Assembly: GCF_017875315.1 (NCBI RefSeq)
Contig: NZ_JAGGMM010000001.1
Location: 124,001-188,000, forward strand
Direction: 5' to 3'
Source: Methanomicrobium sp. W14
GTDB lineage: Archaea > Halobacteriota > Methanomicrobia > Methanomicrobiales > Methanomicrobiaceae
DNA length: 64,000 nucleotides
Positions within the stretch are counted from its first letter, which is position 1; each line of letters starts with the position of its first letter. Positions 1 through 64,000 of the stretch are shown here, piece after piece. A program made the position numbers and the translations under genes. The notes beneath the pieces were generated by a model. That model did not search any database. It saw nothing but the letters and a program-made list of their open reading frames with translations, and had not been told where the DNA came from.

Positions 1-572
1 GAACTTGTCCCAAGCACGAGTGCAGGAAGGATCATGTACGATATGTCTGTCCCGTGCCCGAAACCCGATGCCGGCAGCCAGTGGAGGATAACCGAGAAGA
101 TAACTATCATGAGGTACGCCTGCCAGAAGTTGGGGATCGAAACGCCTATCAGCGCAAAGAAACGGCAGATGGAGTCGACAATCGTGTTGTGCTTCACGGC
201 CGAGAGGATGCCGGCCGGGATCGCAATCGCGAGTGCGATGATCAGCCCGAGAACGGCCAGCGTGAGGGTGTTGCCGAACGCGTTCAGGACCGTCTCGAAT
301 ACCGGCTGCTCGCTCATGTAGGAATAGCCGAAATCGCCAGTGACCGCATTTTTGAGCCAGTTGAAATACTGAACGTATAACGGCTGGTCGAGGCCGTGGG
401 CGATACGGAACGCTTCAACCGCCTCCTCGTTTACGCCTCCGCCTGGGCTTGTCATCATAATCTCCGCCGGGTCTCCCGGTGCGATGTATATCAGCGAGAA
501 GCTCAAAAACGAGATGAACAGGAGCACAGGCACCAGGTAGAGGAGCCTTCTTATGAAGTATTCTTTTAGCAT
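1..572 (-). CDS. ABC transporter permease, DppB/NikB family (3' end cut by window)
   Basis: This is the N-terminal ~190 residues of a binding-protein-dependent transport permease; the family is usually about 310-330 aa, so the rest lies left of the window. Reading from the ATG at 572 gives MLKEYFIRRLLYLVPVLLF, a first membrane helix, then an extracytoplasmic loop with IAPGDPAE and GLDQPLYVQYFNWL. Both are typical of nickel/dipeptide permeases. Further helices follow (LTLAVLGLIIALAIAIPAG and a SIPNFWQAY segment). The start overlaps the stop of the upstream methyltransferase by a few bases, so it is the third gene of a minus-strand operon. The substrate (nickel, nickel complex or peptide) cannot be told from sequence. 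Confidence 0.9.
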   Translation of the reverse strand, partial: MLKEYFIRRLLYLVPVLLFISFLSFSLIYIAPGDPAEIMMTSPGGGVNEEAVEAFRIAHGLDQPLYVQYFNWLKNAVTGDFGYSYMSEQPVFETVLNAFGNTLTLAVLGLIIALAIAIPAGILSAVKHNTIVDSICRFFALIGVSIPNFWQAYLMIVIFSVILHWLPASGFGHGTDISYMILPALVLGTS

Positions 573-1282
573 GTTTTTTTCGCGGATATGATATATGGCG
601 GATGTGGGTATGACGCCGCATAGTCCTTTTGACTGGAATGCTCCCTTAAAAATTTGTCATAATTCGTGAGGCTCTGCCATGAGGCGTCCGGAAAACCATG
701 CTCCGCAACGATCGCTGTCACTTTGTCGGCGGTGTTTCCTTTACAGAGCGGTAGCGCATCTTTGATGTCCTGGTAGCATTCCTCAAAATAGGTCTCCGAA
801 TCCGGTTCGGGCTCTTTGTCAGCCTCGTTGAACCATAAGCCGTCGATCAGGACCAGAGTTCCGCCCGGCGAGAGGATTCTCCGGCACTCTTCAAGGAATT
901 TTTCGGGATGGGGCAGGGTCCACATTAGATATTTGCTTATCACGAGATCGTATGCCCCGTCGTCAAGGGAGAGGTTTTCAGCGTCGCCCTGCATGAATTT
1001 TGCATCGATCCCGAGCTCTTCCGATCTTTTTGCGGCCTTCTTTATCATCTCTTCGGAGAGATCGATTCCTGTTGACGAATGTCCCATCTCCGCAAGGGCG
1101 AGGGCAAGGACGCCGGGGCCTGTCCCGATCTCGGCGACACGGATCGTCTTTCCTTCAGGGATATACTCCGACAGCGTCTTCTTCCAGACCTCCATCTCCT
1201 CTTTGATGAGATCCGAGAACTCCTCGTGATATGTCGTGCTGCGCCAGTTCCAGTAATCTGCGATCTTTTCCTTGCAGTTCAT
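566..1282 (-). CDS. class I SAM-dependent methyltransferase (ABC-transporter-linked)
   Basis: A 238-aa Rossmann-fold methyltransferase. Motif I is EIGTGPG near residues 51-57, the acidic residue binding the SAM ribose is in GIDLSEEM near 74, and motif IV/V regions include WTLPHPEKFLEECRRIL and a PGG turn. The N-terminus (DYWNWRSTTYHEEF) matches the other three transporter-linked methyltransferases in this window, so they form one paralogous family. It overlaps the upstream methyltransferase by 4 bp (ATGA) and the downstream permease by 7 bp, which implies translational coupling. The methyl acceptor is unknown. The constant association with nickel/peptide uptake genes suggests a small ligand or metallophore, but this is inference. 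Confidence 0.9.
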   Translation of the reverse strand: MNCKEKIADYWNWRSTTYHEEFSDLIKEEMEVWKKTLSEYIPEGKTIRVAEIGTGPGVLALALAEMGHSSTGIDLSEEMIKKAAKRSEELGIDAKFMQGDAENLSLDDGAYDLVISKYLMWTLPHPEKFLEECRRILSPGGTLVLIDGLWFNEADKEPEPDSETYFEECYQDIKDALPLCKGNTADKVTAIVAEHGFPDASWQSLTNYDKFLREHSSQKDYAASYPHPPYIISAKKTC

Positions 1283-1971
1283 GATATCTTCACCGATGTA
1301 ACCAGATATGGGGTGGCACAGTATTCACTGGCACTCGTGCAGTCGCATCTTCTCATATACTCCCCGTATTCGGGAAGGTACTTCCACGAGACATCCAAAA
1401 AGCCGTTTGTTCTCATGAGCCCTGAGATCTTTTCCGGGGTGTTGCCATGATAAAGCGGAATGCAGTCCCTGATCTCGTCCGGACAGTCCTCCGAATCCGG
1501 CTCTCCGGGCCTGAACCACTGCCCGTCTATCGAGATAATTCTTCCACCGGGAACAATCACTCTCCTGCATTCGCGGAAAAAGAGGTCATGGTCAGTAAGC
1601 GTCCACAACAGGTGCATGTTTATGATAATATCGAACGAGTTGTCGTCAAAGGGGAGTTTCTCCGCGTCGCCGTGTGAAAAGTCGATTTTAAGGCCGCGTT
1701 TATCAGCCTCCGCACCCGCCCGGCCGAGCATTTCTTCCGAAAGATCAACGGCGGAAACTTTGCAGCCCATTTCCGCAAATGTAAACGCCTGGATGCCGTG
1801 GCCTGTTCCGATATCGAGGACTCGGATATTCTCCGTATCCTCCGGCAGGAACCCGGTCAGGTATCCCTTCATCATGGCGATCTCCTCCCCGATGGAGTCT
1901 CGAAACATCTTCCTGTATTCCGGACTTCTGCCGTTCCAGTAATCATGAACTTTGGTCTTTTTGTCTGTCAT
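1279..1971 (-). CDS. class I SAM-dependent methyltransferase (ABC-transporter-linked)
   Basis: A 230-aa methyltransferase and the first gene of the minus-strand operon that continues into a second methyltransferase and a permease. Motif I is DIGTGHG near residues 53-59, AVDLSEEM supplies the ribose-binding acidic residue, and the shared family segments DYWNGRSPEYR, LLWTLTDHD and GNTPEKI are present. It is clearly a diverged tandem copy of the gene at 566-1282 and overlaps it by 4 bp. Two methyltransferases in one transporter operon could act on different positions of one ligand; this is inferred, and no substrate is identifiable. Confidence 0.9.
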   Translation of the reverse strand: MTDKKTKVHDYWNGRSPEYRKMFRDSIGEEIAMMKGYLTGFLPEDTENIRVLDIGTGHGIQAFTFAEMGCKVSAVDLSEEMLGRAGAEADKRGLKIDFSHGDAEKLPFDDNSFDIIINMHLLWTLTDHDLFFRECRRVIVPGGRIISIDGQWFRPGEPDSEDCPDEIRDCIPLYHGNTPEKISGLMRTNGFLDVSWKYLPEYGEYMRRCDCTSASEYCATPYLVTSVKIS

Positions 1972-2205
1972 TTTGCACGGGTTCCTTTTGAATATTGATT
2001 GTCAGGGAATTATTCGCATTACAGCGTTGCTTCCTTCATGTGGGTGCCCTTTCGGTGTCTATCGGTAATACGAATCTCCAGGTATTCGGATTTATGAATA
2101 ATATGTTTGCGTATTGATATATTATGTCTTATCTGGGTTAAAAGTAATACTATTTTTTAGTAGAAGAAGTAAAATATTTCATACTGGTTCTGGTGATTGA
2201 TTTAT

Positions 2206-3786
2206 ATGAAAGAAGGATATTCTAAACGTTTTTTGTGTTTGAGTCTGTTTCTGTCTGCTTTTATAATCGTGGCACTGCTATGTGCCGGGTGCACAGGCAA
2301 TTCAAATGGCGGCAGGGATGAAAAAGTTCTTCGTGTCGTCTCGTATATCGGCCCGGACACGAGCGGAAGTCTTGATCCTGCCCTGAAATGGGAGGGCTGG
2401 TATGTCCGCCAGGCCGGATTGTATGAATCGCTGTTTTATTTTGACACCGACATGAATCTTCAGCCCGAGCTTGCAACAGGCTACAGGCAGTTGAGCGATA
2501 CCGAATGGGAGGTTACGCTCCGCGACGATGTATACTTCCATGATGGGACGAAGATGGATGCCGATGCGGTTGTCTATTCCATAAACCGAGTTCTTGACCC
2601 GTCGAACAGCAGGTCCGAGGAATATTCTTTTGTCGACAACATCAGGAAGACGGACGACTATACGATTGTAATAACGACGAAAGAGCCTTATGCACCAGCC
2701 GTATACCCGTTCGCAGATCCGGTGATGTCGATCGTGAGTCCTTCGGCTGAAAACCTCGAGAAGGAACCCGTGGGTACAGGGCCGTATAAGTTTGTGTCAT
2801 TTGAACCCGGTTCGTCGATGGATCTCGTAGCAAACGAGAACTACCGGGGCGGCAGGCCTAATCTCGATAAGGTGAAAATGATCTACAATACCGACCCGGC
2901 CACGCGTTCGCTTATGATTCTCTCGGGAGACGTGGATATTTCCTGGAATTTCCTTGCCAGCGATTACGTGGCGTTGAATGCCGATCCGGATATCCAGAAC
3001 ATATCACCCAAAGTAGGAACCCGTACAGAGTTTCTGTTCGTAAACGGCAACAAAAAGCCGTTTGATGACTTCCGTGTCCGCCAGGCGATTTCGTATGCTC
3101 TCGACCGCAGGGAGATCGCGGATACGGCGCTGGAGGGAATCGGCGGCGTTCCCGCAACAGGCATTTTTTCATCCGTCATCCCGTGGAGCGCTTATGATGA
3201 ACTGCCATCCTATGACAACGATACGGAGAAAGCTCTCAAATTGTTTGCAGAGGCAGGAATAACACAGGGAGGAGACGGCAAACTGTATTACAACGGCGAA
3301 CCATTCAGTATTGAAATCGCTACCAGTACAAAGGGTCCGACTTTCGTTCCGGTTTCGGAAGTCGCAGCCGCACAGCTGGAAAAGATCGGAATAACGACCT
3401 CCGTCAATGTAATGGATTATAGTGCTCTTGCATCGGAATGCAGGAACGGAAATTACGATCTCTCTACTGTGGCATGGGTTACAGCACCTGAGGGAGATCC
3501 TGACTATTTCCTCTCGCTCCAGTACCTCTCTACAGGCTCATATGCGGCATGGACCGGGTATTCCAACCCTGAGGTCGACGATATGATTGTTGAAGCACGC
3601 ACTATCTTCGACAAGGATGAAAGATATGCGGTTTATAATGAGATTCAGCGGATTGTCCAGGACGATATGCCACTGATTCCCCTGGCGTATATCACCAACA
3701 ATTTTGCTTTGAAAAATAATGTAAAAGGATTTGAGATCTATCCCAACGAGCTGACTGTAATTACATCCGAAATCGACCTGACCTGA
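2206..3786 (+). CDS. nickel/peptide-type ABC transporter substrate-binding lipoprotein
   Basis: A 526-aa SBP_bac_5 family protein. The N-terminus has a basic stretch, a hydrophobic core and a lipobox LCAGC with Cys29, so the mature protein should be anchored outside the cell membrane. Family landmarks are WEVTLRDDVYFHDGTKMDAD, GTGPYKF and FDDFRVRQAISYALDR. The start is ATG 2206, with GGTGAT at 2192-2197; a TTG nine bases upstream would also be in frame but has no such site. It faces away from the permease operon on its left and is followed 61 bp later by a methyltransferase. It is strongly similar by eye to the binding protein at 4677-6248. Ligand is unproven; nickel or a nickel chelate is plausible in a methanogen. 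Confidence 0.9.
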   Translation: MKEGYSKRFLCLSLFLSAFIIVALLCAGCTGNSNGGRDEKVLRVVSYIGPDTSGSLDPALKWEGWYVRQAGLYESLFYFDTDMNLQPELATGYRQLSDTEWEVTLRDDVYFHDGTKMDADAVVYSINRVLDPSNSRSEEYSFVDNIRKTDDYTIVITTKEPYAPAVYPFADPVMSIVSPSAENLEKEPVGTGPYKFVSFEPGSSMDLVANENYRGGRPNLDKVKMIYNTDPATRSLMILSGDVDISWNFLASDYVALNADPDIQNISPKVGTRTEFLFVNGNKKPFDDFRVRQAISYALDRREIADTALEGIGGVPATGIFSSVIPWSAYDELPSYDNDTEKALKLFAEAGITQGGDGKLYYNGEPFSIEIATSTKGPTFVPVSEVAAAQLEKIGITTSVNVMDYSALASECRNGNYDLSTVAWVTAPEGDPDYFLSLQYLSTGSYAAWTGYSNPEVDDMIVEARTIFDKDERYAVYNEIQRIVQDDMPLIPLAYITNNFALKNNVKGFEIYPNELTVITSEIDLT

Positions 3787-3847
3787 CTGCGGGTGAAGGA
3801 TGAATAATCCCGTCCTGCAAATTTCAGAAAACAACCGGGGACAAAAA

Positions 3848-4561
3848 ATGGAGAAAGACAAAATAATGGAATACTGGGACCACAGGAGTTCCGAGTATCA
3901 CAGGGAATATGCTGACAAGATGGATGAGGAGATGGAGATCTGGAGATCGATCTTTTCGGGGATACTGCCAGGGGGAGAGAGGATTCGTGCCGTGGAGGTG
4001 GGAACCGGTCCGGGCATACTTGCCATATCCCTTGCATCCATGGGCCACAATGTAACCGGTGTGGATCTTTCGGAAAAAATGCTCGAGAGAGCGGCTGAAA
4101 ACGCCCGGGCGAAGAAAGTGGACATCCTCCTGAAGAAGGGTGATGCAGAGAATATACCCCTTGATGACGGGAAGTACGATTTAATCCTGAGCAAGTACCT
4201 GCTATGGACCCTCCCCGATCCGGACAGATATATGAACGAGTGCAACAGGCTGCTGAAGAGCGGCGGCCTTATGGTGATAATAGACGGCTCGTGGTTCCAG
4301 AACCGGGACGGGACGGATAAGAAGAGCAGGCACACAAGGTTTGATGAGTTTTACGGCGATATCAAACCGAATCTGCCGATGGCAAAGCACAATACGCCGG
4401 AGAGGATAAAGGTTCTCGCCGAATCTCACGGCTTCGGTGAGGTGTCATGGTCTTTTCTCGACGATTATGATGCGTTCCTCGAACGAAACGATCCCGAGGG
4501 CCACGCCGCCGGGTATATCCAGCCCCCTCACATGGTCGTGGCGAAGAAGACGGAAGCGTGA
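3848..4561 (+). CDS. class I SAM-dependent methyltransferase (ABC-transporter-linked)
   Basis: A 237-aa member of the same methyltransferase family as 566-1282, with EVGTGPG (about residues 50-56), GVDLSEKM, WTLPDPDRYMNEC and GGLMVIIDGSWF. An in-frame ATG exists at 3800. The start at 3848 is preferred because MEKDKIMEYWDHRS aligns with the N-termini of the paralogues, and GGGG lies upstream at 3837-3840. It follows the binding-protein gene in the same direction and ends in a convergent T-rich gap before the second binding protein. The target is unknown; the position between two binding proteins again ties this family to ABC uptake. Confidence 0.9.
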   Translation: MEKDKIMEYWDHRSSEYHREYADKMDEEMEIWRSIFSGILPGGERIRAVEVGTGPGILAISLASMGHNVTGVDLSEKMLERAAENARAKKVDILLKKGDAENIPLDDGKYDLILSKYLLWTLPDPDRYMNECNRLLKSGGLMVIIDGSWFQNRDGTDKKSRHTRFDEFYGDIKPNLPMAKHNTPERIKVLAESHGFGEVSWSFLDDYDAFLERNDPEGHAAGYIQPPHMVVAKKTEA

Positions 4562-4676
4562 CTACCCGCTGAATATAAAAAATATTTAAACACTTTTTTA
4601 AAATTTCACTTTGTCATCATTTTTCAGGATTCAAAAAAAGCAGGGTTATAAGGGTCGGCCTGCAGGCCCGGTTCCG

Positions 4677-6248
4677 TTATACAGCCGCAATATCCTTCGT
4701 CACGAACGTGTAGTCGTTCGGGTAGATCTGGAATCCGGTTACATCCGACCTGGTCGCGTCGTTTTCGACTGCATAGAAGACGAAGATCATCGGTGCGTCC
4801 TCCATGACCCGGACCTGAACGTCGTCATATAATTCGGCTCTTTTGTCCTCGTCGAATGTTGCACGTGCCTCGAGAATCCACTCGTCTACCTGCGGGTTGG
4901 AGTAGTTGAGCCATGTCGATGCGTAAGTTCCGGTCGAAAGGCAGTGGCCCGAGAGGAAGTAGTCCGGGTCGCCGGTTGGGGCAGTATTCCATGTGTAGAG
5001 TGCCATATCGTAATCGCCCGACTTGACGTCGGCCTTGATTGCACTTGAATCGGCAATTTTTGTAACCACATCAATTCCGATCTTCTCCCACTGTGCCGCT
5101 ATGACTTCGAGAGTCGCCGGAAGTGCCGCACGGTTGGGATATGTCTGGATCTCGACTGAGAAGGGTTCGCCGTTATAGTAGAGTTTTCCGTCTACGCCCT
5201 GCGTTATTCCTGCTTCTGCAAAGAGTTGGAGGGCCTTTTCCGGATTGTAATCATACTGTTCGACCATGTCGTTGGCATTCCAGGGCATGGTGTTCGTGAA
5301 CATCGCCTCCGCCGGGCTTCCCGCTACACCTTCAAGTGCGGTGTCCACGATCTCCTGCCGGTCGGTGGCATAATAGAACGCCTGGCGGACCCTTGCATCG
5401 TCGAACGGAGCCTTGTGGCCGTTTATATAGATGAAGTAGGCACGAAGTGTCTCCTTGGAAAATACATCCGTGTCGGGGGACGACTCGAGGGCGGCATATT
5501 CGCTCGGGAGGATGTCCTTTGCGATATCGGCATCGCCAGATTTGAGCATGAGGGTTCTTGTCGCCGCATCCGAGTTGTAGGACATGTAGAGGTTTTTGTT
5601 AAGCACATCCCCCTTCCAGTAGTTTTCGTTTGCCACCAGGTCTATGGATGCCCCGGGTTCGTACGAGACGAACGCGTAGGGTCCGGTTCCGTCGGGCTGC
5701 GTGTCGACGTCAGCGATGTTCGGGCTGACGATCGACATTATCGGATCGATAAGTGAGGCGATGAGCGGTGCATAGGGCTCGGTAGTTTCGATCTCGATCG
5801 TATAGTCGCCGGTTTTTCTGATCTCTTTGATGAAGTCATACTCGTACGACCTGTCGTTCGACGGATCGAGGACCCTGTTGAGCGAGAAGATTACTGCGTC
5901 GGCGTCCATCTTCGTCCCGTCGTGGAAGTATACGTCGTCGCGGAGCGTGATCTCCCAGACAGTATCGTTGACATGCGTGTAGCCTGTCGCAAGTTCGGGC
6001 TTGATCTCCATGTTTTCGTCGCCGTAGAAGAGTGTTTCATAAATGCCGGCCTGTTTTACGTACCAGCCTTCCCAACCGTTTGCGGGATCGAGGCTTCCTC
6101 CGGTATCAGGCCCGAAGTTCATGACGATCGAAAGGGAGGACTTGTTATCCCCGCCGGACTGCGTACATCCTGCCGAAAGCAAAAATGCGGATAATACCAG
6201 TATCGATGCGAATAGTATTCGTTTGTTTGGGTTCAGACGTTTAATCAT
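4677..6248 (-). CDS. nickel/peptide-type ABC transporter substrate-binding lipoprotein
   Basis: A 523-aa SBP_bac_5 protein, paralogous to 2206-3786. They share near-identical runs such as LRDDVYFHDGTKMDADAV and a GSLDPA.GWEGWYV block. A lipoprotein signal ends in LLSAGC (Cys28). ATG 6248 is chosen because it gives a compact signal peptide; ATG 6260, four codons upstream, is equally in frame. It has no permease or ATPase beside it, so it probably feeds a system encoded elsewhere, perhaps the one entering the window from the left. It lies convergent to the methyltransferase at 3848-4561. Ligand is not determinable. Confidence 0.88.
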   Translation of the reverse strand: MIKRLNPNKRILFASILVLSAFLLSAGCTQSGGDNKSSLSIVMNFGPDTGGSLDPANGWEGWYVKQAGIYETLFYGDENMEIKPELATGYTHVNDTVWEITLRDDVYFHDGTKMDADAVIFSLNRVLDPSNDRSYEYDFIKEIRKTGDYTIEIETTEPYAPLIASLIDPIMSIVSPNIADVDTQPDGTGPYAFVSYEPGASIDLVANENYWKGDVLNKNLYMSYNSDAATRTLMLKSGDADIAKDILPSEYAALESSPDTDVFSKETLRAYFIYINGHKAPFDDARVRQAFYYATDRQEIVDTALEGVAGSPAEAMFTNTMPWNANDMVEQYDYNPEKALQLFAEAGITQGVDGKLYYNGEPFSVEIQTYPNRAALPATLEVIAAQWEKIGIDVVTKIADSSAIKADVKSGDYDMALYTWNTAPTGDPDYFLSGHCLSTGTYASTWLNYSNPQVDEWILEARATFDEDKRAELYDDVQVRVMEDAPMIFVFYAVENDATRSDVTGFQIYPNDYTFVTKDIAAV

Positions 6249-6381
6249 AAAAATGCCCATCAGTTAGTAGATAATTATTAATGAGTAATATTGTTTAAAT
6301 TATGTTTTTTGCTTTATCGGAATTTTTAGATGTAATGAAAAAAAGAATTATTAATTTTAAGGCGGGGCTTTTAAGGCTCTT

Positions 6382-7022
6382 TTATATATTCTCCCCGGCC
6401 GCATCATCGCGGCTGTTCAAAAACACAATCCCGAGCAGGAGGAAAACCCCTGTTGAGACTCCTGCATAACCGGTGATACCGATATTCCTAAGATTCATAT
6501 CTGAAAGAGCGACGCCGATGAATCCTGCCAGGCTCAGTATTCCGCTGATTATCATGAGGGCCCGGGTTGCATTCTCAAGTCTGCCTTTACTGAAAACAAA
6601 CGAGGCACAGAGCATTGAGAGAGCGGAAAAGAGGTCCCATGCGAGGATGTCCAGTGCATAGGTGACCGAAGGCCACACGAAGGAGAAGAACTGCGAAGCC
6701 CAGGGAAACCCGTCAGCGACAAGCGACCTGCTTACCGTGAGAATCACGAAATGGACGCTGCAGGTAATTGCTGCCATTATACTCATGAACACAACTGCCG
6801 AAAGGCTGTATATCCTGTTTTTTGGGAGGATTTGTAATGTACAAAGACCATGACGAAGACCATTAAAGGTGCAATCACAACTATCAGCAGTTCAAGGACT
6901 GTAAAGTACGGGTCCCCGATTGGGTCTCCAGGAGACTTGAGAGACAGAAACCCAAGGATTAGCGTAAAAAGATATGCTGTCAGGAGTAAACAGACGAAAA
7001 ATGCTGCAGCACTTCCAAACAT
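6382..7022 (-). pseudogene. multi-span membrane protein gene broken by a frameshift
   Basis: Two abutting minus-strand frames read as one protein. The first (7022 to 6783) begins MFGSAAAFFVCLLLTAYLF and has two membrane segments. The second frame carries on with KNRIYSLSAVVFMSIMAAI and further hydrophobic segments down to 6382. Restoring one base in the A6 run (T6 on the plus strand, 6818-6823) joins them into a continuous protein of about 213 aa with roughly six membrane helices. Either the gene is inactivated or the assembled sequence has a homopolymer error. The family was not recognised. The reading frame begins within a few bases of the equally damaged divergent gene, leaving no room for normal promoters. 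Confidence 0.6.
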
Positions 7023-7045
7023 CCTCTGTTTTTGTGTAAATTCTT

Positions 7046-8310
7046 ATTATCATTGCTGTTCCTATTGCCGGTTATGCTCTGGTATATGATTCAAATGCAG
7101 ATCCGCAGACAACTACAGATGTTCTTTTAAAACAGGAAAACGGAACATACCTGGAGGTTATCCATGTTGTTGTCGGTGGAGGGTCGGAAGAGGAAATCGG
7201 TTATGAACTGGGAAATATCGGTATCAGTGAATTCGATTCATTCCTGATGCCATTTGATGATCCTTCATACGGAGAGGAAAAAGAAGAGTACATCAAAAAT
7301 TATGACAGTGTTTTGTACGAACGTCTGCGGGGGTAAAGCGGGCATATCAGCTTAGTGAAGACAATTATAGTTATGATGCCAGTTTCCCGATATACGTAAC
7401 ACTTTATTCTTCGTGTTCCGCTCTTTATTTCCCTCCTTCCTCAACGCAGGACGGTCATGCAATTGTAGGCAGGAATATGGAATGGGATTATAACCCCGGT
7501 TTAGATCCATTTACCGGTATTGATGATGGAAACTTCGAAGATACAATCGTCGAAGAAATGGGGACACTTGTACATGTTGTAGAGATATATCCTGACGAAG
7601 GATATGCCACTCTGGTATTGGGGACAATGGACCTCCTCAACGGTGTCGTTGACGGAATAAATGAAAAAGGACTTTACGTTGCGACTCTTCAGGACGGAGA
7701 TACTTATAATGATCCTTTTTCTGACCTTGCCGGGTCGACGAGTACAGGACTGAATTTTATGCAGGTGCTTAGATCAGTCCTTGAGCATTGTGCAACGGTT
7801 TATGAGGCAAAACAGAAGTTGTCAGAGACAGAGATTTTTATTCCTTATATGGGTCAGCACTTTCTTATATGCGACGATTCAGGAGACGCGACAATCGTAG
7901 AGTTTGATAACGAAACACGTGAGATGATTTTTATTGATTACCGGGACACTCCGGTTCCTCTAACCAACTATGCCGTTCACCTCAGCCCTGACGTCAGCGT
8001 GTGCGAACCGGAAAATCCCGATGACCCGCATGACGATTACCTGAGAAGTGCAAAACTTCACGACTATATTTCCGGTCATGAAGGTGAGTTCACGGAAGAC
8101 GATGCCTGGGGGGAAATGAAGGAAGTCGAGGCAAATGTTGATGCAGGTAACGAAACTGTTGACAGGCTTTTGTGGAGGGTTTTAACAGACCTTACCAACA
8201 GGACAATGACTGTTAAATTTTTCATGAAAGACGGCCCGATAAATAACCAGACGCTTAAAACCCGTGACCTTGTTCTTTCAAAGCCTTTTACCTTCAGTCT
8301 GGAAAGATAA
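7046..8310 (+). pseudogene. C45-family (acyl-CoA:6-APA acyltransferase-like) Ntn hydrolase, frameshifted and lacking a start
   Basis: The intact downstream frame (from about 7477) is a long C45/linear-amide-hydrolase C-terminal part. Upstream, a second frame from about 7046 encodes a signal-like hydrophobic stretch (ILIIIAVPIAGYALVYDSN) and the family N-terminus (TYLEVIHVVVGG...EIGYELGNIG) and stops at TAA 7334. Adding one G to the G5 run at 7329-7333 joins both and restores YSSCSALYFPPS, whose Cys is the expected autocatalytic nucleophile, followed by GHAIVGRNMEWD. There is also no ATG, GTG or TTG before the hydrophobic stretch, because an in-frame TAA sits just upstream. So at least one lesion is real unless several sequencing errors coincide. 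Downstream-only translation would lack the nucleophile. Confidence 0.65.
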
Positions 8311-8592
8311 GAGAGGAGTGTTTTGTACAGATGAGACAGGACAAAATCCCTGTTTTTTTAATTTTAACCGGTACCTGATGTAAATTCAGATAATTGATCA
8401 AAAAAGCGGATTAATTATTTTTTGGCAGTTCCTTTGCAAAATAATGATAATTATACCCTGTGTAAATTTTTTCAGAAATAAATCAGGAGTCAGGAGTTAA
8501 TTAGTCTGATTGTCCGGGGAATTCAGAGTCCGTTCCCAAAATCATAGAGTCTGGAATTTCAGGATTTCTCGACCTGAAAAAAAGAGTGGAAA

Positions 8593-9324
8593 TTATAGGG
8601 TAAATTTTTCAGAGAACTTGTCTGAATAATCTTTGAACTCTTCTCTTCTCATCTCTTTAAAGGTCCCCTTATCAAGAACAGCGATTCTGTCACACATAAT
8701 CATCATGACCTCAGGGTCGTGCGAGATGAAAATGCAGGCAGTTTTATTCTCCTTCTGCAGCGATTTCATAAGGTTTAACACCTGTGCCTGGACCGACATG
8801 TCAAGCATCGAAGTGGGCTCGTCGGCAATTATAAGTTTTGGTGAGAGCGAGTATATTTTGACCATCATTGCACGCTGTATCTCTCCGCCGGAAAGCTGAG
8901 CGGGATAGCTGTAGAACTGCTCAGGCCTTAGTGCAACGGCTTTTATCAGGGGCTGAAGATTTTGAAAAACTTCTTTTTTCTCTTTTTTGAAATGGTAGCA
9001 TACCGGTTCCGTGACGCTGTCGATTACTCTCATCTTCGGGTCGAAAGACATCTCCGGGTGCTGAAAGATCATCTGCATAAGAGTCCTTTCAGGACCATAT
9101 TCCTTTTTGGAAAGGGTTTTCAGGTTCTTTCCGTTGAATTCCACCTCGCCCCTGTAATGCATGTCCAGACCTATGATGCACCTTCCCAGAGTTGATTTGC
9201 CTGACCCGCTCATCCCGAATATGCCGAGCGTCTCGCCGCTGTCAAGTGTAAAATTTACGTCGCGGAATATATCCCCGTGTCCGAATGTTTTGAAAAGGTT
9301 TTTTACTCTGAGAACCTGTGGCAT
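8593..9324 (-). CDS. ABC transporter ATP-binding protein, DppF/NikE type
   Basis: A 243-aa ATPase and the last gene of the six-gene uptake operon. Walker A is GMSGSGKS, the signature LSGGEIQRAM, and Walker B LIIADEP followed by TSMLD. It is short and lacks the C-terminal extension found in the partner ATPase, as expected for the NikE/DppF half of a heterodimeric nucleotide-binding pair. It overlaps the upstream ATPase gene by 22 bp. It powers import through the two permeases of the operon; ligand unproven. Confidence 0.93.
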   Translation of the reverse strand: MPQVLRVKNLFKTFGHGDIFRDVNFTLDSGETLGIFGMSGSGKSTLGRCIIGLDMHYRGEVEFNGKNLKTLSKKEYGPERTLMQMIFQHPEMSFDPKMRVIDSVTEPVCYHFKKEKKEVFQNLQPLIKAVALRPEQFYSYPAQLSGGEIQRAMMVKIYSLSPKLIIADEPTSMLDMSVQAQVLNLMKSLQKENKTACIFISHDPEVMMIMCDRIAVLDKGTFKEMRREEFKDYSDKFSEKFTL

Positions 9325-10298
9325 CTTACTGACCTCCCGTAGTTTTCAGGTTTATCACAGACTTTGTAATGGTAAAGGTCAGGATGCCTAATTTTACCCT
9401 TTTCGCAGCTGCAGCTACACGGGCACCTTTCATAGAAATAGCAGCCCTTAGGAAGACTGGCAAATCCGGGACAGATTCCGGGCATCGCCTCCATTCCGTT
9501 CTTAGGAAGTGCTGCTATAAGCCCTTTGGTGTAAGGATGTTTCGGGTCTTTGAATACGTCATGGCAACTGCCGAATTCAATGATTTCTCCGGAATAAAGG
9601 ACTCCCACATAGTCTCCTACAGTCTGAGCAAGCTCAAGGTCGTGCGTAATCATAAGAATAGAGTCACTGTGGTTTTTCTTAAGGCTGAGGAAAAGGTCGA
9701 TGGTCGATTTCCTTGCGGCGTAGTCAAGTCCTTTGGTTGGTTCGTCTGCAACCATGAACCTGGGTTTTGACGCCATTGCAATTCCAGTTGCAACCCTCTG
9801 CCGCATTCCGCCTGAAAGTTCGTGCGGGTATGATTCGGCAACCGTGTCGGGGTCGGAAAATCCCAGTCCTGAAAGTATTGTTTTGATCTCTTTGTCATGC
9901 ATTTCGGCAGGAATTTTTCTGACATATTCCAGGACTTCTGAGATCTGCCTTTTGCACTTCATCAGGGGGTCAAGTGAGCCCGTGGGGTTCTGCGGTATAA
10001 GCGAGATTTCATTGCCTCTTAACCGTGAAAAGTCCTTTTCAGGGAGAAAAAGTATCTCTTCTCCCAGATATTTTATGCTCCCTGAAATGCCCGCACTCTG
10101 CGGCAGGATATGGAGGACAGCCTGTCCTATCACCGATTTTCCTGATCCGGTTTCTCCTACGAGGACGCACACTTCCCCTTTCCGGATTTTGAAACTGATA
10201 TTCTGCGACGCCCTGATACTGCCCCTGTTCGTATGAAAAGTGACGTTTAAACCTGAAACCTCCAGGATATAATCCTGTTTTGAAGAAAGGTTTTTCAT
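9303..10298 (-). CDS. ABC transporter ATP-binding protein, DppD/NikD type, Cys-rich C-terminus
   Basis: A 331-aa ATPase with Walker A GETGSGKSVIG, signature LSGGMRQRV and Walker B FMVADEPTKGLD. The start is ATG 10298 because GGAGGGG precedes it by a few bases and it overlaps the permease stop as ATGA; an upstream in-frame extension has no family similarity. The C-terminal oligopeptide-transport domain carries a cysteine cluster (CPGF, KGC, ERCPCSCSC, KVC). In some DppD proteins such cysteines hold a 4Fe-4S cluster (established for a bacterial DppD); whether this one does is inference. Confidence 0.93.
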   Translation of the reverse strand: MKNLSSKQDYILEVSGLNVTFHTNRGSIRASQNISFKIRKGEVCVLVGETGSGKSVIGQAVLHILPQSAGISGSIKYLGEEILFLPEKDFSRLRGNEISLIPQNPTGSLDPLMKCKRQISEVLEYVRKIPAEMHDKEIKTILSGLGFSDPDTVAESYPHELSGGMRQRVATGIAMASKPRFMVADEPTKGLDYAARKSTIDLFLSLKKNHSDSILMITHDLELAQTVGDYVGVLYSGEIIEFGSCHDVFKDPKHPYTKGLIAALPKNGMEAMPGICPGFASLPKGCYFYERCPCSCSCEKGKIRHPDLYHYKVCDKPENYGRSVRCHRFSE

Positions 10299-11206
10299 AG
10301 TGACCCCTCCCCGTCGGACTTTGTGTCGGTGATGTCGCGTATTCCTTCCCCCGCCATATTGAAGAGAAGGGTTATTATTGTAATCGCGATTCCGGGGACG
10401 ATTACGTTCAGGGGAGCTATTCTCATGTAGGAGAGTCCTGAGTTTATCATAGAACCCCATTCCGGAACAGAAGGCGGAATTCCCATACCGAGAAACGAAA
10501 GAGTAGAGACAGTAAGTATGGTATGGCCTATGTCAAGTGTTGCGAGGACGACTACGGGCATTATGCAGTTCGGAATTATATGCCTTAAAAGTATCCTGCT
10601 CCCGGAAAATCCGGAGGCACGTGCCGAAAGGACATACTCCTGGTTTTTCTCGTAAAGCACCTGACCTCTCATAATACGAGCCAGAGACGCCCACTGGACG
10701 ACTGCAAGCATGAGGATCATGTTAAAAACCCCCGGTCCAATAAGGGTTATAAGTGCAAGTGCGAGAATTATCGACGGGAATGCGAGGAATACGTCAATCA
10801 CCCTTGCGACGATGTTGTCGACACGGCCACCCATATAGCCGGAATAGCTTCCTACGGAAACACCTATGACAAAGGAGAATACTATTGTCGTAAGCGCTAT
10901 TGTCATGGAAGTCTGCAGACCGCAGACAACGCGGCTGAACAGGTCACGTCCAAGGTAATCGGTCCCGAGCAGGTGATTCGCTGACGGTCCCTGGTTTTTC
11001 CCGTAAAGGTTTAGGGAATTCGGGTCATGGGGGGCAAGGTAAGGGGCTATGACACTTAGTACAAGTACAATTCCTATCAGGACAAAAACCGCCTGAAGTC
11101 CGGGTCTCTTCTTAAGCCTGAGGTACCAGTCGGACTTTTTTGCTTCGCTGAAATATCCTGTGGAATTTTGGCTGTTCTTTTTGAATATGCTCCTGTATTC
11201 ATTCAT
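10295..11206 (-). CDS. ABC transporter permease, DppC/NikC family
   Basis: A 303-aa inner-membrane permease. It has the N-terminal OppC-type segment (LRLKKRPGLQAVFVLIG first helix), the loop APHDPNSLNLYGKNQGPSANHLLGTDYLGRDLFSRV typical of DppC, and several further helices. The cytoplasmic EAA loop is near ARASGFSGSRILLRHIIPN. It overlaps the upstream permease by 8 bp and the downstream ATPase by 4 bp. With the DppB-type partner it forms the translocation channel of the operon. Confidence 0.95.
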   Translation of the reverse strand: MNEYRSIFKKNSQNSTGYFSEAKKSDWYLRLKKRPGLQAVFVLIGIVLVLSVIAPYLAPHDPNSLNLYGKNQGPSANHLLGTDYLGRDLFSRVVCGLQTSMTIALTTIVFSFVIGVSVGSYSGYMGGRVDNIVARVIDVFLAFPSIILALALITLIGPGVFNMILMLAVVQWASLARIMRGQVLYEKNQEYVLSARASGFSGSRILLRHIIPNCIMPVVVLATLDIGHTILTVSTLSFLGMGIPPSVPEWGSMINSGLSYMRIAPLNVIVPGIAITIITLLFNMAGEGIRDITDTKSDGEGSL

Positions 11207-12140
11207 AGGTTATCCTCGGGTCTATCAGGTGGTATAAAATGTCAATCACGAAGTTTACAATCAGGAACATGAAGACTATAACCATGATTGTGCTTTCAAT
11301 CAAAACCGTATCGCGTGCGGATATGGCCTTCATCAGGAGGGCTCCGACACCGGGCCATGCAAATATCGTCTCTATTACAACGGAGCCTGCCAGAAGCGCA
11401 CCGTAAGACATTCCTATTACGGTTAAAACGGGAAGAATGGCGTTTTTGCATGCATGGCTGAATATTACCCTGTTGGCAGGAAGGCCCTTGGCACGTGCGA
11501 ATATGACAAAAGGTTTGTCGACTGTCTCAAGCATGCTTGTCCGCATGATTCTTGCGACTGACGCCATTGTATGAAGACCGAGCGCTATTGCGGGAAGGAT
11601 GATGTACTGTACTCCGCCATATCCTGCAACAGGAGTCAGTTTGAGCCATATGCTGAATACCAGGATAAGCATGACGGCAACCCAGAATCCGGGCATTGAA
11701 ACAGAAAATACCGTTATGAGCCTGATTATGTGATCGCTTATCCTGTTATGGTGAACGGCGGAATATATTCCAAAAAAAAGCCCGAATATTATTGCGAAGA
11801 CCATTGAAAATGTCGTAAGGATTACTGTCGGCGGAACGGAGAGGGCGAGAAGTTTTGTTACTGGTTTGTTGAACAGTATGGAATCACCTAAGTTTCCGTG
11901 AAAAATTCCGGTAATCCAGTTGGTGTACTGCTCAAGCAGCGGTTTGTTCAGGTCGAAACGGTCTGCAACTTCTGCGACCATTTCAGGCGGTGCCGCTTCA
12001 TCAAACCCTATAAAAAGGTGTTTTGTCAAAACTTCCGCAGACTCTCCAGGAATTGCATTTACTACGACAAATGTGAAAACAGACGCTATCAGGAGCGTAA
12101 GGATAAGATAGCCTGTTCTCTTCATTATATAGTAATGCAT
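11199..12140 (-). CDS. ABC transporter permease, DppB/NikB family
   Basis: A 313-aa membrane permease with a first helix near YLILTLLIASVFTFVVVN, a family loop (DLNKPLLEQYTNWITG) and the EAA-type loop FARAKGLPANRVIFSHACKN. It starts 3 bp after the methyltransferase stop. GGGTGA just upstream supports ATG 12140, although ATG 12125 in the same frame is possible. It is the same family as the partial permease at 1-572, so at least two distinct systems of this class exist in this genome region. Confidence 0.95.
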   Translation of the reverse strand: MHYYIMKRTGYLILTLLIASVFTFVVVNAIPGESAEVLTKHLFIGFDEAAPPEMVAEVADRFDLNKPLLEQYTNWITGIFHGNLGDSILFNKPVTKLLALSVPPTVILTTFSMVFAIIFGLFFGIYSAVHHNRISDHIIRLITVFSVSMPGFWVAVMLILVFSIWLKLTPVAGYGGVQYIILPAIALGLHTMASVARIMRTSMLETVDKPFVIFARAKGLPANRVIFSHACKNAILPVLTVIGMSYGALLAGSVVIETIFAWPGVGALLMKAISARDTVLIESTIMVIVFMFLIVNFVIDILYHLIDPRITYE

Positions 12141-12143
12141 TAT

Positions 12144-12911
12144 TCACCCGCGTTTTACTCCTGAAATCAGATAATAACTCCATGAAGTGTTTAGTTTCTG
12201 GTACCATTTCAGGCGCTTCTTCTGGTTTTCACGGATATGAAGAAGGCTTTTCACGGATATGTCCTCTAACCCGGCTTCAGAGAAATATTCCCCTGCCTTT
12301 TCTTCAGGGACGCCTTTGAGGTTTGGAAGCGACATGCTGAGTTCATCGCTGTATTTGCTCTCCCCGTGAGGATGTTTTTCAACGATTCTGGCAACAGTCA
12401 GGCTGGTTTCTCTTTTCAGTTTTGTACTTAGGGAACCGTCGTCCCAGAGGCCGTCGATAACGAGTACCTTTCCTTTCGGCCTTATGACCCTGCACCAGTT
12501 GTCAAGGGCTTCTTTAGGGTTTGGAAGAGTCCAGAGAAGGTGCCTGTTGACGACGCAGTCAAATGTGTTGTCGCTAAAAGGGGGTCTTTCTGCATCGCCT
12601 TTTTGGAATATCATCGAAAGAGAGGAGTTTTGGGCCTTTTTTCTCCCGATATCCATCATACTTTCTGATATGTCAAGTCCGGTCACGTTGTGTCCCATCT
12701 CCGAGAGGATAAGCCCCATTGCACCGGTCCCGCATCCCACATCGAGGATGTCGAGCGGTCTGTCCTTTACGGGAAGGACCGCCCTGAAAGCTTCAATCCA
12801 GAGCTTTTTCTCCTCTGTTGTCTGTACTCCGTGGGATACAAGCGAATCGTAATAATCCGCTTCTGCACTCCATGAATCAGCTATCTCTGATTTCAGTGAT
12901 TCTTCGTCCAT
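12144..12911 (-). CDS. class I SAM-dependent methyltransferase inside ABC uptake operon
   Basis: A 255-aa methyltransferase, second gene of the uptake operon between the binding protein and the first permease. Motif I is DVGCGTG (about residues 57-63), TGLDISESM follows, and LLWTLPNPKEALDNW and KGKVLVIDGLWDDG match the other three transporter-linked methyltransferases. Its location inside an otherwise standard binding-protein/permease/ATPase operon, with 3 and 23 bp spacers, is strong evidence for a job in the same process. Reaction and substrate are unknown. Possible roles are methylating a chelator before export, or a ligand after import. Confidence 0.92.
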   Translation of the reverse strand: MDEESLKSEIADSWSAEADYYDSLVSHGVQTTEEKKLWIEAFRAVLPVKDRPLDILDVGCGTGAMGLILSEMGHNVTGLDISESMMDIGRKKAQNSSLSMIFQKGDAERPPFSDNTFDCVVNRHLLWTLPNPKEALDNWCRVIRPKGKVLVIDGLWDDGSLSTKLKRETSLTVARIVEKHPHGESKYSDELSMSLPNLKGVPEEKAGEYFSEAGLEDISVKSLLHIRENQKKRLKWYQKLNTSWSYYLISGVKRG

Positions 12912-12934
12912 AGTTCTGCCGTTAAAAAAAAGGT

Positions 12935-14512
12935 TTATGACGAGATTGTCATAAACGGGTCAATTCTGTAGTCATGAGCTGTCGGGTCAAACCGGTATCC
13001 TTTAACATCGTCGTTCATGACGATGGCGACACCGTAGTAGGCGATGTTTATCGTCGGGAGGTCGTCGTAGACGATAGCTTCAATCTTGCGGAAGTGATCA
13101 TAGCGTTCGTTAAGGTCGCTTATGTAATGGCCTTCTTCTATCATCCTGTCAACTGCAGGGTTACTGTACCCGGCTTTGTTGGAAGTCCCGTTTGTAGTGT
13201 ACCAGCTTTTAAGGACATATTCCGGGTCTGGAACCATTGCGAGGTTGGTCGCGGAAAGGTACAGGTCCCAGTCGTCACCCATGACCGAGTCAAGGGCGCT
13301 GTTTTCCATCGAATTTTCCTCGACTTCAAACCCGACTTCTCTCAGGTTTGCGGCGATTGCTTCAAGCATCGGGGGAAGTCCCGGGCGTTCAGTATAGGTG
13401 AAGATTTTTATTTTGAGTTTTTCTCCGTTTTTGTCAAGCACACCGTCTCCGTCCGAGTCTGTCCATCCCGATTTTGCAAGGTACTCCTTTGCCAGTTCGG
13501 GGTCATACGGGTACGGCTTGAGGTCTTTGTTCGACCACTTCATTGAAGGAAGGAATACTCCTCCTGCCGAGGTTCCGACACCGTATAGGACGTTATTGAC
13601 TATTCCGTCCCTGTCGATTGCGTATGAAATCGCCTTTCTTAAATTTTTGTCGGCCATCGTGTCGTGGTCGAGGTTTGCATCAAGTTTGTACAGCCTTGGT
13701 GTGCTGTAGATTTCTACGTGGATGCCTTCCGTGTCATTGAGGCGTCCGACTTCACTGTAAGGCGGGTCGCAGGTAAAATCGACGTCTCCGTTTTCGATAA
13801 GCATTGCACGTGTTTCCGGACTTTCGTATCCTTTGAGAACCATTTTGTCTATTCCGGGCTCACCGCCCCACCAGTCATCGTTTTTGACGACGACAAGTTC
13901 GCCTGTCTGTTCATCGTAGGACTCGACTTTCATCGGGCCTGTTCCGATGGGCTTTATGAAGTTTCCGTCTTTGTCGTATGAGTCCTGGCTTACGATTGCT
14001 GTATCAGGGTAGTGGAGGACACCCGGGACAAGCGGGTTTAACTCGGTTGTATATATTCTGACAGTGTAGTTGTCCACAGCTTCGGAGTGGTCGTATGACA
14101 TGAGCATTGCAGTGCTTGGTGAGAGCCTTATTGTATCGTCAAGCGATGCTACGACATCTTCCGCTCTCATCTCCTTACCGTTATGGAATTTGACGCCTTT
14201 TTTTAGTTTGAATTCCCATACTGTGTCGTTTATCTGCTCCCAGCTTTCGGCAAGGTTTGGTACAAGCTCGAAATTGTCGTTAGCACCGACGAGGGTCTCT
14301 GTTACAATCGCTTTTTCCGTAACGAAGGTCCCGCCGTCATGCCCGTCACCCGGGTTTATCGATGAAACCGTCCAGAGGTCTCCTACTCTTAGGACTTTTT
14401 CATCTGAACTGTTGTTTGTCTGTGTTGTTGAAGTGCATCCTGAAATGAAAAGACATGCAATCAGGATGGCAGTAACCAGAATCAGACAGGAATACTTTGT
14501 ATTTTTTCTCAT
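12935..14512 (-). CDS. nickel/peptide-type ABC transporter substrate-binding lipoprotein
   Basis: A 525-aa SBP_bac_5 protein and the first gene of the six-gene operon. The signal peptide ends in the lipobox FISGC (Cys26), followed by a Ser/Thr/Asn-rich linker. Landmarks are VWEFKLKKGVKFHNGKEM, DKNLRKAISYAIDRDGIVNN and a GYRFDP C-terminal segment. It is more distant from the two binding proteins at 2206 and 4677 than those are from each other, so its ligand may differ. Upstream sequence is AT-rich with TATA-like stretches, consistent with the operon promoter. Confidence 0.92.
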   Translation of the reverse strand: MRKNTKYSCLILVTAILIACLFISGCTSTTQTNNSSDEKVLRVGDLWTVSSINPGDGHDGGTFVTEKAIVTETLVGANDNFELVPNLAESWEQINDTVWEFKLKKGVKFHNGKEMRAEDVVASLDDTIRLSPSTAMLMSYDHSEAVDNYTVRIYTTELNPLVPGVLHYPDTAIVSQDSYDKDGNFIKPIGTGPMKVESYDEQTGELVVVKNDDWWGGEPGIDKMVLKGYESPETRAMLIENGDVDFTCDPPYSEVGRLNDTEGIHVEIYSTPRLYKLDANLDHDTMADKNLRKAISYAIDRDGIVNNVLYGVGTSAGGVFLPSMKWSNKDLKPYPYDPELAKEYLAKSGWTDSDGDGVLDKNGEKLKIKIFTYTERPGLPPMLEAIAANLREVGFEVEENSMENSALDSVMGDDWDLYLSATNLAMVPDPEYVLKSWYTTNGTSNKAGYSNPAVDRMIEEGHYISDLNERYDHFRKIEAIVYDDLPTINIAYYGVAIVMNDDVKGYRFDPTAHDYRIDPFMTISS

Positions 14513-14957
14513 AAAATCACCTACGGCATACCAGATTATTAAAAAATACGCTCTAATTAAGAAATATTTTAAAATTGGTATGTTTGTCAGTTATATGATA
14601 TGACACCTGTTAATAATAAAGTATTACGTTTTTAATTTTTTAGTTTAATTCTCCAAATCCAAAGTGTAATTATTCCTATAATAATTGCTCTGGTTATTGC
14701 CGTGTACTTCCCGGGACAGTATTTGGATGTGGACCTTCAGGAAACCGGATATGTTCTTTTGAAAAAGGAAAGTTTGCCGGATATGATGATTCCAAAGCTT
14801 TTTGTGATACCGGATCTGAGAATGAAATCAGAAAAGCACTACAGGGGATTTATGCAGCAATTTTCAAAGAAGAGAACGCAGTGGTTTGAAGAAAAATGAA
14901 ATTGTGAGATTATAACAAATCAAAAGCAATATATACCACATTTATAATGAGATTATT
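14513..14957. other. AT-rich spacer with a gene remnant
   Basis: A 445-bp gap between the uptake operon and the AT-rich nuclease gene. The left part should carry the operon promoter on the minus strand. The right part holds an open frame without a start codon (listed separately). No RNA gene, terminator hairpin or repeat was recognised. Confidence 0.5.
14636..14899 (+). pseudogene. small remnant with one membrane segment, no start codon
   Basis: An open frame of about 87 codons ending at TGA 14899. It encodes a hydrophobic segment (VIIPIIIALVIAVYFPG) and a polar tail (LDVDLQETGYVLLKKE...). The frame begins after a stop near 14633 and has no ATG, GTG or TTG ahead of the membrane segment; the only early option is GTG 14702, which would remove it. 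It looks like a decayed or truncated gene. No family recognised. It could also be chance. Confidence 0.25.
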
Positions 14958-16040
14958 ATGCCCATTGAGGTTGGTCTTTGGAACATCACAACAAATACTG
15001 TGAATAAAATTGAATACTCATCAATTGATTCGGAAAAGAGACTTGAAGATATTATTTGTAATAATATCTCAATACTTGATGACGATTTGCTTATAATTGG
15101 AAGACAAACTCCAACAATTTACGGAAAATATATTGACTTACTGGGAATTAATTCAGAAGGGAAACTCACAATTATTGAATTAAAAAAGAACAAAACTCCC
15201 AGGGAAGTCATTGCTCAGGTTCTTGATTATGCTTCCTGGATCAAAGATCTTTCTTATACCGAAGTGAAAAATATCTGTAAAAATTATCACAATGAGGAAT
15301 TTGAGTCACTTTTTGCCGAAAAATTTGGGGAATCTCCTCCTGAAAAGATTAATCAGGAACATAATATGGTAATTGTATGCTCCGAACTTGACAATGAAAC
15401 AGAAAGAATTCTCAACTACCTCTCAGGCAATTATAATGTTCCAATAAATGCTGTATTTTTTAGATTTTTTTCTGATAATAAATCTGATTACCTTTCAAGA
15501 AGCTGGCTTATTGATCCTATTGAAGCAGAAGAAAGAACCAGTAAATCAGGAGCGCAAAGTAAAGGAGAGCCTTGGAATGGCCGGGATTTTGTTGTAAACA
15601 TCGATGAATGTGATGGAGTCTCAACATGGGAAGATACAAAAAAATATGGATTTGTTTCGGCCGGAGGCGGTATCTGGTATAGTAAAACTATGAAAAATCT
15701 TTTCCCTGGCGCCAGAATATTTGCGATGATTCCAAAAAAAGGCTATCTGGGAGTTGCAAAAGTATTGGAAGAAAGTGTTCCAATTAAAGATTTCCTTGTT
15801 AGAAAAGGTAATAAAGAAGTACCTATTTTAGAAGTCCCATTAAAATGCGAAAATATAAAAAATAATTGGGATAATCCTGATTCTTGTGAATATCTCGTCC
15901 GCGTGGAATGGTTGAAAATATTGCCTGATGATCAACCATACTGGGTGAAGGGATTGTCGGCGAATCAAAATAGTGCTTTTAAATTAAGAAATAAATTTAC
16001 ACTCGATAAATTAACAGAACATTTCCAATTAGATGATTGA
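14958..16040 (+). CDS. PD-(D/E)XK nuclease-domain protein (NucS/DUF91-like N-terminus)
   Basis: A 360-aa protein. The N-terminal ~200 residues resemble the endonuclease NucS/DUF91 fold: KYIDLLGINSEGKLTIIELK supplies D60 and the E74-x-K76 pair, followed by QVLDYASWI. The C-terminal ~150 residues (GRDFVVNIDE, KKYGFVSAGGGIWYS) form a separate domain I could not assign. Base composition is much more AT-rich than the neighbouring genes and codons favour A/T ends, which suggests horizontal transfer. It stands alone between the transport operon and tRNA-Glu. A role in DNA cleavage or defence is inferred from the fold only. Confidence 0.75.
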   Translation: MPIEVGLWNITTNTVNKIEYSSIDSEKRLEDIICNNISILDDDLLIIGRQTPTIYGKYIDLLGINSEGKLTIIELKKNKTPREVIAQVLDYASWIKDLSYTEVKNICKNYHNEEFESLFAEKFGESPPEKINQEHNMVIVCSELDNETERILNYLSGNYNVPINAVFFRFFSDNKSDYLSRSWLIDPIEAEERTSKSGAQSKGEPWNGRDFVVNIDECDGVSTWEDTKKYGFVSAGGGIWYSKTMKNLFPGARIFAMIPKKGYLGVAKVLEESVPIKDFLVRKGNKEVPILEVPLKCENIKNNWDNPDSCEYLVRVEWLKILPDDQPYWVKGLSANQNSAFKLRNKFTLDKLTEHFQLDD

Positions 16041-16160
16041 TTAGTATAAACTACAACTCCCTTTTAAATTAGTGATAAATGACATAGGATGCTTATTTTT
16101 ATTTAGATGTTGTAGAGGTTACTTAGATTTTTTAAAAAAGCTCTAAACCTTGTGTAACAG

Positions 16161-16233
16161 TGCTGATATGGGGATTCGAACCCCAGTCGCCGGCGTGAAA
16201 GGCCGGCATGATTGGCCCCTACACTATATCAGC
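16161..16233 (-). tRNA. tRNA-Glu (anticodon TTC)
   Basis: Reading the minus strand from 16233, a 7-bp acceptor stem GCTGATA/TATCAGC closes the cloverleaf. The anticodon stem CCGGC/GCCGG encloses loop CTTTCAC, with anticodon TTC (Glu). The T-arm contains GGTTCGAATCC. The discriminator is A and CCA is not encoded. Length is 73 nt with no intron. Confidence 0.96.
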
Positions 16234-16640
16234 AGGTGAATCATCGTTAACTCAAATGATTGCCTTACTATATTCGCGAGTTTAGGTTATATACGTTTTG
16301 ATTTTGGACAATCGCCTTATTTTAACAGGAAAACGTGTTTTTTTGATAATCAATACTTTTTTCCTGTCTTTTATTTATGAACCTGAAAAGTTCTTTGTCC
16401 CGTAAATGTCCTTAGATATCCCAGTGAAAAATACCCTGTCTGAGTTCTGTTTATGCCTATGATTACAATTTTTTTGTATTTTTTGAAGTTTTTGCATCTT
16501 TTTCAGTTCTGGCAGCTATAATGTACCGAGCTTATATTTGTCCTCTTCAACTTCAAAATCAGCAAAACTGTGTCAGTATAAGAAAAAATATATTTTATCT
16601 GTGCCTAAATTAACCTAAAACCGTTTTTTGGAACAGAATA
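16234..16640. promoter_or_regulatory. intergenic region with TATA-like promoter for the MFS gene
   Basis: A 407-bp AT-rich gap between the tRNA-Glu 5' end and the MFS gene. The tRNA promoter must lie at its left end. A run AAAAATATATTTTAT at 16583-16597, about 45-55 bp before ATG 16641, is a good TATA box for a short leader. No other structure or gene is supported. Confidence 0.45.
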
Positions 16641-17873
16641 ATGAGTACTGAAAAAAAGACTAATCATGCATATGGATCTTCGCAGAAATTTCTTGGAGAC
16701 AAAGGGATTCTGGGCTTAATAGTTCTTTTATCGGCTTTCGTCCCGCTTTCAACCGACCTCTACCTTCCTGCGCTTCCGGGAATGGCTGACTATTTTAACG
16801 CCCCGGTTTCGATTGTAAACCTTACTCTGATACTGTTTTTCATCTTTTTCAGTATGGGTATGCTTTTCTGGGGGCCTTTAAGCGACAAATACGGCCGGAA
16901 ACCCGTTTTACTTACAGGTCTTGTTATATACATAGCTGCAAGCTGTGCATGTGCACTTTCATGGGACATATGGCACCTTGTCCTTTTCCGTGTCCTTCAG
17001 GCAGTCGGGGGCAGTGCGGCGTCGGCTGTTGCAACAGCGATGGTAAAGGACGTCTACGAGGGGAGAAAGCGCGAATCAGCTCTTGCAGTCGTCCAGTCGA
17101 TGGTGGTTTTATCCCCTGCCCTTGCTCCTGTTATAGGGGCTTTTATGCTCCCGTATACGTCATGGCCCGGTCTTTTCTGGACACTCGCAGCAATCGGGGG
17201 AATATCTCTTTTCGGAAGTCTTCTTCTTGAAGAGACGAATAAGAAGAGGTATACCGGAAGTATAGCAGGTTCTTTCGGCCGCCTTGCCGTAGTCCTTAAA
17301 AATCCAGGATTTACATCTCTTCTCCTGGTATTCTCGCTTGTAAGCACTGCTTCACTTGCGTTCATCGCCGATTCGTCATATATATTCGTGGACGACTTCG
17401 GCCTTTCTGAGAAAATGTACAGCTTTTATTTTGCGATAAATGCACTGTTCCTTATTGCAGGACCTTTCCTTTATATCAGGCTTTCAAAAACCTACAGCAG
17501 GCTGTCAATTATAACACTTTCATTTATAGTGATGATAGCAAGCGGGGCCCTTGTGAGCATTATCGGAAACTTCAGTCCGCTTTTATTTACGCTTGCGCTT
17601 ATACCGTCTTCACTTATGGGGAGCTGCGTGAGGCCTTCAGGGACTTATCTTATGCTCGAACAGCAGAAAGAAGATACAGGTTCTGCTTCTTCTCTTATCA
17701 ACTGTTCCGGTCTCATATTTGGAAGTCTGGGAATGACTCTTGTCTCGATAAGCGGTGAAAACCTTGTTCTGAGTATAGGAATTATCAACATGGCGGTAGG
17801 GCTTGTCTGTCTTACGGGCTGGACTATTATAGGAAGAATGAATATTGTGAAAAAATCTCCTGACTTCTCCTGA
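16641..17873 (+). CDS. MFS transporter, Bcr/CflA drug-resistance type
   Basis: A 410-aa major facilitator with about 12 membrane helices. STDLYLPALPGMADYF at the end of helix 1 is the hallmark of the Bcr/CflA group, and WGPLSDKYGRKP is the motif A loop between helices 2 and 3. Family members export drugs or small metabolites by proton antiport. The gene is monocistronic, with its own TATA region. A link to the nearby metal/peptide uptake genes is possible but not shown. Confidence 0.88.
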   Translation: MSTEKKTNHAYGSSQKFLGDKGILGLIVLLSAFVPLSTDLYLPALPGMADYFNAPVSIVNLTLILFFIFFSMGMLFWGPLSDKYGRKPVLLTGLVIYIAASCACALSWDIWHLVLFRVLQAVGGSAASAVATAMVKDVYEGRKRESALAVVQSMVVLSPALAPVIGAFMLPYTSWPGLFWTLAAIGGISLFGSLLLEETNKKRYTGSIAGSFGRLAVVLKNPGFTSLLLVFSLVSTASLAFIADSSYIFVDDFGLSEKMYSFYFAINALFLIAGPFLYIRLSKTYSRLSIITLSFIVMIASGALVSIIGNFSPLLFTLALIPSSLMGSCVRPSGTYLMLEQQKEDTGSASSLINCSGLIFGSLGMTLVSISGENLVLSIGIINMAVGLVCLTGWTIIGRMNIVKKSPDFS

Positions 17874-18108
17874 AAGTCCTGTTTTTATTTATTTTTTTAA
17901 AGAGATTCATACAGTATTTTCTTCTGCAATAAATATCGTCAGTATTTTTAAAAGGCGGTTTGTGTATTATGTTTTTACCTGAACCGTAACCTGATAACAT
18001 GGCACGAAATTCATGACTGAGGCATGTCCTGAAAAAGTCCCGTACAAAAGCCTTTTTTAAAAAAGTTGGTTGGTGTTTATTTTTGTGTCTTTTTGGCAAA
18101 ATTTGTTT

Positions 18109-19341
18109 TCAGGTGGTCTTTGCTTCCTTTTTGTTTTTTATTGCAAGGTATGTAAAAAGTACTGTGAAAAGAACAGCGCAAAGACCCTCTATGAAGAAAG
18201 CTGAAAAGTAAGTCCCGAAATAGCTTATCAGCGGCTGCGTGAGGTAGCCTGATGAAAACTGGCCCAGGAAGAAGAATGTCGTGAAAAGACCGAAGAGAAT
18301 TCCCGCCTTTTCAACGGGAGCAATGTTTGTAAGCCAGTTTACAAGGTTTACCATTATAAAACCAAGACCAGCTCCTATAAGGATAAGACCGACGACGGAG
18401 ACGGCAATTTCAGAAAACGAACCAATCAGGAGAAGTCCGAGTGCAAATGACAAAAATCCGAACGCTATTACAGTCTGCCTGCTGAAGTGATCGGAAAGTC
18501 TGCTGCATGAAACTGCGCTGAATGCCGATATAAGACCGGGCACCCCGAGTAGTATTCCGCTTGCAACAGTCGAATTTATCCCTATTTCCCCGAGAAGATA
18601 CGGATAGGTCGTTGAAAGCGTATAAAACATCATCTGGACGACAAAAATTGAGGCAAACAAAAGGCCTGCGATAGCGGGAGAAAATATGTTGTCTTTTTTA
18701 CCAGATAATTCCGGTTCAGAACTTATTGCGGGGCATTCTTTCGACGGCTCTTTTATGGTCAGGATGACTCCCGGAATAAACAGGATTGCGAGAAGGTATA
18801 TACCAAAAGTTTCCCTCCAGCCGACTGCGGCAAGAAACCCTGCCGACGTCTGCAGGACAATCGCTCCAAGACCCATGGCCGCGGTCTGGTACCCGAGAAC
18901 CTTTATTCTCTCTTTTCCTGAGTAAAAAAGAGTAATCAGGGTAGTTGTCGAAGTCATAATTCCGGCAATTGAAATGCCGAGGAATACCCTTCCGATAAGA
19001 ATGTATTCAAGGGAATTCAGGTAAAGTCCGGAAGAACCGAAGACTGCAAAAACCGCAAGCGATATTACAAGAAGCTTTACCTTTTCGATACGGTCGCAGA
19101 TGTACCCAATTACTCCTCCGGTAAGAATAACTCCGAGAGAAGGAAGGGCAATAATCAGTGCAATTATACTGTCAGGATAGTTTGAGAAGAAAGAGCTTAT
19201 CTGGGGAAGGGCAGGTGCAACTGCGGCAGACCCCATCATTGTCATCATTGACGCAAGTATGATAAAAATAAGTCTTCCTGTGTGCCTGTCATTTGAACTT
19301 GCCCCCTGTTCATTTTCGTATGAATTTATTGTATCAGACAT
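18109..19341 (-). CDS. MFS transporter
   Basis: A 410-aa major facilitator with about 12 hydrophobic segments. The N-terminal cytoplasmic tail is polar (to about residue 22). The first helix contains ASMMTMMGSAAVAPALPQI, and GYICDRIEKVKLL stands in the motif A position. It is convergent with the Bcr/CflA gene across a 235-bp gap that contains no other gene, and it is not closely similar to it. Exporter function is inferred from the family; substrate unknown. Confidence 0.85.
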   Translation of the reverse strand: MSDTINSYENEQGASSNDRHTGRLIFIILASMMTMMGSAAVAPALPQISSFFSNYPDSIIALIIALPSLGVILTGGVIGYICDRIEKVKLLVISLAVFAVFGSSGLYLNSLEYILIGRVFLGISIAGIMTSTTTLITLFYSGKERIKVLGYQTAAMGLGAIVLQTSAGFLAAVGWRETFGIYLLAILFIPGVILTIKEPSKECPAISSEPELSGKKDNIFSPAIAGLLFASIFVVQMMFYTLSTTYPYLLGEIGINSTVASGILLGVPGLISAFSAVSCSRLSDHFSRQTVIAFGFLSFALGLLLIGSFSEIAVSVVGLILIGAGLGFIMVNLVNWLTNIAPVEKAGILFGLFTTFFFLGQFSSGYLTQPLISYFGTYFSAFFIEGLCAVLFTVLFTYLAIKNKKEAKTT

Positions 19342-19624
19342 ATTTGACTCCAGTTTTTAAAAACAGCAGATTACTTTAAGTATCTGTTAATGGCGAATTG
19401 CCGTATAATGAAGTTTCTGGTAAAATTAAAAAAACATGATGTTCGTACCAAAAAAGTTTCGGTATTTTTGTTTATGAATATCCGGTGCCTGTAGTCTCTT
19501 TTTTACGGGAAAACCGGTTTTGTAAAACACCGTGAAAATAAGTGTCACATAGTTTTTCAAAAAAAACCGTAATTTTACCGGGAGGTGCCGGTTTTTATTT
19601 TTGTGAATCCGCAAAAGTTTACAT

Positions 19625-20842
19625 TTATACTTTGATCTTTCCGTAGTAGTCTTTTTCAGACTTAAACGGGCTGAACATCGTATTTCCGTTTACGATGTTT
19701 ATCAGTTTCTCTTTGGATACGGAAATGATAAATGAGATAATCTTATGCATATGGTGATCGAGATTGAAGTAAACAAGATTGCGGAATACTTTTGCGTGTC
19801 TCATTTCCGGGATAACGTATTTTCGGATCAGGTTATGATATGTCTTTTCCGCACAGCCTCCTTCACTTAGGCTTTTTTCTATGGCATAAGAAGCAAGTTC
19901 TGCTGTACGGTGGGCATAATATATCCCTTCACCGAGAACCGGATCGGCAAATCCCCCGGCATCTCCCACCAGAAGTATATTGCCCTTTGCGGGATTTTTT
20001 ATGAAATTTCCGTAGGGCATAGGGTAACCTGAAAATGAGATTTTATCAGGGATATTTCTTATGCCGACAGCTTCAAGAAATTTTTTAAACGTCTGGATAA
20101 TTTTTTTGTCGTTTTTCCTCATAAGGCCGCATATCCCTATAACTGCTGTCTCTTTGTTCGGAAAGATCCACCCGTACCCCCATTCGGAAACGCCGAGAAA
20201 AAGCATAGGCTGTGTGAATTTTGTCTTCACCTCCGCTATGGAGTTCAGGTTCAGAAGTTGCACCAGTTTATCATATCTTATTTTCAGTTCCAGGGCGATT
20301 GCAAGGTTTTTATCCCACTGTTTCTTTGTATTGTCTGAGTTCAGCAGACTTTTCCGCACAATGCTGTGCGTTCCGTCAGCACCGATAATGTGTTTTGAGC
20401 GGATGACTTTTCCTGAGGCTGTTTTCACACTCATCTGCGTCTGGCAGATTTCTGTGACCTCATCCCCTTCAAGAATTTCAGCTCCTGCGTCACCTGCTTT
20501 GTCAAGCAGATATTTGTCGTATACGCACCGGTTTACAAAGAAAAAAGGCTGGTTTAAGTTTCCCTGGATTACTGCTTTGTCATTGAGATATATTTTGTAT
20601 TGACCTGCCTGAAAGTTAATGATATTTTTTTTGATAAGAGACTGTGCAGTTTCCCCGTAAATGTTCTCTAAATACTGAATTGTCTTGCCGCTCAGGCAGC
20701 CCCCGCATAATTTCTGGCGTGGAAATATTTTTTTGTCAATTATGAGGACCTTTCGCCCCTTTTTTGCGAGAAGGTATCCGGCTGATGAACCCGAAGGTCC
20801 GCCACCGATAATAACTGCATCGTATTCTTTTGTATTTGACAT
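19625..20842 (-). CDS. geranylgeranyl reductase family FAD-dependent oxidoreductase
   Basis: A 405-aa flavoprotein of the digeranylgeranylglycerophospholipid reductase family, which saturates isoprenoid chains of archaeal lipids. The FAD dinucleotide fold is at the N-terminus (DAVIIGGGPSGSSAGYLL). A CGGCLSG motif follows around residue 45, and the second FAD motif is NILLVGDAGGFADPVLGEGI. ATG 20842 is chosen over the in-frame ATG 20866 because the TATATATATA run at 20868-20879 lies about 30 bp before 20842, the right distance for a short or absent leader. Several family members occur per methanogen genome, so lipid or menaquinone-like substrates are both possible. Confidence 0.85.
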   Translation of the reverse strand: MSNTKEYDAVIIGGGPSGSSAGYLLAKKGRKVLIIDKKIFPRQKLCGGCLSGKTIQYLENIYGETAQSLIKKNIINFQAGQYKIYLNDKAVIQGNLNQPFFFVNRCVYDKYLLDKAGDAGAEILEGDEVTEICQTQMSVKTASGKVIRSKHIIGADGTHSIVRKSLLNSDNTKKQWDKNLAIALELKIRYDKLVQLLNLNSIAEVKTKFTQPMLFLGVSEWGYGWIFPNKETAVIGICGLMRKNDKKIIQTFKKFLEAVGIRNIPDKISFSGYPMPYGNFIKNPAKGNILLVGDAGGFADPVLGEGIYYAHRTAELASYAIEKSLSEGGCAEKTYHNLIRKYVIPEMRHAKVFRNLVYFNLDHHMHKIISFIISVSKEKLINIVNGNTMFSPFKSEKDYYGKIKV

Positions 20843-20867
20843 CGTGATTAATGCAGATCTGCTCATC

Positions 20868-20879
20868 TTATATATATAT
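20868..20879 (-). promoter_or_regulatory. TATA box of the geranylgeranyl reductase gene
   Basis: A run of alternating T/A lies about 26-37 bp before ATG 20842 on the minus strand, the archaeal TATA position for a near-leaderless transcript. Confidence 0.55.
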
Positions 20880-21037
20880 GAATATTACTTTTTTTTGATT
20901 TCTTACAACTGCATTAAAACGTGAAACAACCTGACGAAGTCCTGCTTCCACAAATAAAGTACCTGACACCGGATAATAATCAAAAAAGAGAGAATGATTC
21001 TGGCCGGCTAAGTGGCCTTCATATCAAACGTCTTAAT

Positions 21038-21904
21038 TTAATAGACTTCTTTACCTTCACTTTCAGTTTTGGCCCTGAAAGCTTCGGTAAGCTGTGATGC
21101 AACAGGTCCGGGTTTTCCGGTTCCTATCTTTCTTCCGTCTATAAGGGTTACAGGTGCAATTTCTGCGGCAGACCCGCTTACAAGGACTTCGTCTGCAGCG
21201 TAGAGGTCAAAGTAGCCCAGGTTCTGCTCTTTTACAGGTATTCCGAGTTCTGATGCGATTTCGAGAAGGACAATTCTTGTAACTCCCCTTAGGTTGTTTA
21301 CTGTGTGCGGTGTCAGGATGACACCGTTTTTGATGATGTATATATTGTCCCCGGAGCCTTCGGCGACGAAACCTTCGGTGTCAAAGAATATAGCCTCGTC
21401 TCCGCCCTTGTAGTTTGCCTCAATCTTCGCGAGAATATTGTTGAGGTAGTTTAAACTTTTGACATTTGGCGGAAGTGCACATGAAGCGTTTCTCCTGACG
21501 GATACCGTAACCGCCTTAAGCCCCTTATCGTAGAGGTCGCCGTACATTGCGCCCCATTCCGTAGCAATGACGAAAACTGTCGGTTTGGAACAGCTCTTCG
21601 GGTTAAGACCGAGGTCTCCGACACCTCTTGTTACTACAAGCCTTATGTATGCATCTTTGAGATTATTTTTTCTCAGGGTTTCAAGGACGACTTCTTCCAT
21701 TTCGCTCTTTGTCATCCCTATATCAAGGTCTATGGTCTTAGCGGAGTCATACAGCCTGTCCAGGTGCTCGTTGAGCCTGAAGACTCTTCCGTTGTATTCT
21801 CTTATACCTTCGAAAACCCCGTCTCCGTAAAGGAGACCATGATCAAAGACTGATACCTTTGCCTCCTCCTTTGGCAGGTATTTTCCGTCCAGGTAAATAA
21901 TCAT
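21038..21904 (-). CDS. ilvE: branched-chain amino acid aminotransferase
   Basis: A 288-aa class IV PLP aminotransferase that interconverts Val/Leu/Ile and their 2-oxo acids with glutamate. The N-terminal [35 protein letters not shown] is characteristic. [10 protein letters not shown] carries the PLP-lysine and EGSGDNIYI follows. The open frame extends upstream to 22021, but that part has no family similarity, so ATG 21904 is used; it gives the usual length of about 290 aa. It stands downstream of the F430 genes on the same strand, about 170 bp away, and is probably a separate unit. Confidence 0.95.
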
Positions 21905-22073
21905 AATCTGATATTTAAACCCTGAAAGATAATTACCTTTTGTTTTATAACTTTTTAAGCAGGAAAAGAAATTCCTGTATTTCCTGTGATATAAAGACCC
22001 TGTGTTCAGGAATCCGGGCAAATGCTCCTGAAATCCAAAAAAAAATGTTTAAAAATAGAATAATGGAATTTTA

Positions 22074-23450
22074 TCAGTATTTTGTCCTGCAAAGGCCGAT
22101 GAAATTTTTGATCATGCTTCCGGATGCCAGTGGGTGCAGGTGTGTATAGGATGCCAGGGTTTTGTTCTTCAAAGCCCCGTCAAGGTTGTCTTTTATGCCT
22201 ATGCCACGTGAAAGCCGGTATGAGAAGTGGATGTCTTCGTTAAACCTGACGTCGGTGTGGTGAAACTCGTGCCCTTTGAAATTTAATGCACCGAGCGGGC
22301 ATTTTTTATCCGAAGTCCCGGATACATATCCTACGACCCTTTTTGCAGGCATTTTTGTCTCCGCGTCAAAAACTCCAGTCATCTCAAACTTTTCATCGGA
22401 CTCCAGTCCGTTCCAGCCTTTTTTTAGAGTAAGTTTCTTAGTGAGGTAGATAAGGCCGCCGCACTCCGCATATAGGGGGATATCGTTTTTTGACACCTCG
22501 CGTACAGCCTCATGCATTCTGGTGTTCTTTTCAAGTTCCCCTGCAAACATTTCAGGGTAGCCGCCGCCGAATATGTAGCCGTCCGCATCCGGGAGCCTGT
22601 CGTGCACGGGACTGAACTTTACGACCTCTGCGCCGAGGGCGGGCAGAACCTCGAACAGGTCGTTGTAATAGAAGTTGAACGCTTCATCGACCGCCACTCC
22701 TATTTTAACGTCTGAAAATTCTGCGGGCCGGAATACTTCAGGCTTTTTTGAAGGAGCACCAGACTCTTTCGAGAGGTCTAAAAGAGTGTCCATGTCGATA
22801 TTCTCACTGATGATGTTTGTGACTGTTTCTACGCGTTTTAAAAATTCCGCGTCGCTTTTTCCCTCCAGGTAAGGGACAAGGCCAAGGTGGCGCATCGTAA
22901 GCTTCATCTCTTCGCTTCTGGGGACTGCACCTATAACAGGGATTCCCGTAGTGTGCTCTATTGCCGTTTTGGCCTTGTTTTTATGTTTTTCACTTATGAC
23001 CTGGTTGAGGATTACTCCTTTTATGTTAATTTCGGGGTCAAAAGCGCAGAACCCTTTGACTATAGCGGCGGCGCTCCTTGTTATGCTCTGTGCATTTATG
23101 ACGAGGATGACATTTTGTTCAAGCATTTTCGCGATGTCCGCCGTTGACCCGACGTCTGAAAGGGCTTCAGCACCTTCATAAAGCCCCCTTACGCCTTCAG
23201 TTATAGAAATGTCGGCACCGATGCAGGCGTTGTCGTATGAGTCGCTAATTTGCTGCGGGGTCATCACAAAGCTGTCAAGGTTTCTGCACATCCTGCCCGT
23301 AACGCCTGTAAGGTATGACGGGTCGATGTAGTCCATTGCGACCTTGAACGGCTGCACCGAATATTCACGTGACAGGTACGCGGCTATCCCGAGGGTGATG
23401 CTTGTCTTTCCGCTGCCCGAGCGGTCGCCTGTTATAAGAAGGCTTTTCAT
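22074..23450 (-). CDS. cfbB: Ni-sirohydrochlorin a,c-diamide synthase
   Basis: A 458-aa CobB/CbiA-type amidase. In the F430 pathway it uses glutamine and ATP to amidate the a and c acetates of Ni-sirohydrochlorin. The N-terminal ATPase part has GDRSGSGKTSITLGIAAYLS. The C-terminal class I glutamine amidotransferase part has YAECGGLIYL, whose Cys is the nucleophile, and a C-terminal HTHLHP-like His motif (SYTHLHPLA). It overlaps the cfbD stop by 4 bp (ATGA). Cobyrinate diamide synthase (cbiA) is the alternative, but adjacency to cfbD, cfbE and cfbA settles the F430 assignment. Confidence 0.93.
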   Translation of the reverse strand: MKSLLITGDRSGSGKTSITLGIAAYLSREYSVQPFKVAMDYIDPSYLTGVTGRMCRNLDSFVMTPQQISDSYDNACIGADISITEGVRGLYEGAEALSDVGSTADIAKMLEQNVILVINAQSITRSAAAIVKGFCAFDPEINIKGVILNQVISEKHKNKAKTAIEHTTGIPVIGAVPRSEEMKLTMRHLGLVPYLEGKSDAEFLKRVETVTNIISENIDMDTLLDLSKESGAPSKKPEVFRPAEFSDVKIGVAVDEAFNFYYNDLFEVLPALGAEVVKFSPVHDRLPDADGYIFGGGYPEMFAGELEKNTRMHEAVREVSKNDIPLYAECGGLIYLTKKLTLKKGWNGLESDEKFEMTGVFDAETKMPAKRVVGYVSGTSDKKCPLGALNFKGHEFHHTDVRFNEDIHFSYRLSRGIGIKDNLDGALKNKTLASYTHLHPLASGSMIKNFIGLCRTKY

Positions 23451-24511
23451 TTCATGGTCCTCAAAACGTCGCCGAATTCGCTTGGGACTATCTCTCTTAC
23501 ACCGAGAGTCTTCGGGTGAAGGTCTACTTCAACAACGACATAGTCATGTCCGAACTCCTTTAAAGGCTCCACCTGCCTGGGGCCGTTGGTTACGGAGAAT
23601 ACTTTAATCCCTTCTAGATATCCCGGTGGAATTGCGTGCGGGACTCCTGATATAAGTGCAAAGTCCGGCCTGCATTCCAAAATTTTTTCCCCGAGAATGT
23701 CGCCTGTTGCGCCGTATTCGTCAAGTGCACCTGTGTATTCGGCATGAAGACCTGAATCAACAAGTCCGTTTCTGATGTTTTCCGCATCCCTTCTTACCTT
23801 GGGAAGCCCCCTGTCCTCAAGGTTTGCGACATATTCTATGTCTGCACCGGGGCAGACCTCCCATAGTGCTTTCAGGACGTCTGCAAACATGTATGCAGTC
23901 TCCTTTTTTGCGTTCATTATCGCGATGCCTTTCTCTCCGCTCTTTACGCATTCAAGAAGTTTTTGCGCCACGACATGCTTGAGGTCTCCTCTTTGCGGCT
24001 TTACATACGGTTTGTAGGCGGCTCCTCTCAGCTTTTCTGTCATGTTTGCGGCATGAAGAAGCTCTTTCTGCCTTTCAAGCTCGGTTTCTTCAATCCATCC
24101 CGCTTTCGCGGCAGGCTCAAGGGCTGCAATGACGCCGTCTATATTCTCCCTGAAACCTGCGTGGATATTGACTGCGATTGCAGGAGTATTTATGCCTGAA
24201 TTTTCAATTGCAGACTCCATGTCCTCGCCTATTATCATTGAAACGCATGTTCCCACAACGGCCATTCTTTTGGGCGAAAACTCCTTTTCCGCGTATCTCA
24301 GAACTTTTTCAAGTATTTCCTGCCCCCCGAATATGAATTCGTTGTCGCCAAGTGACGTCGTAAGGACTCTCATGCCGTCCTCCTCAAGAAGCCTTGCGTG
24401 CTTGAACGAGCAGCCGGAAGGCCCGTGAAGAATCGAGACGTCGACGCCGAGGTCTCTTACAGTATAAAGACCTGCGACAATCGAGCTTGGCCGGGGCTGA
24501 ATGTATTCCAT
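23447..24511 (-). CDS. cfbD: Ni-sirohydrochlorin a,c-diamide reductive cyclase, NifD-like subunit
   Basis: A 354-aa nitrogenase-like catalytic subunit. With the NifH-like CfbC it reduces the tetrapyrrole by six electrons and forms the gamma-lactam ring of F430 precursor. Expected cysteines appear in HGPSGCSFKH (about residue 33) and VVGTCVSMIIGED (about residue 90), the likely ligands of the subunit-bridging 4Fe-4S cluster. It lies 6 bp after cfbE. Its essential partner gene cfbC is not in this window. Confidence 0.93.
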   Translation of the reverse strand: MEYIQPRPSSIVAGLYTVRDLGVDVSILHGPSGCSFKHARLLEEDGMRVLTTSLGDNEFIFGGQEILEKVLRYAEKEFSPKRMAVVGTCVSMIIGEDMESAIENSGINTPAIAVNIHAGFRENIDGVIAALEPAAKAGWIEETELERQKELLHAANMTEKLRGAAYKPYVKPQRGDLKHVVAQKLLECVKSGEKGIAIMNAKKETAYMFADVLKALWEVCPGADIEYVANLEDRGLPKVRRDAENIRNGLVDSGLHAEYTGALDEYGATGDILGEKILECRPDFALISGVPHAIPPGYLEGIKVFSVTNGPRQVEPLKEFGHDYVVVEVDLHPKTLGVREIVPSEFGDVLRTMK

Positions 24512-24517
24512 ATCTTA

Positions 24518-25729
24518 CTATCTCCACGTTTTTACACAAAGAACTATGCTGTTTTCAGAGCCGTTGTTAAGGGCTTTAAATTTTCCCTCTTCGAGGCTTT
24601 TTTCGTATTCAGCCGGGATGCACCCTATGTCTTCAGGTTTTATGCACCTTAGGGAATCCCCTACGATTACGACTTTTTTGGGCTTTATCCGTCTTATTGC
24701 AGATATAACGTCTTCAGGGCTGAAGCCTTCGCAAATATTTTCCTTTTCAACGCCTATTACAAGGGTAATTTCTTTTTTGTCTGTCATCTTCTCGGCAAAC
24801 GATGCGGCTGTAACAGCGGTCATTTTGTTCACACCGCTGTTAGAATTGTCGACGACAAGCCTTCCGCCGGTCCTGGAAAAAGACATCCTGCCTTCAACCG
24901 GCATAAAATCTTCAAGCTTTTTAGAGTTTGCACCAAGTATGCAGCCTGCCGCAGCGGCGGTCGTTATTGCCTCTCTGTATCCTTTTACCCGGAGAAGCGG
25001 ATTTTTAAAGCTTCCTTTTACTCCTTCATATTCATATGTGCAGACGTCATCTCTGACTGATGCGAATTCTTCCGCGTGCAGGGCGTTTTTGGGAAGTTCT
25101 CCTGCACCGGGTGCAAGCAGGACATTTTTGCATTTTTCAAGTGTTTTCACCTTTTCCAAAAGAGCGCTTTTGGTATTCCCGGCGAATTTGTAGTCTTCCG
25201 ATGATGTAAGGATGCACAGGGTGGAAAACCCGCAGACACCAAGGGACTCTTCCGCTATAAGCCACCTGTTTTCCTCATATGCAAGAAGGGCGGGGAATAT
25301 AGCAGAAGCAGGTGTAATGCTTGTATTATCTATTATCTCCTGTTCCGGGATTCTGAAAGTCCCTTTTGACGTATGAAGAATGCCTTTTCCTTTTCCCTTA
25401 AGGACATGCGCCAGTGCGAATGCTGTCGTTGTTTTTCCCCTGGCACCTGTTATCTCAACTGACAGGGTAGGTTTTCTGTCGCCTATTATCATGGAGACCG
25501 CCTGGTGATGCGTTATTACAGGTGCACCGGGGGAATCAAGGAGAGAATACCCCGGGTTTAAGTGGACCGGTGCAATGATGAGGTCGTAATGCTGTTTTAG
25601 TGCGAATTCCTCGGATACGCCTTTTTCGTGCCTGTAGACATCAACCGTATCGCATTTATGTCCGGCCTTTTTCAGGTGAAGGGCAATCTCTTCGCCCCCG
25701 TGTATGGTGTCAAGCACCAGAATGTACAT
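24518..25729 (-). CDS. cfbE: coenzyme F430 synthase (Mur-ligase-like)
   Basis: A 403-aa Mur ligase family protein. It performs the last F430 step, ATP-dependent closure of the carbocyclic F ring. The nucleotide-binding loop is EITGARGKTTTAFAL near residues 92-106, and a C-terminal Mur-ligase domain ends with an EKSLEEGKFKALNNG region. It is placed between cfbA and cfbD with spacers of 20 and 6 bp, which indicates a single transcript. Peptidoglycan Mur ligases are excluded by organism type and context. Confidence 0.92.
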   Translation of the reverse strand: MYILVLDTIHGGEEIALHLKKAGHKCDTVDVYRHEKGVSEEFALKQHYDLIIAPVHLNPGYSLLDSPGAPVITHHQAVSMIIGDRKPTLSVEITGARGKTTTAFALAHVLKGKGKGILHTSKGTFRIPEQEIIDNTSITPASAIFPALLAYEENRWLIAEESLGVCGFSTLCILTSSEDYKFAGNTKSALLEKVKTLEKCKNVLLAPGAGELPKNALHAEEFASVRDDVCTYEYEGVKGSFKNPLLRVKGYREAITTAAAAGCILGANSKKLEDFMPVEGRMSFSRTGGRLVVDNSNSGVNKMTAVTAASFAEKMTDKKEITLVIGVEKENICEGFSPEDVISAIRRIKPKKVVIVGDSLRCIKPEDIGCIPAEYEKSLEEGKFKALNNGSENSIVLCVKTWR

Positions 25730-25749
25730 AAAATAGTGTAAAAATTGTT

Positions 25750-26157
25750 TTAATCTGAATATTCTTCTACTGCTCTTTTTGCACTCTCTATCATGAGGTC
25801 TGCAAGCATCGGGTTGTCGCCGATTGGTTTTGCGAATACAAGCGGGATTTTGCCGTTTTTGGTCTCAAATTCACCTTTGTGTCCGCCTTCTTCAATGCCG
25901 AGGATGCCGGGGATATCCTTGTCTATATGAACCCCTCTTGCAAGGAATAAGGGGACGACGACCATTGATTCAAGGTCCTCGTTTTTGAACTCATCCAGAA
26001 CTTCAGGTATTGAAGGTGTGCTGTTCTCCATGAATGCACACTTTACAATGTAGCTGTTTTCCTTTTCGGAGATAAGTTTTGCAGTGTTTTCGATAAGCTG
26101 CTTGTTGTATGGCTTTGTACTGCCGTGTCCGACAAGTAAGAATCCACTCTTCTTCAT
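25750..26157 (-). CDS. cfbA: sirohydrochlorin nickelochelatase
   Basis: A 135-aa CbiX-small-type chelatase that inserts Ni2+ into sirohydrochlorin, the entry step to F430 (it can also insert Co2+). LLVGHGST near the N-terminus and FLARGVHIDKDIPGIL carry the two conserved metal-binding histidines. ATG 26157 is chosen because a TTTATAAT-like box near 26177-26184 lies about 25 bp upstream; ATG 26166 in the same frame is possible. It is the first gene of the cfbA-cfbE-cfbD-cfbB operon, divergent from the nuclease-like gene at 26238. Confidence 0.93.
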   Translation of the reverse strand: MKKSGFLLVGHGSTKPYNKQLIENTAKLISEKENSYIVKCAFMENSTPSIPEVLDEFKNEDLESMVVVPLFLARGVHIDKDIPGILGIEEGGHKGEFETKNGKIPLVFAKPIGDNPMLADLMIESAKRAVEEYSD

Positions 26158-26237
26158 ATCATACATTGTACAACAATTATAAATAAAATAATTAACGATT
26201 CTTTTTTGTCGTTTCCATTTATAATTATTTCAGGTAA
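26158..26237. promoter_or_regulatory. divergent promoter region between cfbA and the nuclease-like operon
   Basis: Only about 80 bp separate two divergent operons. The segment is very AT-rich and contains a TATA-like ATTATAAATAAAATAATT around 26177-26194 that could serve the cfbA side. A nickel-responsive operator would be expected here; I see no clear inverted repeat. Confidence 0.45.
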
Positions 26238-26735
26238 ATGAGTGATTTTGAAAGAGATATGGTTCATTGCCTGAACCATTTTTTTGACAGCAGCAACCTT
26301 AAGGGGTATGCATACAGGCTGAAGCAGTCGAAGTACAGCACCCAGTATGTTGATGTCCTTGTTGATTCATTAGACCCGCGCTACTATCTTGCTATAGAGT
26401 GTAAGTCGTTAAAAGGGAAAAAAATTTATTTTACGCAGCATTTTCATGAAGACAAAAACAATGTCCACCAGATAGATGCAATATGGGATTTTATCTGCAG
26501 GACCGGAAGACGCGGATTTCTTGCTGTCGAATTCCGCGGCGGGAAGGGAAGTTTGAACAGGGCGTTTCTTATGTCCTGGCCTGAGGTTATGAAAATCAGG
26601 GAGACCAATGCAGGGATTTCCGTTGACGATTTCAGTTCCGGCATTGAACTTGAAAGGTGTGACGGCGGGTACAGGCTGTCCGTCCTATACCCAAAGGAAT
26701 TACATAATATATTACAAAATGATATGACAGAATGA
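26238..26735 (+). CDS. small PD-(D/E)XK nuclease-like protein
   Basis: A 165-aa soluble protein. VDVLVDS around residue 39 and YLAIECKSLKG (E54-x-K56) fit the D...ExK core of Hjc/RecU-like nucleases, and a later GFLAVEFRGG forms another core strand. It resembles archaeal Holliday-junction-resolvase-like proteins, but I cannot place it in a specific family. It is the first gene of an operon: its stop overlaps the start of the marker-9 protein by 4 bp. Why a nuclease-like protein leads a cofactor/marker operon is unclear. Confidence 0.65.
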   Translation: MSDFERDMVHCLNHFFDSSNLKGYAYRLKQSKYSTQYVDVLVDSLDPRYYLAIECKSLKGKKIYFTQHFHEDKNNVHQIDAIWDFICRTGRRGFLAVEFRGGKGSLNRAFLMSWPEVMKIRETNAGISVDDFSSGIELERCDGGYRLSVLYPKELHNILQNDMTE

Positions 26736-27868
26736 CTGACTGCGGCTCACGGTATTACCTTACAATAAACAAGCGTTGTGTGAAAGTTCCTGTTGCCCTT
26801 TCTTCCATGGCGGGAATAACCGACGCCTCATATGCTCTTTTGAGAAAAGAGAATATTGGAATTGCATTTATAGGCGGTTTTTCTGTCGACGAGCCGACAA
26901 TGAATGCAGGCGCAAAGATGGCTGATGAGGGGCGCCATGAATTCATATGCGGGGACCCTGTCTCGTGTATCCGTGATGAGGTGAAAAAGTTTGAGGGTTC
27001 GGATGTCATTTGTGGCATAAATATCCGTGGAACTTCCCCAAAGTCTTACCTGGACGTTTACTCTGCTGTTGGCAAAGACGTCATATACGAGGTTGATGCG
27101 CACTGCCGGCAGGAGGCTATGATAAATGCAGGTGCGGGTGAATACCTGCTGAAAAACACGGATACTCTTGCAGATATCGTCCGGGCTTTAAATGAGGCCG
27201 GCGCTTATGTCTCAGTCAAGTTTCGCGCCGGTGTAAGTTCAAATGATTCGTCTCTTGCACGTCTTCTCTGGAAGGCAGGTGCTGATATACTGCACGTCGA
27301 CCTGATGGACTTTGGGTCTTCTAAACTTAAGGAGATAAGAAACAGCTGCCCGCTGAAGATTATTGCGAACAATTCCATGAATACCTTCGAGAGGGTGAAG
27401 GAGATGTTTTCGCATGGCGCCGACATGGTATCTCTTGCAAGAAATGCCGACAACGAGACGCTTGAACGCCTCAGGGTTTCAATAGAGGAATATGCGGATG
27501 AGTCCGGGTGGTACAATGCGCCGAAACAGCTCTGCCGTGGAGGTGACCTGAGGGGGCTTGCGTTCTGTTGCATGCCTATAAAACAGTGCCCTCTGATTCC
27601 TGCACTGAAAAAGACGGGGATGTCTCCGAAAAAGTTTCATGACTTAAAAGTGTCTCTTGCCGAGAATACTCCTCTGTCTTCCGGAGAGAGCACATGCTTC
27701 GGAAGTCTTGTATGGTGCTGCAAGAGTTCGACGCCGTGCATGTTCCGTGACATTTCACTGAAACAGGCGGGACTTTCGCACCAGGAGTACATGCGCTTAA
27801 AGAGGCGTCTTTCAGAAGGCATTATAGAAAAGGTGTTTGATGAAAGGAGTGAAGAAGAGTCCTGCTGA
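26732..27868 (+). CDS. methanogenesis marker 9 / dihydrouridine-synthase-like protein
   Basis: A 378-aa protein. The N-terminal ~260 residues form a TIM-barrel like tRNA-dihydrouridine synthase or dihydroorotate dehydrogenase (ALSSMAGITDASYALL, INIRGTSPKSYLDV, VKFRAGVSS, KIIANNSMNTFERVKEMFSHGAD). The C-terminal ~120 residues are cysteine-rich (GLAFCCMPIKQCPL, STCFGSLVWCCKSSTPCMFRD). This arrangement is the methanogenesis-marker-9 family, found across methanogens with no settled function. The cysteines could bind Fe-S or zinc (inference). It overlaps both neighbours and is clearly co-translated with them. Confidence 0.85.
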   Translation: MTDCGSRYYLTINKRCVKVPVALSSMAGITDASYALLRKENIGIAFIGGFSVDEPTMNAGAKMADEGRHEFICGDPVSCIRDEVKKFEGSDVICGINIRGTSPKSYLDVYSAVGKDVIYEVDAHCRQEAMINAGAGEYLLKNTDTLADIVRALNEAGAYVSVKFRAGVSSNDSSLARLLWKAGADILHVDLMDFGSSKLKEIRNSCPLKIIANNSMNTFERVKEMFSHGADMVSLARNADNETLERLRVSIEEYADESGWYNAPKQLCRGGDLRGLAFCCMPIKQCPLIPALKKTGMSPKKFHDLKVSLAENTPLSSGESTCFGSLVWCCKSSTPCMFRDISLKQAGLSHQEYMRLKRRLSEGIIEKVFDERSEEESC

Positions 27869-28682
27869 ACTTGCCCAGATAGCGATGATGCTTGAGGTCT
27901 GCGCCAAGACAAAGCCTGGCAATGTCGACAGATTCCACGATTATGACGACACATGGCTGGAACATTTTCTTGCATCGGCAATCTATGCAAAGCCTGCGTT
28001 TGAAAAGGCCTGCAAATTTAATTTAAACGACCCCGGCGACTGTGGTCTCGGAAGGCTCATCTACGATGCGGTCTCCCTTACGAATACCCATTCGGGTGGC
28101 AACACCCACTTCGGTGCCTTTATTCTTTTAATCCCGCTTCTTGCAGGTGGAGGTATTGAGGGTGCAAAAAAAGCGATAATGACCACTACGGTCGAGGATG
28201 CGGTTTTATTTTACAGGGCTTTTGGTCTTACGAGCGTCAGGATGAACGAGTCCGACGACGAGATTGACGTAAACAGCCCCAGTGCACTGGACCAACTCTG
28301 TGAGAAGAAGATGAACCTCTACGATGTGATGGAGTATTCATCACGGTGCGATATGGTGTCGAAAGAATGGGTGTCAGGCTTTAAACTTACGAGAAAGACT
28401 GCCGACTTCATTCTCAGCTCCGGCAGGGGAAGGGACGTGATACCTGATGCATACATATCGCTTCTCTCTTCTTCGGAGGACACGTTTGTTGAAAAAAAGT
28501 TTGACAGCAAAGTCTCGTTGTGGACGACCGAGACCGCGAAGAAGGTTCTTTTGAAACAGATACCGGCAGAAGCCTTCGACAGGCTGTGTCTTGAAAAGGG
28601 CATAAATCCGGGTTCTACGGCAGACATTATAATTGCAGGTATATTTGTGGCTTTGACGGAAGGATGGGAATGGGACTTCTGA
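27840..28682 (+). CDS. triphosphoribosyl-dephospho-CoA synthase-like (CitG family) protein
   Basis: A 280-aa all-helical CitG/MdcB family protein. Motifs: TKPGNVDRFHDYDDTW near the N-terminus and NTHSGGNTHFGAFILLIPLLAGG, which match the nucleotide-binding motifs of the family. Bacterial CitG makes the citrate lyase prosthetic group from ATP and dephospho-CoA; no citrate lyase is nearby, so that exact role is unlikely. Homologues also occur in C1-transfer (methanopterin) gene clusters. It overlaps the preceding gene by 29 bp and the following one by 13 bp. Confidence 0.85.
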   Translation: MKGVKKSPAELAQIAMMLEVCAKTKPGNVDRFHDYDDTWLEHFLASAIYAKPAFEKACKFNLNDPGDCGLGRLIYDAVSLTNTHSGGNTHFGAFILLIPLLAGGGIEGAKKAIMTTTVEDAVLFYRAFGLTSVRMNESDDEIDVNSPSALDQLCEKKMNLYDVMEYSSRCDMVSKEWVSGFKLTRKTADFILSSGRGRDVIPDAYISLLSSSEDTFVEKKFDSKVSLWTTETAKKVLLKQIPAEAFDRLCLEKGINPGSTADIIIAGIFVALTEGWEWDF

Positions 28683-29221
28683 CTAAAGGAATAAACGAGG
28701 TAATTGCGGTGTCAGGCAAAAACGCCGCACCTGTCGGTATCATAAACCGGAAGGATTTGAGTGTAGTTCTTTTCAAAGGTTCGCATACTTTTGAAAAAGT
28801 TGCCAAAAACAAACTATTTGCAGCGAATTTCATATATGACTCTTTTTTGTATGCAAAGACAGCCTTTGAAGACCTGGATGATGAATTTTTTGAGGAGCAG
28901 TCTTTTGGCGGGTATACGTTTTATACCCTGAAGGGGGCGGAAGCCTGGATTCTCTTTGAGGCTGAAGAGGTTCGTATAACAAATGAGTCGTGCATCTACA
29001 GCCTGCGCCCGTTGAAAGAGACCGTAGTAAGTCCTGTTATACATCCCGTAAACCGCGGTTTCAACAGCATTATAGATGCGGCTGTCCACGCGACAAGATA
29101 TGTGCACAGCGGCGACGAAAACCTGAAAAAACTTATAGAATACGACCTATCGGTTGCAAAAAAGTGCGGCGGTGAACGTGAACTTCTTGCAGCTGAATTT
29201 TTGAGAAATTATATTGAGTGA
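28670..29221 (+). CDS. DUF447 family FMN-binding-like protein
   Basis: A 183-aa protein of the DUF447 family, whose fold resembles flavin-binding split barrels (family knowledge). Visible blocks: GINEVIAVSGKNAAPVGII at the N-terminus, a central SFGGYTFYTLKGAEAWI and a C-terminal HPVNRGFNSIIDAAVHATRY. ATG 28670 is used because GGAAGG sits 6 bp upstream; ATG 28664 is also in frame. It is the last gene of the operon with the marker-9 and CitG-like proteins. DUF447 and CitG-like genes travel together in C1 clusters, so a shared cofactor role is likely but undefined. Confidence 0.85.
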   Translation: MGLLTKGINEVIAVSGKNAAPVGIINRKDLSVVLFKGSHTFEKVAKNKLFAANFIYDSFLYAKTAFEDLDDEFFEEQSFGGYTFYTLKGAEAWILFEAEEVRITNESCIYSLRPLKETVVSPVIHPVNRGFNSIIDAAVHATRYVHSGDENLKKLIEYDLSVAKKCGGERELLAAEFLRNYIE

Positions 29222-29271
29222 CTAATTTATTCTTTAGGACTTAATTAACTTAAAAAAGATTATTTTTAGAT

Positions 29272-29658
29272 TTAGATCTTTGAAAGGATCTGGGCTGTCC
29301 CGTCGTTGAAGTTTCCTGTTGCAACAATGGTCCCGTTGTCTTTCTTGAACGGCACTGAGAAGACTGCTCCTATTTTTAGATCAACTGAATCATTATCAGC
29401 TGGGGCCATACCTTCCTGTGTAACAGTTATGTTGTCCAGTTTGGAAACGTCTGCTCCTGCAAAGACTGTAAATTCGACATATCCTGTGCTGTTTGTTGAA
29501 GGCTGAAGTGTAACATCCTTCTGTGAACTTGTTTCAAGGTCATCTGCCAGACCAAACACGAATACTGCAATTACCGCTGCGAGAATGACCGTAATTGCCA
29601 CCATGAGAATAACACCTATTACAGGTGATACTGCCTCTTCTTTTTCTGTGAATTTCAT
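29272..29658 (-). CDS. archaeal type IV pilin-like protein
   Basis: A 128-aa precursor. The N-terminus MKFTEKEEAVSPVIGVILMVAI is a class III (prepilin peptidase) signal, with cleavage expected before the AVSPVIG stretch. One hydrophobic helix follows to about residue 36, then a Thr/Asn/Asp-rich extracellular domain. The gene is monocistronic; AGGTGAT at 29663-29669 is the ribosome site and ATATAAAT at 29701-29708 a TATA box. It probably forms an adhesion-type pilus subunit; no assembly ATPase is nearby. Confidence 0.9.
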   Translation of the reverse strand: MKFTEKEEAVSPVIGVILMVAITVILAAVIAVFVFGLADDLETSSQKDVTLQPSTNSTGYVEFTVFAGADVSKLDNITVTQEGMAPADNDSVDLKIGAVFSVPFKKDNGTIVATGNFNDGTAQILSKI

Positions 29659-29662
29659 TCAA

Positions 29663-29709
29663 ATCACCTAAAATGCCAATCAGAATAACGCGTGAATGGC
29701 ATATAAATT
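29663..29709 (-). promoter_or_regulatory. pilin promoter and ribosome binding site
   Basis: On the minus strand, TTTATAT (29701-29708) lies about 45 bp before the pilin ATG, and AGGTGAT (29663-29669) lies 4 bp before it. This gives a short leader with a near-consensus archaeal ribosome site. Confidence 0.55.
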
Positions 29710-29880
29710 ATTTTATCATCACTATATCCGATTTATATATTTAAAAGCATTGGGAAGTCTTCTGAAATTTAAACAAGATGCTTAAGTAATCAGTATATTG
29801 TGAAACAAATAGATCATATCTCCTGTCAAAAGGAAAAAAAATTTATAATGTATATTCATAGTAACTATATAACTGGGTTC

Positions 29881-30330
29881 CTAAATATCCTCGATTATTA
29901 AAGAAAAATAATCGTCCATCTCGGATACTTTGTTATTCGGTGCGAGTGCGTTGACAAATCCCCTGATATATGCGGCACTTACTCTCCTGTTTGAAAAAAA
30001 CTCCTGATATCCGCTTTTCATATCTTTTTTAATCATGATTTTTTTTCTTCCGGTCTTGTTGTCACCAGAGGTTTCGTATGTAATTCCCGAAACCAGAAGG
30101 ATTCCTTCAAGAATTGTTTTGACATCCATTCTCGGGTTCATACGCCTTAATATCTCTTCTGCATCCTGTTTTCCCATATCACGTGAGATAATCTCTATCT
30201 TTTCTATAACCAGAGGGTCATTGTCCTTTATAAGCCTGCTTAAAATCTCATTCGATCTGTCCGCCGGCTTCCAGTCACGTGACAGCTTTAAGAGCTGCCA
30301 GTCCCGTGCAAAGGAGCTGGAATTAGGCAT
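29881..30330 (-). CDS. hypothetical protein
   Basis: A 149-aa soluble, mostly helical, charged protein that I do not recognise. The N-terminal half (LSRDWKPADRSNEILSRLIKDNDPLVIEKIEIISRDMG) looks like packed helices. The centre has KTILEGILLVSGITYE and the C-terminus ANKVSEMDDYFSLI-like acidic text. It follows the small membrane protein by 7 bp and is the last gene of the thiD-Lrp unit. Coding status is supported by operon spacing and even amino-acid composition. Confidence 0.65.
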   Translation of the reverse strand: MPNSSSFARDWQLLKLSRDWKPADRSNEILSRLIKDNDPLVIEKIEIISRDMGKQDAEEILRRMNPRMDVKTILEGILLVSGITYETSGDNKTGRKKIMIKKDMKSGYQEFFSNRRVSAAYIRGFVNALAPNNKVSEMDDYFSLIIEDI

Positions 30331-30337
30331 ATCTGCT

Positions 30338-30616
30338 TCATCCCCTTACAATCGAAAAGATCATTGCGCAGATACCTATAATTACAAGGAGCCGCGAGAA
30401 TAACGCCGACCAGAAAATCCAGAATTCATCCGCCGTAAAAAGCGGCGTTATGTCCGGGAGAACGATTCCTATTATGAGAACGAAAAGCCCGTACATCAGA
30501 ATAAGAAGGCTTTTCTGCTTGACTATTTTGTATGCGTCATAGAGATAGACTATCAGTGCTCCGCCAAGTGCAAGAGTTATAATTGCAAGTACCCGCTCCA
30601 TCAGTTCAATTTCCAT
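30338..30616 (-). CDS. small three-helix membrane protein
   Basis: A 92-aa protein with three predicted membrane segments: AIITLALGGALIVYLYDAY, SLLILMYGLFVLIIGIVLP and SRLLVIIGICAMIFSIV. It overlaps the end of the Lrp-type regulator gene by 11 bp, so it is co-translated with it. Function unknown. Small membrane proteins paired with a transcription regulator sometimes sense or relay membrane signals, but there is no direct evidence here. Confidence 0.7.
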   Translation of the reverse strand: MEIELMERVLAIITLALGGALIVYLYDAYKIVKQKSLLILMYGLFVLIIGIVLPDITPLFTADEFWIFWSALFSRLLVIIGICAMIFSIVRG

Positions 30617-31073
30617 GTAAATCGTATTCCTCCATGTTCCAGAATTGTTCTTTCACTTTTTTTACGGTCAGTATCGGCTTTATGTCCCTGACGCCGGGAA
30701 GTTCACTTAAAGGTATCAGGATATCGGATTTAAGTTCTGCAATTTCGTGGACGCGAACCTTGGCGAGGAAATCGCTCGGCTCAAGCGTCTCGTAAACTTC
30801 GAGAACATGGTCCATTCTGAGAAGAAACTGCTCCACATCAGGTTTTTGCAATGGGTCAATCGAGATTGAAAGAAAAACAATGATAGAATTTTTGAAAAAT
30901 TCAGGGTTCACAACTATTGTAAAACGCTGGATAATACCACTGGACTTTAATTTTTCAATCCTTTTAAAAACCGTAGACGGAGCAATGTTCAGCTTTTTTC
31001 CAAGATCAGCCATAGACGTTCTGCCGTCTTTTGCAAGTTCACTCAAAATCGAATTATCTACTTTATCCAACAT
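30606..31073 (-). CDS. Lrp/AsnC family transcriptional regulator
   Basis: A 155-aa regulator. The N-terminal winged helix-turn-helix (residues ~3-60) is LDKVDNSILSELAKDGRTS...IAPSTVFKRIEKLKSSGII. The C-terminal RAM/ligand domain begins near VVNPEFFKNSIIVFLSISI. Family members bind amino acids or related metabolites and act as octamers. It starts only 19 bp after the thiD stop, with GGTAAG as a weak ribosome site, so it is probably transcribed with thiD. Confidence 0.92.
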   Translation of the reverse strand: MLDKVDNSILSELAKDGRTSMADLGKKLNIAPSTVFKRIEKLKSSGIIQRFTIVVNPEFFKNSIIVFLSISIDPLQKPDVEQFLLRMDHVLEVYETLEPSDFLAKVRVHEIAELKSDILIPLSELPGVRDIKPILTVKKVKEQFWNMEEYDLHGN

Positions 31074-31092
31074 CTTACCAGTTTTTTAAAAT

Positions 31093-31908
31093 CTAATTTT
31101 TGTGGATATAATCTTTATTGTTTGATAAATCTATTTTTATGGGATAAGGATTTATGCTGTAATAGCCGTTTCTTGACACATATGCATGTTTTATTGCAGA
31201 TTCGATAAGCCTCTTTGCCTCAGCGCATGATTCACGGACATTTTTTCCAAGTGACAGCCCTGCAGTTACGGCAGCAGAGAGTGCACACCCTGTGCCGTGT
31301 ATGTCGTATGAAAACCGTGCGCCTGAAATCTTTTCAAATCCGAAACTTCCTATAAGGTAATCCTCAGAATAGGGTCCTTTCATGTGTCCGCCCTTTATAA
31401 GAACGTTTTTTGCTCCCATCCCAAGGATTATTTTTCCTGCTGAAAGAATCTCCTCTTCTGAAGATATTTTTTCAAGACCTGACAATGCGCACGCTTCCGG
31501 GATGTTTGGAGTAACAAGTGTGCATTCAGGTATAAGAGTTTTTTTAAGTGTCTCAACCGATTTTCCGTTTGAAAGGGCTTTTCCGCTTGTCGAGACCATT
31601 ACTGGGTCGATTACAAGCAGAACATCTGAAGGAAGAGACTTAAAGACTGCTTCAATAATTTCAGCTGAAGGCATCATGCCGCATTTTACGGCAGATATTT
31701 CAAATTCCTCAAAAACCGATTCTATCTGGCGGGACACGGCATCAGTGCTGCAGCTCCATATACCGTTGACATTTGCCGGGTTCTGGGCGGTTATAGAAGT
31801 TATAACACAGCATCCCCAGACCCCGCATGACGAGAATGTCTTAAGATCAGCCTGAATTCCGGCCCCGCCTCCTGAATCCGAGCCTGCAATGGTACATGCG
31901 CAGGGCAT
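31093..31908 (-). CDS. thiD: hydroxymethylpyrimidine/phosphomethylpyrimidine kinase
   Basis: A 271-aa ribokinase-fold kinase that phosphorylates HMP and HMP-P for thiamine synthesis. CTIAGSDSGGGAGIQADLKTF is the N-terminal signature, VLIKGGHMKG and HGTGCALSAAVTAGL the substrate and anion-hole motifs. ATG 31908 is chosen because GAGG lies 5 bp upstream; the ATG at 31926 adds six residues with no family match. The ThiN extension found in many archaeal ThiD proteins is absent. Downstream are an Lrp regulator, a small membrane protein and a hypothetical. Confidence 0.93.
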   Translation of the reverse strand: MPCACTIAGSDSGGGAGIQADLKTFSSCGVWGCCVITSITAQNPANVNGIWSCSTDAVSRQIESVFEEFEISAVKCGMMPSAEIIEAVFKSLPSDVLLVIDPVMVSTSGKALSNGKSVETLKKTLIPECTLVTPNIPEACALSGLEKISSEEEILSAGKIILGMGAKNVLIKGGHMKGPYSEDYLIGSFGFEKISGARFSYDIHGTGCALSAAVTAGLSLGKNVRESCAEAKRLIESAIKHAYVSRNGYYSINPYPIKIDLSNNKDYIHKN

Positions 31909-32039
31909 ATGCGCCTCTTTCATCATTTTTTGTATATACTTAATCCTCTTTGAAATTATTCAACCTGGTCTGGTGCAGATTTTACACTGCTGAATATCCG
32001 TTGAGCATACTTTTTGTATAGAACAGGGCAACATTATTT

Positions 32040-33365
32040 ATGGATGTCGAGGAATTCGCAAGGCGGGAGCTTTCCCGCGGTGCGGATGAAAATTCTGTAA
32101 TAAAAAGGCTGATAGAAAATATTATTGAAATAAAAGGCTGCAACCGTGAATATGCCTCTGATTTTGCAAAAGCCGTTGTGCAGGAGGTAAAAAATTCGTC
32201 CGGTCACGGGGGAGATTTTTTAACATATTACAAGTCCGGAGTCAGCATGGGAAGCTTCGGTGTCGGTTCAAGAGGGACAGGCGACTTTTTTGCCCACAGG
32301 CAGTTCCCGAAGATAATCGGAAGGAGCAGTGCGGATGTGGGAGTCGACGAGATGGACGATGCCGGGGTTGTCAGTGCAAACGGGCAGTACATCATAACTA
32401 CCGTTGACGGCATGCATTCAAGGCTTTCCGAGTTTCCGTTTCTTGCAGGATTTCATGTAACCCGCGCAACCCTGCGCGATGCATACGTTATGGGTGCAAA
32501 GCCCGTTGCCCTGATATCGGACATTCATGTCGCAGACGACGGCGATGTTGCAAAGCTCTTCGACTACACCGCAGGTATATCGGTTGTGAGCGAGATGATG
32601 AACGTTCCTCTTGTATCAGGCTCAACCCTCAGGATAGGAGGCGACATGGTCCTTGGGGAGCGTATGACAGGGTGTGTGGGTGCCGTAGGTGTTGCAGAGC
32701 ACGTAACGAAGCGGTCTGCGACTGTTCCTGGAGATATCCTTCTTATGACCGAAGGTGCTGGAGGAGGAACGATTGCAACGGCAGCTATATACTCCGGCTT
32801 TCCCGGGGTTGTTGAAAAGACAATAAATCTCTCGTTTCTGAAGGCCTGTGAGGCTCTCATATCAAGCGATATCTTCGGTGAAGTCCACTCGATGACAGAT
32901 GTCACGAACGGCGGCCTGCGCGGGGATGTATACGAGATGGCCGAAACGGCGGGGTGTCGCATAGTGATAGAGGAGGAGAACCTCAGGAGTCTTGTCGAAC
33001 CTGATGTTTTGAAGATGCTTGACACTCTTAAAATCGATTATCTCGGGGTATCTCTTGACGCGCTTTTAATCGTGGCGCCTGAAAGTGCCGAACAGAGGAT
33101 AAAAGACGTTATTGAGTCGGCAGGAGTTGCAGTAAAAAGGGTAGGATATGCTACAGAGGGGCCTTCTGATTCGAAGATTCTGGTAAACGGTGAATTAAAA
33201 GACTTCACCCCGAAATTTCGTGAGTCCGCGTATACCCCGGTCAAAAAGGTTGCGGACAAGACCAAATGCGATTTTGAGGAGATGAAAAAGAAAGTCGAAA
33301 AATCCGCGGATGAGGCTGTAAAGAAAAAGGAGCGTGTCTTAAAAGTACTCCGGGAACGCTACTAA
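32040..33365 (+). CDS. AIR synthase-related (PurM/HypE superfamily) protein with N- and C-terminal extensions
   Basis: A 441-aa protein. The AIRS core covers roughly residues 90-380, with GDFFAHRQFPKII, DDAGVVSANGQYIITTVDGM, VMGAKPVALISDIH and MTDVTNGGLRGDVYEMAE. An extra N-terminal helical region of about 60 residues (EEFARRELSRGADENSV) and a lysine-rich C-terminal tail (KKKVEKSADEAVKKKERVLKVL) frame it. The superfamily uses ATP to activate an oxygen or to dehydrate thiocarboxamide; this member's reaction is not known. A relation to the methanogenesis-marker-2 AIRS proteins is possible. The gene stands alone. Confidence 0.8.
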   Translation: MDVEEFARRELSRGADENSVIKRLIENIIEIKGCNREYASDFAKAVVQEVKNSSGHGGDFLTYYKSGVSMGSFGVGSRGTGDFFAHRQFPKIIGRSSADVGVDEMDDAGVVSANGQYIITTVDGMHSRLSEFPFLAGFHVTRATLRDAYVMGAKPVALISDIHVADDGDVAKLFDYTAGISVVSEMMNVPLVSGSTLRIGGDMVLGERMTGCVGAVGVAEHVTKRSATVPGDILLMTEGAGGGTIATAAIYSGFPGVVEKTINLSFLKACEALISSDIFGEVHSMTDVTNGGLRGDVYEMAETAGCRIVIEEENLRSLVEPDVLKMLDTLKIDYLGVSLDALLIVAPESAEQRIKDVIESAGVAVKRVGYATEGPSDSKILVNGELKDFTPKFRESAYTPVKKVADKTKCDFEEMKKKVEKSADEAVKKKERVLKVLRERY

Positions 33366-33499
33366 GTCTTTGGACAAATCCTATCTCAGTATTTTAAGGG
33401 ATTAGAAGAACCGGAAAAAGGAAATTAAAGAGTATTCCTAAATAAATTCTTAAAAAATAAAACAAAATAATTATGAAAACCAAAAATAAAAAAATAAGA

Positions 33500-34183
33500 C
33501 TATTTTTTAGGTTTTATTCCCGATGCGCATATGTTGAAGGCAAAGTACGGTATTTTTTCCTCTACAAACGGCTCAAATTTTTTTGTAATCTGGTATATCT
33601 GCGGTTTTAAGTCCACGTGGGCAAAAGAGCACCTTTCGACGGAAATGTCTGTAAATCCAGCACTAAAGAAGATGTCATACAGTTCATGCTCCTTGTAATA
33701 GTGCTCGCCGAAACTTCCCATGCCTACCCGGTTGACATGAAGTTTCTCACCTATCCTGTAGGCTGCCGGCACAATCGCCGTAAAGACATTTTTCCCGAGA
33801 GTGCATATTGAAACAGCACCTCCCGGCTTTAAAACACGGAAAATCTCCTCAAGTGTCCCTGCAGGGTCCTGGAGGTATGAAAAAGCAAGAATGCTGGATA
33901 TGCAGTCAAAGGTTTCGCTTTTGAATGGAAGGACTTCTGCTGTCCCTTCAAAGACCTCTGAGTTGTTCCTGCACTTTGCTTTTTTTATCATTCCTCTGCT
34001 TATGTCTATCCCAAATGCAACACCGCCGGATTTAAGGTACCTCTGCATGAAAAGACCTGTCCCGCACCCCAGGTCCAGGAGTTTTGCACCTTTGGGGAGT
34101 TTTTTCGATACGCTTGAACATATATGCCCGTAGTAAATTCTGCCCTGGTTTTTGTCGTAATGGCTGTCGTAATTTTCCGCCAT
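33500..34183 (-). CDS. class I SAM-dependent methyltransferase
   Basis: A 227-aa Methyltransf_11-type enzyme: motif I LLDLGCGTG near residues 36-44, FGIDISRGMIKKA next, then LPFKSETFDCISSILAFSYL and EEIFRVLKPGGAVSI. It is not of the transporter-linked subfamily seen at 1-14 kb (it lacks the DYW..RS N-terminus and the WTLP motif). It is the last gene of the ten-gene minus-strand operon, 26 bp after the RFC-like gene. Substrate unknown. Confidence 0.85.
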   Translation of the reverse strand: MAENYDSHYDKNQGRIYYGHICSSVSKKLPKGAKLLDLGCGTGLFMQRYLKSGGVAFGIDISRGMIKKAKCRNNSEVFEGTAEVLPFKSETFDCISSILAFSYLQDPAGTLEEIFRVLKPGGAVSICTLGKNVFTAIVPAAYRIGEKLHVNRVGMGSFGEHYYKEHELYDIFFSAGFTDISVERCSFAHVDLKPQIYQITKKFEPFVEEKIPYFAFNICASGIKPKK

Positions 34184-34209
34184 CAGGTCATAATGGGCCG
34201 ATACTTTAG

Positions 34210-35208
34210 TCAGTTGAATACCTCCGCGATAATTCTTGAAAGAAGAGCGTTGATTTGTATGAATTCATTTCCTGCACTGCACATCATGTAATCGGCGTCC
34301 GAAAGTGCTATTGCAATCCGTTTGTCGTTGTATTCACGTTTTGCAGCATTTGAGAGCTCCTGTATTACCTCTTTTCCTGAGAGCCCGTATTCTATCATAA
34401 GCATCTCGGCTGTTTCGCAGGATTTTTTGAAGTCTTTTCTTTGCAGGGACGAGAAAAGCGATGACGATATTGCAGACGTTTCAGAGTCTGAGAGTTCTGT
34501 AGGGTCAATGTCTCCTCCGCTTTCTATGCTCACCTGAAGGTATGTTATCGCCTTTCTACAGTCTCCGTTTGAAATTCCTGCAATCAATTCGATTTCGTCG
34601 TCAGTTACCGTTCCCGGGAGAATGCCTTCTTTTTCGAGTATTTTTTTAAGAAGGTCTGATATAAGCTCAGTGTCAAGCGGTGAGAAGAAAAGGGGCAGGC
34701 ACCTCGATGCAACAGGTGGGATTATTGCGGTCTGTTGTCTTGACACGAGGACAAACCTGCATGTTTTGCTGTATTTCTCCATAATACGCCTGAGAGCTGC
34801 CTGTGCGTCAAAGGAAAGTTCCCCTGCATCCTCGAAGACGACTATTTTGAATTCGGCGTTGAAAGGCTTCATTGAGGCGTACCACTTTACAATGTGCTTG
34901 AAATTTGAAATCAGGCTCTCTTCTTTCTGGTATAAATGGGAAAATTTCTCCTCGTTTTCAAGCCATGCCTTACCCTGCCTGAAAAGCGTCCCTGCGGGGA
35001 TTACACTTACGTTTACAGAGTAGTCGTCGCCGAAGACCTCTTTTCCAACAGCCTCAACAGAAACGCTTTTTCCGGTTCCATGGGGGCCGAAAAAAAGCAT
35101 ATGAGGAATATTGCGGTTTTCTGAAAAACCTTTTAGATGCTCTTTGACTTTGTCCTGACCACAGATATCATCAAAATTATCAGGTCTGTATTTCTCTATC
35201 CACAGCAT
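34210..35208 (-). CDS. second replication factor C small-subunit paralogue (degenerate Walker B)
   Basis: A 332-aa clamp-loader AAA+ protein beginning MLWIEKYRPDNFDDICGQ. Walker A is intact (GPHGTGKS), but the DEAD-box Walker B of normal RFC subunits is replaced by VVFEDAGELSFD. The SRC motif is kept (ASRCLPLFF). The canonical small subunit in this window (43607-44584) has FLDEADALT. Several Methanomicrobia and haloarchaea carry two RFC small subunits plus a large one; this fits the second. It may have low ATPase activity and a structural role (inference). It overlaps the phosphopantothenate synthetase gene by 29 bp. Confidence 0.88.
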   Translation of the reverse strand: MLWIEKYRPDNFDDICGQDKVKEHLKGFSENRNIPHMLFFGPHGTGKSVSVEAVGKEVFGDDYSVNVSVIPAGTLFRQGKAWLENEEKFSHLYQKEESLISNFKHIVKWYASMKPFNAEFKIVVFEDAGELSFDAQAALRRIMEKYSKTCRFVLVSRQQTAIIPPVASRCLPLFFSPLDTELISDLLKKILEKEGILPGTVTDDEIELIAGISNGDCRKAITYLQVSIESGGDIDPTELSDSETSAISSSLFSSLQRKDFKKSCETAEMLMIEYGLSGKEVIQELSNAAKREYNDKRIAIALSDADYMMCSAGNEFIQINALLSRIIAEVFN

Positions 35209-35932
35209 CCGAGAGGTTCTCCATAATTTCTTTTATCGCATCATCCAACGTTTTTTTGTTGTTGCAGCCGGAAATAAGCTCTTTGGCTTCGTCTTCCCTG
35301 AGGGTCTTTGCAGCATTCGTAATATTCGGAAGGGCCCTTGTCAGTTCGTCGACAATTGTGAGGCTTGCGTTCTTTGCCGTTCTTGAGAGCGGGTTTAGGT
35401 CGATGGTTATTACAGTTTTCCCCATCTTTACAAGTGCTTCGCACCTGTCTCCGTCTTCAAGGGGAACGAGGATGACATCAGCAGAATAAATTCCTTCACG
35501 CGTGCATAAAGCCCTGTCATGCGAAAGCGGAAGAAGACGGGAAACCTCATCTTTTACGACAACAACACCACTGTCCTCCATAAGTTTCGTTATATTTTTG
35601 ATTCTCTCCTCAGTCCTGTGAAACAGGTTCACTTCAACTGCCGCATTAGTCGCTTTCTGCAGGTCTCTTATAAGGTCTGCCGCAAGAGCCGCCGTATTTC
35701 CGTTGACTGATATCACAGGTCTCTCTGCCTTTAAAAACAGGGCTGCCGCGGTTTTCTCTGCAGTCAGAGCGCTTTTTGTTGTTTTTTCTCCGATAAGGTA
35801 GTCAAAAGCCTCTCCTCTTCCGTGAGAGCCTACTCCCTCCATTGCAACGGTGCCCTTCTTTGCGGCCTCTGCAATTTTTTCTCTTCTCACAAGTGAGGCA
35901 TAGCGCGGGTGATCCTTTGGTATCATGTTCAT
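35180..35932 (-). CDS. 4-phosphopantoate--beta-alanine ligase (phosphopantothenate synthetase)
   Basis: A 250-aa archaeal-type synthetase that joins 4-phosphopantoate and beta-alanine with ATP in CoA synthesis. The N-terminal IPKDHPRYASLVRREKIAEA and VAMEGVGSHGRGEAFDYLIG are the family hallmarks; ISVNGNTAALAADL follows. It overlaps the pantoate kinase stop by 4 bp and works directly after that enzyme. The in-frame MIP start two codons later is an alternative. Confidence 0.93.
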   Translation of the reverse strand: MNMIPKDHPRYASLVRREKIAEAAKKGTVAMEGVGSHGRGEAFDYLIGEKTTKSALTAEKTAAALFLKAERPVISVNGNTAALAADLIRDLQKATNAAVEVNLFHRTEERIKNITKLMEDSGVVVVKDEVSRLLPLSHDRALCTREGIYSADVILVPLEDGDRCEALVKMGKTVITIDLNPLSRTAKNASLTIVDELTRALPNITNAAKTLREDEAKELISGCNNKKTLDDAIKEIMENLSDAVDREIQT

Positions 35933-36789
35933 TCCCTACTGTTTCTGAACGCAAATCCTGTCCCTGACATCTTCATCATATAAACTTCGCCGAATCTTGA
36001 TAAAATTCCGGGTGCCTTTTCACCATATGCAAACACGCCTTCGCCAAGCATCGTCATCGCAACGGGGATGTTTCTCAGGTCGCACTCATTGAACACTTCT
36101 CTTATTCTGTCAGATATAAGACCCGAATTTTCAGCGAAATTTCTTGCAATCCTGAAAAAATCATCAGGATTTTCCGGGCATTCATCTGAGAATGCTTTTG
36201 AGATATTCTCCATTACTGTTTTGTTTTTAAGGACTTTATTTGTTGGGAGCGGGCCGAAACTCAGGGCTGAGATTGTCTTGTCCATATCGTATTTTCGTAT
36301 TATTTCACCGTTGATTCCCGGGCTTTTTCTGCAGATATATCCTCCGCCCATGCAGGCTGCAACGTCACCAAGGCCTGAGCTGAACTTAACTTCGGTCTCA
36401 TTTGCAAGAAGACCTATATCACGGTCTTTTACTGAAAGCCCGTAAAGCCCGCTCGTAGCCTTTATGGATGACAGAAGTGACGCTGCGCTGAGGCCAAAGC
36501 CTGCGCCTATAGGGAGTATGGTCTTGGTTGTAATTTCGGCAGTTATTCCAAGCTTTGAAAGAGCATATTCTATAGGCCTGGACCCGTACTCGGTGGATAT
36601 TATGTTTCCTGTCCTGTCAACGCGGCAGACCCTGACTTTAATTTCGTCAGACATAGCCGCCTCGGAAAAGACGCCTTCACTGATTATAATGCCTCCGCCG
36701 ACGCTTCCCTTTTCTCCGTTTGGACTTTCGGTACTTTTGAACCAGCCGGAGATATGGCCCGGACAGAACGCTAAATAAGCTCCGTCCAT
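35929..36789 (-). CDS. pantoate kinase (GHMP family)
   Basis: A 286-aa GHMP kinase that phosphorylates pantoate in the archaeal CoA route. LAFCPGHISGWF opens the protein, LPIGAGFGLSAASLLSS is the GHMP phosphate-binding motif, and the C-terminal MKMSGTGFAF segment closes the active site. It overlaps coaBC by 19 bp and the synthetase gene by 4 bp, so three consecutive CoA enzymes are co-translated. Confidence 0.92.
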   Translation of the reverse strand: MDGAYLAFCPGHISGWFKSTESPNGEKGSVGGGIIISEGVFSEAAMSDEIKVRVCRVDRTGNIISTEYGSRPIEYALSKLGITAEITTKTILPIGAGFGLSAASLLSSIKATSGLYGLSVKDRDIGLLANETEVKFSSGLGDVAACMGGGYICRKSPGINGEIIRKYDMDKTISALSFGPLPTNKVLKNKTVMENISKAFSDECPENPDDFFRIARNFAENSGLISDRIREVFNECDLRNIPVAMTMLGEGVFAYGEKAPGILSRFGEVYMMKMSGTGFAFRNSRE

Positions 36790-37916
36790 ATATTCTTTGC
36801 TACCTCCTCTTTACTGCCTGATACGGTTCTTGCTGAATTTTTTTTGTGCAGGATATAAGTCCCGGATTCAGCTCCCATTGTCTCGGGCATATTTGATGCG
36901 ACCAGAAAAACGCCTTTTTCCAGCATACCTTCAGCCAATTTTCCCGAATCCCTGCCAAGTTTGAAGGAAACTACTTTCCCCCTGAATGTCTCAAGGACTT
37001 CATCAAGAATTTTCGGAAGCGGCGTGAGCTTCACCAAGACATCCTTTTGGCTTGGGATTTTGCCGTCGTAGACCTCAGGTTTATAATCAGATATCGCGGC
37101 AGCGCTGATATAATAGTCAAAATCGCTTTCCTTTAAGGTTTTTAATGTCGCTTCTCTCATTTCTCCGGCAGTTTCTGTTGCAATATTTCTTACAAGAGGC
37201 AACTTTTTCGTGCTGTGAATGATTGTCACGTCAGCCCCGAGCCTGTACGCCTCAAGTGAAATTTCAGCTCCAATCCTTCCTGAAGACCTTGTCGTGAGGA
37301 CCCTGACGTCGTCAAGTTTTTCACGGCAGGGACCTGCTGTAACCAGAACTTTTCTGCCCGAAAGAGGTTTATCTCCTGCCTCTCTCTCTACTGCAAGAAT
37401 AATTTCTTCGTTTGACGCGAACTTCGCCTTGTTTTCGGAAATATACGGGTCAACAAAAACAATGCCCCAACTTTTGAGTTTTTTGATGCTGTCCGAAACC
37501 GCAGGGTGGCGGTACATGCTCTCATGCATTGCGGGGGCGATTACAACAGGCATACCTCTGCCGATTGCAGTCGTCGCAAATGTTGTCACAGGGGTATCAT
37601 CGATTCCGGCGGCGATTTTGCATATTGTATTGGCAGTTGCAGGAGCGATTAAAAGGACGTCAGCAATCCCGTTTATTCCGCAGAAAGCCACATGCTCAAC
37701 CATTCCGGTAATCTTAGTTACTGCGGATCTGCCGCAGGCATATGTAAGTGAATCGGGGCTGATTATCCCGCATGCAGCCTCACTCATAACACCCTGGACG
37801 ACTACACCTTTCCTTCGCAGTGCCCTTGCAAGCTTTATGTCCTCTACGGCAGCTATGCTTCCCGTTACCGCAAGTACAACCGTTTTACCTTCCAGTGTCT
37901 GCATAAAGTCTTTCAT
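36771..37916 (-). CDS. coaBC: bifunctional phosphopantothenoylcysteine decarboxylase / phosphopantothenate--cysteine ligase
   Basis: A 381-aa fusion. The N-terminal flavoprotein half (CoaC) has VLAVTGSIAAVEDIKLARALRRKG and VIAPAMHESMYRHPAV; PAMHESM is the usual substrate-binding loop. The C-terminal half (CoaB) has VLVTAGPCREKLDDVRVLTTRSSG and YYISAAAISDY. It makes 4'-phosphopantetheine from 4'-phosphopantothenate and cysteine. It overlaps the preceding methyltransferase-like gene by 4 bp. Confidence 0.94.
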   Translation of the reverse strand: MKDFMQTLEGKTVVLAVTGSIAAVEDIKLARALRRKGVVVQGVMSEAACGIISPDSLTYACGRSAVTKITGMVEHVAFCGINGIADVLLIAPATANTICKIAAGIDDTPVTTFATTAIGRGMPVVIAPAMHESMYRHPAVSDSIKKLKSWGIVFVDPYISENKAKFASNEEIILAVEREAGDKPLSGRKVLVTAGPCREKLDDVRVLTTRSSGRIGAEISLEAYRLGADVTIIHSTKKLPLVRNIATETAGEMREATLKTLKESDFDYYISAAAISDYKPEVYDGKIPSQKDVLVKLTPLPKILDEVLETFRGKVVSFKLGRDSGKLAEGMLEKGVFLVASNMPETMGAESGTYILHKKNSARTVSGSKEEVAKNIWTELI

Positions 37917-38782
37917 ATCAGTTCAACGTCCTCCACGACATGCCACCTGTGCGGAGCATATTTTTTTACTTTATGTTCGGTTATTTCGGCATAAAATCCG
38001 GCATTTTTACATTCCAAAATAATCTTTTCACGGACAGAGTCTATGCTGTGGACATGCAGGACAGAACCGGTCTCGGAATGCGACAGAGCGTCTGCAAGCA
38101 TTGAGGGTGAGTCGAAATGTCCCATAAATATCCTGTCGTAGGTGCCTTTAAGAAGTTTTCTGCAGTCCCCGCACTCGGGAAAAACCGTATCAGGTACCCC
38201 GTTTTTTATAATGTTTTTCTTCAGGTATTCAAAAGACTGCGGGTTTATTTCCATTGCATGAACACGTGCCCCTGCCATTGCGGCAGGTATTGTGAAGTAC
38301 CCTATTCCTGCGAACATGTCTGCGATGCGCTCTCCCTTTTTTACAATCCCTGACATCCTTCTTTTTTCTTCCCTGTTTCCCATTGCAAACATGACTTTGG
38401 AGGGGTCAAAAAAGAAAGTGCACCCGTTTTCCCTGTGACAGACTTCATGAGGGCTGCCATACAAAACTTCGGCCTGCGGAATTCTCATTTCACCGGAGTA
38501 ATTTATGATATGAAGAATGCAGGAAGGTTTTTTCCACTCGATAAGTTCTTTTATTTTCTCCTCTGACGGGGCGTCACCGTGTATCAGGGCGGTGTCGCCA
38601 GTCATCTGGTACCCTGTCCCGCAGTACCCCTTTTTTTCATCAAGGATACAGTCAGCTGCATAACCTTTTTTTACCGGAACCCAGGCCAGACTCTCCTTTA
38701 CAAAGGGGCGTCTTGTCCTGTCAACCCACGGTTGGCCTTTGATTTTACCAAGGTTTTCTGTGGGGATAATGCGGGAGCGCAA
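37913..38782 (-). CDS. tRNA wybutosine-synthesis Taw2/Trm5-family enzyme
   Basis: A 289-aa class I SAM enzyme. DMFAGIGYFTIPAAMAGARVHAMEINP is motif I plus II, and the FAGIGYF variant is typical of Taw2/TYW2 rather than Trm5 (FAGVGPF). It then has the Trm5-like AVEYLKKNI equivalent (SFEYLKKNIIKNG). Taw2 transfers an aminocarboxypropyl group from SAM to a tricyclic guanosine-37 intermediate in tRNA-Phe. The Trm5 alternative (m1G37) cannot be fully excluded. It lies 16 bp after the NMD3-like gene. Confidence 0.8.
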   Translation of the reverse strand: MRSRIIPTENLGKIKGQPWVDRTRRPFVKESLAWVPVKKGYAADCILDEKKGYCGTGYQMTGDTALIHGDAPSEEKIKELIEWKKPSCILHIINYSGEMRIPQAEVLYGSPHEVCHRENGCTFFFDPSKVMFAMGNREEKRRMSGIVKKGERIADMFAGIGYFTIPAAMAGARVHAMEINPQSFEYLKKNIIKNGVPDTVFPECGDCRKLLKGTYDRIFMGHFDSPSMLADALSHSETGSVLHVHSIDSVREKIILECKNAGFYAEITEHKVKKYAPHRWHVVEDVELI

Positions 38783-38798
38783 TTTCGTTCACCTGTTT

Positions 38799-39848
38799 TC
38801 AGCCGACAAAAATTATTCTTTCATTATCGTAATCTCTCAAAAACCGGATTGTACTGCCTTCCTTTATTTCAAGCCACGGGTAAGTCAGGCACTCTTTGTT
38901 TTCAAAAGTTTTCGGGTCAAGAATGCCTGCGGTGTTCCCTTCCGTATAGTTTACAAATGCAAATTCAGAGTCCTTAACGTTTCCGATTAGTCTTCCACAA
39001 GGCTCGTTTCTTGTGGTCTTTGTGCTTGAGTCCTGCAGGTCGAAGTACTTTACGCCGCCGGAGTCAGTTCCCCGAATCTCGTAATAACTGCCGTTTTCCT
39101 CGAAAACGTCACCTTTCTGGTATTTTGGAAGCCTTACAAGGTATGTTATCCTGTATACAGGTATCCCCTTCTTTTCACCCACGAGCTTCGGGTGCCGGGT
39201 TACTTTACCGCCGAGCTCTTTTACAATGTTTCTGGAGATTATATCTCCTATATTATGGCTTGAAATTATGATGTCCAGCCCGTCTTTTGTCTCCCTGGTT
39301 TCGGTTATGAACGAAAGGCGCTCTCCTGTTTCCTGGAGCCCGTCCTCGGCGCTGTGAGCTATCGCGTTTGCCCTGTCCTTTTCATAATCGTCGGGTTTTC
39401 TTCCGTCAGCTCTTAGCTGTATTGTCCCTTCGTAATATCCGCCGGAGAGCCTGCTGCACCTGTCGCACTGCTCCTTTGACCAGACTATAAGAACCCTGCA
39501 TTTATGCTCTACAGGGACACCGTATAATTTGGCCTTAACTCCTACGTTTACAGATGTCCTGTTCGGGCTGATATCCCTGGTTTCCAGTGAGACGCTGAGT
39601 GATCGTACATCTTCATGGATGTGGACGGCGCTTAGCGCCACCTCATCTATAAGTTTGTCCTTTTCGAGTTTACAGTCAGTCCATGTGTTCTGCTGTTTTA
39701 ATGACCCGCAGGTCGGGCAGTGCGTGCATAAAACCCTGTCGTCGCATGTTATCCATTCAAGTTCTGCCGCCCTGCAACTGCTGCACAGGCCCCCTTCGCT
39801 CGGACCTCCGCATTTTGGGCATATATTTTGTTTTATATCCATAATCAT
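38799..39848 (-). CDS. nmd3: NMD3-related ribosome-biogenesis protein
   Basis: A 349-aa archaeal homologue of the eukaryotic 60S export adaptor NMD3. The N-terminal zinc-binding region has repeated CxxC pairs (CPKCGG, CSSC, CTHCPTCG) within the first 50 residues, then CDRCSRLSGGYYEGTIQLR. The C-terminal half has IRGTDSGGVKYFDLQD. It is thought to act on the large ribosomal subunit; archaea have no nuclear export, so the ancestral job is assembly or quality control. It lies 9 bp after the DUF424 gene. Confidence 0.88.
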   Translation of the reverse strand: MIMDIKQNICPKCGGPSEGGLCSSCRAAELEWITCDDRVLCTHCPTCGSLKQQNTWTDCKLEKDKLIDEVALSAVHIHEDVRSLSVSLETRDISPNRTSVNVGVKAKLYGVPVEHKCRVLIVWSKEQCDRCSRLSGGYYEGTIQLRADGRKPDDYEKDRANAIAHSAEDGLQETGERLSFITETRETKDGLDIIISSHNIGDIISRNIVKELGGKVTRHPKLVGEKKGIPVYRITYLVRLPKYQKGDVFEENGSYYEIRGTDSGGVKYFDLQDSSTKTTRNEPCGRLIGNVKDSEFAFVNYTEGNTAGILDPKTFENKECLTYPWLEIKEGSTIRFLRDYDNERIIFVG

Positions 39849-39857
39849 CAGATTTTT

Positions 39858-40145
39858 TCAGAGGATCTGCACGTGCGGAATTCCGTTTATGTAAATGCAG
39901 TCCTCCTTTTGTATAGCGCCGCATTTTTCAGCAGCCTCAATCACTTTTTTTCCCATAAGGTTGGCGTTGTCCGCGTCTTTCAGGGCTTCCGCAAGCTCTT
40001 CTTCTGTTGCAGTCTGTGTACCGTAGAATTTGTCTGATATCGTTATTTCAATATCGCTGTCTTTTATTGTTGTGTTTATAAGTTCTCGGTCGCATGCTGC
40101 AACGAGTTTTTTTGTCCCGTCTATCCTGTATACCTTCAGATGCAT
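39858..40145 (-). CDS. DUF424 family protein
   Basis: A 95-aa protein of the archaeal DUF424 family: HLKVYRIDGTKKLVAACDRELI at the N-terminus and IEAAEKCGAIQKEDCIYINGIPH at the end. No reaction is known. It commonly lies next to nmd3-type genes, as here, so a translation-related role is likely (inference). It starts 45 bp after the TatD-like gene. Confidence 0.85.
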   Translation of the reverse strand: MHLKVYRIDGTKKLVAACDRELINTTIKDSDIEITISDKFYGTQTATEEELAEALKDADNANLMGKKVIEAAEKCGAIQKEDCIYINGIPHVQIL

Positions 40146-40190
40146 AACCCTATAGTTTTGTTTTTGGCAGATAATACTGATGCTGCAGAA

Positions 40191-41018
40191 TCACAAAACA
40201 ATGTCTGTCCCGTACACTTTTTCAGGAGTGTCCTTGTGGATTCTGAAGGCGTCCTCCTCTGTTATTGCGCCCGAGGAAAGGAGCCTGCGTGTAAATCTCG
40301 GAACTGATTTGGGGCCAAGGACCGAACCGGGGCGGGATGGGTCGTCCATGTGGTCGCTTTCCATAGTAAATAAGCGTTTTTCCGCGGCAAGTTTTCCAAT
40401 GTTTTCATCTTTCGCGATCATCGACGGTGTAAGGGGCGTATCTGGAGTCGCGTAGTGCTTAACGACCCTGAAAGGCTGAATACCCATTTTTTTTGCAGTC
40501 CCGCATACATCAGTGCAGGGGCCTGTCTCGGCGTGAATCTGGAGAGCACAGTCGCAGTCCTTTGCAAGTTCAAGGGCGTGTTCAAGTATCCTGTTTGAGG
40601 CTTCCCATATATCCTCAGGCACGGGGTAGTGAGGTCTTCCGCTTTTCAGCGCGACAGCCCTTTCGTCTACGACATATTCTGCTGCAAGGTCCAGTCCTTC
40701 TTTTAATATCTCCTCTGCACGTGAAAGGGAAATTTTTCCGGCAAGTTTTGTAAGCTCTGCCGGGTGGACGCCCATGATGGGAAATGCGCAGATTCCCTCG
40801 TCTTTTACCATCCCGGCGGTTTTCAGGTTCAGATCAAAGATTTTCCTGAAGTCCTCTCCGCTTGCGGGAGTTATGCCGAATGTCCACGTGGGGAGTGTCA
40901 CAAGAAATATATGCGTTCCTCCTGCACGCTTAAAGTCCTTTGCGGCTTCCATCCCCCTCCCGTTTATGATGTCTATGTGGGTATGGTCGTCTGTTACAGG
41001 GAGGTCTTCTGGCATCAT
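40191..41018 (-). CDS. TatD-family metal-dependent hydrolase
   Basis: A 275-aa amidohydrolase-fold protein. The metal ligand motif HxH is in VTDDHTHIDIING at the N-terminus, further ligands are likely in GVHPAEL, LQIHAETGPC and VVKHYATPDT. Family members are deoxyribonucleases or hydrolases of unknown substrate. It overlaps the mptD stop by 4 bp (ATGA). Confidence 0.85.
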   Translation of the reverse strand: MMPEDLPVTDDHTHIDIINGRGMEAAKDFKRAGGTHIFLVTLPTWTFGITPASGEDFRKIFDLNLKTAGMVKDEGICAFPIMGVHPAELTKLAGKISLSRAEEILKEGLDLAAEYVVDERAVALKSGRPHYPVPEDIWEASNRILEHALELAKDCDCALQIHAETGPCTDVCGTAKKMGIQPFRVVKHYATPDTPLTPSMIAKDENIGKLAAEKRLFTMESDHMDDPSRPGSVLGPKSVPRFTRRLLSSGAITEEDAFRIHKDTPEKVYGTDIVL

Positions 41019-41380
41019 TTCAGTTCAAGAATTTTCATCATGGGATATTCGTCTTCGAGCTTAAGCCCGGCGACACAGACTGAATCCTCAACTTTTGTCT
41101 TTATTTTGACGTCGAACATTTTTCCTGCAAGTTCACTGTACCCGAAGGAGTTTAAGACCATGTATTCGGTGTGTATTCTGACCGTTATGTCCTCGACAAA
41201 AGGCTGAAGCCCTACAGCCTCCTCTATAGCCTTTTCAACAGTAGTTGCGGTATTCGGGGATATCGGGGTCCCAACCCACTGGTGATAGAGTGCACCGAGT
41301 TTAATCCCCGCTTCAAAAGCCGCCTTTGCCTTGCTGTCCATGCATAAATGTAGGCGCCAGGGTGTTATTTTATTTGGCAT
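41015..41380 (-). CDS. mptD: archaeal dihydroneopterin aldolase
   Basis: A 121-aa protein of the archaeal MptD family, which cleaves 7,8-dihydroneopterin to 6-hydroxymethyl-7,8-dihydropterin on the way to methanopterin. AAFEAGIKLGALYHQWVGTPIS is the family signature. The start at 41380 is supported by a TATACTATT-like box around 41405, about 25-30 bp upstream. It is the first gene of the ten-gene operon. Confidence 0.88.
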   Translation of the reverse strand: MPNKITPWRLHLCMDSKAKAAFEAGIKLGALYHQWVGTPISPNTATTVEKAIEEAVGLQPFVEDITVRIHTEYMVLNSFGYSELAGKMFDVKIKTKVEDSVCVAGLKLEDEYPMMKILELK

Positions 41381-41454
41381 TGCGGTTTAATGGAGATAAA
41401 AATAGTATAAAAAAGGTTTTTGCGGGGTATTTGGTTTTCACTTTTCAATTTTAA

Positions 41455-43602
41455 TCATATCAGCTTTATTAGCCCGTGTCTCGGCTCCATAGCTTCCCCA
41501 GTTCTTAAGAGATCATCGATTCTCTTCCTGATGTCGTCTTTTTCATGGCCTTTCTGTATAAGAGCCTGTACAATTTCTTCAATCTGGGCGTATCCGTTTT
41601 CATCCGCGTGTGACTTCACGGCGTCCTTGATTTCCCTTATGATATCCCTTCTCTGTTTTGGAATTCCGGTCACAAGTTTGTCTATGTCAAAGCTCTCGGT
41701 TTCGGGGTCGTATGCGACATCCCTTAAGCACCTGTCGACTATTCTTATGACACGCTCAGCGTCGGCCTCTTCGATGTTCTGGCTGAGCCTGACCCTTGCG
41801 CTCGCCTCGGCAAGTCTTACAAGGGCTTCAAGCTGCCTTGCCGTAACCGGGACAGGCTTGCTGTTGTCTGATGCGAGTTCTCTTAAACTCAGGTAGTATG
41901 ATATCAGCTTCTCCTTTGCCTCGGGTTTTAAGAGCGGGAAGCAGTTTCTTTTTGAGTATGCAATGTATTTCCTGAATAAAGAAGGTTCTATTTCAGGAAG
42001 AACTGGAGCAAGTTTCTGCTCAATGTAGTCTTCGTCTATCCACTCGTCGGGGTTCTTTTTGTTGTGCTCAATGAGCTCTCCGACCTCGTGAGCCTTTAAT
42101 ATATGCTCACCGATTGCCCTGTCAAGAACGTCGTTAGGTTTGTCCCTCATGACAAATATCAGGTCGAAACGCGACAGAAGCGAAGGGGGCATGTTTATCT
42201 GCTCGGCTATCGGTGCGTATTCATCGAATCTTCCCATCTTCGGGTTTGCAGCCCCGAGAAGGGCGCAGCGGGAGCGCAGAGTTGCGGTAATGCCTGCCTT
42301 TGCGATAGATATGGACTGCTGCTCCATCGCCTCGTGAAGCGAACTTCTGTCGTCCTTGTTCATCTTGTCCATTTCATCCACTGCGGCAATACCCATGTCG
42401 GCAAGCACAAGCGCACCGGCCTCAAGTGTCCACCTGCCGTCTCCGAACTCGTCCTTGACGGCGGTTGCGGTAAGACCTGCGGACGTCGAAGACTTTCCGC
42501 TTGTGTATATGCCCCTCGGCGAAAGCCTGATGACATATCTTAACATCTGCGATTTTGCAATACCCGGGTCACCGACAAGGAGCATATGGATGTCACCCCG
42601 AAGGTGGCTTCCGTCAGGAAGGGATTTCATTATTCCCCCAAAAAGAATCAGGGAGATTGCCTCTTTAACCTCGTCGTTTCCGTATATTGATGGTGCGATG
42701 GAGTGTGCAAACTTGCGGTATACCTCAGGGTCACGGCTAAGTTCAATTATGCTCTGCTCGTCCTCGTCAGATATTGCCACCTCCTCAAATTCCTTTTCAC
42801 CTACTTCGATGGAATTCGCCTCGAGGTATATGTCAAACAGTGAGCTTTTGTTCCCGTATGAGACTCTCTGGATAGACCGTAAAATCCCGTTTATTACAAT
42901 CCTGTCTCCGGGGGATGCGGTTGCAACGAGGTCGTCCTGGACATCCACGTCCAGAGTTTCGGGTTGCTCACCGCCCCTTAAACCCTCCGGCGACTCCTGT
43001 ATCCTTATCTTCTGCACGTCTATGAATTTTGAAAGCTGGGGGACAAGCTCCATTTTAGTAGGGCGTTCGCACTGCGTGCAGTTCCTGTAGGGCTCCTGGA
43101 ACTTTCCGAACCCCTGCGAATATGGTGGTGTAAGAGTTCCGCAGTTAAGGCACCTGAATACTGCATAAGTGAGTCTTGGGCGAACCTCGGTGACCTTTCT
43201 TATTATACCTTCAACCGAAAGAAACGAGTTAATATGGTGCGCACGTATCTCCCTGACGTCAATCTTTTTTGGAAGCCTGATGAACCTGACATTGACGTCG
43301 TCAGCTTTGTCTTCCTCATCCTTTGTAAAGATAAGGTTGTTCTGCTTTATCGCGTCCTTTACATCAGAAAGGACCTTACCGGGGTTTTTGATAAGATCAT
43401 CTGCAAGACCGAGACCTTTTTTTCCCCATTTCTCAAGCTTCTGGTAGTCTATTACAAGTGACCTTTTATACGGAAATTCCCTTGCAATTTCCCCTAATTC
43501 CGCCTTGTAGTGCTTTTTTAAAAATTTACTCCAGTCACCTGCCTTGTCTGTGACATTCGCCTTTATCTCTTCTTTTTCAGGTGAGTCCGGGAAGTCGTCC
43601 AT
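41455..43602 (-). CDS. mcm: minichromosome maintenance (MCM) replicative helicase
   Basis: A 715-aa hexameric replicative helicase. The N-terminal domain has a zinc ribbon (CLNCG near residue 151, CTQCE near 175). The AAA+ core has Walker A GDPGIAKSQML, Walker B AVDEMDKMNKDD and the arginine-finger motif LLSRFDLIFVM; a winged-helix domain ends the protein. ATG 43602 is used because it lies 4 bp after the rfcS stop; the frame extends 16 codons upstream into rfcS without similarity. The rfcS-mcm pairing suggests coordinated replication-gene expression. Confidence 0.97.
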   Translation of the reverse strand: MDDFPDSPEKEEIKANVTDKAGDWSKFLKKHYKAELGEIAREFPYKRSLVIDYQKLEKWGKKGLGLADDLIKNPGKVLSDVKDAIKQNNLIFTKDEEDKADDVNVRFIRLPKKIDVREIRAHHINSFLSVEGIIRKVTEVRPRLTYAVFRCLNCGTLTPPYSQGFGKFQEPYRNCTQCERPTKMELVPQLSKFIDVQKIRIQESPEGLRGGEQPETLDVDVQDDLVATASPGDRIVINGILRSIQRVSYGNKSSLFDIYLEANSIEVGEKEFEEVAISDEDEQSIIELSRDPEVYRKFAHSIAPSIYGNDEVKEAISLILFGGIMKSLPDGSHLRGDIHMLLVGDPGIAKSQMLRYVIRLSPRGIYTSGKSSTSAGLTATAVKDEFGDGRWTLEAGALVLADMGIAAVDEMDKMNKDDRSSLHEAMEQQSISIAKAGITATLRSRCALLGAANPKMGRFDEYAPIAEQINMPPSLLSRFDLIFVMRDKPNDVLDRAIGEHILKAHEVGELIEHNKKNPDEWIDEDYIEQKLAPVLPEIEPSLFRKYIAYSKRNCFPLLKPEAKEKLISYYLSLRELASDNSKPVPVTARQLEALVRLAEASARVRLSQNIEEADAERVIRIVDRCLRDVAYDPETESFDIDKLVTGIPKQRRDIIREIKDAVKSHADENGYAQIEEIVQALIQKGHEKDDIRKRIDDLLRTGEAMEPRHGLIKLI

Positions 43603-43606
43603 TTTT

Positions 43607-44584
43607 TCAGCTGTTTTTATATTTATCCGCGCTCTGTATGCAGCGTGCAATCAGGGCTTCCATCTGTATGTTCTGGTTTGCACCCTCGCTTATCCTGAAA
43701 TCTGTGTCGCCGAGGTTTTTTATCAGGTCAACCTTAAGCGCCCTGTCTGTTGTCCTGTCGTTAATAAGGGCCCTGTAAAGCTGGTTTATAAGTTCGTTGG
43801 GAGCGATTCCCCTTTTGATTGTGAGCTCATTAAGCCTGTGCTCTGAAGCTTCAAAATCACCGTCAAGTATTATCTGCAGAAGGTCGACAATCTCATCCGG
43901 CCTTGCGGTTGATGTAATCTCGTATATCATGTCTTCGGAAATTTCATTTCTGATGATTGCTGCTCCCTGAAGGGCGTTTATGGCCTTTCTCATGTCGCCC
44001 TGCGCAACGTAGATTATTGCGCTTACAGCCTCTTCCGTTATTTTCAGGCCTTCATTGTCACAGATTCTTTTTATCTCTTCTGTTACAGCATCCCTTCCGA
44101 GTGGCCTGAACCTGTATATGGCGCACCTGCTCTGGATTGGATCAATTATTTTTGAGGAGTAGTTGCAGGACAAAATGAACCTGCATGTATGGGCATAATT
44201 TTCCATTGTTCTCCTGAGGGCTGACTGCGCGTCGTTTGTGAGCGCGTCTGCCTCATCAAGAAAGAGGATTTTGAATGTCGCGCCGCCCATGGGAGCTGTG
44301 CGCGCAAATTGTTTTATCTGGTTTCTGACGACATCAATGCCTCTTTCATCGGATGCATTGAGTTCCCTGAAGTTCACCTGCCAGTCGTCGCCGAAAAACT
44401 CCCTTGCAAGTGCAACGGCAGAGGTGGTCTTGCCTATTCCGGCGCTTCCGGTGAACAGGAGATGGGGCAGGCTCTTAGAGGCGACGTAATTTTTAAGCCG
44501 TTCTACAATCTCCTTTTGACCTACAATATCGTCCAGTGTTTTCGGGCGGTATTTTTCAATCCATATTGTATTGGTTCCATCCAT
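43607..44584 (-). CDS. rfcS: replication factor C small subunit
   Basis: A 325-aa AAA+ clamp-loader subunit beginning with [18 protein letters not shown]. Walker A is [13 protein letters not shown], Walker [10 protein letters not shown] and sensor/arginine-finger SRC is in [12 protein letters not shown]. It loads PCNA together with the large subunit. It is the first gene of the rfcS-mcm unit. Compared with the paralogue at 34210-35208 all catalytic motifs are intact. Confidence 0.97.
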
Positions 44585-44813
44585 CTTGTCTGTCCTCTGG
44601 TAAGGTTACCCTCTGATTCTGTTTGCTACGTAACATATCTGTAAGGCTTAACAGGAATAGTTATCTTTTTGCCTGGTTGTTATTTCTTTATTTTTCATTT
44701 GTTTATACTGATCACTATTTTTGCCTCCTGAAACCAAACATTTAGAACAAACAGCAGGAACAGTAATACAAACAGCCTTTAAGCCCGCGTGTTACATCCG
44801 GGTATAAATTTGC

Positions 44814-45554
44814 ATGATGCAGAACCAGGATCCGGTATTGAGATTTTTTGCAGGAGAGCTTGAATTTTTAGAGCAGGAAGATGACGGTTTAATCCTGTTA
44901 CCGACAGGTCAGCCCGTAAAGACCGTATATATTTCGGGTGTTTTAACTGAGGTAAAAAAGGGCCCCGGAGGTTATGTCTCCGGTGCACGGGTTGCTGACC
45001 CTTCCGGGGTTTTTATAGTTAAATGCGGAAAGGACAAGGGATTTTGCTGCTCCAAATTCCTGAAAACCGGGATTTTGTCATATGTTTCGGTCCTGGGAAT
45101 TATTGCTTACGACAAAAAGGAGTCCTGTTTTGCGGTGTTTCCTGAATCGGTTAATAAAGTCTCAAAAAGTGAACGTAATTTGTGGATACTTGCAGCGGCA
45201 GACTCAACTTTGAAGCGTCTTGAAGAGTTTAGGGGAACATGCAACAGTTTATGTCATGACGGCTACACGGAAAAAATAATCGCGGTTATTGAAAACGCCC
45301 TGAAATTTGTTGATACGGAAAAAACAGGAAATGATGCATCCGGTCTGAAAGAAGATGACTCCATGCACGACTGCGCAAAAATTGTAGAGATTATCCGGTC
45401 AGGCAGCACGAAAAAGGGTATTTTTTCAGACGACTTTTATTTGGCATGTGAATTACTGGGAATTTCAGGGGAAAGCGCACAGAAGTGTGTTGAAAAGCTT
45501 GTCGAAGACGGTGAGCTGTACCTTCCGCCGGGCGGATATATAAAACTGATTTGA
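44814..45554 (+). CDS. RPA-associated OB-fold protein
   Basis: A 246-aa protein. Residues ~35-110 look like an OB fold (VYISGVLTEVKKGPGGYVSG, RVADPSGVFIVKCG), and the C-terminal ~70 residues like a winged helix (IFSDDFYLACELLGIS...VEKLVEDGELYLPPGGYIKLI). This matches archaeal RPA-associated proteins that work with single-strand-binding RPA. It overlaps the phosphoesterase gene downstream. TATAAAT is only about 10 bp before the ATG, so the true start could be later, but no nearby in-frame ATG exists. Confidence 0.75.
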   Translation: MMQNQDPVLRFFAGELEFLEQEDDGLILLPTGQPVKTVYISGVLTEVKKGPGGYVSGARVADPSGVFIVKCGKDKGFCCSKFLKTGILSYVSVLGIIAYDKKESCFAVFPESVNKVSKSERNLWILAAADSTLKRLEEFRGTCNSLCHDGYTEKIIAVIENALKFVDTEKTGNDASGLKEDDSMHDCAKIVEIIRSGSTKKGIFSDDFYLACELLGISGESAQKCVEKLVEDGELYLPPGGYIKLI

Positions 45555-45559
45555 GTGAG

Positions 45560-46345
45560 ATGATGATTCCTGAATTTCTGCCTTTCGGCCCTGCGTTTGT
45601 TATTGAAAACACTATCCGTGTTCTTGTCGTCGCCGACACTCACTTCGGTGCCGAGACCGGGCTTGCAAGGCATGGTCTTCACATAAAAAGCAACAGTTCG
45701 GACAGGCTGTCGCGCCTTATGAAATGCATTGAAGTCTCAAAATGCGACCTGCTGGTACTTTTGGGTGACGTCAAGCACTCGATACCTGTTACGACAAGGC
45801 AGGAGTACAGGGAGCTTCCTGATATAATTGAGAAGATACGTTCCAAAACGGATTTCAGGGTCCTTCCCGGAAATCATGACGTGGGAATAGAAAAATTCCT
45901 TAAAGAAGGTGAACTTCTCCCCAAAGAAGGCAGCGTAATTGACGGTACAGGATATATGCACGGTCATACGTACCCGTCTGAAGACCTCCTGGGAAAACTT
46001 ATTGTCACAGGTCATACGCATCCTGTCCTCTGTCTTTACGACGATGTAGGGTGTTCACTGAAGTCGCAGCCGGCATATGTCCTTTCAAGGATAGACCCTA
46101 AATCCGTCAGAATAAAAACTTCAGGGGTTATTAAAGAGAAAATCGAAAAAACACGTGTACTCTTTGTACCCGCATTTTTTGAGCTTGCAGGGGGAATTGA
46201 CGTAAGGGAGATTAAAAAGAGCGGGCTTGGGCCTCTTTCGAGGTGCATCGACGAGGACAGCGCCGAGGTTTTCTTAAGCGACGGGACGTACATAGACAGC
46301 CTGAAGGGACTGATGCGTGATGAGTGCGATAGAGCTTCTGGATGA
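45560..46345 (+). CDS. calcineurin-like metallophosphoesterase (COG1407 type)
   Basis: A 261-aa phosphoesterase with all metal motifs: VADTHFGAE, LLGDVKHSI, LPGNHDVG and VTGHTHPVL. The related MPE in bacterial Lhr clusters is a DNA phosphodiesterase. ATG 45560 is used; an in-frame TTG at 45551 overlaps the previous stop. It overlaps the Lhr gene by 26 bp, so OB protein, phosphoesterase and helicase are co-expressed. Confidence 0.9.
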   Translation: MMIPEFLPFGPAFVIENTIRVLVVADTHFGAETGLARHGLHIKSNSSDRLSRLMKCIEVSKCDLLVLLGDVKHSIPVTTRQEYRELPDIIEKIRSKTDFRVLPGNHDVGIEKFLKEGELLPKEGSVIDGTGYMHGHTYPSEDLLGKLIVTGHTHPVLCLYDDVGCSLKSQPAYVLSRIDPKSVRIKTSGVIKEKIEKTRVLFVPAFFELAGGIDVREIKKSGLGPLSRCIDEDSAEVFLSDGTYIDSLKGLMRDECDRASG

Positions 46346-49013
46346 AAGAATAAGGGCTCTTCTTGAGAAGAGAAACTTTACCGAGCTTTCGGATACACAG
46401 GAGGAGGCAATACCCTCAATAATGAGCGGTAAAAACACCCTGTGTATAGCACCCACAGGAACAGGCAAGACCGAGAGCGCCATGCTTCCTGTATTCCACA
46501 AACTCCTTAACCAGGAAGGTGAAGGCTTCAGGGCTTTATACATAACCCCTCTGCGCTCCTTAAACAGGGATATTCTTTTAAGGCTTGAATGGTGGGCAAA
46601 TGAGCTTTCCCTGTCTGTAGGTGTAAGGCACGGGGACACGAAGCAGGCGGAGAGAAGAAAACAGGCGTTAAAACCTCCGGACCTTCTTATAACAACTCCC
46701 GAGACCCTCCAGGCGATGTTTACTGGAAAAAGGCTTCGTGAACACTTAAAAAACGTAAAATATGTTATAATTGATGAAATCCACGAGCTCGCCGGCAACA
46801 AAAGGGGAGCGCAGTTGTCCGTTGCTCTTGAAAGGATTGTTGAATACGCGGGAGAATTTCAGAGAATCGCTCTTTCGGCAACTGTGGGGAACCCGGATGA
46901 TGTTGCAGGATTTCTGTGCGGAAAAAGGTCTTACGAAATTGTAAATATACCTGTTGCCCCTCTTCTGTCTGTCGACGTTAAATATGCAGGCGAATCATTT
47001 TCAGACCAGTCGGATGCTGTTGAAAAGTCGATAGACTCTGATGTTTCCACTCTTGTATTTGTAAATACGAGAGTCACCGCCGAAGCCCTCGGTCACAGGC
47101 TTTTTGAAAGGGGTGATGTCGACGTCCATCACGGGTCGCTTTCCCGGGAAGTGAGAATAGAGGCTGAGGACAGGTTTAAGCGCGGAGACCTGAAGGCCCT
47201 TATATGCACTTCCTCGATGGAACTCGGCCTTGATATAGGTCATGTAGGCCAGGTTGTCCAGTTTGGCTCTCCGCGTGAAGTCTCAAGGCTTCTTCAGAGG
47301 GTCGGACGTGCGGGTCACAGGCTTGATGCGGTCTCGAAAGGAAAAATTCTTGCAACGGGTTTTGACGACCTGCTCGAATCTCTTGTTATAGTAAGAAGGG
47401 CGCTTTCAAACGGCTGCGAAAATCTCTCTCTCATAACAAACGCCGCAGACGTACTTGCAAACCAGATATCGGCAATAGCTGTCGAATACGGTGAAATAAG
47501 TGCTGAAAGGGTAAAGGGCATAATAAAAAGGTCAGCATGCTTTTTTGACGTGGACATGGTGTTTGATGATGTCTGCCGCCAGATGGAGGAGCACAGGCTG
47601 ATAAGGATCATTTCCGGCATGATCATCAAAACAGGGAGGAGCCGCAAATACCTGTATTCAAACCTCTCCATGATACATGACGAGAAGAAGGTGAAGGTCT
47701 ATGATATCATATCAAGGCGCTTTGTCGGTACACTTGACGAGTCTTTTGTGGTTGGGTTTGTGTATACAGGTGCCGTTTTTATCACAAAGGGCCAGTTATG
47801 GCAGGTTTTGGCTATAGAGGACGGAATTATAAAGGTGGAGCCTGCATCAAGGGTCAAGGGAGAGCTTCCGTCATGGGAAGGTGAACAGATCCCGGTCCCG
47901 TTTGAGGTAGCAATGGAGGCCGGAAAACTGAGGCGGACACGCAGGTTCAAAGGTTATAAGACTGACCCGGCATCGGTTGCGTACGCCCGTGACCTTTTGT
48001 CCGGGATGGACAAAAGCGGTTCGCCTGTCCCGTGCGACAATTTAATCACGCTTGAGCATTACGACGAGGGTGTCGTAATGAACGTCTGCGGAGGACATAA
48101 GGCAAACGAAGCTTTGGGAAGGGTTATATCCGTTCTTCTTTCGGCAAGGTTCGGTACGTCTGTAGGAATTGAGACAGGTGCATACAGGATACTTTTCAGG
48201 CTCCCCGGTGAAGTCAGGGCAACTGATGTGCTCGAGGTTATAAACACTACCGAGCCCTCGACTTTAAGGGGCATTCTTCAGCTTGCCCTGAAAAGGACTG
48301 TCATATACAAGTGGAAGCTTGTTCAGGTTGCAAAAAAGTTTGGGGCGATTGATGCCGATGCAGATTACGAGCGTATAAGTATACATCGTCTTACAGACCT
48401 TTTTGACGGGACTGTCATACAAAAAGAAGCATACAGGGAGCTTTTTACAGTCAACATGGACGCCGGAAGGGCAGAGTACATTATGAGCCTTATCCAGTCG
48501 GGCAAAATTTCCGTCTGCATTGCACCGTTAAGCGTTCTTGGCAGGGAAGGAATATCATCTTCAAGGGACGTAATACCTCCCGAATCCATGTCGCAGGCCG
48601 TTATATCAACCATAAAAAAGCGTCTTGAAAACGACAATATCATACTTTTCTGTATGAACTGCCGGAAGTGGAAGATCAAAACAACAGTCGGGCGTGTCCC
48701 GGAGGATATCGTATGCCCCAGGTGCGGTGCCCGTCTTATTGCCGCATTAAAACCGTATGAAGAGGACTACATAAAAGTGGTATCAAAAAAAGAGAAGACG
48801 AAGGAGGAGAGGGGGATTGAGGTGCGTCTTTTGAGAAATGCGAATATCGTTCTGTCAAGCAGAAAAGCGGCAGTAACCGCATTTGCCGCAAGAGGCGTCG
48901 GGCCTGATGCAGCATCCAGAATTATTGCGACAATGGCAAAAGGTGACAATTTTTATAAAGAAATTCTCAAAGCGGAGAGAAATTATATTAAAACCCACCG
49001 CTTCTGGCAGTAA
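46320..49013 (+). CDS. lhr: Lhr-family ATP-dependent helicase
   Basis: An 897-aa superfamily 2 helicase with the Lhr-Core plan. Motif I is APTGTGKTESA, motif II IIDEIHEL, motif III ALSATVGNP, motif VI LLQRVGRAGHR. After the RecA domains come winged-helix and Lhr-specific regions. A C-terminal zinc-ribbon-like CMNCRKWKIK...CPRCGARL (around residue 780-805) adds to the usual core. GTG 46317 directly precedes ATG 46320 and either may be used. Bacterial Lhr is a DNA-damage-induced 3'-5' helicase; archaeal relatives act on DNA/RNA hybrids. Confidence 0.93.
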   Translation: MSAIELLDERIRALLEKRNFTELSDTQEEAIPSIMSGKNTLCIAPTGTGKTESAMLPVFHKLLNQEGEGFRALYITPLRSLNRDILLRLEWWANELSLSVGVRHGDTKQAERRKQALKPPDLLITTPETLQAMFTGKRLREHLKNVKYVIIDEIHELAGNKRGAQLSVALERIVEYAGEFQRIALSATVGNPDDVAGFLCGKRSYEIVNIPVAPLLSVDVKYAGESFSDQSDAVEKSIDSDVSTLVFVNTRVTAEALGHRLFERGDVDVHHGSLSREVRIEAEDRFKRGDLKALICTSSMELGLDIGHVGQVVQFGSPREVSRLLQRVGRAGHRLDAVSKGKILATGFDDLLESLVIVRRALSNGCENLSLITNAADVLANQISAIAVEYGEISAERVKGIIKRSACFFDVDMVFDDVCRQMEEHRLIRIISGMIIKTGRSRKYLYSNLSMIHDEKKVKVYDIISRRFVGTLDESFVVGFVYTGAVFITKGQLWQVLAIEDGIIKVEPASRVKGELPSWEGEQIPVPFEVAMEAGKLRRTRRFKGYKTDPASVAYARDLLSGMDKSGSPVPCDNLITLEHYDEGVVMNVCGGHKANEALGRVISVLLSARFGTSVGIETGAYRILFRLPGEVRATDVLEVINTTEPSTLRGILQLALKRTVIYKWKLVQVAKKFGAIDADADYERISIHRLTDLFDGTVIQKEAYRELFTVNMDAGRAEYIMSLIQSGKISVCIAPLSVLGREGISSSRDVIPPESMSQAVISTIKKRLENDNIILFCMNCRKWKIKTTVGRVPEDIVCPRCGARLIAALKPYEEDYIKVVSKKEKTKEERGIEVRLLRNANIVLSSRKAAVTAFAARGVGPDAASRIIATMAKGDNFYKEILKAERNYIKTHRFWQ

Positions 49014-49048
49014 AATTTTAAAAAAGTATTCCGGTTTTTTAGTGTTTA

Positions 49049-49603
49049 TCACATAATGCTGTCAAGTTTTTGTTCGAGAAAATCAAGACCCCTTTTAACG
49101 TCGTCAAGGTTTTTTCCGCCTGTTAAAATTATTTTTCCTGAAGAAAAGATAAGTGCGACAATTTTCGGCTCCTCGATTCTGTAGACAAGTCCGGGGAACT
49201 GCTCAGGCTCGTACTCTATGTTTTCAAGGTTTAACGTTACGACAACCCTGTTTAAGTTGACCTGCTTTCCGATGTCATATGAACAGACAATGTTTGTGAT
49301 AGCAACGTTGGGCTTATCAAATGTTTTTACGCCAACATTTTTCAGTGAACTGATAATTATATCAAGTCCTGCCTTAAGGTCATCCTTTTTCCTTATGCCT
49401 GTGAGTACAATTTTTCCCGAAGAAAAAATGAGGGAAGCAATTTTAGGTTTTTCAATCCTGTATACAGCTCCGGGAAATCTTTTGGTATTTAATTCACAGG
49501 TATCAATCTGCCTGGAAACTTCTTCCAGACTGATTGAGTCTGCAATCTCTCCTGAGGCGACGATATTCTCTATTTTAAGGGATTCATAATTCTTGTCAGC
49601 CAT
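49049..49603 (-). CDS. tbp: TATA-box-binding protein
   Basis: A 184-aa general transcription factor with the two direct repeats of the saddle fold: IENIVASGEIADSISLEEV...FPGAVYRIEKPKIASLIFSSGKIVLTG and ITNIVCSYDIGKQVNLNRV...FPGLVYRIEEPKIVALIFSSGKIILTG. Length is usual. Monocistronic; it converges on lhr with a 35-bp gap. Confidence 0.97.
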   Translation of the reverse strand: MADKNYESLKIENIVASGEIADSISLEEVSRQIDTCELNTKRFPGAVYRIEKPKIASLIFSSGKIVLTGIRKKDDLKAGLDIIISSLKNVGVKTFDKPNVAITNIVCSYDIGKQVNLNRVVVTLNLENIEYEPEQFPGLVYRIEEPKIVALIFSSGKIILTGGKNLDDVKRGLDFLEQKLDSIM

Positions 49604-49802
49604 TGTATATAATTTCCAGTCGTTTGAGCATAATATTAACTGTCTGATTTTGTTTTGATGAAATAATCATGTTTTCGGGCAAAAAAGTATAAAGATACAA
49701 ACTTACATTGTGCGCATTCTATGTCTTGGAGGTGGTTATATCTTCTGATCATCATACAAACTTAAAATTACATTCATATACCTTGCACCCAAAAATATAG
49801 GC
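49604..49802. promoter_or_regulatory. promoter region of the HTH-acyl-CoA synthetase with a direct repeat
   Basis: An 11-bp direct repeat ATACAAACTTA occurs at 49695-49705 and 49754-49764. An ATATACC box (49776-49782) followed by TTGCACC (49783-49789) lies 21-27 and 14-20 bp before ATG 49803, so the transcript is probably leaderless. The tbp promoter must lie at the left end. Confidence 0.45.
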
Positions 49803-51671
49803 ATGAATTCTGATAGCGGTGATTATTATACCCCCCAGGAGGTGGCTGATGCCCTCAAAGTGGAGGCCAGGACAGTCCATTCATGGCTGAGAGACGGTGT
49901 GATGAAAGGTGTCAAAGTGGGCAGGCTGTGGAGAATCCCGCAAAGCGAAGTTGATAAGGCGAAAAAAAGTGATTCCTCTGAATATGTCACAGGCTGCGAT
50001 AAAAAAGAGGAAATACCGATGAATATGAAGGATTACGACTCCGTATATGAAAATTTTACAATAGATGTCCCGGAGTACTTCAACTTTGGATATGATATCA
50101 TAGACAAATGGGGAAAGACTGACAGAAACAAACTTGCAATGATCTGGACCGACCAGAATGGTAATGAAAAAAAATATTCATTCAGGGACCTTAAGAACCT
50201 TTCAAACCAGGTTGCAAACATACTTTTAAAGTACAACATAAACAAGGGCGACCGCGTCCTGATAATGCTTCCGCGTATCCCGGAATGGTGGATCTTTGTA
50301 ATCGGGCTTATAAAGCTTGGAGCGGTATACTGCCCCTGCCCTGTCCTCCTGACGCCAAAAGATTTGAAGTACAGGATAAATGCAGGGAAGTTCAAGATGG
50401 TCATAACAGACCTTGGAAATGCACCGAAGATTAATGAAATCTGCAATGAATGCCCTACTCTGAGGGCAAGAATGGTTGTCGACGGAGAGCTCCCCGGATG
50501 GTCCAGCTACATTCACGAACTTCTGTATCCTGCACCTGTATCGCACAAATCCGTAAGCATCCCTGAAGACATGAGGACACGCTCGACTGACCCCATGCTT
50601 ATATACTTTACATCAGGGACTACGGGCGAGCCCAAGATGGTTCTTCACAACAATGCACACCCTCTTGGTCACAGGGTTACGGCCGAGCTGTGGCATGACC
50701 TGACGCCAAACGATGTTCACTTTACCTCATCTGATACCGGATGGGCAAAATGCGGATGGGGAAAAATATTCGGTCAGTGGATAGCAGGAGCATGCATTCT
50801 TGTCATTGATTTCAGGGGCAAATTTGAAGCCACGCAGCTCCTGCCGTTCATAGAAAAATATGAAGTCACAAGTTTCTGCTGCCCGCCTACGATATACCGC
50901 ATGCTTATACTCGCGGATTTAAGCAAGTTTGACCTCTCCGAGCTTCGCCACTGCACGAGTGCTGGAGAGCCCCTCAATCCTGAAGTAATAAAGATTTGGA
51001 AAGAAGGAACTGGTCTTACTATTCACGAAGGGTACGGTCAGACTGAGACATGCTGTGCAATTGCATCATTCACATGCATAAAAAGCAAGCCCGGCTCCAT
51101 GGGAAAACCATCTCCGGGGTGGCATATAGAGCTTCATGACGACGACGGAAAACCTGTCGGAAATTACGAGGAGGGAAGAATCGCAGTCTCTCTAAAACCG
51201 CACCGCCCGGTTGGCCTTATCGTGGAATATCTGGACAACCCCGAGGCGAACAAAGAGTCTTTCACAGGAGACTTCTATTACACCGGAGACAAAGCCTACA
51301 GGGATGACGACGGTTATTTCTGGTTTGTCGGGCGCAATGATGATGTCATTAAAAGTTCAGGGTACAGGATAGGCCCGTTTGAGGTTGAATCCGCCCTTAT
51401 TGAGCACCCTGCGGTAAAGGAATCCGCCGTTGTGGGCTCACCTGACAGGATACGCGGTAAGATTGTAAAGGCGTTCATAGTCCTGAATAACGGCTATGAG
51501 CCCAGCGATTCTTTGGTAAAGGAGATCCAGAATTTTGTGAAAAATATCACAGCGCCATACAAATACCCGCGTGCGATAGAGTTTGTGGACGAACTGCCAA
51601 AAACAATATCCGGAAAAATCAAGAGGAACCAGCTTCGCGAGCAGGAACTTAAAAAATTCCGGAGCAAATAA
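49803..51671 (+). CDS. AMP-forming acyl-CoA synthetase fused to N-terminal helix-turn-helix domain
   Basis: A 622-aa protein. Residues ~8-58 are an excisionase/MerR-type DNA-binding domain (YYTPQEVADALKVEARTVHSWLRDGVMKG, KVGRLWRIPQSEVDKA). A short linker leads to a full acyl-CoA synthetase (about 75-620) of the medium-chain/acetyl type: YFTSGTTGEPKMVLHN (P-loop), GYGQTE, YYTGDKAYRDDDGYFWFVGR and the catalytic C-terminal lysine in TISGKIKRNQL. It would activate a fatty or short-chain acid to acyl-CoA via acyl-AMP. GAGG at 50007-50010 sits 8 bp before an internal ATG 50019 at the enzyme start, so an enzyme-only product is possible. DNA binding is inferred. Confidence 0.9.
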   Translation: MNSDSGDYYTPQEVADALKVEARTVHSWLRDGVMKGVKVGRLWRIPQSEVDKAKKSDSSEYVTGCDKKEEIPMNMKDYDSVYENFTIDVPEYFNFGYDIIDKWGKTDRNKLAMIWTDQNGNEKKYSFRDLKNLSNQVANILLKYNINKGDRVLIMLPRIPEWWIFVIGLIKLGAVYCPCPVLLTPKDLKYRINAGKFKMVITDLGNAPKINEICNECPTLRARMVVDGELPGWSSYIHELLYPAPVSHKSVSIPEDMRTRSTDPMLIYFTSGTTGEPKMVLHNNAHPLGHRVTAELWHDLTPNDVHFTSSDTGWAKCGWGKIFGQWIAGACILVIDFRGKFEATQLLPFIEKYEVTSFCCPPTIYRMLILADLSKFDLSELRHCTSAGEPLNPEVIKIWKEGTGLTIHEGYGQTETCCAIASFTCIKSKPGSMGKPSPGWHIELHDDDGKPVGNYEEGRIAVSLKPHRPVGLIVEYLDNPEANKESFTGDFYYTGDKAYRDDDGYFWFVGRNDDVIKSSGYRIGPFEVESALIEHPAVKESAVVGSPDRIRGKIVKAFIVLNNGYEPSDSLVKEIQNFVKNITAPYKYPRAIEFVDELPKTISGKIKRNQLREQELKKFRSK

Positions 51672-51683
51672 TTTCTATTTTTT

Positions 51684-53084
51684 TCACCAGTTTTCCATAG
51701 ACTTGTCCAGAAAGTCGATGTGATCTATGGCGCTCTCATATTTTATTCTGTTAAGGTTGAAATTTTCAATGATGTCCTCAATTTCTGCGGTTTTTTCGAA
51801 TATTAATGCAAATTCCGTGGAATTTTTACCGGAAACAGCTTTTATAATCTCTGAAAGCGGTTTTTTTACATTGGTTATCATGGAATTCACGCTTAAAAGA
51901 CTTTTTTTGATCTCTCCAAGGTTCTGTGCGAGGTAACGGCTGTAATCCTTTGTATTTACGATGGACGTTATGTCCTCGATTATTGTTGTTACATATTCCG
52001 TGCCGTTTTCTCCTGAATTGGGAACAATACTGATGCTGAAAAAATTGTTTACTTTATTCTTCGATTTCAGCCTTTTTGTCTTTGTAATCGAGTGGTTTGT
52101 CCTGAAGACCTCATCGTACTCATCTTCAGCAACAAATGCCGAAAGCTCCTGTATGTCGGGAATAGGTCTTTTAAGAAGAAACGGGCTTATTCCAAGTCTT
52201 TTTACAAGTTCCGTAAAATTATCGTTGTAATACAGTATTTCAAGCTTTGAATCGGCTACAAATATAACCTCACTGAAGGAGTTCATAATGGACCTGATCT
52301 CATCAACCGGATTTTTCTGATTTTCACTTTCATCCGAAGCGGCCCCTACTGAAAAAATAAAGTCCCGGATATTTTTTTGTGAGTCCTCTGAAAACCCCGA
52401 GTAAAGGTTAACTCTGATTTTGTTTTTGCTGTCTGCTTTATATGCAATTGTGTCCGGCCAGAAATATTTAGGATTTGCAGATATTTTGTCATCTTCATTT
52501 ATAGTCTCAAAAACATCCGAGAGCTTTTTTCCTGTGAGTTTTCCGTCACCAGGACTGAGCATATTAAGGGCGGTTTCATTTGCATGGGTGATTACCCCGG
52601 AACAATCGGTTGTTATAAGAGGGCTGTTGAATGAGGAGAGCCTTTGAGCTGTTAAATCTGATGAAGGGTCATAATTTTCAGTTTTTTCCTGTGAGTCAGG
52701 TGTTTTAATGCCTTCCTTTTTATGGAGGGCCATTTCAATGTTTCCCAGGAGTTCTCTTTCCTTGAACGGTTTGATTAGAAATCCTGCGGGTTTTATTGCA
52801 ACTGCCCTTTCTATGGTTTTCTGGTCGGAATTTCCGGTAAGAAATATTACCGGTATACCATACATGCCCATAATTTTTTCCGCGGCTTGTATTCCGTCAA
52901 TGTTTCCTTTGAGCCTTATGTCCATCAGCACAAGGTCAGGACTTTTTTCTCCCGCCGTTTTGACTGCTTCATCTCCGCCGATGACAGTTCCAATAACACT
53001 GTATCCAAGCTTTTTTAATGTTGCCTGGATTTCCATTGCTATTATCATCTCGTCTTCGACAATCAGTATACTGCTGTTTTTCAT
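51684..53084 (-). CDS. response regulator with REC and PAS-like domains
   Basis: A 466-aa cytoplasmic regulator. The receiver domain (residues 1-125) has the phospho-Asp in LVLMDIRLKG, the acidic pair in VEDE, and the conserved Lys in LIKPFKERE. Then come two PAS-like regions (FNSPLITTDCSGVITHANETALNML; FSEVIFVADSKLEILYYNDNF) and a helical C-terminus. No DNA-binding domain is visible, so the output is probably protein-protein. It follows the kinase gene by 18 bp, its evident partner. Confidence 0.88.
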   Translation of the reverse strand: MKNSSILIVEDEMIIAMEIQATLKKLGYSVIGTVIGGDEAVKTAGEKSPDLVLMDIRLKGNIDGIQAAEKIMGMYGIPVIFLTGNSDQKTIERAVAIKPAGFLIKPFKERELLGNIEMALHKKEGIKTPDSQEKTENYDPSSDLTAQRLSSFNSPLITTDCSGVITHANETALNMLSPGDGKLTGKKLSDVFETINEDDKISANPKYFWPDTIAYKADSKNKIRVNLYSGFSEDSQKNIRDFIFSVGAASDESENQKNPVDEIRSIMNSFSEVIFVADSKLEILYYNDNFTELVKRLGISPFLLKRPIPDIQELSAFVAEDEYDEVFRTNHSITKTKRLKSKNKVNNFFSISIVPNSGENGTEYVTTIIEDITSIVNTKDYSRYLAQNLGEIKKSLLSVNSMITNVKKPLSEIIKAVSGKNSTEFALIFEKTAEIEDIIENFNLNRIKYESAIDHIDFLDKSMENW

Positions 53085-53102
53085 TTTGGTTGCCCCCTGC
53101 CG

Positions 53103-55274
53103 TTATTTGATCTGATCCTGCCCATTTTCAGGAATTTCTATCGAGTATTCTACACCGGAAATGTTTTTCACTTCGATTTTACCTTCAAGCTGCTTTGTCA
53201 GGTTAAAGATAAGCTGCATGCCGAGAGACTCTGAATTCCTGTAATCGTATGAATTTGGGAATCCCCGGCCGTTATCTTTTATTTTCAGCAGATAACTGCC
53301 GTATTCATACTTTTGAAATTCCGTTATGATAGAGCCTCCGTTTTTGTCAAATGCATATTTAAGTGAATTCGTAAGGATTTCATTTATTATAAGCCCGCAG
53401 GGTATTGCGGTGTCTATGTCAAGGTTAATGTTCTCATCACATCTGCATATTATGCTGATGCTTCTTTCGTTTGCCCCGTATTCATCTGCAAGATGTGCCT
53501 GAAGTGTGGTTATATACTCCATAAAATTGATTTTGTCGATATTTTCTGATCTGTATAGTTTTTCGTGTATCATTGCCATTGAAAAAACCCTGCTCCTGCA
53601 GTCAAGAAGAATTTCATGGACTTCATTGTTTTCTGACTGCATATCTTTGAGTTTCAGGATGCTTGCTATTATCTGGAGGTTGTTTTTGACCCTGTGATGT
53701 ATTTCTTTGAGAAGAGTTTCTTTATCACTCAGGGAATTTATGATGCACTGCTTTTTCTGCTCTTCAGTTTCTTTAAGGGCGTCTTCAGTTTTAACAAGCT
53801 TTGTTATGTTTGAAATAACGCCTTCTATCAAAGAAATATTCCTGTTTTTATCTTTTATTGTTCTGCCCTGGTTCCATACCCACCTGATTTCCTTCCCGGT
53901 GGTGACGATTCTGTACCTTGTTTCAAAGAATCCGTCCCCGGTAAGTGATTTTTGAATGGTTTCTCTGAAATTTTGAAAGTCGTCCGGGTGAATTATGGAT
54001 TTGAGTTTTATCTTCTCTTTTGGTATAATATCCGAATGAGAATATCCTGTTAATTCATAAAATCCGTCGCTAATGAATTCAGTTGTAAATTCGTCATCTG
54101 TTCTGCACCTGTAGGCCATACCTGAAAAATTTTCCATTAGTTTTGAAAGTTTTTCTTCGGTTTTGCAGAGTGCTTCTTCAGTTTCTCTTAGTTTTTTAAG
54201 GTTAATGGCCACAAACCTTATCCCGTTGTTCTCTTTTTTTCTGGAAATTTGGCCAGAATACGCGATAATAGGAAATTTTTCCCCGTATTTTGACACTGCC
54301 GTAAATTCCGAAGTGTGTCCGGTTGACTCAGGATTCATATTTTTTAAAAATTCAGTGGCTCTGCTGCGGTCTTCCGGCACAAGCAGGTCCTGAATGTAAA
54401 CTCCTTTGTCCAGGTCATCCTCACTTATCCCGAAGGTTTCGGTGCCTTTTTTATTTATGAAGGTTATGCGCATGTCTTTATCGGCTTCAACTACGGACTG
54501 CGGGAGAAAATCTATAAGCTCTCTGAATTTTTCCCCGTTTTCCCTGATTTCGTCCAAAGCTTTGATGCAACCGGTTATATCTGAAAATTCGGCAATAGTC
54601 AGGTTTTGAAATTCTTCGTCTTTTTGCCATCTGCTGTTCATGAATGTGATGAAAAAGTTTTTGTAACCGTTTTGAGAGCCTTTTGTTTCTGCTTCAGCCA
54701 GAAGATATTTATTTTCTTTTTCTTTAAGTAAATTTTCAGATTTTTTTCTTATAATATCCCTTGATTTCCTGGAAAAAAACTTGCACTCTTCTAATCTCTT
54801 TCCTGAGATCTGTTCTTTGTCATACCCGAATTTTTCTGTAAAACCGTGACTTAAATCAGTTATGAGGCCGTCATTGTCAAAGACCATAAGAGGCTCATGT
54901 GAGTTTTCAATAAAAGTTTTCAGGCTGAATTTTTTGTTAGCCTTATTCAGTGTGTAGTATGCTACTGCTGATGTCGCTACAGCTATCAGGGCTGTTGTCA
55001 AAGCGGCGTAATACAGGAGGGCACCTGACTGAAAGTAGACAGGAAGCAAAATTATCAGAACAATCAGGCCGGCTGAAAAAAATATGCTCCTTTTGCGGTA
55101 AGATATTACGGCAGCAATAAAGGGAATATAATACAGCTGATTTGTAATAACTGCAAAATTCTCCGGCAGCCTCATATAACAATATATATTGGCAGATACG
55201 ACAGCAACGGTAAGCAGTATCAAAAATGCCTTATTTTTACCGGAAAACTCATTGTTGCACTCTGGATTCATCAT
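53103..55274 (-). CDS. membrane PAS histidine kinase (HisKA_2 type)
   Basis: A 723-aa sensor kinase. The N-terminal ~115 residues carry several membrane segments (FLILLTVAVVSANIYCY, QLYYIPFIAAVISY, YYAALTTALIAVATSAVAYY). Three PAS domains follow (TFIENSHEPLMVFDNDG; RELIDFLPQSVVEADKD; MENFSGMAYRCRTDDEF). The transmitter has the H-box EIHHRVKNNLQIIASILKL and the ATPase motifs NEILTNSLKYAF, DNGRGFP and LGMQLI. HisKA_2 kinases of this kind are common in methanogens and often work with DNA-binding-free regulators. The signal is unknown. Confidence 0.92.
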   Translation of the reverse strand: MMNPECNNEFSGKNKAFLILLTVAVVSANIYCYMRLPENFAVITNQLYYIPFIAAVISYRKRSIFFSAGLIVLIILLPVYFQSGALLYYAALTTALIAVATSAVAYYTLNKANKKFSLKTFIENSHEPLMVFDNDGLITDLSHGFTEKFGYDKEQISGKRLEECKFFSRKSRDIIRKKSENLLKEKENKYLLAEAETKGSQNGYKNFFITFMNSRWQKDEEFQNLTIAEFSDITGCIKALDEIRENGEKFRELIDFLPQSVVEADKDMRITFINKKGTETFGISEDDLDKGVYIQDLLVPEDRSRATEFLKNMNPESTGHTSEFTAVSKYGEKFPIIAYSGQISRKKENNGIRFVAINLKKLRETEEALCKTEEKLSKLMENFSGMAYRCRTDDEFTTEFISDGFYELTGYSHSDIIPKEKIKLKSIIHPDDFQNFRETIQKSLTGDGFFETRYRIVTTGKEIRWVWNQGRTIKDKNRNISLIEGVISNITKLVKTEDALKETEEQKKQCIINSLSDKETLLKEIHHRVKNNLQIIASILKLKDMQSENNEVHEILLDCRSRVFSMAMIHEKLYRSENIDKINFMEYITTLQAHLADEYGANERSISIICRCDENINLDIDTAIPCGLIINEILTNSLKYAFDKNGGSIITEFQKYEYGSYLLKIKDNGRGFPNSYDYRNSESLGMQLIFNLTKQLEGKIEVKNISGVEYSIEIPENGQDQIK

Positions 55275-55698
55275 TGTATTTATTTCACCCGGATGATGTC
55301 CTGTCAGTATGGGTAAATTATTATATTTAATAAAATATCCTGGTTATATATAAGTTTTGCAGGTTCCGTATAATCAGATTTTTATCTTTCAGATATTATA
55401 TAATATTGGGTCTGCGGGTATTTTTGACAGTTTCCTGGTATTCCTGACATTTAATATTATCACTCCGGGTTCAGGTATTGATATGCAGCGGATGAATGAA
55501 TCTGGAAAAATGCTGAAAAAGACTTTTCGTAATCGAGGTCTCCGGAGGGATGTATGTCTATGTACATTATGGTTGCGGGTGTTAACCTGCGTGAATTCTC
55601 TGCTGCGGTTGAACAGGAGTTCTTTGCCAGTTTTATTGTAGTTTTTGGTTCGTGCATACGATTGTATTTATACCTATTGCACCACAAATGTATAATGT
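55275..55698. promoter_or_regulatory. divergent regulatory region between kinase and RHH-acyl-CoA synthetase
   Basis: A 424-bp gap. The left end is strongly AT-rich (kinase promoter); the right end has the promoter and dyad of the synthetase gene. A plus-strand frame of about 90 codons in the middle has no sensible protein character and is not called. Confidence 0.5.
55669..55683 (+). promoter_or_regulatory. TATACC and TTGCACC promoter elements of the RHH-acyl-CoA synthetase gene
   Basis: TATACC (55669-55674) lies about 25-30 bp before ATG 55699 and fits a TATA box for a leaderless or very short-leader mRNA. TTGCACC (55677-55683) follows. The same pair, at almost the same distance, precedes the paralogue at 49803. 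Confidence 0.5.
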
Positions 55699-55705
55699 AT
55701 GGTGC
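55679..55705. promoter_or_regulatory. putative operator: GCACCA-N15-TGGTGC dyad over the start codon
   Basis: GCACCA at 55679-55684 and its exact complement TGGTGC at 55700-55705 form an inverted repeat with centres 21 bp apart, two helical turns. The right arm overlaps ATG 55699 and the left arm the expected start of transcription. This is a natural site for a ribbon-helix-helix dimer pair, and the gene itself begins with such a domain. Autoregulation is inferred. Confidence 0.45.
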
Positions 55706-57585
55706 GATTCTCTGTAACAATGGATGACAGTCTTGTCGAAAAAATAGACCGGACTGTCGGACTTTTGGGCAAGTCACGGTCCGAGTGGATAAACGGGGCC
55801 TGCGAAAATGAAATATCAGGTGCGTTTGCGCCAGGAGGAGGTCAGTGTGTTGAGAACCTTTTGCACCTCCGTGACAGGATACCGCAGGAAGCCCCGAACA
55901 TGACAGATTACGATACTCTGTACAAAAATTTTAAAATTGATGTACCCGAGTATTTCAACTTCGGATTTGATGTCATAGATACATGGGCCAAAATTGACAG
56001 AAACAAGAGGGCGATGGTCTGGGTGAACCAGAGCGGTTATGAAAAGACTTTTTCATTCAGGCAGCTTTCAAACCGTTCGAACCAGGCTGCGAATATGCTT
56101 CTTAAATACGGGATAAAAAAAGGCGACAGGGTTGCAATAATGCTTCCGCGTGTTCCCGAATGGTGGTTTTTTGCGACTGCATGCATCAAGATTGGTGCAG
56201 TATTTGTTCCGTGCCCGACAATGCTTACGTCAAAGGACCTTTTATACAGGACCAATGCCGCAGGGTTCAAGATGTTTATCACCGATATGGAGAATGCCCC
56301 GAAAATAGAGGAAATCTGTCCCCATTGTCCTTCCCTGCGTTCGCGCCTTGTCGTTGACGGGGAGAAAGAGGGCTGGATAAGCTACCTGGTGGAGCTTGAC
56401 TATCCTGCACCGGTATCAAGTAAACTTGTGACAACCGGACTTGAAAGGACAAGATCATCTGATCCTATGGTTATGTATTTCACTTCAGGAACCACTGGTG
56501 AAGCAAAGATGGTTCTGCACAACCATGCCCTCCCACTTGGTCATCTGACCACAGGCGCCTACTGGCTTGATCTTAAGATGAACGACGTCCACATGACCCT
56601 CTCTGATACAGGCTGGGCAAAATCATCGTGGGGAAAATTCTTTGGTCCCTGGATACAGGGTGCATGCAGTGTGGTCTATGATTACAGGGGGAAATTCAAT
56701 GCAACCGAAATCCTTCCGATACTTGAAAAGTATGAGGTTACCTCGTTCTGCTGTCCGCCTACAATCTACAGGATGCTTATAATGGCAGACCTTGACAAGT
56801 TTGACCTTACCTCCCTACGCCACTGCGTAAGTGCTGGTGAACCGTTAAATCCCGAGGTAATAAAAGTCTGGAAAGAGGGGACGGGACTTACAATATATGA
56901 AGGATACGGCCAGACAGAACTTACACTCTGTATCGGGACATTTCCGTGCATGAAGGCAAAACCCGGCTCTATGGGAAAACCTTCACCCGGCTGGAGAATC
57001 GAACTTCATGATGATGACGGAAACCCTGTAAAGCAGGGTGAACCCGGAAGAATCGCCGTTCACGTAAACCCGAAACCTGTGGGAATGTTTATGGAGTACT
57101 GCGACAATCCCGATGCGAACGCAGAGTCTTTCAGTGGTGATTTCTACTACACCGGTGACAAGGCTTACATGGACGAGGACGGCTATTTCTGGTTTGTCGG
57201 AAGGTCGGATGACGTCATAAAAAGTTCGGGATACAGAATAGGTCCGTTTGAAGTGGAATCTGCAATTATGGAGCACCCGAGCGTAAAAGAGGTGGCGGTT
57301 GTCGGATCACCCGATCCTATTAGGGGCATGGTGGTAAAAGCCTTTATTATCCTTAAAAACGGCTATGAACCGTCGGAGATCCTCATAAGGGATATCCAGA
57401 AGCAGGTAAAGCAGACAACTGCACCTTATAAATACCCGCGTTTAATCGAATTTGTTGATGAGCTTCCAAAGACGATTTCAGGAAAAATCCGCAGAAATGT
57501 TCTCCGTGATCATGAATTAAAAAAGCATATTGAGAGTCTGTCCTCTATAAAAGAAGAGATGCACGCAAAAAATCATCCTGAGTGA
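55699..57585 (+). CDS. AMP-forming acyl-CoA synthetase fused to N-terminal ribbon-helix-helix domain
   Basis: A 628-aa protein. Residues 1-45 are a ribbon-helix-helix DNA-binding domain (VRFSVTMDDSLVEKIDRTVG, then SRSEWINGACENEI). A linker of ~20 residues follows. The acyl-CoA synthetase (about 68-615) is very similar to that at 49803, with YFTSGTTGEAKMVLHN, GYGQTELTL and TISGKIRRNVL carrying the catalytic Lys. The two enzymes thus share the catalytic part but have unrelated DNA-binding heads, each presumably acquired separately. The start ATG 55699 lies about 28 bp after a TATA box. It might report acyl-CoA or acid supply to its own promoter; not proven. Confidence 0.9.
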   Translation: MVRFSVTMDDSLVEKIDRTVGLLGKSRSEWINGACENEISGAFAPGGGQCVENLLHLRDRIPQEAPNMTDYDTLYKNFKIDVPEYFNFGFDVIDTWAKIDRNKRAMVWVNQSGYEKTFSFRQLSNRSNQAANMLLKYGIKKGDRVAIMLPRVPEWWFFATACIKIGAVFVPCPTMLTSKDLLYRTNAAGFKMFITDMENAPKIEEICPHCPSLRSRLVVDGEKEGWISYLVELDYPAPVSSKLVTTGLERTRSSDPMVMYFTSGTTGEAKMVLHNHALPLGHLTTGAYWLDLKMNDVHMTLSDTGWAKSSWGKFFGPWIQGACSVVYDYRGKFNATEILPILEKYEVTSFCCPPTIYRMLIMADLDKFDLTSLRHCVSAGEPLNPEVIKVWKEGTGLTIYEGYGQTELTLCIGTFPCMKAKPGSMGKPSPGWRIELHDDDGNPVKQGEPGRIAVHVNPKPVGMFMEYCDNPDANAESFSGDFYYTGDKAYMDEDGYFWFVGRSDDVIKSSGYRIGPFEVESAIMEHPSVKEVAVVGSPDPIRGMVVKAFIILKNGYEPSEILIRDIQKQVKQTTAPYKYPRLIEFVDELPKTISGKIRRNVLRDHELKKHIESLSSIKEEMHAKNHPE

Positions 57586-57776
57586 ACGGGAAAAAGAGGA
57601 TAAATTTCCGGGTGCAGGACACGAAAATTGTGTAAGAGTCAGGAGAAAAGGGTAAACAAAAATGCACCCGGAAAAAATATATATTCCTTTTTTGTTACGG
57701 CTTCTGAAAACCCTCTGGTAAAATAACGTAAAAATCCGGTAATAAAAACCAAAGTTTATGTTCTAAAAAAGCAAAT

Positions 57777-57833
57777 AGGGTAAGGCAGGCGAGAGTTGCC
57801 AAGCCCTGCATTGCACATAAAGGTTATTTGTGC
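57777..57833 (+). repeat. partial tRNA-Leu 5' copy with two hairpins
   Basis: 57789-57805 matches the first 17 nt of tRNA-Leu (57865-57881) at 16 of 17 positions. It sits within a symmetric hairpin AGGG/GGCA ... TGCC/CCCT (57777-57807), followed by GCACATAA...TTATTTGTGC (57813-57833). The fragment does not fold as a full tRNA. It could be the remnant of a tRNA duplication, an attachment-site scar or a small structured RNA. Confidence 0.4.
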
Positions 57834-57864
57834 TCTTAATTGCAAAAAACAAGTTCTTATTGGA

Positions 57865-57949
57865 GCGAGGGTTGCCAAGCCAGGTCAAAGGCGTCAGGTT
57901 CAGGGCCTGATCTCGCAGGAGTTCGAGGGTTCGAATCCCTTCCCTCGCA
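57865..57949 (+). tRNA. tRNA-Leu (anticodon CAG)
   Basis: The acceptor stem is GCGAGGG/CCCTCGC. The anticodon stem CAGG/CCTG encloses TTCAGGG, giving anticodon CAG (Leu). A long variable arm, as expected for a class II tRNA, precedes the T-arm GAGGGTTCGAATCCCTT. The discriminator is A, CCA is not encoded and there is no intron; length is 85 nt. Confidence 0.95.
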
Positions 57950-58150
57950 TTTTTCTGTTCTGTTACAATCATTCTGTAAAGATTAAATTTTTCAGTTTGC
58001 GGTATCACAATGTTCTGAAATGTTACAAATGTCACCGGCCTGGCGATGCGATTATTGTTAGTAAATGTTGGTTTGGTGAGTAGGGGGGATTATAAGCAGA
58101 AAAAATATATGCAGGCGATAAAAAATGCCATCAGGTAGTTGAGATGTGGT

Positions 58151-58576
58151 ATGCCTGAAATTGTTTTTAATGATAAAAAGAAGGACCTTCCGGTTAACCA
58201 GTTACATTTCCTGTTCATGTCTGCAGGATGGTGCAAAAGCGCTGAAACACAGGAAATGATTTCAAATTTTAATCTGCCTTTTATAAATTCAACTCTCGTT
58301 ATTTCAGCATGGCATGAGGGCAGGCTTGTGGGAGTTGTCAGGGTATTGTCCGACAAAGTAATCAGGTCAGCTGTTTACGACCTGGTTGTTGATCCGAAAT
58401 TCCGGTGCAGAGGAATTGGAAAAGAATTGTTGGAGAGATGTGTCCGGAAGTTTCCCAAAACTGAGTGGATAGTCCAGACTAATGATGAAAATGTAAAGTA
58501 TTACCTAAAAAACGGTTTCATCAGGTATCCGGGAAATGTTCTCTTCAGACCTTCGGTATGGGACCCTGAATATTAA
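58151..58576 (+). CDS. GNAT family N-acetyltransferase
   Basis: A 141-aa acetyltransferase. Acetyl-CoA motif A is DLVVDPKFRCRGIGKELLERC, and KYYLKNGFIRYPGNVLF is the usual end strand. ATG 58151 is chosen; an upstream in-frame TTG at 58139 has no family support. The acceptor is unknown. It stands alone. Confidence 0.87.
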   Translation: MPEIVFNDKKKDLPVNQLHFLFMSAGWCKSAETQEMISNFNLPFINSTLVISAWHEGRLVGVVRVLSDKVIRSAVYDLVVDPKFRCRGIGKELLERCVRKFPKTEWIVQTNDENVKYYLKNGFIRYPGNVLFRPSVWDPEY

Positions 58577-58952
58577 GATAATTAAGATAAATTTCGAAAA
58601 ATTTATGGTGGTGGATAGTGGATAATCCTTGAGAATCTGCTTTCTCCTCTTTCGTAGTTTTCCCTGCAGTATGTGTGTGATGAGTCCCCCAAACGTTAAA
58701 TGTTTTTTTTAAATAAATGAATTCTCTCTTTTTTTGTTTATACTGGGGACTGTTTACTCATCACTAATGTCGCAAAACCGGCCTTCTCTTTTGATAATTA
58801 TAATCCTTCTTTTTTGCATATTTTTTTGCTGAAATAATTACTAAAGCAATAAAAAAATTATTTCATCATTAGTGATAGACGTAATAAAAATCCTTATGGA
58901 TTTACATAGAGGATTATCTATAAATAATATAGGATATGTATAAATAAAAAAA
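58577..58952. promoter_or_regulatory. intergenic region with a distant inverted repeat before the HTH-PAS gene
   Basis: A 376-bp AT-rich gap. ATCACTAATG (58760-58769) and its exact complement CATTAGTGAT (58867-58876) form an inverted repeat 107 bp apart. TATAAATA boxes lie at about 58919 and 58938 before ATG 58953. The repeat might be two sites for the regulator. No gene is seen in the gap. Confidence 0.4.
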
Positions 58953-59888
58953 ATGAATTGTGCCGAAGCTGTTCCTGAGAAGATTACCAGTCTCCTTAGA
59001 AAATATCCCCGTGGTCTGCCTGTAAAAGAGATAGCCGACGGGATTAACATGAACAGGATGTCTGTTGCCCGTCATCTGGACGTTATGCGCAGTGCAGGCA
59101 GGCTTGACATGATACAGTTCGGGCACGCCAAAATATATTCTTTATCAAACAGGATTCCCCTGTCAGAACTTCTTGATTATTCATCGGACTGTATTATTAT
59201 CCTGAATCAAAGCAAAAGGCTGATTTATGCAAATAAGAATTTCCTGGTATTTTCAGGAAAAAAAGAAACGGAAATAAAAGGCAAATGTTATACAGACGTT
59301 CTCGGGGATTTTTTTGACTCCGAGTACCTCAAGTCCAAAATATCCGGCCTGGCAGAAGGAGCAGAATGTTCCGGGAAATTTATTGTTGCAAAAAAATGCA
59401 CAAACGATTTTTACAACCTCAGGATTATTAAGACAGTTCTTCCTGACGGCAACCAGGGCTATACAGTTTTTTTTGCAGACAACTACAACCCGGGAACAGG
59501 TTCTGAAGATTATCTTGCATTAAACAGGATGTATGAAAATCTCCTGGGTCTCTATGAAGACCCAGTTTTTCTTATGGAAAACACCGGTTTAATCTGTTAT
59601 GCCAATCATTCCTGCCGTAATGCGTTTGGTTATATGCCCGAAGACCTTAAAATGAAGAATATTTCAATGCTGATGCCTCCCGGTGAAAGTATTATTGACC
59701 GCATAGACTCCGGTGATTTTGAAAAACGCAGAAAAATAGGGAACAGGGAGTTTTTGTTATTGAAAAGCCAGAGGTTCATATGCAAAAACGGCAATTCAAT
59801 TAATTTATCCGTTTTTATTGACAAAATTTATTCAGAATCAAAAAAATGCCGTATATACCAGGCGGTATGCAGGAAAGTTGCATTTTAA
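58953..59888 (+). CDS. winged-helix transcription regulator with two PAS domains
   Basis: A 311-aa cytoplasmic regulator. The N-terminal helix-turn-helix (residues ~8-62) is EKITSLLRKYPRGLPVKEIADGINMNRMSVARHLDVMRSAGRLD-type. PAS 1 begins at LLDYSSDCIIILNQSKRLIYANKNF, PAS 2 at YEDPVFLMENTGLICYANHSCRNAFGYM. This HTH-PAS design is common among methanogen one-component sensors; bound cofactor and target genes are unknown. Confidence 0.87.
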   Translation: MNCAEAVPEKITSLLRKYPRGLPVKEIADGINMNRMSVARHLDVMRSAGRLDMIQFGHAKIYSLSNRIPLSELLDYSSDCIIILNQSKRLIYANKNFLVFSGKKETEIKGKCYTDVLGDFFDSEYLKSKISGLAEGAECSGKFIVAKKCTNDFYNLRIIKTVLPDGNQGYTVFFADNYNPGTGSEDYLALNRMYENLLGLYEDPVFLMENTGLICYANHSCRNAFGYMPEDLKMKNISMLMPPGESIIDRIDSGDFEKRRKIGNREFLLLKSQRFICKNGNSINLSVFIDKIYSESKKCRIYQAVCRKVAF

Positions 59889-60035
59889 TAAGTGCAAAAT
59901 GAATAAATCTTAACAGGCAGGCTTTCTTTTAATGTTTTTTCAGGTCCTTCGAATGTTACCGTAATTGCTGTACCAGCGTATATTTTTTTGCATGTGACGC
60001 TTTTAAAGTCTCTTTTTCCGGTAAATCTGACAAAC

Positions 60036-60043
60036 TTTATTAT
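60036..60043 (+). promoter_or_regulatory. TATA box of the aldolase-family gene
   Basis: TTTATTAT is centred about 25 bp before ATG 60065, the distance expected for a leaderless archaeal mRNA. It supports ATG 60065 over the upstream in-frame start at 60044. Confidence 0.5.
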
Positions 60044-60064
60044 TTGGTAAATCCACGAATAAGT

Positions 60065-60982
60065 ATGTCTGTTGTATATGATATTGAAATTCCGGCCGAT
60101 GTTCCTGAGAGTATGAAGGCTTTATACGCCAGAAATTACCACATGATTACTCATGAAAGCGGCAGACTGATGCTTTTTGCAGGGGACCAGAAAATAGAGC
60201 ATTTAAACGATGATTTTTACGGGGAAGGCATCCATGAGGACGATTCCGACCCGGAACACCTGTTCAGGATAGCAAAAGAAGGAAGAATCGGTGTTTTTGC
60301 ATCCCAGCTTGGTCTTATCGCGAAATACGGGCGTGACTACAGTGATATACCCTATCTTGTAAAGCTCAATTCCAAGACAAATCTCGTAAAGACGGATCAG
60401 AAGGACCCTCTCAGCGTTCAGCTCTGGTCGGTAGAACAGGTCGCAAAGTTCAGGGACGTAAGCGGTCTGAAGATCGCAGGTGTAGGCTACACGATATACC
60501 TTGGAAGCGAATACGAGGACGTTATGCTCTCCGAAGCTGCAAAGGTTATATGGGATGCGCACCAGAACGGATTCATCGTGGTTCTCTGGATTTATCCGCG
60601 TGGAAAAGCAGTCAAAAATGAAAAAGATCCGCATCTTATAGCCGGAGCTGCAGGAACAGCTGCAACTCTGGGTTCGGATTTTGTCAAGGTAAACGCACCT
60701 AAAAAGGAAGGATTTGACCCGGCTGAACTTTTAAAGGAGGTGTCTCTTGCGGCAGGAAGGACACGCCTTGTATGTGCAGGTGGCTCGTCCACGTCAGCGG
60801 AAAAGTTCCTTTCGCAGCTTTATGACCAGATCCATACGGGCGGAGCTTCAGGAAACGCCACGGGAAGGAACATCCACCAGAAGTCCCTTTCGGAAGCAGT
60901 GAGGATGTGTAACGCCATATCCGCAATAACTATTGATAACGCGGACGTTAAGACGGCACTTAAAATCTACAATGAAGAATAA
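60065..60982 (+). CDS. class I aldolase family (FbaB/DhnA-like) protein
   Basis: A 305-aa TIM-barrel enzyme of the archaeal class I aldolase family. FAGDQKIEHLNDDF is the early substrate motif. LVKLNSKTNL, IVVLWIYPRGKAV and SDFVKVNAPK are successive barrel strands; the Lys in DFVKVNAP is the likely Schiff-base residue. LVCAGGSSTSAEKFLSQL is the phosphate-binding end. It could act as fructose-bisphosphate aldolase in gluconeogenesis, or as a related aldolase (for example of aromatic amino acid synthesis). Monocistronic. Confidence 0.82.
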   Translation: MSVVYDIEIPADVPESMKALYARNYHMITHESGRLMLFAGDQKIEHLNDDFYGEGIHEDDSDPEHLFRIAKEGRIGVFASQLGLIAKYGRDYSDIPYLVKLNSKTNLVKTDQKDPLSVQLWSVEQVAKFRDVSGLKIAGVGYTIYLGSEYEDVMLSEAAKVIWDAHQNGFIVVLWIYPRGKAVKNEKDPHLIAGAAGTAATLGSDFVKVNAPKKEGFDPAELLKEVSLAAGRTRLVCAGGSSTSAEKFLSQLYDQIHTGGASGNATGRNIHQKSLSEAVRMCNAISAITIDNADVKTALKIYNEE

Positions 60983-61087
60983 GACTTCTTTCAAATAACT
61001 TTTTTACTGCTTTTTGAGACTGTTTGTCCCCTAAAATCAAAAAACTGGAAAAAGATGAAGTGGTTTTCAGATTATATCCGAACGCCT

Positions 61088-61861
61088 TTAAAACCTTAGT
61101 CTCAGCATTATCGGGCAGTGGTCAGACCCGTATACCTGCGACATTATTGTAGACTCCACTATATTGTCCTTTAACTCCTCGTTTGCAAAGAAATAATCTA
61201 TTCTCCACCCTACGTTTCTGTCACGTGCCTTTGATTTAAGGTCCCACCATGTATAATAACCGGGCTCTTTCGTAAATATCCTGAAAGTATCGAGAAATCC
61301 TGCGTCAAGCAGCCTGTCAATCCACTGTCTCTCTTCAATAAGAAATCCGGAAACCTTTGAATTCTCGGAAGGTCTTGCAAGGTCGGTTTCGGTATGTGCA
61401 GTGTTGACGTCGCCGCAGATTATAACGTTATGACCTTCTTTGTGCAGTGCACTTGCTTTTTTCAGGCACTCATCGTAAAATCTCATCTTGTAGTTTAGCC
61501 GCTCTTTTGAAGCTTTCCCGTTTGGGAAATAGATATTAAAAAGGTAAAAATCAGGAAACTTCAAAATCAGGATTCTTCCTTCGCTGTCAAATTCAGGTAT
61601 GTCAAAACCTTTCTTTATTGACAGCGGCTCGTACTTCGAAAAACATGCGACACCGCTGTAACCTTTTTTTTCTGCTGATGAAAAATACGAAAAATATCCA
61701 TTGGGGTGCCTTAGTGATGAGGTAAGCTGATCTTCGTTTGCCTTTGTCTCCTGGACGCAGAGAACGTCAGGGGAATCAGATAATAAAAATTCGGAAAAAC
61801 CCTTTTTTGCAGCAGCCCTTATTCCGTTCACGTTCCAGGATACCAGCCTGTATTCAGACAT
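61088..61861 (-). CDS. xthA: exodeoxyribonuclease III (AP endonuclease)
   Basis: A 257-aa EEP-fold nuclease that cuts at abasic sites and trims 3' ends in base excision repair. LVSWNVNGIRAAAKKGF, CVQETKANEDQL (metal-binding Glu), ICGDVNTAHTETDLARP and GSDHCPIMLRL carry the catalytic residues. Length is typical. Monocistronic and convergent with the aldolase gene. Confidence 0.95.
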   Translation of the reverse strand: MSEYRLVSWNVNGIRAAAKKGFSEFLLSDSPDVLCVQETKANEDQLTSSLRHPNGYFSYFSSAEKKGYSGVACFSKYEPLSIKKGFDIPEFDSEGRILILKFPDFYLFNIYFPNGKASKERLNYKMRFYDECLKKASALHKEGHNVIICGDVNTAHTETDLARPSENSKVSGFLIEERQWIDRLLDAGFLDTFRIFTKEPGYYTWWDLKSKARDRNVGWRIDYFFANEELKDNIVESTIMSQVYGSDHCPIMLRLRF

Positions 61862-62115
61862 CAGGTTTATGGTTTAATTTAATGAAATAAAAAGTTCGGT
61901 GTGCTCTTATTTATTTCATAATTATTTTTATGAATCAGAAAATCCGGCAGGAAATTATAAGAAAAATCTTAACATATTTGAAGATTTTTGGAATTAGAAC
62001 AACATATAATAATTTTTAAAATCTTAGAAAAGGTTAAAGCGACTAATAGAAAAGATTTATATCAAAATATTTAAGATAAAAAAATGTGAACTAACTGAAA
62101 GGGGGAAACGAATAA

Positions 62116-63177
62116 ATGGAATTTTCTGAACAAATTAAATCATTAGTTGCAAGGATTCCCAAATTATCCGAAAATGTCTCAACTGAAGAAGCTACAAAAA
62201 ATGCATTAATTATGCCTTTGATCAATGTTTTGGGCTATAATGTTTTTGACCCTACAGAGGTTATACCGGAATATACTGCGGATCACGGAACTAAGAAAGG
62301 AGAAAAGGTTGATTATGCAATTGTAATTAACGGTGAACCTTTGATTCTTTTTGAATGCAAAGATGTAAATTCAGAATTAAGCAACCAGCAGGCATCACAA
62401 TTGTTTAGATATTATAGCGTCACACCTGCTAAAGTGGGAATTCTTACAAACGGTATAATCTACAGGTTCTTTTCTGATCTGGATTCTCCAAACAAAATGG
62501 ACGACAAACCGTTTCTTGAGATAAACATGTTAAACCTGAGAGAGAAAGACATTCAGGAATTAAAAAGATTTACGAAAGAATCCTTTGACCCTGATGATTT
62601 AACTTCCGTTGCAATATCACTCAAATATACTCATGAAATAATGAATATACTGCAGGAGGAACTGGAAAATCCTTCAGATGATTTTGTGAGATTTTTTGCC
62701 AAGCGTGTCTATGACCGCCCCCTTAAGAAAAACACTCTTGAAAGGTTCAGGACAATAGTGAAGGATGCCCGTAATCAGTTTATCAACGAAAAAATTAACA
62801 ACAGATTAAAACTTGCTATGTCCGATCACAAAGAAGAACAGGAGGAAACTTCGGAAAACGGGACACCAGAAGAAGATAATGGCATTGTCACAACTGTTGA
62901 GGAACTGGAGGCATATTACATAGTCCGGGGAATCTTAAGAGAAATAATTCCGGCAAACCGGGTATCATTAAGGGATACAAAGGGCTATTGCGGAATTTTG
63001 CTGGATAATACAAACCGCAAACCAATATGCCGTTTAAGATTTAATACCAAACAAAAGCATTTGGGTGTCTTTAATGATAATAAAAAGGAAGAGAAAATCC
63101 CGATTAATGATCTTGCCGATCTTTACAATTATTCAGACAGTTTAAAGAATATAATAAAACTCTATGACTCCCAATAA
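62116..63177 (+). CDS. stand-alone HsdR N-terminal-type nuclease domain protein
   Basis: A 353-aa protein with the type I restriction R N-terminal fold: EATKNALIMPLINVLGYNVFDPTEVIPEY, then KVDYAIVINGEPLILFECKD, giving D66 and E80-x-K82 of a PD-(D/E)XK site. The C-terminal half is charged, ending in a RDTKGYCGILLDNTNRKPICRLRF domain. The SF2 helicase part of HsdR is absent, and no modification or specificity genes are near. AGGGGG lies upstream as ribosome site. AT-rich relative to neighbours. Defence function is inferred only. Confidence 0.8.
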   Translation: MEFSEQIKSLVARIPKLSENVSTEEATKNALIMPLINVLGYNVFDPTEVIPEYTADHGTKKGEKVDYAIVINGEPLILFECKDVNSELSNQQASQLFRYYSVTPAKVGILTNGIIYRFFSDLDSPNKMDDKPFLEINMLNLREKDIQELKRFTKESFDPDDLTSVAISLKYTHEIMNILQEELENPSDDFVRFFAKRVYDRPLKKNTLERFRTIVKDARNQFINEKINNRLKLAMSDHKEEQEETSENGTPEEDNGIVTTVEELEAYYIVRGILREIIPANRVSLRDTKGYCGILLDNTNRKPICRLRFNTKQKHLGVFNDNKKEEKIPINDLADLYNYSDSLKNIIKLYDSQ

Positions 63178-63337
63178 AAATTTTGTCCGGCGAATGAAAC
63201 TATTTGAAAACGCTTAACCTATACCTTGGTGACACATAACAATTTAAAATTACAGGACTACAGATCAATTATCCTAAATAATTATCTCACAGTCAGCTAT
63301 TTTATAATACGAATTCCAAATGTAATCAGAAATATAT

Positions 63338-63362
63338 CCCGGAAATCCATATTTCCCGGAAA
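63338..63362. repeat. CCCGGAAA direct repeat in the trpF promoter
   Basis: CCCGGAAA occurs at 63338-63345 and 63355-63362, 17 bp apart, next to a TATA-like AATATATC (63331-63338) and 20 bp before TTG 63383. It might be an operator for tryptophan control; weak evidence. Confidence 0.3.
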
Positions 63363-63382
63363 CGTTAACGGAGAAGTTTAAA

Positions 63383-63994
63383 TTGCGTGTAAAGATTTGC
63401 GGTGTTACAAATGCAGATGACGCCATGTTCATAGAAGAGTCCGGAGCGGATGCCATAGGTGTCGTAATATCTCCTGAATCTGCCAGAAATGTGACTTTGG
63501 AGAAAGCAGACCTGATTTTTTCATCTCTTGGACCTTTTATCACCAGAGTCGTTGTGACGCATACAACTTCACCCGGTGAACTTGATAAAATTCTTTCCGT
63601 AAATCCTGATGCTGTCCAGCTTTCGTCAGGAATCAAGATGCCTGAATATTTCAGCGGAAGGGTTATCAGGGTAATCGGAAAAAATACCCCGGTACCGGAT
63701 GACTGCGACGCACTCATAATCGATGAAAGCCGCGGAAGCGGCAGACTCTATGATCATTCGTTTGCAAAGGAAATTTCTGAAAAATCGGATATCCCTGTAA
63801 TTCTTTCAGGAGGCCTGAACTCTTCCAATGTCCACCATGCAGCAGAAGAGATAAGACCATATGCAGTGGACGTCTGTTCCGGCGTCGAAGAAAGACCGGG
63901 AATAAAAAACAGGTTTGAAGTGCTTGAATTTCTCCGCGAATGCGGAAAGGCTCCGGGGGTAAAACTGAAGAAAGGTGTCCTTTTAGACCTGTAA
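63383..63994 (+). CDS. trpF: phosphoribosylanthranilate isomerase
   Basis: A 203-aa TIM-barrel isomerase of tryptophan synthesis. MRVKICGVTNADDA has the catalytic Cys, ADAIGVV follows, and PVILSGGLNSSNV plus VDVCSGVEERPGIK form the phosphate site. The start is a TTG at 63383; GGAG lies 9 bp upstream and no in-frame ATG gives the family N-terminus. It probably heads or belongs to a trp operon continuing to the right. Confidence 0.93.
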   Translation: MRVKICGVTNADDAMFIEESGADAIGVVISPESARNVTLEKADLIFSSLGPFITRVVVTHTTSPGELDKILSVNPDAVQLSSGIKMPEYFSGRVIRVIGKNTPVPDDCDALIIDESRGSGRLYDHSFAKEISEKSDIPVILSGGLNSSNVHHAAEEIRPYAVDVCSGVEERPGIKNRFEVLEFLRECGKAPGVKLKKGVLLDL

Positions 63995-64000
63995 AATTAC

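Follow-up and report, generated by a model that had tools for sequence, protein, structure and literature searches.

A candidate DNA repair operon of Methanomicrobiales encoding an RPA2-type protein, a metallophosphoesterase, and an aLhr1-type helicase

In bacteria, the Lhr-Core/MPE cluster of Pseudomonas putida places an Lhr-type helicase beside a calcineurin-type metallophosphoesterase (MPE), and this cluster includes ligase and exonuclease partners. MrfA-MrfB of Bacillus, a helicase with a C-terminal four-cysteine segment together with a nuclease, acts on mitomycin damage. For archaea, the available passages of PMC8301817 report that 6 of 9 Methanomicrobiales, 8 of 20 Methanosarcinales, and most Halobacteriales carry a COG1407 gene upstream of alhr1. 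In the haloarchaeal RPA1-type operon, as described in passages of PMC5924565, a COG3390 protein is followed by a phosphoesterase (Halobacterium rfa2-rfa7-yhcR; Haloferax rpa1-rpap1 plus phosphoesterase), and Halobacterium rfa2, rfa7 (COG3390), and yhcR (phosphoesterase) are co-transcribed. Moreover, archaeal RPAPs have been named RPA2 orthologues with winged helices (MacNeill, PMC8329085, in part). Three partial links, namely MPE-aLhr1, RPA-COG3390-phosphoesterase, and RPAP as RPA2, are thus already in print. In this study, the new elements are the whole RPAP-MPE-Lhr set and the way it is lost, MPE and Lhr going together and RPAP being kept. In the available passages of PMC8301817, the RPA2-type gene and the joint loss go unmentioned; a search of the main texts of openly available papers gave the weak negative that none joins all three genes, and a text search found 0 occurrences of "lhr" in PMC7776575, PMC5924565, PMC2643942, and PMC11686378.

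The window, that is, the whole analyzed stretch of 64,000 nucleotides from Methanomicrobium sp. W14, carries three tightly packed ORFs on one strand (44814-49013, +), which encode RPAP, MPE, and an aLhr1-type helicase. The features of the locus, in window positions and with their evidence, are as follows.

41455..43650, minus strand: MCM helicase, divergent flank (ORF, Pfam, NCBIfam)
43607..44584, minus strand: replication factor C small subunit (RFC), divergent flank (ORF, Pfam, NCBIfam)
44814..45554, plus strand: RPAP, predicted RPA32/RPA2-type, COG3390-like, 246 aa (ORF; profile, AF2, Foldseek)
45551..46345, plus strand: MPE, COG1407/TIGR00024-like calcineurin-type metallophosphoesterase, 264 aa from TTG (ORF, Pfam, NCBIfam, profiles)
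46317..49013, plus strand: aLhr1-type SF2 helicase, 898 aa from GTG (ORF, Pfam, helicase motifs)
46449..46472, plus strand: Walker A motif APTGTGKT, residues 45-52 of Lhr (all but T49 invariant in 11 homologues)
48651..48725, plus strand: CxxC...CxxC zinc-ribbon-like segment of Lhr, C779, C782, C800, and C803 (alignments)
49049..49603, minus strand: TATA-binding protein (TBP), convergent flank (ORF, Pfam, NCBIfam)

The likelier start of MPE is the ATG at 45560 or 45563 rather than the TTG at 45551, because the Met at 45563 is shared by every homologue in the alignment (11 of 11), and the likely start of Lhr is the ATG at 46320, immediately after the GTG at 46317. The spacing from RPAP to MPE is ~8 nt, and the Lhr ATG falls 26 nt within the MPE gene. 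As in the bacterial Lhr-MPE cluster, the Lhr gene adjoins the MPE gene in the window and in the trio loci of the order. In contrast to the P. putida cluster, the window operon begins with an RPA32-type gene, its helicase carries a C-terminal CxxC...CxxC segment, and neither a ligase nor an exonuclease was identified beside the trio. MrfA-MrfB, as described, differs in both helicase and nuclease family. The locus shares its helicase group and its neighbor with the archaeal aLhr1-COG1407 arrangement (PMC8301817, in part), and its COG3390-phosphoesterase order with the haloarchaeal operon, whereas the RPA41 gene that leads the latter is missing here.

RPAP gave no match in Pfam or NCBIfam. However, the profile of its family (70 homologues) matches P. 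abyssi RPA32 (8oej_B, E 1.2e-7, positions 19-258 of 258). The AlphaFold2 model (pLDDT 91.1, pTM 0.70) consists of an OB fold (~residues 35-115), a long helix, and a C-terminal winged helix (~residues 183-246), and Foldseek matched it to P. abyssi RPA32 (8aaj_B, E 1e-8), human RPA32, and S. pombe Stn1 (3kf6_A, TM 0.89 on target, rmsd 1.9). Its whole-length TM-scores in Foldseek are moderate (~0.4-0.5 on query), probably owing to a differing placement of the two modeled domains. Archaeal and eukaryotic RPA2 (RPA32) and Stn1 likewise combine an OB fold with a C-terminal winged helix; unlike RPA2, the window RPAP has no adjoining RPA1-type partner, since no RPA41/RPA1-type gene stands in tandem with it and its upstream neighbor is RFC on the opposite strand. 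Based on the profile and structure matches, the OB-fold protein of gene 1 is assigned as RPA2/RPA32-type, with predicted ssDNA binding.

MPE matches Pfam Metallophos (E 3e-9) and scores against NCBIfam TIGR00024 with E 7e-18 and 65.1 bits, under the model cut-off of 115.2; by that model, it is a relative rather than a member. Profile searches also matched SbcD (E 4e-8) and the P. putida nuclease MPE 6nvp (E 3.9e-7). The motifs D29-x-H31, GD73, GNHD107-110, H137-G-H139, and GH155-x-H157 are intact, and the metal-site residues, presumed ligands as in the calcineurin-type family, are invariant in an 11-row alignment. The complete two-metal calcineurin-type motif set is present, and its strict pattern holds throughout the 80 named sequences (80 of 80). 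Of the 53 full-length order sequences, 50 show it as well, and the His of GDxxH is the sole deviation in the other 3. Judged by these motifs, MPE is a COG1407-type phosphoesterase with an intact active site and predicted DNA nuclease activity.

The Lhr core follows the Pfam domain order DEAD, Helicase_C, WH_Lhr, and DEAD_assoc; its helicase motifs are conserved in 11 homologues, and its closest solved relatives by profile search are 5v9x and 7lhl. The cysteines C779, C782, C800, and C803 are conserved without exception in the 11 homologues and in the 43 C-terminal segments aligned, and the CxxC...CxxC pattern recurs in Lhr of 60/60 phylum loci. According to passages of PMC8301817, a C-terminal cysteine-rich motif marks aLhr1 as against aLhr2, and aLhr2 is absent from Methanomicrobiales. 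By its core domains and its cysteine motif, gene 3 is therefore classed as aLhr1-type. Collectively, the ORFs, Pfam, profiles, and fold match bear out the original prediction of an OB-fold protein, a phosphoesterase, and an Lhr helicase in a row. The single-strand-binding partner that it named is recovered as an RPA2/RPA32-type protein by profile and fold, with binding predicted, and the zinc-ribbon-like segment claimed for the helicase is present, with its four cysteines invariant.

Sixty related genomes of Methanomicrobiales, representing six families, were surveyed, and MPE was found in 54. RPAP, MPE, and Lhr follow one another on the same strand in 53 of the 54 MPE-bearing loci (the window and 53 fetched regions), a conservation that is conditional on MPE because the loci were picked by their MPE match. 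The sole exception, L079, is cut by a contig end. Among 80 named loci, which overlap the order genome set, the trio was found in 73; 6 are cut by contig ends, and 1 (L150, MPE at 7141-7809) was left unlabeled by the script. The named loci closest to the window are from Methanomicrobiaceae, for example Methanomicrobium mobile. One locus, L053, comes from a frameshifted draft. MCM-RFC and TBP are the usual neighbors of the trio in the order, and the trio is also intact where the fetched stretch contains neither MCM nor RFC (L055, L057, L060, L072, and L082). An arrangement kept across so many genomes rules out chance, and the conserved gene order claimed for the trio holds; the opposite case, an unconserved order, did not occur.

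Six order genomes are MPE-negative, and three of them show loss. In G011 (one contig, 99% complete), MCM-RFC and RPAP are followed by TBP, and MPE and Lhr are missing at the site; MPE was not found by genome-wide searches, in which the sole Lhr-like hit was a distant helicase (E 1e-53). The congener of G011, G016, carries the full trio. Loss of the whole trio in G011 is rejected, as a family-specific profile detects RPAP still in place. In G015, on an intact contig, MCM-RFC and RPAP are followed by an acyl-CoA-synthetase-like ORF, and MPE and Lhr are absent; the trio is retained in G010, G021, and G024 of the same genus (L040, L049, and L052; the G016 locus is L044). In G009, on a short contig, RPAP ends ~330 bp from TBP. 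All three genomes are of the same family. G002 (74% complete) has Lhr fragments and possibly MPE on separate contigs, and G025 and G026 were counted neither way. Thus, MPE and Lhr were lost together at least twice, and probably three times, with RPAP kept each time. From this joint loss, MPE and Lhr1 behave as a functional pair, whereas RPAP, which persists without them, does not qualify as a subunit dedicated to an obligate three-protein assembly; it serves a further function and may make no contact with MPE or Lhr. This pattern is the best evidence here for an MPE-aLhr1 pair and against an obligate trio. The three-protein repair complex, as originally proposed, is not borne out, and an obligate complex of that kind is rejected, given that RPAP outlasts MPE and Lhr in three genomes.

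The neighborhood survey of archaeal Lhr suggested alongside the original prediction was extended beyond the order. A strong Lhr match was present in 113 of 120 genomes of the phylum, and 60 aLhr1 loci, spread over families and on contigs with flanks, were chosen from the 93 matching genomes that lie outside the order; G072 and G136 are represented by their second Lhr match. Near-constant in the order, the RPAP-MPE-Lhr set occurs in 11 of these 60 loci, with an RPA41 gene in front in 7 of the 11. MPE lies within 1.5 kb upstream of Lhr on the same strand in 20 of the 60, and in one further MPE-Lhr locus (L197) the Lhr frame overlaps MPE. RPA41-RPAP-MPE with Lhr elsewhere is found in 7 of 7 high-G+C loci that look haloarchaeal (L264-L270). 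The Methanosarcina-like family has MPE-Lhr (L168-L174) with RPA41-RPAP elsewhere (L257-L259), and this MPE-Lhr pairing away from RPAP counts against one joint role for the trio, as do the 35 of 60 outside loci with no MPE near aLhr1. The simplest history would be an ancestral RPA41-RPAP-MPE-aLhr1 cluster broken up differently in each lineage.

Collectively, we read the locus as a three-gene repair operon derived from an older RPA operon, in which MPE and aLhr1 would form a functional pair and RPAP a separable ssDNA-binding partner, with a probability of roughly 0.55. The most likely role, by analogy, would be to mend helix-distorting lesions or cross-links where RPA coats single-stranded DNA. 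The locus and its survey supply the genes, the folds or active-site residues, the kept order, and the joint loss, and the damage phenotypes come from relatives, as reported in passages of the papers cited. In Halobacterium, delta-yhcR lowers survival in mitomycin C ~100-fold at 120 min (PMC5924565), and YhcR would be, from operon order, the orthologue of the window MPE. The delta-rfa7 (COG3390) strain does not show the strong survival loss of delta-yhcR (PMC5924565), which counts against one joint trio role. Deleting alhr1 in Sulfolobus sensitizes cells to UV, cisplatin, 4-NQO, metronidazole, and H2O2, and the Sulfolobus aLhr1 homologue co-purified with an ssDNA-SSB complex (PMC10003305). Furthermore, mycobacterial Lhr is needed against three cross-linkers (PMC11323726). 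In Pyrococcus, primase and PolD are recruited by the winged helix of RPA (PMC11686378). Taken together, these findings favor a repair function that is directed by ssDNA and acts on helix-distorting or cross-linked DNA.

In the proposed mechanism, the operon would descend from RPA41-RPAP-MPE-aLhr1. The lesions handled in methanogens, by analogy helix-distorting or cross-linking, would stall the fork and expose ssDNA. RPAP would coat this ssDNA via its OB fold, by itself or together with the RPA41 protein from another locus. The RPAP winged helix may serve as a docking site; aLhr1 would be recruited and unwind towards the lesion, presumably 3' to 5', and MPE would cut the exposed strand, its putative substrate, with two metal ions. 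The trio bears on how archaea repair helix-distorting or cross-linked DNA. An operon found almost throughout the order, with an RPA2-type ssDNA-binding protein next to a predicted nuclease and a helicase, provides a small, testable partner set; for its relatives, phenotypes with mitomycin, UV, and cisplatin are on record in the passages cited. The joint loss with RPAP spared singles out MPE and Lhr as the first pair to test.

A possible but less likely alternative is that the linkage is historical only, RPAP being a second RPA2 subunit for replication or general ssDNA binding and MPE-aLhr1 a separate repair pair that shares the old RPA-operon transcript. It fits the RPAP kept in the three loss genomes, the replication neighborhood with RFC and MCM, and the RPA partners found elsewhere. 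The window genome encodes a second COG3390-like protein on another contig (200 aa, without winged helix, directly after an RPA41 gene), and this pair is found in 21 of the 21 order genomes whose locus was fetched (L227-L247), the window genome and 20 others. RPAP as the genome's only RPA partner is accordingly rejected. However, purely historical linkage is at odds with the recurrence of RPAP-MPE in the haloarchaea-like loci with Lhr elsewhere (7 of 7) and with the trio kept where MCM and RFC lie outside the fetched stretch (e.g., L072 and L082). It is more doubtful that an RPA32-directed helicase-nuclease machine operates, in which the RPAP winged helix would bring aLhr1 and MPE to coated ssDNA and the machine would remove cross-links or bulky adducts from stalled forks. 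If true, this would parallel the recruitment of repair enzymes by human RPA32 and give archaea a nucleotide-excision-like pathway.

The window RPAP shares 23-30% identity with ten order homologues, compared with 44-67% for MPE and 60-77% for Lhr at the same ten loci. By these identities, the trio RPAP evolves unusually fast, and such divergence, which counts against a joint trio role, could reflect a changed or relaxed function. In a 61-row tree, 15 trio RPAPs of the order are separated from the rest by a 100/100 branch of length 1.06 and have long terminal branches, although the root is unsettled and this branch does not establish strict monophyly of the order RPAPs. Together with the 52-70% identity that the RPA41-linked short paralogue keeps within the order, this branch would suit an RPAP repurposed as a fast-changing, lineage-specific adaptor that is no longer an RPA subunit; such a change is unlikely, as the OB fold and winged helix are both retained and RPAP is kept without its supposed partners. 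An RNA-directed role, with MPE-Lhr1 acting on RNA or RNA:DNA hybrids (RNA processing, R-loop removal) and RPAP shielding the displaced strand, is very improbable: archaeal aLhr2 is termed a DNA/RNA helicase (PMC8301817, in part) and mycobacterial Lhr unwinds RNA:DNA hybrids (PMC11323726, in part), but the delta-alhr1 and delta-MPE phenotypes published in the passages cited are DNA-damage sensitivities, and RPAP has an RPA32-type fold.

For the C-terminal 233 aa of Lhr, the AlphaFold2 model (pLDDT 81.5, pTM 0.58) matched nothing in Foldseek at a threshold of E 0.001, and VIA-align gave a best Z of 2.9 and weak rubredoxin-like matches at Z ~2.2, rows that may fit a zinc ribbon in this segment and prove nothing. 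Beyond the cysteine segment, a conserved GxGPxxAxxI stretch presumably resembles a helix-hairpin-helix motif.

Across ten order homologues aligned to the window and a 61-row tree, the RPA32-type protein of the trio (RPAP, an OB fold followed by a C-terminal winged helix) changes much more quickly than its operon neighbors, and also much more quickly than the RPA41-linked paralogue. The genes considered here are as follows:

40191-41018 (-), TatD-related DNase (Pfam E 4.9e-22)
44814-45554 (+), RPAP
49803-51671 (+), acyl-CoA synthetase-type enzyme with AMP-binding and C-terminal domains

Haloarchaeal-type RPAP frames are long, about 500-990 aa from stop to stop (loci L194-L198, L208, L223, L224, and L264-L270). 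Because the profile matches in these long frames span from the OB fold to the winged helix, a long insert probably separates the two domains.

Downstream of the trio, the acyl-CoA synthetase-type protein carries an excisionase-type helix-turn-helix at its N-terminus (HTH_17, E 1.1e-11), and a congeneric genome (L285) shows the same architecture. The TatD-related DNase lies a few genes away from the trio, and ORFs resembling it start close to MCM in L284, L286, and L289. Additionally, a tandem MCM pair adjoins RFC in one family (f3, g11; L065, L070, L075, L080, and L085).
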